DNA from: a virus
DNA: 25,394 nt
Strand: one strand, 5' to 3'
Virus record (IMG/VR): IMGVR_UViG_3300031787_000759
Span: 1 to 25,394 of that record
Shown here: piece by piece, positions 1-25,394 of the stretch
Position numbering within the stretch: the first letter of the stretch is position 1
How the letters are laid out: each line of letters opens with the position of its first letter
Position numbers and translations under genes: made by a program
Notes under the pieces: generated by a model
The model's database searches: none
The model's input: the letters and a program-made list of their open reading frames with translations, nothing else
Told to the model about the DNA's origin: nothing

Positions 1-247
1 CGTCCACAACCACAGCCACGCCGTCGTTGCGCCGGATAGCTTCAATCTCTCTGATCTGAAGGGCGGTCGGCTTGTTACCGCCTGCCTTGCACTCAACGGC
101 AAGGAACAGTCCATTAACACAAGCCACTATGTCGGGAATGCCGCTACGTCCAAAGCCATTGGCAGGGGGCATGAAATAATAAACGCCCTCATCCTTTAAG
201 ATGGACATGACTTTATCTTTAACGACTTTTTCCGGCGTCTTTGCCAT
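1..247 (-). CDS. VRR-NUC-type nuclease, C-terminus cut by window edge
   Basis: The 82 residues visible begin MAKTPEKVVKDKVMSILKDE and run off the left edge, so the C-terminus is missing. The stretch SGIPDIVACVNGLFLAVECK has the layout of the VRR-NUC/PD-(D/E)XK nuclease fold: D39, then E52-x-K54, followed by Q64. Small stand-alone VRR-NUC proteins are common in phages and are thought to act on branched or structured DNA in replication and recombination; this is family knowledge, not shown here. The start at 247 is supported by the ribosome site AAGGAGCAAACTG directly upstream. The gene has a candidate promoter of its own (271-297) and follows the 294-467 gene in the same direction. Confidence 0.85.
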   Translation of the reverse strand, partial: MAKTPEKVVKDKVMSILKDEGVYYFMPPANGFGRSGIPDIVACVNGLFLAVECKAGGNKPTALQIREIEAIRRNDGVAVVVD

Positions 248-270
248 CAGTTTGCTCCTTGTCTAGTGAG

Positions 271-297
271 GCTATATCCTCATCTATACAATGTCAA
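271..297 (-). promoter_or_regulatory. Candidate sigma70 promoter for the VRR-NUC gene
   Basis: Read on the minus strand there is a perfect -35 box TTGACA (297-292), then 15 bases, then TATAGC (276-271). The spacing is short, so the -10 assignment is weak. The -35 hexamer is flanked by GGGGA, resembling the other TTGACA sites in the window (959-964, 4262-4267, 6225-6230), and it overlaps the stop codon of the 294-467 gene. Confidence 0.4.
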
Positions 298-467
298 TCC
301 CCTTCGGATATCTCTGCATAAACCTCGTCACGAATGTCTGCCATCCGCTCGGCCATAGCAATGGCAAGCTCCTGCCAATTCACGTCGATACCATAATGGG
401 TCATCTCCTCCAGCTCGGCTAGGGACAGTTTCCGGTAGTAGCTGCGGTCTTTAGTTGGTTCGGTCAT
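294..467 (-). CDS. Small acidic protein, unknown function
   Basis: A 57-residue protein beginning MTEPTKDRSYYRKLSLAELE and ending with an acidic helix. It has no recognised domain, membrane segment or cysteine. The start codon at 467 overlaps the stop of the upstream gene as ATGA, and the upstream coding sequence AAAAAGGAGAACGAACAATGA supplies the ribosome site, so translation is probably coupled. The dense packing in one direction with its neighbours supports a real gene although it is short. Confidence 0.7.
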   Translation of the reverse strand: MTEPTKDRSYYRKLSLAELEEMTHYGIDVNWQELAIAMAERMADIRDEVYAEISEGD

Positions 468-619
468 TGTTCGTTCTCCTTTTTATACTCCACTAAGATA
501 GCCTCCGCTTCTTCGCGTGTCTTAGCCTTTAAAAATTTCTCAGTCATCGCGGTCAGGTCTCGTAGTAGTTTCCGCCCAGCCTCACGCTCCTCGGGTGTTT
601 CCTCTGTATAGTCGTCCAT
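464..619 (-). CDS. Small charged helical protein, unknown function
   Basis: A 51-residue protein starting MDDYTEETPEEREAGRKLL. It is rich in Glu, Lys and Ala and probably all helical; no family is recognised. The start at 619 is preceded by ACAAGGAGCAAACTG, the same ribosome-site block found before the VRR-NUC gene and three other genes here. It ends in ATGA overlap with the next gene. It is separated from the gene upstream (stop at 664) by a GC-rich hairpin at 640-658. Confidence 0.7.
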   Translation of the reverse strand: MDDYTEETPEEREAGRKLLRDLTAMTEKFLKAKTREEAEAILVEYKKENEQ

Positions 620-639
620 CAGTTTGCTCCTTGTGGGGT

Positions 640-658
640 GGGGGGCGCAAGGCCCCCC
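640..658 (-). terminator. GC-rich hairpin after the 664-888 gene
   Basis: Perfect arms GGGGGGC (640-646) and GCCCCCC (652-658) enclose a five-base loop. It sits five bases after the stop codon of the 664-888 gene and before the ribosome site of the next gene. There is no T-run after it on the minus strand, so it is more likely an attenuator or a 3'-end stabiliser than a full terminator. Confidence 0.5.
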
Positions 659-663
659 GATTG

Positions 664-888
664 TTATCGTGTGGTCACGGCGTAGGCAATTTTATCGCCA
701 GCCTCATTGCGCCGGTCAAAGCTACTGTCGCGTCCACAAGCCATTCCGTGCATATACCCGCCGTTATAGTAGTCCCCGCGCTTCCTCACTTTTTTGTGAG
801 CAGCCTCTGCCTCTGCTTCGGTGGCAAACCATACGATGCCAAAGCATATGCGGCTGTCGTGGTCGATAGCGTTTGGAAATTCACTCAT
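664..888 (-). CDS. Small protein, unknown function
   Basis: A 74-residue protein beginning MSEFPNAIDHDSRICFGIVW. It contains an aromatic and alanine-rich centre (FATEAEAEAAHKKVRKRGDY) and a Gly/Tyr-rich stretch, YYNGGYMHGMACGRD. No family is recognised. The start is supported by the ribosome site CTGGAGAAGTTAAA. It is the first gene after a strong promoter at 936-964, and a hairpin lies at each end of its transcript (912-929 in the leader, 640-658 after the stop), which suggests a separately controlled unit inside the minus-strand cluster. Confidence 0.7.
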   Translation of the reverse strand: MSEFPNAIDHDSRICFGIVWFATEAEAEAAHKKVRKRGDYYNGGYMHGMACGRDSSFDRRNEAGDKIAYAVTTR

Positions 889-911
889 TTTAACTTCTCC
901 AGTTTAATGTT

Positions 912-929
912 GCGGGCTTTCCTGCCCGC
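912..929 (-). other. Leader hairpin between promoter and 664-888 gene
   Basis: Arms GCGGGC (912-917) and GCCCGC (924-929) with a six-base loop. It starts only about seven bases downstream of the -10 box TATAAC, so it would form at the very 5' end of the transcript. The ardC promoter has a hairpin in the same relative position (6176-6192). Confidence 0.55.
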
Positions 930-935
930 CTCGAT

Positions 936-964
936 GTTATAGCAGGGTCGCTAGACATTGTCAA
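936..964 (-). promoter_or_regulatory. Strong sigma70-type promoter
   Basis: On the minus strand: TTGACA (964-959), a 17-base spacer, then TATAAC (941-936). Both hexamers and the spacing are near consensus. The -35 box lies inside a longer shared core, GGGGTTGACAATGTC, that also occurs at about 4262 and 6225. It reads toward the 664-888 gene and lies just after the stop of the 985-1164 gene. Confidence 0.8.
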
Positions 965-984
965 CCCCCCTAATTTCCGCCGTG

Positions 985-1164
985 TCAGGCTGCCTTCTCT
1001 CGCTCTAGCTGCATACGCAGGTGGTCTTTGTTGAAACCCCAGACGCCTTGCGTCCTGCCGTAGTCGGTGCAAGCTTTGGCTAGGTCATGTTCAAGTAGTC
1101 TCAGTTCGTGCCGCATCTTATCGTAGCGGCGCAACAGCGTGGCTGCTTCCTTCTTAGTCGTCAT
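985..1164 (-). CDS. Small basic helical protein, unknown function
   Basis: A 59-residue protein, MTTKKEAATLLRRYDKMRHE at the N-terminus, with heptad-like leucines and many Lys/Arg, so probably a short coiled coil. No family is recognised. The start at 1164 is preceded by AAAGGAGGAGCAGACC, a strong ribosome site placed inside the end of the upstream gene, with which it overlaps by 11 bases. It is the last gene of the long minus-strand run before the promoter at 936-964. Confidence 0.72.
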   Translation of the reverse strand: MTTKKEAATLLRRYDKMRHELRLLEHDLAKACTDYGRTQGVWGFNKDHLRMQLEREKAA

Positions 1165-1336
1165 GGTCTGCTCCTCCTTTGCTCAAGGCTTTGTGTGCCA
1201 GTTTCTTGATAGAGGCCATCTCTGCCTCCAACATCTCTGTGTAATGGATAAGCTTACGCATCAGTGTGCGGTCTTCGCCTTCTAGGTCGTCGCGTAACTC
1301 GAACAGTTTTTTCCATTCGTCAGGTCTAATGTTCAT
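1154..1336 (-). CDS. Small helical protein, unknown function
   Basis: A 60-residue protein beginning MNIRPDEWKKLFELRDDLEG. It is strongly amphipathic, with leucine/methionine at helix positions and an acidic tail (GGADHDD). It could be a short coiled coil. A ribosome site GAGGAAGACCA precedes the start, and the start overlaps the preceding stop as ATGA. Function is not recognised. Confidence 0.72.
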   Translation of the reverse strand: MNIRPDEWKKLFELRDDLEGEDRTLMRKLIHYTEMLEAEMASIKKLAHKALSKGGADHDD

Positions 1337-1500
1337 TGGTCTTCCTCTAAAATGACAATCCGGTCGGCTTCCCCTAGTGCGTCCATAAACTCCAAGATGC
1401 CCTCCTCGTCATGGCCTTCGCCGCCTTCCTTTATATACTCAAAGAGTAGGCCATAGGCTGCGGCTGCTGCCGCTTGGCTAACTGTAATCTCCGTCTTCAT
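1333..1500 (-). CDS. Small acidic protein, unknown function
   Basis: A 55-residue protein, MKTEITVSQAAAAAAYGLLF at the N-terminus, followed by an acidic, glycine-rich half (EGGEGHDEEGILEF). There is no recognised family. The start at 1500 shares bases with the stop of the 1500-1724 gene (TGATG), and the end overlaps the next start as ATGA, so the three genes are probably translated in series. Confidence 0.68.
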   Translation of the reverse strand: MKTEITVSQAAAAAAYGLLFEYIKEGGEGHDEEGILEFMDALGEADRIVILEEDQ

Positions 1501-1724
1501 CAGTAATCTCCGTAATCTTCAAAAAATCCTCGGTCTTCGGCTTCCAGCCAAACGTCATGGCCGTCCTTCCATTGGTCTTCCACATACTGCCGGATTAGCG
1601 GTTCAAATTGCTGCCAGCGAGCTATGGCTATGTCGCCAATTTCCTCTGCTGTCAGGCTCTCCATGTCCTGCTCAATCAGTGCGTCCCGCACCTCGTCCGT
1701 TTCGCTGTCTCGTGTCAGTCTCAT
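1500..1724 (-). CDS. Acidic small protein, unknown function
   Basis: A 74-residue protein with roughly twice as many acidic as basic residues; the tail VWLEAEDRGFFEDYGDY is very acidic and aromatic. Such composition is shared by DNA-mimic phage proteins, but no motif proves that here. The start overlaps the previous stop as ATGA and the ribosome site AAGGAAGGGATAGCAAC precedes it. Confidence 0.72.
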   Translation of the reverse strand: MRLTRDSETDEVRDALIEQDMESLTAEEIGDIAIARWQQFEPLIRQYVEDQWKDGHDVWLEAEDRGFFEDYGDY

Positions 1725-1912
1725 GTTGCTATCCCTTCCTTATATATAATAACCTGCGGGTCGGCCCAGCGGGTGTCCACCACGCGCCATTCCCATCCGT
1801 CAGCTTCGCTCAATGCTCTGGCTGCTTCCATCGCATGGCTGCCAAACTCGAAGGTTGCCACAGTGTCCCATCGCCTCGTCTCGTTGTCACGCCGCTCTAA
1901 GTTGATTTGCAC
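1721..1912 (-). CDS. Small protein with GTG start, unknown function
   Basis: A 63-residue protein. The start codon is GTG (1912-1910), supported by GGGAGCATAAC directly upstream inside the end of the previous gene. The sequence RRDNETRRWDTVATFEFGSH and the later WEWRVVDTRW suggest a compact beta-alpha-beta fold (strand, helix with Ala-rich AMEAARALSEADG, strand). I do not recognise a named family. It overlaps the downstream gene by four bases. Confidence 0.75.
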   Translation of the reverse strand: MQINLERRDNETRRWDTVATFEFGSHAMEAARALSEADGWEWRVVDTRWADPQVIIYKEGIAT

Positions 1913-1913
1913 G

Positions 1914-2069
1914 TTATGCTCCCTTCGCTTTGGCTATGGCCTCGCGCAAATTGGCCTTTGCTTTTTCCCAAGCCGTAAAATCGCTGCCGCTATCTAATTC
2001 GGAAATAAATGCCTCGCTAGCCGCCAACAAGTCAGGCCAAGGGCCTTGCGTGTGTGTTGCGTCTGCCAT
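1914..2069 (-). CDS. Small alanine-rich protein, unknown function
   Basis: A 51-residue protein, MADATHTQGPWPDLLAASEA then an Ala/Lys helix. Two adjacent in-frame ATGs exist (2072 and 2069); GGAGG lies five bases before the second, which is why 2069 is chosen. The stop codon is one base from the GTG start of the next gene. No family is recognised. Confidence 0.65.
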   Translation of the reverse strand: MADATHTQGPWPDLLAASEAFISELDSGSDFTAWEKAKANLREAIAKAKGA

Positions 2070-2170
2070 CATGTCCTCCCTTTAATGGTCGCGTGGATTG
2101 CCCAGATTGCGAAAATGCCCACAGAAATGAAGAATATTTCCGTTAGAGCGTGAATGATAGTTGCCATCAT
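2069..2170 (-). CDS. Tiny single-pass membrane protein
   Basis: A 33-residue protein, MMATIIHALTEIFFISVGIF followed by AIWAIHATIKGRT. Nearly all of it is one hydrophobic helix ending in a short basic tail, as expected of an inner-membrane phage peptide. An in-frame ATG nine bases upstream (2179) is an alternative start; 2170 is chosen because it overlaps the preceding stop as ATGA like its neighbours. The stop overlaps the start of the 1914-2069 gene. The function could be superinfection exclusion, membrane modification or holin-like, none of which is shown. Confidence 0.6.
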   Translation of the reverse strand: MMATIIHALTEIFFISVGIFAIWAIHATIKGRT

Positions 2171-2499
2171 GCTGCCCATACCCCTCTCGCGTCTTCTGCT
2201 TCTATCTTGTCCACCACAGCGGTCGCCTTATAAAAGTTTGCTTTGGCGATTGCCCTTTTGACGATTGCACGGGCGTAAATATAAACGTCCTCTTCGTCGC
2301 CTTCAGGTGCAAGGTAAGCGTCAACGTCATGTAACGCTTGCAACATATCCTTATAGTCCTGCTCCATCGCCAAGATTGCCGTTAGGTTCTCAACGCTGTC
2401 CTCGTATAGCTGGCCGTCTATGCCTACCGCGTTGCTCATCAGCACCTCGTCGCGGTTCACCAGTAGCTCACGCACTGTTCTAAAAATATCGTCTCTCAT
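2167..2499 (-). CDS. Helical acidic protein, unknown function
   Basis: A 110-residue protein beginning MRDDIFRTVRELLVNRDEVL. It looks all helical, with an acidic loop (APEGDEEDVYIYARAIVKRA) and an Ala/Lys/Glu C-terminal helix. No enzyme motif or family is recognised. The ribosome site GAGGAGAAAGACGC lies in the end of the upstream gene and the start overlaps that gene's stop, so translation is coupled. Confidence 0.78.
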   Translation of the reverse strand: MRDDIFRTVRELLVNRDEVLMSNAVGIDGQLYEDSVENLTAILAMEQDYKDMLQALHDVDAYLAPEGDEEDVYIYARAIVKRAIAKANFYKATAVVDKIEAEDARGVWAA

Positions 2500-2642
2500 G
2501 CGTCTTTCTCCTCGTCGCTAATAAAAGCTTCCCATAGGTCGCGGTCTACCTCAATCCAGATAGCATCTGGAAACTCCTGCATCACGTTGCTGCTCTCCAG
2601 CAGGTCAAGTGCGCGCATCGCTTGCGTTTGAATATTCATCAT
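2496..2642 (-). CDS. Small acidic protein, unknown function
   Basis: A 48-residue protein starting MMNIQTQAMRALDLLESSNV. The second half, EFPDAIWIEVDRDLWEAF, is acidic and aromatic. The double ATG (2642, 2639) leaves one residue of doubt; AAGGGAACGC fits the first. It is joined by ATGA overlaps at both ends. No family is recognised. Confidence 0.65.
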   Translation of the reverse strand: MMNIQTQAMRALDLLESSNVMQEFPDAIWIEVDRDLWEAFISDEEKDA

Positions 2643-2821
2643 GCGTTCCCTTCATATGCCGTGTAAGGCAGTAACTTATTGCGCTGCTCCACCAGAAACT
2701 CGCGTAGCGTTTCAAACTCCGCAGGTTCGCTAATTACTATGTCGTCCACTTCGCCGCTGTCGATTAGGTCGCACAGGTCAAAATAGATTTCTTGCAACGT
2801 TGTTCTCTCTTTGTTTGTCAT
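2639..2821 (-). CDS. Small acidic helical protein, unknown function
   Basis: A 60-residue protein starting MTNKERTTLQEIYFDLCDLI. The open frame extends 21 bases further upstream, but AAGGAGGAAGACG places the start at 2821. The middle DSGEVDDIVISEPAEFETLR is acidic and likely forms helix-turn-helix-like packing with the flanking helices. No family is recognised. The gap of 11 bases to the upstream gene is the largest in this part of the run. Confidence 0.75.
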   Translation of the reverse strand: MTNKERTTLQEIYFDLCDLIDSGEVDDIVISEPAEFETLREFLVEQRNKLLPYTAYEGNA

Positions 2822-2832
2822 CGTCTTCCTCC

Positions 2833-3144
2833 TTAACAACATTCACATTCAGCTATCGCCGCACCATTGCGGCACAATTCTTCGGGATACGGGCCTTCTG
2901 GTTTGTATTCGTCCCGCATATGGTCAGCCAATTCCGCCCAGTTTACGGAAGCCAAGAAGCCCATCACAACGTCAGCCACAAAACCCGTTAGCTCCGTGTT
3001 GTCCTCTAAGTAATTCCATACCCAATCCCGATAGTCGTCAGCCTCCAATTCGCTGGCGCTATGCTTGTCGAAACCATCGTTAAACCAAAGGCCAACCATC
3101 CAAGTCTCGTAGTTTGTCCAGCCATGATAAGTGTTATCGGTCAT
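2833..3144 (-). CDS. NGW/GWTNYETW-motif phage protein, paralogue of 3388-3651
   Basis: A 103-residue acidic protein starting MTDNTYHGWTNYETWMVGLW. The N-terminal block [N/H]GWxNxxTWxVxLWF, then YRDxVxxY, then VNWAELADH, matches the 87-residue protein encoded at 3388-3651 almost position for position. The block is typical of a phage family of unknown function that I recall as DUF7249; I could not check this. The C-terminus has three cysteines (LCRNGAAIAECECC), absent in the paralogue. The start at 3144 is supported by TAGGAGCAAACTA, which is also the last codons of the upstream gene. Confidence 0.8.
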   Translation of the reverse strand: MTDNTYHGWTNYETWMVGLWFNDGFDKHSASELEADDYRDWVWNYLEDNTELTGFVADVVMGFLASVNWAELADHMRDEYKPEGPYPEELCRNGAAIAECECC

Positions 3145-3395
3145 TAGTTTGCTCCTACCTTGATAGGTTCCCAGTCCGTGCCGTCATGTTCTAAGACGCT
3201 GTAAACGTCCTCGCGATGGTATGCTTGCACGTCATGTTCTGATAGGCGCAGCGCCGCTAGCGTCTGCTCGACCAGATAATTCCAAACGGCGTCCTCGTCG
3301 ATTGTCTCGCCGTTCAGCGTCCCGACAATTTCATAGTCGCAATCGTCCCCGCAACGCTGCCATGCGAAGGTTATATAATTAGGATATTTACGCAT
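3144..3395 (-). CDS. Small acidic protein, unknown function
   Basis: An 83-residue protein, MRKYPNYITFAWQRCGDDCD at the N-terminus, with an acidic helical centre (ETIDEDAVWNYLVEQTLAAL) and an aromatic tail. No family is recognised, although the VWNYLVEQ segment recalls VWNYLED in the 2833-3144 protein. It lies between the two paralogues. Its last codons (GGA GCA AAC TAA) form the ribosome site of the next gene, and it overlaps the previous gene by eight bases. Confidence 0.75.
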   Translation of the reverse strand: MRKYPNYITFAWQRCGDDCDYEIVGTLNGETIDEDAVWNYLVEQTLAALRLSEHDVQAYHREDVYSVLEHDGTDWEPIKVGAN

Positions 3396-3651
3396 TAGTT
3401 TGCTCCTCGTTTGTTTGGTGGGCTGCCAGCGCGTCCCAATCGACGCTGTTCAGGTCAAGCATATCCCAGATGAACCCTGCGGTGGTGCTGTCCTTGCCTA
3501 TCAGGTCGTAAACATATTCCTCGACCATATCGCGGTAGTCGGCGGTGATGATATCATTCTCTTCTGCCATCTCTGCCCAAAGGTCACCGAACCAAAGGTT
3601 TACTGTCCATGTCGCTGCATTGCGCCAGCCGTTGTAAGTTGTGTCTGTCAT
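3388..3651 (-). CDS. NGW/GWxNxxTW-motif phage protein, paralogue of 2833-3144
   Basis: An 87-residue acidic protein beginning MTDTTYNGWRNAATWTVNLW. Shared features with the 2833-3144 product are the tryptophan-rich N-terminus, YRDMVEEYVYDL in the middle and VDWDALAAHQ near the end, so the pair arose by duplication. About 20 acidic and only a few basic residues make it strongly negative. The ribosome site AAGGAGCAAACGAA is nearly the same as at its paralogue. The role is unknown. Confidence 0.8.
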   Translation of the reverse strand: MTDTTYNGWRNAATWTVNLWFGDLWAEMAEENDIITADYRDMVEEYVYDLIGKDSTTAGFIWDMLDLNSVDWDALAAHQTNEEQTNA

Positions 3652-3663
3652 TTCGTTTGCTCC

Positions 3664-4191
3664 TTATGCTAGTGTGCCGTTGGCGTTAAACTCGTAGCCG
3701 TTGGCTTCTATGTCCTCGCGCACTGCTTCCTCGCTATGCCAATAGTCTAGGTCTGCTTCGAAACCCTCAGCCCAGCCGTCCAGTGCTTCTTTAAATATGT
3801 CGCGCAATGGTGGGCAATCAGATGCAGGGTTGTTAGTCGCCGTGCGGATTGCGTCTAATAGGTTCTCGTCACCGCAATATCCGGTAAAGGGGCAATCCTG
3901 CCCTGCCGCTAACTTTGCCCAGCCTTCTTGGATAAGCCAAGCATGAGCCTCGCCACCAGATAGGTCGGCAATGTCCTCGTCCATGTCGAAAGTGACATAT
4001 GTATCGCCGTAACCAACAGACCAATCACGAACCTTGATAGGTGCAATCTTTGCAAAGGCGTTCAGGCTATCGCGCCATTCATCCCCCCAAAAGAATTGGT
4101 CGCCCTCGCGCCAGCGTTCAATGACTCGTTGCTGGATTGCAGCGTCAAGTTCGTCAAACTTGTAAATGGTAACTTCGATTGTCCGTGCCAT
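3664..4191 (-). CDS. Acidic protein of a phage-borne unknown family
   Basis: A 175-residue acidic protein beginning MARTIEVTIYKFDELDAAIQ. The pattern IYKFDELxxxxQxxVIERWR followed by an aromatic WGDEWRDSLNAF and a C-terminal EANGYEFNANG resembles widespread phage and plasmid hypothetical proteins sometimes labelled antitoxin-like; that label is from memory and not proven. GYGDTYVTFDMDEDIADL in the middle looks like a beta hairpin. The ribosome site TAGGAGTAAATGAC precedes the start. It is the first gene of the long minus-strand operon, downstream of the gene-free region. Confidence 0.75.
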   Translation of the reverse strand: MARTIEVTIYKFDELDAAIQQRVIERWREGDQFFWGDEWRDSLNAFAKIAPIKVRDWSVGYGDTYVTFDMDEDIADLSGGEAHAWLIQEGWAKLAAGQDCPFTGYCGDENLLDAIRTATNNPASDCPPLRDIFKEALDGWAEGFEADLDYWHSEEAVREDIEANGYEFNANGTLA

Positions 4192-4254
4192 GTCATTTAC
4201 TCCTAAATGTCTGCCATGCGTTCCTGCTTGGCCTAACCCCTCTGAACCCTCGGC

Positions 4255-4267
4255 TTGACATTGTCAA
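4255..4267 (-). promoter_or_regulatory. TTGACA-N-TGTCAA palindrome, operator or -35 box
   Basis: The 13 bases TTGACATTGTCAA form an inverted repeat with a single central base. On the minus strand the context is TAGGGGTTGACAATGTC, the same core as at 6225-6230 (ardC promoter) and close to 959-964. No convincing -10 box lies 16-18 bases downstream (CAGAGG), so this copy may be a regulator site, or a promoter needing an activator, for the operon starting at 4191. Confidence 0.5.
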
Positions 4268-4368
4268 CCCCTAATCGAAACTTTTTTTCGCCTCGGTGCA
4301 TTTTGTGTCGATTTGTTAGCTTTTTGGGGCGCGGGATTGTTATAATGTAAGCTTTGAAAACCTGATTT

Positions 4369-4643
4369 ATTACAAAAGATATTACAAAACCAAAACCTCG
4401 GATTTCTGCGGGTTTGAATGTGATAAAATGGCGTAATGTAATAATGTTATAAAAATTTTTAGATTATATATAAAGGCAGGTTTGGATTTATTACGGAAGG
4501 TTGTAATCAGCGAGCGGCCTCGTTCTGACTGTCTAGAAAATATATAACCCAAAAAAAAACCTTACATTATTACAAAGCGCAGAAAACTGCCAAAAAAAAC
4601 ATTACAAAGCAGCTTAAAAACCTTACAACAAAAATTACAAAGC
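4369..4643. repeat. ATTACAAA repeat array in gene-free A/T-rich region
   Basis: The octamer ATTACAAA occurs at 4369, 4381, 4569, 4601 and 4634; the last three are extended to ATTACAAAGC and start 32 and 33 bases apart, close to three helical turns. An inverted copy, TTGTAAT, lies at 4501, and CCTTACA occurs at 4560 and 4621. Between the two groups, 4430-4480 is very A/T-rich. The whole stretch 4192-4796 has no credible gene. The arrangement resembles iterons beside an unwinding element, so a replication origin or a regulator-binding array is possible; no initiator gene is visible in the window. Confidence 0.55.
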
Positions 4644-4678
4644 ACCGAAAATATTACGTTGACGCGAAAACCCATATC

Positions 4679-4702
4679 TGATAATCACGCGAGTGATTAT
4701 TA
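4679..4702. repeat. Perfect hairpin with GCGA tetraloop
   Basis: ATAATCAC (4681-4688) pairs with GTGATTAT (4693-4700) around GCGA, a GNRA-type tetraloop, and two more pairs (one G-T) extend it to ten. No T-run follows. It may be a protein-binding inverted repeat, a single-strand origin or an RNA element. Confidence 0.5.
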
Positions 4703-4719
4703 GGCACGCCGAAACGCCC

Positions 4720-4736
4720 CAGACGCCAAGCGTCTG
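4720..4736. repeat. Short perfect inverted repeat
   Basis: CAGACGC (4720-4726) and GCGTCTG (4730-4736) are separated by CAA. It lies between the GCGA hairpin and the hairpin ending the ardC operon. A similar sequence, CAGACGCCTTGCGTC, occurs within the gene at 985-1164, so the motif itself may not be special. Confidence 0.45.
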
Positions 4737-4769
4737 AAGCCATAGAGATGATAGTAAGCTTAGGGGTGA

Positions 4770-4787
4770 GCGGGGCCGAAGCCCCGC
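4770..4787 (-). terminator. UUCG-type hairpin at the end of the ardC operon
   Basis: On the minus strand GCGGGGC-TTCG-GCCCCGC forms a seven-pair stem with the very stable UUCG loop. It starts nine bases after the stop of the 4797-4976 gene, the last gene of the operon. The sequence after it (TCACCCCTAAGC) has no U-run, so termination may need Rho, or the hairpin may protect the 3' end. Confidence 0.6.
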
Positions 4788-4796
4788 CCTGTTTGG

Positions 4797-4976
4797 TTAG
4801 GCGTCCAAATCGTTTGACTGGAATCTTTCCATATCCAGATAATGGTAAACGTCCCCGCCCTCATCGTGAGCGCGTAAAAGGCAACCAATGGCAATGGCGC
4901 GAATCTGGTTACGCATTTCGTCCGTTGCCGCTGCGCGGTATACTTCAAGGTGGGCTTTGCCGATTTCGGTAATCAT
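4797..4976 (-). CDS. Small protein, unknown function
   Basis: A 59-residue protein beginning MITEIGKAHLEVYRAAATDE, mostly helical, with an acidic C-terminal part (HDEGGDVYHYLDMERFQSND). No family is recognised. The start at 4976 is preceded by AAGGGATTGAACCT. It is the last gene of the ardC operon, is preceded by the hairpin at 4997-5015 and followed by the one at 4770-4787. No other frame over this stretch has a ribosome site. Confidence 0.7.
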   Translation of the reverse strand: MITEIGKAHLEVYRAAATDEMRNQIRAIAIGCLLRAHDEGGDVYHYLDMERFQSNDLDA

Positions 4977-4996
4977 AGGTTCAATCCCTTATATAA

Positions 4997-5015
4997 GGGG
5001 CGGCAGCGCCGCCCC
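4997..5015 (-). terminator. Intergenic GC hairpin, copy 1
   Basis: GGGGCGGC (4997-5004) and GCCGCCCC (5008-5015) form an eight-pair stem eight bases after the stop of the 5023-5232 gene. On the minus strand TTATAT follows the stem, a weak U-rich tail. The stem is identical in both arms to that at 5256-5274. Confidence 0.6.
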
Positions 5016-5022
5016 TGTTAGG

Positions 5023-5232
5023 TCAATAGGCTGGCTGGCCTATCTGAAACGTGACGTTTGTTTCGGCTGGTATGATAGGCGTAACAACGAAATACCCGTC
5101 ACCATTATCAAGGATGCGATGCGTTCCCCTGTCGCACAATGAACGTGCGTTGTGGCCTTTAATCTGGACGCATATAGGGCTGCCGCTATCGTTAAGATAT
5201 GGAAGCTGTAAAATGTAGGTTGTGTCAGTCAT
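5023..5232 (-). CDS. Small beta-rich protein, unknown function
   Basis: A 69-residue protein starting MTDTTYILQLPYLNDSGSPI. The open frame reaches further upstream to 5292, but AAGGATATATTACC places the start at 5232, and the longer form would run over the intergenic hairpin. The sequence alternates hydrophobic and polar residues and ends with YFVVTPIIPAETNVTFQIGQ, suggesting a small beta barrel. No family is recognised. It is the middle gene of the ardC operon. Confidence 0.72.
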   Translation of the reverse strand: MTDTTYILQLPYLNDSGSPICVQIKGHNARSLCDRGTHRILDNGDGYFVVTPIIPAETNVTFQIGQPAY

Positions 5233-5255
5233 GGTAATATATCCTTTATAAATAA

Positions 5256-5274
5256 GGGGCGGCATTGCCGCCCC
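5256..5274 (-). terminator. Intergenic GC hairpin, copy 2
   Basis: GGGGCGGC (5256-5263) and GCCGCCCC (5267-5274), loop ATT, seven bases after the ardC stop. On the minus strand the stem is followed by TTATTTAT, an imperfect U-tract. It may act as a leaky terminator that lowers expression of the two genes after ardC. Confidence 0.6.
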
Positions 5275-5281
5275 TGTTAGG

Positions 5282-6145
5282 TTAGGCGGCAATCGCCATT
5301 TCGTCCGCTTCCTCTTGGGCTGTCAGATATTCCGCCGCTTTCTTGGCTTGGCTTGATGCGGTAAAGATTGCGCGCTTGTCCGCTTTCAAAACCTTAAGCC
5401 ACGATGCGACATAGTCAGCGTGCTGCAACCCATCCAGCGCAATGCCTGTTGTGGCGCAAACGAAAGCCGAACCGATTTCAGCAACCAATTCTTCGAAAGC
5501 ATAGGCGTCATCACCAAAGCGCTTGCCGAACGTGCGAGCTAGGCGGGATTCGTGACCAGTCCAATGCACAAGCTCATGAGCTAGGGTTGAAGCATAGTGT
5601 GCAGGGGTTGTGAAAGCATCGGCGCTAGGCATCCCGATTGAATCCGACATAGGCGAAAAGAAAGCTTTGTCCCCGCCATGATTAAGGCGGACATTGTGTC
5701 GCGCTGCAATGTCATTGATAGGGCTTTCTCCAGCAATGGCAGGGGTGAACGTCTTAAGCTTGGCAATGTCCAAGCCCTCGCATTGGTCAAGATTAAAGAC
5801 AGTGTAGGGCTTGGCGAAAGGAACAACCTTCTCTTTGCCCGTCTCTTTATCTTCCATTTTAGGGAATGACCAAAACACAATGCGGGTTCCTTTCTCACCC
5901 TTGCGGACATTGCCGCCTAATTCTTGGGCTTGTTTATAGGTTAGCCAGCCCGTGCTAGTGTAAGAGGCGCAAGATAGCACCAGCCAGTTAATCCCGTTAT
6001 AGGCGCGACCCGTTACCGCATTGTGCGGCACTAGCGCCGTGCCGATGCCAGATTTCCAAGGGCGCAACCATGGAGCCGTGCCATTCTCTAATGCGGTGAC
6101 AATCTTGTCTGTAACTTCTTGATAGATATCGTTTGTGCTAGTCAT
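5282..6145 (-). CDS. ardC: ArdC-like antirestriction protein (ssDNA-binding domain plus zinc metalloprotease)
   Basis: A 287-residue protein of the usual ArdC length. The N-terminal domain (about 1-125) shows the family pattern IVTALENGTAPWLRPW, YNGINWLVL, GWLTYKQAQELGGNVRKGEK and PYTVFNLDQCEGL. The C-terminal domain has the zinc-protease motif H190-E-L-V-H194, with FEELVAEIG (218-226) supplying the likely third ligand. In studied plasmid and phage homologues ArdC binds single-stranded DNA and protects entering DNA from restriction. The start at 6145 fits CCGGAGGGTTTTATTT; the frame is open for 11 more codons upstream. It is the first gene after the promoter at 6201-6230. Confidence 0.92.
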   Translation of the reverse strand: MTSTNDIYQEVTDKIVTALENGTAPWLRPWKSGIGTALVPHNAVTGRAYNGINWLVLSCASYTSTGWLTYKQAQELGGNVRKGEKGTRIVFWSFPKMEDKETGKEKVVPFAKPYTVFNLDQCEGLDIAKLKTFTPAIAGESPINDIAARHNVRLNHGGDKAFFSPMSDSIGMPSADAFTTPAHYASTLAHELVHWTGHESRLARTFGKRFGDDAYAFEELVAEIGSAFVCATTGIALDGLQHADYVASWLKVLKADKRAIFTASSQAKKAAEYLTAQEEADEMAIAA

Positions 6146-6175
6146 AAATAAAACCCTCCGGTTTGAATTGTGGAA

Positions 6176-6192
6176 CAAGGCAACCCGCCTTG
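6176..6192 (-). other. Leader hairpin of the ardC transcript
   Basis: CAAGGC (6176-6181) and GCCTTG (6187-6192) with a five-base loop lie about eight bases after the -10 box and upstream of the ardC ribosome site. Placement matches the leader hairpin at 912-929. Confidence 0.5.
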
Positions 6193-6200
6193 CCCAATCA

Positions 6201-6230
6201 GTTATAGACGAATCAATTAGACATTGTCAA
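6201..6230 (-). promoter_or_regulatory. Strong sigma70-type promoter for the ardC operon
   Basis: Minus strand: TTGACA (6230-6225), an 18-base spacer, TATAAC (6206-6201). The core TAGGGGTTGACAATGTCTA is shared with the promoter at 936-964 and, in part, the palindrome at 4255-4267. Confidence 0.8.
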
Positions 6231-6622
6231 CCCCTAGCATTTCTGCGGGTTTGCGAGGGTTTGCATCGCTTAGGCAAGGTGCAAATCAATCCCTATATAG
6301 CAAATCAAACTAGGGGTGGCAGGGGTGATTCGTTCGCCTTTTGTTCACCCTACCGCCCCCCAACCCCCCGCGCACAGCATCGGAGTCCCGCTCGCGTATA
6401 TACATAGTAATATGCTCAAAACCCCACAACATTACCAAAATTTGACCCCCCGCCCCCCTCATTTTTCTAGCCAGACACCGTCCACCCGGCGCTCAGGAAA
6501 CACCCCCCGTCATCGTTTATTTGGGTCCCATACCCCCGGGGTATATATTTTAATCCCTTTACATCCCCCCATGGCTATACGTATAAGGCGCGTCTGCTCC
6601 CTCAAACCGGACGCTGCGCCAC
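6231..6622. other. Divergent control region with C-tracts before the terminase genes
   Basis: About 390 bases without a credible gene. The plus strand carries runs of five or more C near 6354-6368, 6446-6458, 6503-6508, 6533-6537 and 6565-6570, so the minus strand is G-rich and could form G-quadruplexes around 6346-6372. A 15-base sequence ATTTCTGCGGGTTTG (6239-6253) repeats one at 4402-4416. A weak plus-strand promoter candidate is TTGGGT (6521-6526), 17 bases, TATATT (6544-6549). The position next to terS makes this a candidate cos or pac region, but no cut site can be read directly. Confidence 0.5.
6530..6544. repeat. ATACCCC-C-GGGGTAT inverted repeat
   Basis: Seven-base arms (6530-6536 and 6538-6544) around a single C, located in the spacer of the weak promoter candidate. 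A second palindrome TATACGTATA lies at 6576-6585. Either could bind a dimeric regulator or terminase small subunit. Confidence 0.45.
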
Positions 6623-7246
6623 ATGCCTGTTGTTAAAATAGAACCTACGGATAAACATCCGCCCCCATTCAGCCTCGATGTTGAAGAATTACCCACCTAT
6701 ATGGATGAGGTGAGGGTCGCTGCAAACACCGCAGAGCTTATTGAGAGCCTTGGCGCACCCCTAGAGGTGGACGAAAAGACCATCGAGAAGGAAAAAGCGC
6801 TGATTAAGTCGGCGCTCAAGGGCAAAAACCGCGAAGCATTGAAGAGTTTACCTGTGGCATTGGCAGCATCGTCGTTCGTCCGTGAGTATGGGCACAACCT
6901 AGCACATGATATCACCGAGGTGCGCGCAGCGCTGACCAATAAGCTGCTGGAGATTGCCAACTGTGGCGATACGAAGTTCGAACTGAGAGCCTTAGAGCTA
7001 CTAGGTAAGCACTCGGACATCTCGCTCTTCACCGAGCGCAGCGAAATCACCATCAATTATAACTCACCCGACGCGCTCGAATCGGCCATCAAGGAGCGGG
7101 TCAAGCGCCTGCTGAACGCTAAGATCATCGACATGCCCACGGCGAGCGAAGACTTGGATGAAGAACTGGGTCGCTACATCCCCCCTATCGACGACGAAGA
7201 CGAAGATGTACAGGAATATGTACAGGAAGAGGACAGCGAAGCCTAA
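6623..7246 (+). CDS. terS: Terminase small subunit
   Basis: A 207-residue protein directly before terL. A helical N-terminal half contains an IEKEKALIKSALKG segment, followed by VREYGHNLAHDITEVRAALTN and the block LRALELLGKHSDISLFTERS, which is characteristic of phage small terminase subunits. The C-terminus is very acidic (DDEDEDVQEYVQEEDSEA). The small subunit recognises the packaging site and hands DNA to the large subunit. The start at 6623 is the only ATG possible at the 5' end (an in-frame stop lies at 6584), but its ribosome site is poor. The stop shares one base with the terL start. Confidence 0.85.
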   Translation: MPVVKIEPTDKHPPPFSLDVEELPTYMDEVRVAANTAELIESLGAPLEVDEKTIEKEKALIKSALKGKNREALKSLPVALAASSFVREYGHNLAHDITEVRAALTNKLLEIANCGDTKFELRALELLGKHSDISLFTERSEITINYNSPDALESAIKERVKRLLNAKIIDMPTASEDLDEELGRYIPPIDDEDEDVQEYVQEEDSEA

Positions 7247-8799
7247 TGGCAAGGCGTGGTGCCCCTAACAGGAAGGTAATGGAGGAGATATCGCTCGATG
7301 ATATCCCAAAAATCTTACATTTGCTGCCTGTACACGAACAGGAAAAGTTGCTGGCCGAGTTGGAGAAGCTCGACGAGCTTAAAACGACCAAGACCGCCCA
7401 AGATAAGTTCCTCGGGTTCGTCAGAGAGGTCTGGCCGACATTCATAGGGGGTAGACATCATGCAAAAATGGCAGACGCCTTCGAACGCGTTGCTCGTGGT
7501 GAGTGCAAACGCCTCATTATTAATATGCCACCGCGACACACGAAGTCGGAGTTCGCCTCTTACCTGCTCCCTGCATGGTTCCTCGGAAAGTACCCCCATA
7601 AGAAGATTATCCAATGCTCGCACACGGCAGAACTCGCTGTAGGCTTTGGCCGTAAGGTGCGTAACTTGGTGGATACGGAAGTTTACCACCGCATTTTCCC
7701 CGACCTTTCGCTGGCCTCGGACTCCAAGGCGGCTGGCCGATGGAATACAAGCAAAGGCGGGGATTACTTCGCTATCGGTATCGGGGGTGCTGTGACCGGT
7801 AAGGGTGCCGACGTACTCATCATTGATGACCCGCACTCGGAGCAGGAAGCGGCTATCGCCGAAGTTAACCCAGATATCTACGACAAGACCTACGAGTGGT
7901 ACACCTCAGGGCCACGTCAGCGTCTCCAGCCGGGTGGGTCCATCGTCGTTGTTATGACGCGGTGGTCGAAGCGTGACCTGACCGGGCAGATACTCAAGGA
8001 TGCAGCGGCCAACGACAGCCTTGATGAGTGGGAAGTCATTGAATTTCCAGCAATTCTCCCTTCAGAGAAGCCGTTGTGGCCTGAGTTTTGGGAGCTAAGT
8101 GAGCTTGAGAAGGTTAAGCGCGACGTTCCGAACAGTAAGTGGATGGCGCAGTACCAGCAGAATCCGGTCTCAGAAAGCGCGGCTATCGTCAAGCGTGAGT
8201 GGTGGCAGGAGTGGCCGAGCGACAACCCGCCACAATGTGACTTTATCCTCATGGCATGGGATACGGCCTTCGAGAAAACACAACGTGCCGACTATTCGGC
8301 ATGTACCACATGGGGCGTTTTTTATCATCCTGACGACACAGGCATCGAACAAGCTAACATTATCCTCCTGAATGCCTTCCGAGACCGCATGGAGTTCCCT
8401 GAGCTTAAGCAAGTGGCAATCGAGGAGTATAAAGAGTGGGACCCGGACAGTGTGATAATCGAGAAAAAGGCTTCCGGTGCACCTTTGATCTACGAGATGC
8501 GGGCGATGGGGATACCGGTACAAGAGTTTACACCTACACGGGGGAACGACAAAATCTCCCGCTTGAACGCTGTGAGCGATCTGTTTGCCTCTGGACGGGT
8601 GTGGGCACCTGCAACTCGGTGGGCCGAAGAAGTGATTGATGAAGTTGCAGAATTTCCAGCAGGCAGCCACGATGACTACGTCGATACGGTGTCTATGGCG
8701 ATGCACCGCTTCCGTCGTGGAGGTTATGTGACTACTATGCTAGACGAACCGGACGAAATCCAGTATTTCAGGTCAAATCGCAATCAGGGGTATTACTAA
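7246..8799 (+). CDS. terL: Terminase large subunit (ATPase-nuclease packaging motor)
   Basis: A 517-residue protein of normal length. The ATPase domain has the adenine-side segment around 50-75, Walker A MPPRHTKSEF (94-103), Walker B DVLIIDDPH (189-197) and the coupling motif VVVMTRW (234-240). The nuclease domain shows D339 in MAWDTAFEK, E406 in VIIEKKASG, and D477/D480 in HDDYVDTVSMA, the RNase H-like acidic cluster. It packages DNA into the prohead through the portal, powered by ATP, and cuts the concatemer. The ATG overlaps the terS stop (TAATG), which implies coupled translation. Confidence 0.97.
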   Translation: MARRGAPNRKVMEEISLDDIPKILHLLPVHEQEKLLAELEKLDELKTTKTAQDKFLGFVREVWPTFIGGRHHAKMADAFERVARGECKRLIINMPPRHTKSEFASYLLPAWFLGKYPHKKIIQCSHTAELAVGFGRKVRNLVDTEVYHRIFPDLSLASDSKAAGRWNTSKGGDYFAIGIGGAVTGKGADVLIIDDPHSEQEAAIAEVNPDIYDKTYEWYTSGPRQRLQPGGSIVVVMTRWSKRDLTGQILKDAAANDSLDEWEVIEFPAILPSEKPLWPEFWELSELEKVKRDVPNSKWMAQYQQNPVSESAAIVKREWWQEWPSDNPPQCDFILMAWDTAFEKTQRADYSACTTWGVFYHPDDTGIEQANIILLNAFRDRMEFPELKQVAIEEYKEWDPDSVIIEKKASGAPLIYEMRAMGIPVQEFTPTRGNDKISRLNAVSDLFASGRVWAPATRWAEEVIDEVAEFPAGSHDDYVDTVSMAMHRFRRGGYVTTMLDEPDEIQYFRSNRNQGYY

Positions 8800-9101
8800 T
8801 GGTCAAGGCACTTTTTCCTATCGGCAAAACTCAATGGGCTAAATGGCGTCCAGAGCAGCAGATTGCCTTTAATGAGACCCGCGCTGCGGGCGTTCCGTTT
8901 GCTGACGCAGTGAAGTACGTCAATGAGCTTGAGCTTGTGGAGATCAACATCGCCCCTAAGCCTAAGAAAAAGAACGTATTCGACATTATCGAAGACGTAG
9001 CCGAGGCTGCCGCTGATGTAGCCAGTATCGCAACCAGCGTTGCCCCTGTCGTCGCCGTTGCTAGAACGGTCGTCAAGGCGACAAAGAAGAAGGGCAAGTA
9101 A
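8799..9101 (+). CDS. Unknown protein between terL and portal
   Basis: A 100-residue protein. The N-terminal half (FPIGKTQWAKWRPEQQIAFN) looks like a small helical domain. The C-terminal half is a basic linker KPKKKN, then an Ala/Val-rich helix (VAEAAADVASIATSVAPVVA) and the tail KATKKKGK. The Ala/Val helix could be amphipathic or membrane-associated. The start shares one base with the terL stop, and the portal start follows immediately after its own stop. The position suggests a virion or assembly role, but no family is recognised. Confidence 0.8.
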   Translation: MVKALFPIGKTQWAKWRPEQQIAFNETRAAGVPFADAVKYVNELELVEINIAPKPKKKNVFDIIEDVAEAAADVASIATSVAPVVAVARTVVKATKKKGK

Positions 9102-11585
9102 ATGGACATCGACAAAGCTCTTAATCAAGCGCCGCTTGGTCTCTCCGCAGAAGATATGATGGGCCAAGAGCCTGATATCGAGATTGAGATTGAAGACCCG
9201 GAGGAAGTAACCATCCGTTCGGGCGATATGGAGATTGAAATCGACCCTGATGAGGAAGAAAACGACGAGTTCAACGAGAACTTGGCCGAAACCCTCGATG
9301 AAGGTCAGCTTACGCAGCTTGCGGGCGACCTGTTGGGTGAGTTTGAGGAAGACCTGTCGAGCCGCAAGGACTGGATACAGACCTACGTCGATGGTCTCGA
9401 ACTGCTTGGTATGAAGGTCGAAGACCGGACCGAGCCTTGGCCGGGTGCCTGCGGCGTCTACCACCCGCTCCTCTCCGAAGCTTTGGTTAAGTTCCAAGCT
9501 GAGACCATGATGGAGACATTCCCTGCCGCTGGACCAGTGCGTACGGAGATTATCGGTAAAGAGACTAACGAGAAGCGCGATGCCGCTGCGCGTGTTCAAG
9601 CCGATATGAATTACCAGTTGACCGATGTGATGGTCGAGTATCGCCCTGAACATGAGCGCATGCTGTGGGGGTTGGGCCTTGCAGGAAACGCGTTCAAGAA
9701 GGTGTATTTCGACCCATCACTCGGTCGTCAGGCGTCAATGTACCTCCCGGCAGAAGATGTCGTGGTACCTTATGGCGCGTCCAGTTTGGAAGTCGCTGGA
9801 CGTGTCACCCATGTGATGCGGAAGACCCCGAACGAGCTTAAAAAGCTCCAAGCGTCGGGCTTTTACCGTGATGTAGACCTGCCTGAGCCTGTCGATACGC
9901 TCGACGACATTGAGAAGGCTATCGCTGAGAAGATGGGCTTCCGAGCTTCGTCTGACGACCGGTACAAACTGCTCGAAATGCACGTCGATTTGGTCCTACC
10001 TGACGACAAATTTGCTGAAGATGAGGCTGAAGCCGAGATTGCTGTCCCTTATGTCGTGACCATGGACAAGGCGACCGAGACGATCCTCTCCATCCGTCGT
10101 AACTGGGACCCCGAGGATGACCTTAAAAAGAAACGCAACCATTTCGTACATTACGCGTACGTTCCGGGCTTTGGCTTCTACGCTTTTGGCCTTATTCACC
10201 TTGTTGGTGCTTTTGCTAAGTCTGGTACCAGCCTTATTCGGCAGCTTGTTGATGCTGGTACTCTATCTAACCTACCGGGTGGGTTTAAAACTAAGGGTCT
10301 GAGGGTCAAGGGTGACGATACGCCGATTGCGCCTGCTGAATGGCGCGATGTGGACGTCGCCAGTGGTACGATGCGTGATAACATCATGCCGTTGCCCTAT
10401 AAGGAGCCGTCACAGGTCCTATATTCGCTTCTAGGTACCATCGTAGAGGAAGGCCGTCGGTTCGCCTCTGCGGCTGATTTGCAGGTCTCTGACATGTCGG
10501 GGCAAGCCCCTGTTGGCACCACGCTGGCGATTCTTGAGCGCACGCTTAAGACTATGTCGGCTATTCAGGCACGCATCCACTATTCGATGAAGCAGGAGTT
10601 CAAGCTCCTCAAGGTTATCATCGCGGATTATACGCCAGAAGCGTATAGCTACGAGCCAGAAGAAGGCAGCCGCAAGGCTAAGAAATCTGACTATGACATG
10701 GTCACGGTCATCCCTGTCAGTGACCCTAATGCTGCCACCATGGCGCAGAAGATCGTGCAATATCAAGCAGTTCTGCAACTCGCGCAGGGTGCACCACAGC
10801 TTTACGATATGCCGTATCTACACCGTCAGATGCTTGAAGTGCTTGGCATTCAGAATGCCGAGAAGCTTGTCCCGCTCAAGGACGGTGACGACATGAAGCC
10901 GCGTGACCCTGTGTCTGAGAACATGGACGTCATCAATGGCAAGCCGGTTAAGGCGTTTATCTACCAAGACCACGAAGCCCACATAATGGTGCACATGAAC
11001 GCGATGCAAGACCCCAAGGTCGCACAGCTTATGGGTCAGAACCCCAACGCGCAGGCTATGCAAGCTGCTATGCAGGCGCATATCGCTGAACACTTGGCCT
11101 TTGAGTATCGTCGTCAGGTCGAAGAACAGGCCGGTGTGCCGATGCCTCCACCCAACGCTGAGATGGATGAGAACACTGAGCTTGCCATTTCACGGCTTGC
11201 TGCCGCTGCCTCGTCGCAGTTGCTCCAGAAGAACCAAGCGGAAGCTCAACAGCAGCAGAACCAGCAGATGGCTCAGGACCCAATCGTCCAGATGCAGATG
11301 GCTGAGCTTGAGATTAAGAAGGGCGAACTCGAACTCAAGAAGCAGAAGCTACAAATTGACGCTGCTGAGAAGAACGACCGGCTCGAACTTGAGCAGATGC
11401 GTATCGAGTCGCAAGAAGAAATCGCTGGCCTCCAAGTTGGGGCCAAGATTGCAACGGACGAGGCCAACTTGTCCGCCAAGGAGCAGATGGAAGGACTTCG
11501 TATGGGCGTAGAAGTCGCTCGCGAACAGTTCCAAGCTGCAAGAACCCCTGTTTCTCCAACTCAGCAACCAGAGGAAATTGAATGA
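9102..11585 (+). CDS. Portal protein
   Basis: An 827-residue protein after terL. The N-terminal 80 residues are very acidic. The portal core includes PWPGACGVYHPLLSEALVKF, MMETFPAAGPVRTEIIG, GLGLAGNAFKKVYFDPSLGR and MPLPYKEPSQVLYSLLGTIV. The last 200 residues are a Gln/Glu/Lys-rich coiled coil (QKNQAEAQQQQNQQMAQDP onward), similar in kind to the long helical barrel of P22-type portals. Twelve copies normally form the ring through which DNA enters and leaves. The length is larger than the 450-600 residues common for siphovirus portals and fits podovirus-type portals. The stop overlaps the next gene as ATGA. Confidence 0.92.
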   Translation: MDIDKALNQAPLGLSAEDMMGQEPDIEIEIEDPEEVTIRSGDMEIEIDPDEEENDEFNENLAETLDEGQLTQLAGDLLGEFEEDLSSRKDWIQTYVDGLELLGMKVEDRTEPWPGACGVYHPLLSEALVKFQAETMMETFPAAGPVRTEIIGKETNEKRDAAARVQADMNYQLTDVMVEYRPEHERMLWGLGLAGNAFKKVYFDPSLGRQASMYLPAEDVVVPYGASSLEVAGRVTHVMRKTPNELKKLQASGFYRDVDLPEPVDTLDDIEKAIAEKMGFRASSDDRYKLLEMHVDLVLPDDKFAEDEAEAEIAVPYVVTMDKATETILSIRRNWDPEDDLKKKRNHFVHYAYVPGFGFYAFGLIHLVGAFAKSGTSLIRQLVDAGTLSNLPGGFKTKGLRVKGDDTPIAPAEWRDVDVASGTMRDNIMPLPYKEPSQVLYSLLGTIVEEGRRFASAADLQVSDMSGQAPVGTTLAILERTLKTMSAIQARIHYSMKQEFKLLKVIIADYTPEAYSYEPEEGSRKAKKSDYDMVTVIPVSDPNAATMAQKIVQYQAVLQLAQGAPQLYDMPYLHRQMLEVLGIQNAEKLVPLKDGDDMKPRDPVSENMDVINGKPVKAFIYQDHEAHIMVHMNAMQDPKVAQLMGQNPNAQAMQAAMQAHIAEHLAFEYRRQVEEQAGVPMPPPNAEMDENTELAISRLAAAASSQLLQKNQAEAQQQQNQQMAQDPIVQMQMAELEIKKGELELKKQKLQIDAAEKNDRLELEQMRIESQEEIAGLQVGAKIATDEANLSAKEQMEGLRMGVEVAREQFQAARTPVSPTQQPEEIE

Positions 11586-11776
11586 GGAATGATGTCCTAA
11601 AACACATCGCTGATAAAATCCAAGAAGAGATCACGGTCATGAGCGACGACCTCGCTCGTGGCGGTGCCAAGGATCATGGCGATTACAAATATGCCTGCGG
11701 GATCATCCGTGGGCTGATGATGGCAACCAGCGTCCTTGCGGATACGGCACAACGACTGGAGGACGACGATGACTGA
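11582..11776 (+). CDS. Small helical protein after portal, unknown function
   Basis: A 64-residue protein starting MRNDVLKHIADKIQEEITVM with an acidic end (QRLEDDDD). It contains GDYKYACGIIRGLMMATSVL, which appears helical. The start overlaps the portal stop (ATGA) and AGAGGAAATTGA lies before it. Small proteins at this place in similar phages are of unknown role. Its end overlaps the next start by eight bases. Confidence 0.8.
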   Translation: MRNDVLKHIADKIQEEITVMSDDLARGGAKDHGDYKYACGIIRGLMMATSVLADTAQRLEDDDD

Positions 11777-12179
11777 TCTCGTTGACCTGACTGGCCGTCC
11801 CATCCCTAAGGTGGGTGCAGCCCCTGAGCTTGCCTTTGAAGACCGCGCTAAGCAGCTTCCTGAGCCTTCTGGGTATCGCATCCTGTGCGCTATCCCTGAG
11901 ATCGAGAAGACCACCGAGGGCGGCATCATCAAAGCCGAAATCACCATCCACCACGAAGAACTGCTCGCCACAGTGCTCTATGCCGCAAAGCTCGGCCCAG
12001 ACTGCTATGCTGACGAGAAACGCTTCCCAAGCGGCCCTTGGTGCAAGGAAGGTGACTTCATTCTCGTGCGTCCGCATGCGGGCACGCGTATCGTAATTCA
12101 TGGCCGTCAATTCCGTATTATCAATGATGATGCGGTTGAAGGCGTCGTGGAAGACCCTCGCGGGATTTCTCGCGGGTAA
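11769..12179 (+). CDS. GroES-like co-chaperonin
   Basis: A 136-residue protein with the Cpn10 layout: first barrel strand GYRILCAIP (about 35-43), a mobile loop with EGGIIKAE (50-57) where GroES has a Gly-Gly-Ile motif, then ATVLYAAKLGPDCY, a KEGDFILVRPHAGTRIVIHG strand pair and the closing FRIINDDAVEGVVED. Phage co-chaperonins such as T4 gp31 replace GroES so that GroEL can fold the capsid protein; position between portal and scaffold fits that. About 30 extra N-terminal residues precede the barrel. The start at 11769 is fixed by GGAGGACGACG; an upstream in-frame ATG at 11736 lacks a site. Confidence 0.85.
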   Translation: MTDLVDLTGRPIPKVGAAPELAFEDRAKQLPEPSGYRILCAIPEIEKTTEGGIIKAEITIHHEELLATVLYAAKLGPDCYADEKRFPSGPWCKEGDFILVRPHAGTRIVIHGRQFRIINDDAVEGVVEDPRGISRG

Positions 12180-12209
12180 AAACGGGTAACCGTACAAAGG
12201 AGAAGTAAT

Positions 12210-13160
12210 ATGGCAGATGAGCCAAATGATGACGATTTCCAGTGGGAAGTCGAAGATGATACCCCTGTTTCTGAAGACAACAGCCCTGATATCGAGGTTG
12301 AAGACGATACTCCCGAGGCAGACCGTGGGCGTGAGCCTATGCCGAAGGAAGTTGTTGACGAGCTTGAGGCTGACGAACTCGAAGAATATTCTGATAAGGT
12401 AAAAACTCGCCTGAAGCAGATGAAGAAAGTCTGGCACGACGAGCGCCGTGAAAAAGAACGGTTGATGCGTGAGCAGACAGAAGCTCTCAACGCAGCGCAG
12501 CGCCTCCTTGAAGAAAACCGCCGGTTGAAATCTACCCTTTCTGAGGGCGAGCAAACACTGGTCGGAAGCTTCAAGCAGACCGCTGAGTACGAGCTTGCAC
12601 AGGCCAAACGTGCGTATAAAGATGCTTACGAAGCAGGTGATACTGACCGGGTACTTGAGGCCCAAGAACAGTTGAACGCTGCCCAATATAAGCTTCAGCA
12701 GCTTGCTGGGTATAGACCTACTTTACAAGAAGAAGAATACGCGGTACAACCAACGCAACCGCAGGTGCAAATCCCGCAGCCAGACCAGAAAACAGTTGCG
12801 TGGCAAGAGCGCAATATGTGGTGGGGTACTGACCCGGAGATGACTGCATCGGCACTCGGGCTTCATCAGAAGCTTGAGAAAGAACGTGGTCCACAGTTTG
12901 TGGGCACCGACGAATATTGGGGCGCTATCGACACAACGATGCGTCGTCGTTTTCCGGAATATTTCGGAGACGAGTCCAAAGCGACCGAAGGCACTGCGAG
13001 AGCTTCACGGCAATCGAAGGCTGCCAATGTAGTCGCACCAGCTTCCCGAAGTACGTCCTCCAAAAAGATAGTACTTAAACAGTCCCAACTTAGTATCGCT
13101 AAGCGACTGGGCTTAACCCCCGAGCAATATGCTCGTGAATTTGCGAAGATGGAGCGTTAA
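12210..13160 (+). CDS. Scaffolding protein
   Basis: A 316-residue protein with the usual scaffold composition: an acidic disordered N-terminus (about 1-60), a long Glu/Lys/Arg coiled coil (about 60-170, with KTRLKQMKKVWHDERREKE), a Pro/Gln linker (QPTQPQVQIPQPDQ), and a basic C-terminal helical tail ending LSIAKRLGLTPEQYAREFAK, the sort of helix-turn-helix that binds capsid protein in other phages. It lies upstream of the capsid gene. No prohead protease is seen nearby, so removal without proteolysis is possible. AAAGGAGAAGTAAT supports the start. Confidence 0.85.
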   Translation: MADEPNDDDFQWEVEDDTPVSEDNSPDIEVEDDTPEADRGREPMPKEVVDELEADELEEYSDKVKTRLKQMKKVWHDERREKERLMREQTEALNAAQRLLEENRRLKSTLSEGEQTLVGSFKQTAEYELAQAKRAYKDAYEAGDTDRVLEAQEQLNAAQYKLQQLAGYRPTLQEEEYAVQPTQPQVQIPQPDQKTVAWQERNMWWGTDPEMTASALGLHQKLEKERGPQFVGTDEYWGAIDTTMRRRFPEYFGDESKATEGTARASRQSKAANVVAPASRSTSSKKIVLKQSQLSIAKRLGLTPEQYAREFAKMER

Positions 13161-13161
13161 A

Positions 13162-13611
13162 ATGGCAGAAACTAGAATAGCACGTGAACACGAAGATCGT
13201 ACGAGCGCGAAGCGACCTGAGTCGTGGGCACCAGCAGCAGGGCTTCCTGAGCCTGATCGCATGCCCGGGTACTCATATAAGTGGATTCGCACTTCTACGA
13301 TGGAGCAGTCAGACGCCAAAAACGTCTCAGCCAAGTTCCGCGAGGGATGGGAACCGGTACGGATTGAAGAGCAGCCCAAGCTCAGCTTTCTAGCCGATCC
13401 TAATAGCCGCTTTAAGGACAACATTGAAATGGGTGGGTTGCTGCTCTGTAAGATTCCTGAAGAGTTTATGGTTCAACGTAAGCGTTATTTCGCTGACAAG
13501 AACCGCGCTCAGATCGAATCCGTAGACAACAACTTCATGAGAGAGAACGACGCTCGTATGCCTCTCTTCCGCGAGAAGAAGTCATCGACGTCATTTGGTA
13601 GAGGCAAATAA
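13162..13611 (+). CDS. Head-module protein, unknown function
   Basis: A 149-residue protein beginning MAETRIAREHEDRTSAKRPE. It contains PGYSYKWIRTSTMEQSDAKN, an aromatic segment FREGWEPVRIEEQPKLSFLA and a basic C-terminus (REKKSSTSFGRGK). The open frame extends to 13129 inside the scaffold gene, but GGAGCGTTAAA and the position just after the scaffold stop support 13162. Being between scaffold and capsid suggests a minor head protein. No named domain is recognised. Confidence 0.8.
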   Translation: MAETRIAREHEDRTSAKRPESWAPAAGLPEPDRMPGYSYKWIRTSTMEQSDAKNVSAKFREGWEPVRIEEQPKLSFLADPNSRFKDNIEMGGLLLCKIPEEFMVQRKRYFADKNRAQIESVDNNFMRENDARMPLFREKKSSTSFGRGK

Positions 13612-13628
13612 GCTAGGAGCTTAGAAAC

Positions 13629-14231
13629 ATGGCATATCCTTCTGTTTCAGCCCCCTACGGGCTGATCCCGATCAATTTGATCGGTGGGCAGGTTTTTGCA
13701 GGTGCTACGCGTCAAATTCCTATTGCGACCAACTCTTCGACTGCCATTTTTTATGGTGACGTCGTAAAGCTGGCCGACACGGGTACTTTGGCAAAGGACA
13801 CCGGCACAACTGCCGCCACGCCAGTCGGCGTGTTCCTTGGTTGCTCGTACACCGATCCGGTGTTCGGGAAAACCTTCCGTCAGTACTACCCCGGTACGAC
13901 GAACATCACTGACGTCATGGCATACGTGCAAGACGATCCAGATGCTCTGTTCAAAGTAGCGGTCGTTAGTGGTCAGAACACCACGATCAGCTACGTGAAC
14001 CGCACTTCGGTCGGTAACAACGCTGTTCTGGCTCAGAACACAGGTTCGACCATCACTGGCAACTCGCAGGTGGCAATCACTTCCGCGACTAACACCACTT
14101 CCACGTGGCCTATTCGCGTTATTGATGTTGTTCCTGAAACTGCATTGGCAGGTAACCCCGGTTCTTACACCGAAGTTATCGTCAAGTGGAATCAAGGCAT
14201 GCACCAGTACCTCAACCCCACTGGCGTGTAA
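13629..14231 (+). CDS. Probable head decoration/structural protein
   Basis: A 200-residue, Thr/Ser/Val-rich beta protein starting MAYPSVSAPYGLIPINLIGG. PYGLIPINLIGGQVFAGATR, FYGDVVKLADTGTL and ATPVGVFLGCSYTDP look like a small-barrel decoration-type head protein found just before major capsid genes in many uncultured phages. It probably sits on or in the capsid shell; this is inferred from composition and position. AGGAGCTTAGAAAC precedes the start and a similar site separates it from the capsid gene 12 bases later, so both are well translated. Confidence 0.8.
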   Translation: MAYPSVSAPYGLIPINLIGGQVFAGATRQIPIATNSSTAIFYGDVVKLADTGTLAKDTGTTAATPVGVFLGCSYTDPVFGKTFRQYYPGTTNITDVMAYVQDDPDALFKVAVVSGQNTTISYVNRTSVGNNAVLAQNTGSTITGNSQVAITSATNTTSTWPIRVIDVVPETALAGNPGSYTEVIVKWNQGMHQYLNPTGV

Positions 14232-14243
14232 GGAGACTGACTA

Positions 14244-15155
14244 ATGGCAATTTCACGCGCACAACTCCTTAAGGAGCTATTGCCCGGTCTGAACGCTTTG
14301 TTTGGTCTGGAATACGCACGCTACGGCGAAGAGCACAAAGAGATTTTCGAAACCGAAAGCTCTGAGCGTTCGTTCGAAGAAGAAACGAAGCTGTCGGGTT
14401 TCTCCGCTGCTCCGGTCAAGAACGAAGGTTCTGCTATCGCCTATGACAACGCGCAGGAAGTCTTCACTGCTCGCTACAACCACGAAACGATTGCCCTCGG
14501 GTTCTCGCTCACGGAAGAAGCGATTGAAGATAACTTGTACGACTCTTTGTCGTCGCGTTACACAAAGGCTTTGGCTCGGGCCATGGCGTACACCAAGCAG
14601 ACTAAGGCTGCTGCAATCCTGAACAATGGCTTCGACACCGACTATGCCGGTGGCGACGGTCAACCACTGTTCTCGGCTTCGCACCCGCTCGTCTCTGGTG
14701 GCACCAACTCGAACATCCCAACCACTGCTGCTGATTTGAATGAAACGTCGCTTGAAGCGGCTGTAATTCAGATTGCTGCGTGGACGGATGAACGTGGCCT
14801 GCTCATCGCGGCTAAACCGCGTAAGCTGGTAGTTCCGCCAAGCCTGATGTTCGTTGCAACACGCCTCCTCGAAACCGAACTTCGCGTTTCGACGGCTGAC
14901 AACGATATCAACGCGCTTAAGTCGAATGGCTCGATCCCAGAAGGTTACACTGTTAACCACTTCTTGACCGACACGGATGCGTGGTTCTTGACCACCGACG
15001 TGCCAAATGGCCTGAAGCACTTCGTTCGTACGCCTATGCAAAACAGCATGGACGGTGACTTTGATACGGGCAACGTCCGTTACAAGGCTCGCGAGCGTTA
15101 CAGCTTCGGCTGGTCCGATCCACTCGGCATGTACGGTTCCGAAGGCGCTGCCTAA
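14244..15155 (+). CDS. Major capsid protein (HK97 fold, Mu gpT-like)
   Basis: A 303-residue protein. The segments FSAAPVKNEGSAIAYDNAQE, YTKALARAMAYTKQTKAAAI, LFSASHPLVSGGTNSN, KPRKLVVPPSLMFVATRLLE and the end GWSDPLGMYGSEGAA are typical of the Mu-gpT-like major head subunit group, which has the HK97 fold. It forms the shell around the scaffold. There is no long N-terminal delta domain, in line with a separate scaffold gene. AAGGAGACTGACTA precedes the ATG. An intrinsic terminator directly after the stop shows that capsid message is a transcript end. Confidence 0.92.
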   Translation: MAISRAQLLKELLPGLNALFGLEYARYGEEHKEIFETESSERSFEEETKLSGFSAAPVKNEGSAIAYDNAQEVFTARYNHETIALGFSLTEEAIEDNLYDSLSSRYTKALARAMAYTKQTKAAAILNNGFDTDYAGGDGQPLFSASHPLVSGGTNSNIPTTAADLNETSLEAAVIQIAAWTDERGLLIAAKPRKLVVPPSLMFVATRLLETELRVSTADNDINALKSNGSIPEGYTVNHFLTDTDAWFLTTDVPNGLKHFVRTPMQNSMDGDFDTGNVRYKARERYSFGWSDPLGMYGSEGAA

Positions 15156-15166
15156 GGAAACAGGGG

Positions 15167-15203
15167 GAGGGGAAGTGGGAAACTGCTTCCCCTCTTTTCT
15201 TTT
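15167..15203 (+). terminator. Rho-independent terminator after the capsid gene
   Basis: GAGGGGAAG (15167-15175) pairs with CTTCCCCTC (15186-15194), followed by TTTTCTTTT (15195-15203). The nine-pair GC-rich stem and U-tract are a textbook intrinsic terminator. It lies 12 bases after the capsid stop. Genes downstream therefore need read-through, antitermination or another promoter. Confidence 0.9.
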
Positions 15204-15275
15204 AGGTGATATACCTACGCATCTAGGTGATTAATTCGTACCGACTGCCCTAGCAGACATAGTAGAGACGGTACG
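15203..15275 (+). promoter_or_regulatory. Repeat-containing control region for the second virion operon
   Basis: TAGGTGAT occurs at 15203 and 15224, exactly 21 bases or two helical turns apart, with an inverted ATACCTA between them (15211-15217). CGTACCG (15237-15243) and CGGTACG (15269-15275) form a long-loop inverted repeat. No clean sigma70 promoter is visible. The region separates the terminator from the 15305 gene and is the only sizeable gap in the plus-strand genes, so a regulator or phage-specific promoter is plausible. Confidence 0.4.
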
Positions 15276-15304
15276 TGCAAGTGCTACTACACGGAGATAT
15301 TATC

Positions 15305-15706
15305 ATGGGTACTACAACTTTTTCAGGTCCGGTTGTCTCGCAGAACGGCTTCATCGGTGACTTCACCGGTAACATCACAGGCACCGTTACGGGCACCGTT
15401 GTTCAGCCGGTTGCTGCTGTCACCGCCGCTGGTACTAACCTCGCAACCGCCGCTGCTCTTTCGAACGGTGTCAACGGCGTTGGCAGCGCTTCGGGTACCA
15501 ATGGCGTGAAGCTTCCGACGGCTGTCGCTGGCACGACCATCACGGTTTACAACTTGGCTGAGACCAACGGCCTTATCGTCTATGCGAACACCAGCGACAC
15601 CATCAACGGTGCGGCTTCGGTGACCATGGAAGGTTCGACTTGGCTTCAGTGCATTGCGCTCACGGACGCAATTTGGCTGACGACGATCTTTACTGCTAAC
15701 GCCTGA
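15305..15706 (+). CDS. Probable virion fibre/decoration protein
   Basis: A 133-residue beta-rich protein starting MGTTTFSGPVVSQNGFIGDF. The repeated GDFTGNITGTVTGTV pattern near the N-terminus resembles beta-helical or trimeric fibre stems. The rest (GVKLPTAVAGTTITVYNL, SWT-like TMEGSTWLQCIAL) is a small beta domain. CGGAGATATTATC places the start at 15305 although the frame opens at 15275. Being right after the capsid gene suggests a head fibre or decoration protein; this is inference. Confidence 0.75.
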   Translation: MGTTTFSGPVVSQNGFIGDFTGNITGTVTGTVVQPVAAVTAAGTNLATAAALSNGVNGVGSASGTNGVKLPTAVAGTTITVYNLAETNGLIVYANTSDTINGAASVTMEGSTWLQCIALTDAIWLTTIFTANA

Positions 15707-15734
15707 TCGGTAACCTCTAAGAAGGAGAAATCCG

Positions 15735-16043
15735 ATGGCAATGCAAACTGACGTCAAATCCACCAAACCGCTTACGGCGACTGGTGTGTTCAAGACCCAA
15801 GCCAACGATGACATGGCTTTCCGCACCCGCATCAAGGGTATCTATTACACAAACGGTGTAAGTGCGGGTTCGGTCGTCATTACAGATGGCAACGGTGGCA
15901 GCACATTGTTGACGTTGAACACGCCTGCTGCGGCAAACGCTGATGCGGTCTACGTCCTTATACCGGATCAAGGTATCCTTGCAGAAAACGGTTTGTACGC
16001 TACAGTGACTAACACGGCGTCAACCGTCATTTTCTATGGGTGA
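15735..16043 (+). CDS. Small beta-rich virion protein
   Basis: A 102-residue protein beginning MAMQTDVKSTKPLTATGVFK, with alternating strands (RIKGIYYTNGVSAGSVVITD, YVLIPDQGILAENGLYATVT) and no Cys. Such short beta proteins next to capsid genes are usually capsid-surface or head-tail components. I do not recognise the family. AAGGAGAAATCCG precedes the start. Confidence 0.75.
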   Translation: MAMQTDVKSTKPLTATGVFKTQANDDMAFRTRIKGIYYTNGVSAGSVVITDGNGGSTLLTLNTPAAANADAVYVLIPDQGILAENGLYATVTNTASTVIFYG

Positions 16044-16046
16044 TAT

Positions 16047-16784
16047 ATGCAAGCACAAAAAGGTTACGATTTAGCCGGTAAGAGCATCTTCATTGCTCTG
16101 CCCGCCTATGACTTCAAGGTCTCCTTGAAGCTGGCGGTTTCGTTGGCTCGGTTCACTCAGGTGGCTGGCCAGCACGGCATTACGATACAGATTGGCAGCA
16201 TCTGCGGATGTTCTGTCGTCTCTCGCGCTCGTAACCTGCTTGTTCAAGACATGCTGGAATCCACCTGCGACTATTTACTCTTCATCGACAGCGACATCAA
16301 CTTTGAGCCGGAACACATCTTCCGTCTTATGGCTTGGGGTAGCGATCCGAAGAAGGGTATCGTCGCAGGTGTTCCACGCACACGTAGTGAAAACAAGGTC
16401 TACATCGCTGACCTTGACTATGACGAGAACCACGAACTGACCATGAACGGTATGGGTCTGGTACGTGGTAAGCGCGTTGCGACCGCTTTCATGCTGGTTC
16501 GCCGCGAAGTATTCGAGCAGATGGCTGCTGCTAACCCTGATTGGGTCTACAAGGATCAGCGCTCAGACCGCATGATCCCCTGCCTCTTTGATTTCAAACT
16601 CACCGAAGAGGGCTACATGGGCGAGGACTTCTTGTTCTGCGACCGTGCCCGTGAAATCGGTTTTGAGGTTTGGATCGACCCCAGCATTCAACTTGGACAC
16701 ATGGGCGTACAGGAATATGAAGGCTGCTTCGGCACCGACGTTCTTTATCCGATGCTCGCCCCAACACAGAAGGAAGCAGCATAA
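16047..16784 (+). CDS. GT-A fold glycosyltransferase
   Basis: A 245-residue protein. The pattern SIFIALPAYDFKVSLKLAVS, VVSRARNLLVQDML, then CDYLLFIDSDINFEP with D81-S-D83 as the metal/nucleotide-sugar DXD motif, and GEDFLFCDRAREIGFEVWID near the end fit family 2-like phage and viral glycosyltransferases. It would move a sugar from a nucleotide donor to an unknown acceptor in the cytoplasm. It has no membrane segment. Its place between virion genes suggests sugar attachment to a virion protein or to host surface sugars. The stop is shared with the next ATG (TAATG). Ribosome site weak. Confidence 0.85.
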   Translation: MQAQKGYDLAGKSIFIALPAYDFKVSLKLAVSLARFTQVAGQHGITIQIGSICGCSVVSRARNLLVQDMLESTCDYLLFIDSDINFEPEHIFRLMAWGSDPKKGIVAGVPRTRSENKVYIADLDYDENHELTMNGMGLVRGKRVATAFMLVRREVFEQMAAANPDWVYKDQRSDRMIPCLFDFKLTEEGYMGEDFLFCDRAREIGFEVWIDPSIQLGHMGVQEYEGCFGTDVLYPMLAPTQKEAA

Positions 16785-17236
16785 TGGGTATCATGAAAAA
16801 ACTTGGGAAAAGCGGGATGTTCGGTCTTGCTGGGCTTGCGGCAACCAATAAGGGTGCGGTTAACAAAATCGCTCGGAATGGCGGTTTGGGCCTTATAGGT
16901 ATGGCGCTAGCTAAGAAGAAGGCAGCACAAGGTGCTGGCGGTATGCGCGGTCGTCCAGCGGTAGAAGATATTATGATGGCCGAACAAGTCCCCGCAGGTA
17001 GGGCTGCTCCTATTATGGCCGGAGATGTTGACGCCATGATGGGCCGTAGCGCTCAGAATGATATGTCTGGCATGAAAAAGGGCGGTAAGGTTAGCGCCGT
17101 TCAAGCCGTGCATAAGCACGAGCGCGCCAAACACAAAGGCCAGCCGCTGACCAAGATGGCTAAGGGTGGCTCGACTGCCTCCAAGCGTGGCGATGGCTGC
17201 GCTACCAAGGGTAAGACGAAAGGGCGGTTCGTGTAA
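16784..17236 (+). CDS. Basic Gly/Lys-rich protein with KGG motifs and DGCAxKGKTKG tail
   Basis: A 150-residue very basic protein. The N-terminus (MFGLAGLAATNKGAVNKIAR, GGLGLIGMALAKKKAAQG) is amphipathic and Gly/Ala-rich. The middle has MSGMKKGGKV and the end reads KMAKGGSTASKRGDGCATKG followed by KTKGRFV. The same motifs recur in the genes at 17236, 18141, 19388 and 22074. No enzyme motif is present. The composition suits nucleic-acid contact or membrane insertion, possibly as an internal virion protein. One-base overlap with the glycosyltransferase and the next gene (TAATG at both ends) implies coupled synthesis. Confidence 0.8.
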   Translation: MGIMKKLGKSGMFGLAGLAATNKGAVNKIARNGGLGLIGMALAKKKAAQGAGGMRGRPAVEDIMMAEQVPAGRAAPIMAGDVDAMMGRSAQNDMSGMKKGGKVSAVQAVHKHERAKHKGQPLTKMAKGGSTASKRGDGCATKGKTKGRFV

Positions 17237-17640
17237 TGCCAGCAGCAAAAGGCACCAAACAACTTGGTTTTGATACTAAGCGTAAACCTCTAACGAAGAA
17301 GCAGTATGACGCTCTCTCGCTGAAAGAGCGTTTGCGGATGTATGATGCTGCGGAAAAGAAAGAAGGCAGCGCCACAGGCCAAAGGTCTTCTGCTGGTTCA
17401 CTACCTACGGATGTAGAAGAGCGCCTAACTAATAAGCCATATAGGTATACAGAGCGAGGACGTTTGGGTATTGGCCGCACCGAAAATGTATCGGAAAGCG
17501 ATATTCGTAAGGGGCAAGCTCGTGCTGCTGAAATAAAACGCACTGCTAAGAGTGGGGCACCGCTTACACCTAAAATGGCTAAAGGTGGTAAGATTGACGG
17601 CTGCGCTATACGCGGCAAAACTCGTGGGAAGTTCGTCTGA
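17236..17640 (+). CDS. Basic protein with AKGG and DGCAxRGKTRG tail
   Basis: A 134-residue Lys/Arg-rich protein. It includes a helical segment (KKQYDALSLKERLRMYDAAE) and a disordered basic centre. The tail KMAKGGKIDGCAIRGKTRGK ends in FV, nearly the same as the tail of the preceding gene, though the rest of the two proteins does not align. This points to a shared short functional tail rather than whole-gene duplication. The start shares a base with the previous stop, and the stop (TGATGG) with the next start. Function unknown. Confidence 0.8.
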   Translation: MPAAKGTKQLGFDTKRKPLTKKQYDALSLKERLRMYDAAEKKEGSATGQRSSAGSLPTDVEERLTNKPYRYTERGRLGIGRTENVSESDIRKGQARAAEIKRTAKSGAPLTPKMAKGGKIDGCAIRGKTRGKFV

Positions 17641-17894
17641 TGGCTAAGACACCCGCATGGCAACGCAAAGAAGGCAAAGCGAAGTCTGGCGGGCTGAACG
17701 CCAAGGGTCGTGCGTCCTATAACAAAGCCAATCCCGGTAAGCCGGGGTTGAAGGCTCCGCAACCTGAAGGCGGTCCGCGTAAGAAGTCATTCTGTGCCCG
17801 GATGTCAGGGATGAAGAAGAAACTTACAAGTAAGAAGACCGCGAATGATCCTAATAGCCGCATCAACAAGTCACTCCGGGCTTGGAAGTGCTGA
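17640..17894 (+). CDS. Basic conserved phage protein (DUF6321-like)
   Basis: An 84-residue basic protein: MAKTPAWQRKEGKAKSGGLN at the start, then AKGRASYNKANPGKPGLKAP, KKSFCARMSGMKKKL and the end RINKSLRAWKC. I recognise this order (AWQRKEGK, GGLNAKGR, SFCARMSGMK, DPNSRINKSLRxWxC) from many tailed phages and recall it as DUF6321; this is memory, not a search. The Arg/Lys load suggests nucleic-acid binding. Two Cys (SFC, WKC) and RMSG are conserved features of the family as I know it. It is linked by TGATG to the gene before. Confidence 0.85.
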   Translation: MAKTPAWQRKEGKAKSGGLNAKGRASYNKANPGKPGLKAPQPEGGPRKKSFCARMSGMKKKLTSKKTANDPNSRINKSLRAWKC

Positions 17895-17895
17895 C

Positions 17896-18138
17896 ATGGA
17901 GATGATGCTTTGGAACATTGCATTGAGCGCAGCGGTGGCTGTCATGGGCTTCTTGTTTAAGGGCAAGATCGACGAGTTGGACCGTCTTGGCATCCTACTC
18001 AACAAGACCCGTGAAGAAGTCGCCCGCGAGCATGTAACTCGTTCGGAGATGAACACACTGGTCGATAAGCTAGGAGACCGGTTTGATAAGGCGTTTGAAC
18101 GTCTTGAGGCCAAGGTCGATGAGATGAGGAAGGTATAA
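17896..18138 (+). CDS. Membrane-anchored coiled-coil protein (XhlA/spanin-like architecture)
   Basis: An 80-residue protein. Residues 4-20 (MLWNIALSAAVAVMGFLF) form one membrane helix, followed by a coiled coil (RLGILLNKTREEVAREHVTR, LVDKLGDRFDKAFERLEAKV). GGAAGTGCTGAC supports 17896; the frame is open upstream to 17845 inside the previous gene. One membrane anchor plus a coiled coil is seen in XhlA-like lysis-accessory proteins, inner-membrane spanins and some phage internal proteins. No endolysin or holin is visible near it, so a lysis role is only one option. Confidence 0.75.
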   Translation: MEMMLWNIALSAAVAVMGFLFKGKIDELDRLGILLNKTREEVAREHVTRSEMNTLVDKLGDRFDKAFERLEAKVDEMRKV

Positions 18139-18140
18139 CG

Positions 18141-19388
18141 ATGGCACGTACAATGAAAAAGTTCTCAGCCGGTGGCGCACAAGGTCGTTACGACCGTCGC
18201 ATGGCGGACATCGAAAAAGACTTTAAAAAGGCTATGGCCCGTAAGACGGGTAAGGATGCCGAAGTAGCTGAAGCGAAGCGTCAGCAGCGTATCGCTGACG
18301 CCAAAGATGACCTTGCCAAGCGCACTGGTGCTGACCGCACTGCTACACGCGCTGCTGAGAGCGCAGCCGAGCGCAACCTCACGCTAACCCGTAAGTTTGG
18401 TGCGCCGAAGGCGGTAACCGCCGAAGCACCAGTATCTAAAGTCGTGGACAGCATGCCTGCGCTAACTGCGCCTAAGATGGATAGCTCCATCGGCAAGCCG
18501 CAGAGCTTTGCTGCTGCGTTTAAGGACGCTCGTTCGCGCCTAGGCGCAGGTAAGACTTTCACCTTTAACGGTAAGAGCTTCACCACAAACATCGCAGGCG
18601 AAGGTCGTAAGCCTACGTCGGGCGGTCCGAGCACAAATAAAGGTGCAACTACGCCGCCTGCGAGCACAAATAAAGGCGCAGGTACACCCGATGTAGACAA
18701 GCGGGCGGAGTTTCGTAGGCAAACAGCCGCAAAACAGGCGGAGCTTCGTCGGGAAGCCAATCGTGCGGCTATGCGCCGTAACACAGCCGGTAAAACGCAA
18801 CTCGTTGGTCCTGCTGATAGTCAAGAAGCTCGTATACGTACAGCTCAAAAGACCATGGCGGCGGTGAAACCCGTTGACGACAAGGCGGCTAAATTGTCGC
18901 GCCTTAAGGTTGCGGCAGAAGCTCCCGGTGCGACTCAGTTTGCTAAGGACAGATATAAATATGCCGTATCGTCTGGTATGTACGCCAAGGGTGGCAAAGT
19001 TAAAAAGAAGGAAACTACTATGAAATACGCTAAGGGTGGCTCTACATCTCCACGACCAGTACCAAAAAAGCCAATGCCGAAAGAACCAATCACTGGTGGT
19101 GCAAACACCGTGCCGTTGACCCCTGAGCGTAAAGAGTTCCTCAAAGAACTGGCGAAGCGCAACGCTAAGCCGGGTATGGCTAAAGGTGGCAAAGCACCTA
19201 AGTTCGGCGCTGCAATGGTCAAGAAGTCTGCCGACACCAAGGGCCGTGCAATGGTCAAGAAGGCCGGTGGCGGCAAATGCTACGCTTCGGGTGGTCTCGT
19301 TGCTGGACACAAGTCGGCTGATGGTATTGCTAAGAAGGGCAAGACCAAGGGCAAGATGCCAACGATGAAAAAAGGCGGCTATTGCTAA
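18141..19388 (+). CDS. Large basic low-complexity protein with multiple KGG motifs
   Basis: A 415-residue protein, disordered and rich in Ala, Lys, Arg and Gly. The first 90 residues form a basic coiled coil (YDRRMADIEKDFKKAMARKT). A Ser/Thr/Pro linker holds a repeated STNKGA. The last 140 residues carry YAKGGKVKKKE, YAKGGSTSPRP, MAKGGKAPKFG, CYASGGLVAGH and the tail DGIAKKGKTKGKMPTMKKGGYC. Two 33-base-period repeats (18628 and 19211 areas) show local duplication. It is plausibly an internal virion protein or a DNA-condensing scaffold. No enzyme domain is seen. AGGAAGGTATAACG precedes the ATG. Confidence 0.8.
   Translation: MARTMKKFSAGGAQGRYDRRMADIEKDFKKAMARKTGKDAEVAEAKRQQRIADAKDDLAKRTGADRTATRAAESAAERNLTLTRKFGAPKAVTAEAPVSKVVDSMPALTAPKMDSSIGKPQSFAAAFKDARSRLGAGKTFTFNGKSFTTNIAGEGRKPTSGGPSTNKGATTPPASTNKGAGTPDVDKRAEFRRQTAAKQAELRREANRAAMRRNTAGKTQLVGPADSQEARIRTAQKTMAAVKPVDDKAAKLSRLKVAAEAPGATQFAKDRYKYAVSSGMYAKGGKVKKKETTMKYAKGGSTSPRPVPKKPMPKEPITGGANTVPLTPERKEFLKELAKRNAKPGMAKGGKAPKFGAAMVKKSADTKGRAMVKKAGGGKCYASGGLVAGHKSADGIAKKGKTKGKMPTMKKGGYC
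18628..18676 (+). repeat. Tandem 33-base repeat inside the 18141 gene
   Basis: CGAGCACAAATAAAGG occurs at 18628-18643 and 18661-18676, a period of 33 bases or 11 codons, coding STNKGA twice. A second in-frame duplication, GCAATGGTCAAGAAG, also has a period of 33 bases near 19213 and 19246. Confidence 0.7.
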
Positions 19389-19678
19389 TGCGCGCTTGTC
19401 GGGGCATGGGGGCTATGAAGGCGTCCAAGATGCCGGGTAAGAAGACGATCAAACGGAAGGACAATCCTGATGATGTCTCGATGTACGCAAAAGGAGGGAA
19501 AGCGAAGCTTGACATCTCCAAAGCGATCAAAAAACCCGGCGCACTCCGTGCGCAGCTTGGCACTCCTGAGGGTAAGAAAATCCCAGCAGGAAAACTTGCT
19601 AAAGCCGCTAAGGCTCCCGGCAAGCTAGGCCAACGCGCACGGTTCGCGCAGATGCTGAAAGGCTTTAAGAAGAAGTAA
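19388..19678 (+). CDS. Basic KGG-motif protein with CRGMGAMKAS start
   Basis: A 96-residue very basic protein starting MRACRGMGAMKASKMPGKKT. RGMGA near a terminus and YAKGGKAK are recurrent short motifs in this gene cluster and in related phage proteins as I remember them. The rest is Lys/Ala helices (KLAKAAKAPGKLGQRARFAQ). The start is fixed by TAATG overlap with the previous stop; an internal ATG at 19409 or 19418 could also be used. The stop overlaps the next gene in the same way. Probably nucleic-acid-binding; role unknown. Confidence 0.75.
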   Translation: MRACRGMGAMKASKMPGKKTIKRKDNPDDVSMYAKGGKAKLDISKAIKKPGALRAQLGTPEGKKIPAGKLAKAAKAPGKLGQRARFAQMLKGFKKK

Positions 19679-20073
19679 TGGCACGGTCGGACGAACCCAA
19701 ATGGAAGCGCATCGTTGCCAGCGTAAAGGCTGGCACGAAGGGTGGAAACGCAGGTCAATGGTCCGCCCGTAAAGCCCAGCTTGCGACCCAGCGGTATAAG
19801 AAATCAGGCGGCAGCTACAGCGGCCCGAAGACGGAAGCGCAGAAATCCTTGTCCAAATGGACCAAAGAGGACTGGGGAACCAAGTCGGGCAAGCCATCCA
19901 CGCAGGGGGCGAAAGCAACCGGCGAACGCTATCTACCGAAGAAAGCACGTCAGGCGCTGACATCTTCTGAATATGCTGCTACAACCAAGGCGAAACGTGC
20001 AGGCATTAAAGCGGGCAAGCAGTTCGTTAAGCAGCCGAAGGCCATAGCGAAGAAGACAAAGGGGTTCAGGTAA
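19678..20073 (+). CDS. DUF5872-like basic protein
   Basis: A 131-residue protein, about a quarter Lys/Arg. The block WKRIVASVKAGTKGGNAGQW, then SARKAQLATQRYKKSGGSYS, KSLSKWTKEDWGTKSGKPST and RYLPKKARQALTSSEYAATT is the pattern I recall as DUF5872, a family known from phages and also large DNA viruses of eukaryotes. The function is not established; the KEDWGTKSG and RYLP segments are its most constant parts. It overlaps both neighbours by one base (TAATG). Confidence 0.85.
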   Translation: MARSDEPKWKRIVASVKAGTKGGNAGQWSARKAQLATQRYKKSGGSYSGPKTEAQKSLSKWTKEDWGTKSGKPSTQGAKATGERYLPKKARQALTSSEYAATTKAKRAGIKAGKQFVKQPKAIAKKTKGFR

Positions 20074-20912
20074 TGTCTAAGGGCGGTTCACCAATGGGAA
20101 GCGGTGGCTTCGGTGGTCAGCAGGGCGGCTTCGGCGGCGGTTTCGGTGGACCGCAAGGTGGTTTCGGCGGTGGCTTTGGCGGTCAACAGGGCGGCTTCGG
20201 CGGTGGCTTCGGTATGCCCCAGCAACAGCAGGGTTACGGCGGCGGCGGCGGTGGATACCGGCCTTCACGCCAGCGCTTTAACCAGATGCCTCAACAGCAG
20301 ATGGGTTATGGCGGCGGTTTCGGTGGCCAGATGCAAGGGTTCGGTATGCCCCAGCAACAGCAGGGTTTTGGTAACACCTTTGCACGTACGATGCCGCCCC
20401 AGCAGGGTTTTGGTGGTGGCTATGGTATGCCCCAGCGGCCTATGTACGGAGGTGACACTCCAATGGCTCCGCAACAGCGTGACCCAATGCGTCCAATGGT
20501 AAGTCAAATGGCACCGGAACAGACCCAACAATCAGCAACACCTGCACCTAGCACCGATATGAGGGCTATGATGGACCCTTTCCGGCAGCAAGCAAACCAG
20601 ATGATGGCGGCTCAGAACGCTGCTCTCGCGTCTAGGGGTATGCCCACTTCAGATGCCTTAAATGTTGCTCAGCCCCCAAAGCAACAACCGCAGGCACAGA
20701 CGAACCAACCTTCTGCGACCCCCAGCCAGTTATATGATGCGCTTCGGGGTATGGACCCTCGTGCGCTCCAACCAAATGTAAATCGCTTACCAACCCAACC
20801 ACAAACGCCACCCAACCCGTATGCACAACAAGTACGTCAAGAAGACCCACGTATGCAGGCCATGCGGATGATGCAGCAGATGCGCTTTGGCGGTGGAGGA
20901 TACAACTTCTAA
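20073..20912 (+). CDS. Gly/Phe/Gln-rich prion-like low-complexity protein
   Basis: A 279-residue protein beginning MSKGGSPMGSGG, so it also opens with a KGG motif. Residues about 10-65 repeat GGFGGQQ / GGFGGG, followed by MPQQQQGYGGGGGG, a few Arg, MPQQQMGYGGGFGGQ and similar units up to about 130. The rest is Pro/Gln/Met-rich and disordered, ending MMQQMRFGGGGYNF. Such FG/YG/Q-rich sequences in cellular proteins form phase-separated or amyloid-like assemblies. No globular domain is seen. Its place between the cationic cluster and the neck genes suggests a virion or assembly role. Start and stop both overlap their neighbours (TAATG). Confidence 0.8.
   Translation: MSKGGSPMGSGGFGGQQGGFGGGFGGPQGGFGGGFGGQQGGFGGGFGMPQQQQGYGGGGGGYRPSRQRFNQMPQQQMGYGGGFGGQMQGFGMPQQQQGFGNTFARTMPPQQGFGGGYGMPQRPMYGGDTPMAPQQRDPMRPMVSQMAPEQTQQSATPAPSTDMRAMMDPFRQQANQMMAAQNAALASRGMPTSDALNVAQPPKQQPQAQTNQPSATPSQLYDALRGMDPRALQPNVNRLPTQPQTPPNPYAQQVRQEDPRMQAMRMMQQMRFGGGGYNF
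20095..20450 (+). repeat. GGC/TTC tandem repeat DNA within the low-complexity gene
   Basis: Imperfect tandem units of about 27-36 bases with the core GGCGGCTTCGGCGG code the FGG repeats between about 20095 and 20215. A 28-base identical direct repeat starting TTCGGTATGCCCCAGCAACA lies at 20208-20235 and 20340-20367. Such repeats can gain or lose copies by slippage. Confidence 0.7.
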
Positions 20913-21622
20913 TGACCACATCGGGCACTACAGGATTTAACCTTAACCTTAACGAACTCGTTGAGGAAGCGTTCGAGCGTTGCGGTGCCGAGCTTCGGAC
21001 GGGTTATGACCTGCGTACGGCGCGGCGTAGCCTCAACCTGCTTACCATTGAGTGGGCAAACCGGGGTATTAACCTGTGGACCATTGAGCAAGGCTCGATC
21101 CCCATGGTGCAGGGTCAAATTGTCTACGACCTCCCTGTTGATACCATCGACTTGCTTGACCATGTGATCCGCACGCAGACTGGCCAAGGCCAGACGGATA
21201 TCAACATTACCCGTATCAGCATCGACACATACTCGACGATCCCGAACAAGAACGCTCAAGGGCGTCCCATCCAAGTGTGGATCAACCGTCAGTCAGGCGC
21301 GACCGAACCCAGCACCGGGGTGGCGTATCCGAATATCAACGTATGGCCTGCCCCAGAGCAGTCCAACTATTACACCTTCGTCTACTGGCGGCTTCGCCGT
21401 ATTCAGGACGCTGGCAACGGTATCACGACGCAGGACATCCCGTTCCGCTTCTTGCCGTGTATGGTAGCAGGTCTAGCGTACCATCTGTCGAAGAAAATCC
21501 CCGGCGCGCTTGAGCGCAGCCAGATGCTCAAGATGGAATACGAAGAGTTGTGGCAGCAAGCTGCTGACGAGGACCGCGAGAAGGCGTCGTTGCGTATCGC
21601 ACCGCGTCAGATGTTCTATTAA
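20912..21622 (+). CDS. Head-to-tail adaptor/tail tubular-like protein
   Basis: A 236-residue protein. The N-terminus LNELVEEAFERCGAELRTGY is followed by DLRTARRSLNLLTIEWANRG, and the C-terminus has FLPCMVAGLAYHLSKKIPGA then LKMEYEELWQQAADEDREKA. Helical bundle ends with a beta middle (YDLPVDTIDLLDHVIRTQTG) are the layout of connector proteins such as T7 gp11 and P22 gp4, which join portal to tail. The similarity is in layout and order of elements, not in a diagnostic motif. It overlaps the previous stop (TAATG). Confidence 0.75.
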   Translation: MTTSGTTGFNLNLNELVEEAFERCGAELRTGYDLRTARRSLNLLTIEWANRGINLWTIEQGSIPMVQGQIVYDLPVDTIDLLDHVIRTQTGQGQTDINITRISIDTYSTIPNKNAQGRPIQVWINRQSGATEPSTGVAYPNINVWPAPEQSNYYTFVYWRLRRIQDAGNGITTQDIPFRFLPCMVAGLAYHLSKKIPGALERSQMLKMEYEELWQQAADEDREKASLRIAPRQMFY

Positions 21623-21631
21623 GGAGATAGC

Positions 21632-22072
21632 ATGCCAAATAGGTTTGCCTCCGGTAAATGGGCTATTTCGCAGTGTGACCGCTGCGGATTCCGCTATAAG
21701 CTGAAGCAGCTTCGGCGTCTCGTCATCAAGACGAAGAACGTCAATATCCTCGTATGCCCGTCCTGCTGGGAACCAGATCAGCCACAGCTTCAGTTGGGGA
21801 TGTACCCAGTTGATGATCCTCAGGCGCTGCGTAACCCGCGTCCGGATACGACATATTATCAAGGCGGCTTGACTGGTCTCCAAGAAGAAACACAGGGCGA
21901 AGTGCCCAGCGAGAACGTGCTGGCGTTCGGTACACCGTCAGGTGGTAGCCGTGTAATCCAGTGGGGGTGGAACCCTGTTGGCCTGAATGATCCTTTGGGT
22001 TTGTCCGGCCTTGTAAATGTGCTAATAGCACATGGTGACGTAGGCACCGTAACTGTTCAGACGGAGAATTAA
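21632..22072 (+). CDS. Zinc-ribbon virion-module protein
   Basis: A 146-residue protein with a four-cysteine zinc ribbon at the N-terminus: C15-D-R-C18 and C42-P-S-C45, strands RYKLKQLRRL and NILV between. The rest is a beta-rich domain (FGTPSGGSRVIQWGWNPVGL, VLIAHGDVGTVTVQTEN). Its position between two adaptor-like genes suggests a neck or tail component, where zinc-holding knobs are known in other phages. AAGGAGATAGC precedes the start. The function is inferred from position only. Confidence 0.8.
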   Translation: MPNRFASGKWAISQCDRCGFRYKLKQLRRLVIKTKNVNILVCPSCWEPDQPQLQLGMYPVDDPQALRNPRPDTTYYQGGLTGLQEETQGEVPSENVLAFGTPSGGSRVIQWGWNPVGLNDPLGLSGLVNVLIAHGDVGTVTVQTEN

Positions 22073-22073
22073 A

Positions 22074-22199
22074 ATGGCTAAAGGTGGCAAGACGAATAAG
22101 CAGATGTTGAATATGGGCCGTAATCTGGCGAAGATTGCGAACCAGAAGAGCGGCAGCAAGCCGAAGAAGGACATGGGAAAGGTCAATAAAAATGGCTGA
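22074..22199 (+). CDS. Tiny basic AKGG peptide
   Basis: A 41-residue peptide, MAKGGKTNKQMLNMGRNLAK then IANQKSGSKPKKDMGKVNKN and G. It starts with the same MAKGG that is internal or near-terminal in the larger proteins of the cluster, and the DNA ATGGCTAAAGGTGGCAA is identical to an internal stretch of the 18141 gene at 19176-19192. CGGAGAATTAAA supplies the ribosome site, and its end overlaps the next start by eight bases. About 30 percent Lys/Arg with almost no acid. Likely the smallest member of the motif family. Confidence 0.7.
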   Translation: MAKGGKTNKQMLNMGRNLAKIANQKSGSKPKKDMGKVNKNG

Positions 22200-22341
22200 T
22201 TATAAACAACCTAAGGTCTACACACAGGCCGACCTCGGCAACAACGGCTATCCTAACAAGATTGCCAATACCCAGACGCAGAAGACCCGTGGTACGGGCG
22301 CGGCGACCAAGGGTACTGGGCACAGCAAGAAGATGGGCTAA
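22192..22341 (+). CDS. Small basic protein with RGTGAATKG tail
   Basis: A 49-residue protein, MADYKQPKVYTQADLGNNGY then PNKIANTQTQKTRGTGAATK and GTGHSKKMG. The tail RGxGAATKG is a short motif I recall in other aquatic phage virion-module proteins and resembles CRGMGA in the 19388 gene. AAAGGTCAATAAAA precedes the ATG at 22192; a longer frame from 22135 lacks a ribosome site and crosses the previous gene. The stop shares a base with the next start. Confidence 0.72.
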   Translation: MADYKQPKVYTQADLGNNGYPNKIANTQTQKTRGTGAATKGTGHSKKMG

Positions 22342-23021
22342 TGAACTACGCTACTCTGTTCGAGACGATTAAGGGTTACGTCGAAAACGACTTCCCCAAC
22401 ACCTCATGGACCGGCTCTGACGGCTCCAGCACGGTTACGTTGACATCCACCGAACAGATTAACACGTTCATCCAAGAGGCTGAGCAGCGTATTTTCAATA
22501 CCGTCCAGTTGCTGGACCTCCGCAAAAACGTGACGGGTAACTGCACGTTGGGGAATAAATACCTGTCTGTACCTTCCGATTGGCTGGCTAACTTCTCAAT
22601 CGCCGTGATCGACGGGGATGGGAACTACGAATATCTGTTGAACAAAGATGTGAACTTCATCCGGCAGGCGTATCCCAACCCCAGCGATCAGGGTCTCCCA
22701 TATTGCTACGCCTATTTCGACGAGAACTCGTATATTCTTGGGCCTACACCCGATCAGAATTACAGCGTAGAGCTTCACTATTTCTACTACCCGCCTTCGA
22801 TTGTGACTGCGGGGACGTCGTGGTTGGGCGATAACTTCGATAGCGTTTTGCTTTACGGCTCCTTGCTGGAAGCCTATACCTTTATGAAGGGCGAACAGGA
22901 CATCATCGCGGGCTACCAGAAACGGTATGACGAAGCGATGGCGATACTTAAACAGCTTGGCGAAGGTAAAAACCGTCAGGACATGTATCGTTCTGGCCAA
23001 GTTCGATATCCGGTGAGGTAG
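22341..23021 (+). CDS. Second adaptor/connector-like protein
   Basis: A 226-residue protein. It begins MNYATLFETIKGYVENDFPN and has QINTFIQEAEQRIFNTVQLL, a beta region NKYLSVPSDWLANFSIAVID with YELHYFY-type strands (SVELHYFYYPPSIVTAGTSW), and ends LLYGSLLEAYTFMKGEQDII with an amphipathic YQKRYDEAMAILKQLGEGKN. This order (helix pair, beta insert, YGSLLEAY helix) is typical of phage structural adaptor proteins I know from neck modules. It would bind portal or adaptor ring. One-base overlap with the previous gene. Confidence 0.78.
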   Translation: MNYATLFETIKGYVENDFPNTSWTGSDGSSTVTLTSTEQINTFIQEAEQRIFNTVQLLDLRKNVTGNCTLGNKYLSVPSDWLANFSIAVIDGDGNYEYLLNKDVNFIRQAYPNPSDQGLPYCYAYFDENSYILGPTPDQNYSVELHYFYYPPSIVTAGTSWLGDNFDSVLLYGSLLEAYTFMKGEQDIIAGYQKRYDEAMAILKQLGEGKNRQDMYRSGQVRYPVR

Positions 23022-23022
23022 T

Positions 23023-23304
23023 ATGTTTAACGGTTTAAACGATGTCGGAAACGTGATGGTCATGACGACCGAAGGACGTGGCTTCACGCCTGAGGAAACT
23101 GCTGAGCGCGCTCTCGATAAAATCATCTACGTGGGTAGTCAGGCACACCCTGCTATTCGCGATCAGGCCGAAGCCTTTAAGGACAGCATCCGTCAGGTGC
23201 TCGTCCACTACATGCACGAGGCAGTGCGGTCTCATAACGTAACTCTGGTAAATAAATTCAAACAGGCGGGTCACCCAGAGTTGATCCCGATCCTCGACGC
23301 ATAA
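23023..23304 (+). CDS. Conserved phage protein of unknown function
   Basis: A 93-residue protein starting MFNGLNDVGNVMVMTTEGRG. The centre FTPEETAERALDKIIYVGSQ and HPAIRDQAEAFKDSIRQVLV are helical; it ends in HPELIPILDA. I recall similar sequences between adaptor and fibre genes of aquatic phages, without a known role. GAGGTAGT precedes the ATG. Confidence 0.8.
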   Translation: MFNGLNDVGNVMVMTTEGRGFTPEETAERALDKIIYVGSQAHPAIRDQAEAFKDSIRQVLVHYMHEAVRSHNVTLVNKFKQAGHPELIPILDA

Positions 23305-23316
23305 GGAGGCCATAAC

Positions 23317-23796
23317 GTGGCAATTACACAAGCAATGACTACGTCGTTTAAGGCCGAGCTTATGCTGGCTGTACACGATTTCCGGGCTACTGGTGGTGAC
23401 ACTTTCAAGCTCGCTCTTTACACTTCGTCCGCTTCGTTGGATGCGAACACCACGGCGTATACATCCAGCCAAGAAGTTTCGGCTTCGGGCACCAACTACA
23501 CAACTGGTGGTGGTACGCTGACCAACCTTGGTGTTGTGACGTCGAACAACTCAGCTTCAACGGGCACGGGCTTCACGGACTTTTCCGACCTGACCTTCGC
23601 TAACGCGACGATCACGGCTCGCGGTGCGTTGATCTATAACAGCACGCCTTCGGCTAACTCGAACGCGAACACCACGCTGACGAACGCTGCTGTGGCTGTG
23701 CTGGATTTTGGCTCGGACAAGACCTCGACAGACGGTGATTTTACCATTATTTTCCCAACGGCAACCAATACCACCGCTATCATCCGTATTGCGTAA
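23317..23796 (+). CDS. Beta-rich virion (tail/fibre-associated) protein, GTG start
   Basis: A 159-residue Thr/Ser/Asn-rich protein. It starts with GTG after AAGGAGGCCATAAC. The motif TFKLALYTSSASLDANTTAY, then TNYTTGGGTLTNLGVVT and ATITARGALIYNSTPSANSN is found in many phage and prophage structural proteins upstream of fibres. It may be a tail-tip or fibre-base protein; no catalytic motif is seen. The neighbour downstream is the fibre, nine bases away. Confidence 0.78.
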   Translation: MAITQAMTTSFKAELMLAVHDFRATGGDTFKLALYTSSASLDANTTAYTSSQEVSASGTNYTTGGGTLTNLGVVTSNNSASTGTGFTDFSDLTFANATITARGALIYNSTPSANSNANTTLTNAAVAVLDFGSDKTSTDGDFTIIFPTATNTTAIIRIA

Positions 23797-23805
23797 GGAA
23801 AACTA

Positions 23806-25394
23806 ATGGCTTTCGTCCTCGCTGATCGCGTTAGGGATACCACTACTACAACTGGTACAGGTACGGTAACGCTCAGCGGGACCGCACCAACAGGGTACCA
23901 GACCTTTGGTGATGGTATCGGTAACGGCAACAATACCTATTACACGATCAACGCGGACTCTCAGTGGGAAGTTGGCATCGGTACCTACACGGCTTCCGGT
24001 ACGACCCTATCACGTAACACGGTGTTGGCATCAAGCAATGGCGGTGCGCTTGTAGACTTTGCCTTAGGTATTAAAGACGTCTTCGTTACCTATCCAGCCG
24101 AGAAGGCGGTTACGGATGTTTACGGTACGGCGCTAGCTGCAACCACTACGGCTAATATCGCGGGCGGCGCTGCGGGTTCCATTCCTTACCAGACTGCGGC
24201 TAACACCACATCGCTGCTTGCAGCGGGCACAGGCGTCCTGATTGGTGGTGCAACTCCATCATATACGATGTCTCCGTCGCTGACGCAGGTTACTGTTGCT
24301 GGCAACCCATCTACGGACCTTCAAGTTGCCACCAAGCAGTATGTGGACACTCAAGTGTCCGCTGGCATCCACTACCACGCACCGGTAATGGTTGAAAGTC
24401 CAACCAATCTGAACGCGACGTACAACAATGGCACCGCTGGGGTTGGCGCTACACTGACAAATGCTGGAACGCAGGTTGAGTTGATTATTGACGGTATTTT
24501 CACGTCGCCGGGTGACCGCGTCTTGGTTTACCAACAGACCAACCCAATACAAAACGGTATCTATGTTGTTACAACGGTAGGTACAGTTTCTACAAACTGG
24601 GTGCTGACGCGTGCCAGCGACGCAGACACTTACATCAACGCTAGCGCAAACGGTCTGAGCGAAGGTTCAACCGTATTTGTCCAACTAGGCGCAACCGGCG
24701 CAGGCGAGACCTATACCTGCAACACGTCGGGTGTAATTACCTTTGGTACGACAGCAATTACGTTTGCTCAGATTTCATCGGCGCAGATTTATTCGGCTGG
24801 CACTGGCCTCACGCTAACCGGGACGACATTCAGCCTTACCGCACCTGTTGCGACCTCGTTGGGCGGCACGGGTCTCACCACATTTACCTCTGGCGGCGCA
24901 GTCTACGCGACGTCTGCAAGTGTGCTGGCCACAGGCACGCTACCTGCAACGGCAGGTGGTACAGGACAAAGCAGCTACACAACTGGTGACTTGGTCTACG
25001 CGACCTCAGGTACGGCGCTTGGTGCGCTGGCTGACGTAGCCACTGGTAATGCGCTCATCTCAGGCGGTGTTGGTAGTGCTCCTTCATACGGTAAGATTGG
25101 CCTTACGACGCATATCAGCGGCACACTGGCTGTCGGTAATGGTGGTACAGGCGCAACCTCGCTGACGGGTTATCTCGTTGGTAATGGCACCTCTGCATTT
25201 ACGACAACAGCCACTATTCCAACCAGCGATCTGTCGGGCACAATCAGCCTCACCACGCAGGTCAGCGGCACCCTTGGTGCAGGTAATGGCGGTACTGGGA
25301 TCAGCAGCTACACCGTTGGCGACATCCTCTACGCCTCTGGGACCACGGCACTAAGCAAACTGCCTGATGTGGCCACAGGCAACGCGCTCCTCTC
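23806..25394 (+). CDS. Tail fibre protein, C-terminus beyond the window
   Basis: At least 529 residues, open to the right edge. The start MAFVLADRVRDTTTTTGTGT is followed by an attachment-type domain with WEVGIGTYTASGTTLSRNTV, a pattern common at fibre N-termini. DLQVATKQYVDTQVSAGIHY with PGDRVLVYQQTNPIQNGIYV is a domain shared by many phage fibres. From about residue 345 it becomes a repeat stem of GGTG units (AGGTGQSSYTTGDLVYA, GNGGTGISSYTVGDILYA). It would bind the host surface. AAGGAAAACTA precedes the ATG. No chaperone gene is visible because the window ends. Confidence 0.85.
   Translation, partial: MAFVLADRVRDTTTTTGTGTVTLSGTAPTGYQTFGDGIGNGNNTYYTINADSQWEVGIGTYTASGTTLSRNTVLASSNGGALVDFALGIKDVFVTYPAEKAVTDVYGTALAATTTANIAGGAAGSIPYQTAANTTSLLAAGTGVLIGGATPSYTMSPSLTQVTVAGNPSTDLQVATKQYVDTQVSAGIHYHAPVMVESPTNLNATYNNGTAGVGATLTNAGTQVELIIDGIFTSPGDRVLVYQQTNPIQNGIYVVTTVGTVSTNWVLTRASDADTYINASANGLSEGSTVFVQLGATGAGETYTCNTSGVITFGTTAITFAQISSAQIYSAGTGLTLTGTTFSLTAPVATSLGGTGLTTFTSGGAVYATSASVLATGTLPATAGGTGQSSYTTGDLVYATSGTALGALADVATGNALISGGVGSAPSYGKIGLTTHISGTLAVGNGGTGATSLTGYLVGNGTSAFTTTATIPTSDLSGTISLTTQVSGTLGAGNGGTGISSYTVGDILYASGTTALSKLPDVATGNALL
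24840..25394 (+). repeat. GGTG stem repeats in the tail fibre gene
   Basis: Four GGTG-centred units (near 24860, 24956, 25140 and 25290) are followed by related DNA such as GTCTACGCGACSTC and GCCACWGGYAAYGCGCTC, the latter twice (near 25038 and 25372). Unit lengths vary, which is usual for fibre stems where repeat number changes between strains. Confidence 0.7.

Follow-up and report, generated by a model that had tools for sequence, protein, structure and literature searches.

Why do basic proteins of a phage that otherwise do not resemble one another share the same short sequence motifs? The question is raised by a stretch of 25,394 nt (IMG/VR record IMGVR_UViG_3300031787_000759, positions 1-25,394; the window hereafter), in which a head module that also encodes portal and TerL is followed by a block of late genes. 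A first-pass annotation had reported about ten copies of [M/Y](A/S/K)KGG in six proteins, and DG(C/I)A motifs near the ends of three proteins with non-aligning bodies.

Two motifs and one C-terminal tag

Searching all genes and reading frames of the window bore out both counts. [MY][ASK]KGG occurs exactly ten times, in the six ORFs named (two copies in 16784, one in 17236, four in 18141 and one each in 19388, 20073 and 22074) and nowhere else in the window, and DG[CI]A..GKT[KR]G occurs three times (at 17192, 17596 and 19320), in proteins whose bodies cannot be aligned with one another. The features concerned are the following.

12210-13160: scaffold candidate
14244-15155, + strand: major capsid protein (MCP), HK97/Mu gpT type; its clade predicts tag presence
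16784-17236, + strand: ORF of 150 aa, basic (+20); MKKGG at 17072, MAKGG at 17156, full C-terminal tag MAKGGSTASKRGDGCATKGKTKGRFV up to the stop
17192-17233, + strand: tag core DGCATKGKTKGRFV of ORF 16784, up to the stop (pattern match)
17236-17640, + strand: ORF of 134 aa, basic; MAKGG at 17575, tag core DGCAIRGKTRGKFV at 17596-17637, then the stop
17640-17894, + strand: DUF6321 protein (PF19846, 3.9e-19), untagged here, ending in LRAWKC
17896-18138, + strand: 80-aa protein, untagged neighbour, with a hydrophobic N-terminus and a coiled-coil-like part (phrog_7885, 5.8e-5)
18141-19388, + strand: ORF of 415 aa, basic (+57); YAKGG at 18981 and 19026, MAKGG at 19176
19388-19678, + strand: 96-aa family AIKKPGALRxxLG..KxGQRARFA; YAKGG at 19484
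19678-20073, + strand: 131-aa basic conserved companion (KSGKPSTQG..GERYLP; phrog_14910, 5.8e-33)
20073-20912, + strand: 279-aa Gly/Gln-rich low-complexity ORF; starts with MSKGG, without DGxA tag
22074-22199, + strand: 41-aa ORF MAKGGKTNKQMLNMGRNLAKIANQK; starts with MAKGG, without DGxA tag
22192-22341, + strand: 49-aa ORF, C-terminus KTRGTGAATKGTGHSKKMG up to the stop; related motif RGxG[AC]ATKG

When residues were shuffled within each protein 5000 times, [MY][ASK]KGG was obtained 0.07 times on average and at most twice, as against the ten found, and DG[CI]A..GKT[KR]G in no shuffle, as against three. Together with a constant distance to the stop in at least 120 contigs, this rules out chance in Gly/Lys-rich sequence, the trivial origin that the first-pass annotation had itself considered. 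Alignment shows that the DGxA tag has [MY]xKGG as its N-terminal half, so that the two motifs are not independent but parts of one C-terminal tag, tag A, which reads [MY]xxGG-x(0-8)-SASxR-A-DG[IC]AxRGKT[KR]G[RK]MV and then the stop. In two of the three window copies the DGxA motif ends exactly 3 residues from the stop; the third, in ORF 18141 (DGIAKKGKTKG, 19320-19352), is followed by an 11-residue extension, KMPTMKKGGYC. [MY]xKGG is also found without DGxA, alone, inside proteins or at the N-terminus, and the set in the window is heterogeneous, with 20073 and 22074 devoid of DGxA and the 19388 family usually so.

The DUF6321 protein of at least six relatives bears the tag immediately after LRAWNC, and ORF 17640 belongs to the tag system although it is untagged in the window. 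The 19388 family is the commonest companion of the tag (31 of 32 tag-positive versus 20 of 70 tag-negative loci) and carries it in one relative, L017; a fold search with its predicted model gave no significant match. ORF 22074 is kept in 23 of 32 tag-positive versus 4 of 70 tag-negative genomes, and the RGxG[AC]ATKG motif of ORF 22192 lies a constant 7-8 residues from the stop in relatives. The body of ORF 17236 matched no PHROG or Pfam family, and an equivalent of ORF 17896 is present in DSL-LC04.

Spread of the tag and selection on its residues

A pattern scan of IMG/VR, in line with the motif search among phages that had been proposed for this locus, returned at least 120 contigs with tag A. 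It lies in the head/late operon, and the tagged set is jointly conserved in hundreds of contigs. Among the matches listed, the tag ends 3 residues from the stop in 134 of 207 copies, about one third of the copies are not strictly terminal, and the tagged proteins form at least 92 body clusters, confirming a true shared tag on otherwise unrelated basic proteins; an alternative ending, GKTRA, stands directly at the stop (0 residues). Two tagged bodies are the DUF6321 (PF19846) and DUF6496 (PF20106) families, which, like the 19388 family, occur both with and without the tag. DUF6321 itself (542 phage records, mostly cyanophages) and DUF6496 itself lack it, and the tag is an addition to these families. 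The phages that carry it are water-borne and form a large group, of which almost no member has been cultured. A tblastn search of cultured phages with the 28-residue consensus, a short and low-complexity query, gave no match; this is a false negative, because the cultured phage Pag-Yong1/MinM2/Pra-JY27 encodes a tagged protein (WEV89192.1; OQ594354 2274-3200) with the C-terminal peptide DGCAKRGRTKGRFI, recognised by reading its genome. A bacterial origin was rejected, as a stricter pattern was found in only four stretches across 85,000 bacterial and archaeal species genomes, all of MAG type, one of them a 5.9-kb contig with four tags and of phage-like appearance.

Is it the protein or the DNA that is conserved? 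In a second sampling, for which loci were chosen by their capsid gene and independently of the tag, G, G and T of the tag are invariant (87 of 87) and K nearly so (86 of 87). D and A are near-invariant as well, and codons at the invariant residues show the same usage as elsewhere. The near-identical codons noted in the first pass hold for the four MAKGG copies of the window (ATG GCT AAA/G GGT GGC/T) and dissolve over 98 copies in related loci, where codons vary; the tag is therefore not a DNA element, and a DNA-level element or recombination site was rejected on this ground. Moreover, at the variable tag sites of unrelated bodies residues agree more often within a genome than between genomes (0.625 versus 0.43; 0 of 1000 permutations), with no matching copying of codons (0.49 versus 0.43). 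The tag is under selection as protein.

In the sampling by capsid gene all strict tags (91 of 91) share the strand of the MCP gene and follow it at a distance of 1.5-4.4 kb, and the presence of relaxed tags follows MCP identity to that of the window (31 of 31 loci at 85% or more, 5 of 22 at 75-85%, 0 of 49 below 75%). As predictors of the tag, identities of MCP (AUC 0.98), scaffold candidate (0.96) and portal (0.95) outperform those of the adaptor 20912 (0.88), TerL (0.82) and g23317 (0.35). This link could be plain common descent, as the late genes of the clade all co-vary to some degree and GT16047 reaches 0.96 too. Homologues of the window's tagged ORFs occur in only 4, 0 and 1 of 31 tag-positive loci, as against 28-30 of 31 for DUF6321, 19678 and 20912; the bodies of the tagged proteins turn over fast and the tag is the constant part.

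The sister clade has another tag, tag B (ARGSGAARxQxF[RT]KNG, then the stop), which sits 4 residues from the stop in 119 of 120 copies. An intermediate clade (MCP identity 73-81%) carries tag B, sometimes plus one A-like tag. Mutual exclusion of the two tags was rejected, as nine intermediate-clade loci contain both, and this clade blurs a unified picture. Taken together, tag A is real, C-terminal, modular, selected as protein, common to unrelated bodies, lineage-specific and confined to the late block behind the MCP gene.

A putative docking signal for head cargo and its rivals

How could such a tag act? We consider it about an even bet (roughly 50%) that it serves for docking and brings rapidly changing cargo proteins into or onto the head; we infer recognition by a head protein, presence of the tagged proteins in the virion and their role as cargo. 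Mostly disordered basic late proteins, encoded directly after the capsid gene, would end in tag A, and the tag would be read by one lineage-conserved partner, most likely in the prohead, where it could be the scaffold, the portal or the inward-facing side of the capsid protein. Gaining the tag would be enough for any protein to be taken into, or attached to, the nascent head, and the bodies would be quickly changing cargo, probably packaged alongside the DNA or passed on to the host cell. A hint of virion residence comes from the commonest tagged family, whose N-terminal module also occurs in jumbo-phage proteins with a virion-structural annotation; this link (RaK2 included) concerns a 43-residue N-terminal module only, which is absent from the window. 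More tentatively, each lineage may fix one C-terminal address peptide (A or B) read by its own prohead, unrelated genes being recruited by gaining some 25 codons and serving as replaceable packaged, probably injected, effectors.

The basic character of these proteins invites a different explanation, namely that the tag, as a tail with affinity for nucleic acid or phosphate, binds packaged DNA or RNA, the proteins being condensation or internal DNA-associated factors that have no protein partner. The Lys/Arg/Gly-rich end fits (net charge about +5 for the tag and +17, +20 and +57 for the window's tagged ORFs), as does the AlphaFold2 model of ORF 16784, which, with eight homologues, is disordered and without confident fold (mean pLDDT 51), and the core GxAx[RK]GKT agrees with the P-loop pattern GxxxxGKT. 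The invariant G, G and T, the near-invariant D and A and the constant stop distance nevertheless favour specific recognition over charge, and the different invariant tag of the sister clade is also better explained by it, which renders a mere binding tail rather unlikely. As for a P-loop NTPase (Walker A), the pattern matches, but none of 87 copies has S in place of T, unlike generic P-loops, and the tag ends 6-9 residues later, leaving no room for the fold, which is not predicted either. Alternatively, the function of the tag could lie inside the host and not in virion assembly, as a host-factor signal, in proteolytic stability or in localisation of takeover proteins. Small, basic, disordered proteins are common among host modulators and the turnover of the bodies is as rapid as that of takeover genes; however, every tag lies in the late head-side operon and its presence follows the identity of the head genes more closely than that of TerL or g23317, making such a role distinctly improbable.

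The maturation or cleavage site suggested in the first pass fared worse. Prohead proteases of T4 and SPN3US do cleave head proteins at short motifs (PMC5694885), but no protease family was found among the head genes of the window, which is part of a genome, and the tag mostly stands 3 (or 0) residues from the stop and not between domains, so that this reading is unsupported and highly improbable; with 3 or 0 residues left behind the motif a cut would remove almost nothing, and a cut ahead of it would make the motif a removable tag, hence still a targeting signal. Recombination junctions, short homologous DNA that shuffles late genes and is functionless itself, would account for KHERAKHKGxPLTKxAKGG preceding the tag in 16784 and the 22074 body in L113 and L143, where it has been joined on ahead of that body at AKGG, and for [MY]AKGG marking module junctions, with an insertion in L145 directly after YAKGG. 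Synonymous codons differ widely between copies, however, even within one genome, and DNA homology between them is therefore poor; since constant stop distance and invariant residues require selection on the protein, we regard this origin as very unlikely. Finally, the tag might exist for translation, its 3' codons providing the Shine-Dalgarno sequence of the overlapping next gene. The next start lies within a few nucleotides of the stop in 108 of 130 terminal tags, and the last Gly is GGA/GGG in 72% of those with an adjoining start, 23% of other terminal and 7% of non-terminal tags, so the tag DNA does double duty. Yet this accounts for the choice of one codon and not for the residues, and terminal tags without overlapping gene as well as 68 non-terminal tags have the same residues in other codons; as the cause of the tag it is mostly refuted by these codon data and exceedingly improbable.

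Should the docking signal hold, packaged, perhaps injected, proteins could be listed from sequence alone for a phage group that is very large and uncultured and whose genes of this kind nearly all lack annotation, and a peptide would be at hand with which proteins of choice could be brought into phage heads. Even without targeting, the constant presence of one peptide at the C-termini of some 90 unrelated clusters needs explaining.

Comparison with known systems

The system had been proposed as undescribed, in agreement with the sources searched: tag A has no family in Pfam or PHROGs, a profile search of the PDB gave no match up to E=10, and nothing relevant was found in the literature searched by motif letters. 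In phage T4 the capsid-targeting sequence (CTS) of IPI-III and Alt is by itself enough to bring a foreign protein into the prohead (PMC5694885). Like tag A it is a short terminal peptide common to proteins that are not otherwise related and whose genes accompany those of the head. In contrast, the T4 CTS and the long propeptides of SPN3US/phiKZ inner-head proteins are N-terminal, show no sequence resemblance to tag A and are removed by a gp21-like prohead protease, of which none was found among the window's head genes, whereas tag A is C-terminal (the 134 of 207 copies at 3 residues from the stop, among the matches listed). The ejection proteins gp7, gp16 and gp20 of P22-like podoviruses are late virion proteins injected with the DNA (PMC8402733), and in the literature consulted no common tag is described for them. 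Neither Pfam nor PHROG searches connected the tagged ORFs with these ejection proteins.

Encapsulin cargo-loading peptides are C-terminal, occur on unrelated cargo and bind inside an HK97-fold shell. The likeness lies in a C-terminal peptide on diverse cargo, and the phage of the window also has an HK97-type capsid protein. Encapsulins, however, have no portal, terminase or DNA and their cargo consists of few enzymes, whereas the window phage has portal, TerL and a phage MCP, its tag is spread over about 90 body clusters and its binding to the shell is putative. If the docking signal is true, phage heads would, like encapsulins, use interchangeable C-terminal addresses, and sister lineages would exchange the address and keep the cargo.

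A C-terminal tag on changing bodies

On the plus strand of the 25,394-base window, a virus record, lie head and tail genes of podovirus-like type; three ORFs among them (starts 16784, 17236 and 18141) encode tagged proteins.

Genes of the window around the tagged ORFs (start or range, strand)
5282-6178 (-): ArdC-like anti-restriction protein, ArdcN plus zincin-like metallopeptidase
7246 (+): TerL, phrog_38
9102 (+): portal, phrog_1216
11736-12179 (+): GroES-like co-chaperonin in the head module, under Pfam's cut-off
12210 (+): scaffold candidate, named from position; phrog_28737, function not known
14244 (+): major capsid protein (MCP), Phage_capsid_4/Mu gpT type
16047 (+): glycosyltransferase, between MCP and the tagged-ORF block
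20912 and 22341 (SU10 adaptor) (+): adaptor/tail genes downstream of the tagged-ORF block

By TerL and MCP the closest named phages are MinM2/Pag-Yong1/Pra-JY27, DSL-LC04, 023Pt_psg01 and the Pelagibacter phages HTVC023P/027P; a GroES-like co-chaperonin is also annotated in DSL-LC04, HTVC027P and MinM2.

From short motifs recurring at 16784-22341 the first-pass annotation had proposed a tag shared by virion proteins. The motifs themselves are borne out, as ten [MY][ASK]KGG and three DG[CI]A..GKT[KR]G were recovered at the sites it named and none elsewhere in the window, against chance means of 0.07 and 0 upon shuffling residues within proteins. Scanning IMG/VR with a degenerate nucleotide pattern that encodes DGxA..GKT[KR]G, unconstrained in position and with eight residues fixed, yielded at least 207 ORFs with the motif on at least 120 contigs. 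Among the matches listed, the motif lies exactly 3 residues ahead of the stop in 134 of 207 ORFs, most others stop 10-30 residues further on (with extensions such as ..MxxGGKAC), and conservation reaches beyond the searched pattern (SAS[KR]RA upstream, [RK][MIF][VC] downstream). Since the pattern itself fixed eight residues, the count was redone in loci found via the capsid gene alone. All 87 tags in these loci are on the MCP strand; G, G and T are invariant (87/87), followed by K (86/87), D (82/87) and A (76/87), and eight tags end in GKTRA with zero residues after it. The shared motif is a C-terminal tag (tag A).

The remainder of each protein, its body, varies widely: among the matches listed, 189 tag-trimmed proteins form 92 clusters (E<1e-5), a single-linkage count that is approximate both ways for such short basic bodies, and nothing in them is recognisable apart from DUF6321, DUF6496 and a single N-terminal module. 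Of 31 tag-bearing loci, 4, 0 and 1 have homologues of the three tagged window ORFs, against 28, 28 and 30 for the neighbours DUF6321, 19678 and adaptor 20912. The tag is constant while bodies turn over.

Gain, exchange and sister tags

DUF6321 ends in LRAWKC in the window and in LRAWNC-ADGGYVSSADGCATQGKTRGRFV in relatives. DUF6496 proteins carry an A-like tag in two loci (L103, L353) and are untagged in two others (L319, L347), and a DUF6496-like body in L466, its likeness judged by eye, closes with a different tag, B. In the family of ORF 19388 the tag occurs in L017 only, and a body that bears the tag in both L015 and L043 closes with ..GQGRVIRSKKTRIC or ..RGQGAARKTKGCKIT in DSL-LC04 and relatives. 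Tags are gained and exchanged on one body. In another 19388-family protein (L145:7792-8289) a long insertion stands right behind YAKGG, which makes the motif look like a boundary between modules.

Tag B, first suggested by reading untagged relatives, has the consensus ARGSGAARxQxF[RT]KNG (fuller form [TV][IVM]ARGSGAARxQxF[RT]KNG) and lies exactly 4 residues ahead of the stop in 119 of 120 of the matches listed. In a sister clade (L450-L528 and further loci) at least 13 body clusters bear it, and the MCP there is 73-81% identical to the window's in the contigs with identities listed. Nine loci hold tag B together with one A-like tag, therefore the two can coexist in a locus. Window ORF 22192-22341 belongs to a group of small tail-side proteins with a third motif, RGxG[AC]ATKG, placed 7-8 residues ahead of the stop. 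In the untagged clade, DSL-LC04 (32700-32927) and 23 related loci encode a conserved small protein that starts MAGRGMG[AC]ATRGGGAV and usually ends in MGG..C-type residues.

Genomic location and links to virions

In loci chosen by capsid protein only, all 91 strict tags share the strand of MCP and lie 1.5-4.4 kb downstream of it. Where at least 5 kb downstream of MCP is visible, a relaxed pattern finds the tag in 31/31 loci with MCP at least 85% identical to the window's, in 5/22 at 75-85% and in 0/49 below 75%. Identity of MCP (AUC 0.98), scaffold candidate (0.96), portal (0.95) and, where present, glycosyltransferase (0.96) predicts the tag; adaptor 20912 (0.88), TerL (0.82) and g23317 (0.35) are weaker predictors. 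The link to MCP fits a partner in the head and is confounded by shared descent. Within long tag-bearing contigs, identities range over 46-86% for TerL and 75-96% for MCP; TerL seems to be exchanged far more than MCP in the same genomes of the group.

Among cultured phages, cyanophage MinM2 encodes, 0.6 kb past the MCP coding region as annotated, a 308-aa protein (2274-3200) closing with YAKGGAVKRERYASGGMIGRDGCAKRGRTKGRFI, which is 100% identical in Pag-Yong1 and Pra-JY27 and was not detected by tblastn with the bare consensus tag. The three records (OQ594354, OL906435, PP438419) are of equal length (65,014 bp) and identical over this gene, and each is assigned to a different cyanobacterium; a co-cultured bacterium may be what the phage really infects.

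The commonest tagged cluster (e.g. L003:805-1227) starts with a module of 43 aa, SKAQHN..FAKKVGVPQSVGKxF, which shares 81% identity with phiKZ PHIKZ165.1. In RaK2 and GAP32 this module opens proteins whose annotation is virion structural. Since the RaK2 protein was not found by name in the main text of the RaK2 paper, this virion link is annotation-level evidence. Common to podovirus-like contigs and the jumbo phages phiKZ, RaK2, GAP32 and 121Q, the module is a second mobile terminal module.

What the tag may do

Could the conservation lie in the DNA? Invariant tag residues use all synonymous codons in proportions much like elsewhere, a usage that shows selection to act on the peptide. GGA/GGG encodes the last Gly in 72% of tags with the next start a few bases from the stop, in 23% of other terminal tags and in 7% of non-terminal ones; the tag's 3' end doubles as Shine-Dalgarno sequence for the overlapping next gene, a role that accounts for one codon and not for the peptide. 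Among the matches listed, variable sites agree at 0.625 between unrelated proteins within a genome versus 0.43 across genomes (0/1000 permutations). As codon identity is barely higher within genomes (0.49 versus 0.43) while residue agreement clearly is, recent DNA copying is not the main cause, and shared recognition or lineage-specific drift remain.

A constant terminal peptide on variable, disordered basic bodies, head-side location, lineage-specific sequence and a tag that one and the same body can gain or lose match the predictions for a signal that would load the tagged proteins into or onto the head, a reading to which we give a probability of about 0.5. Its main rival, a nucleic-acid-binding tail, we consider unlikely.

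The tag has no Pfam or PHROGs family and no PDB sequence match, and a motif-letter search of the literature outside subscription papers and preprints found no description of it. The pattern of the predicted loading signal resembles that of the T4 capsid-targeting sequence (PMC5694885). However, the tag sits at the opposite protein end and no head protease was found among the window's head-module genes, so that it falls outside the T4 family; if the loading reading is true, it works like a capsid-targeting signal.
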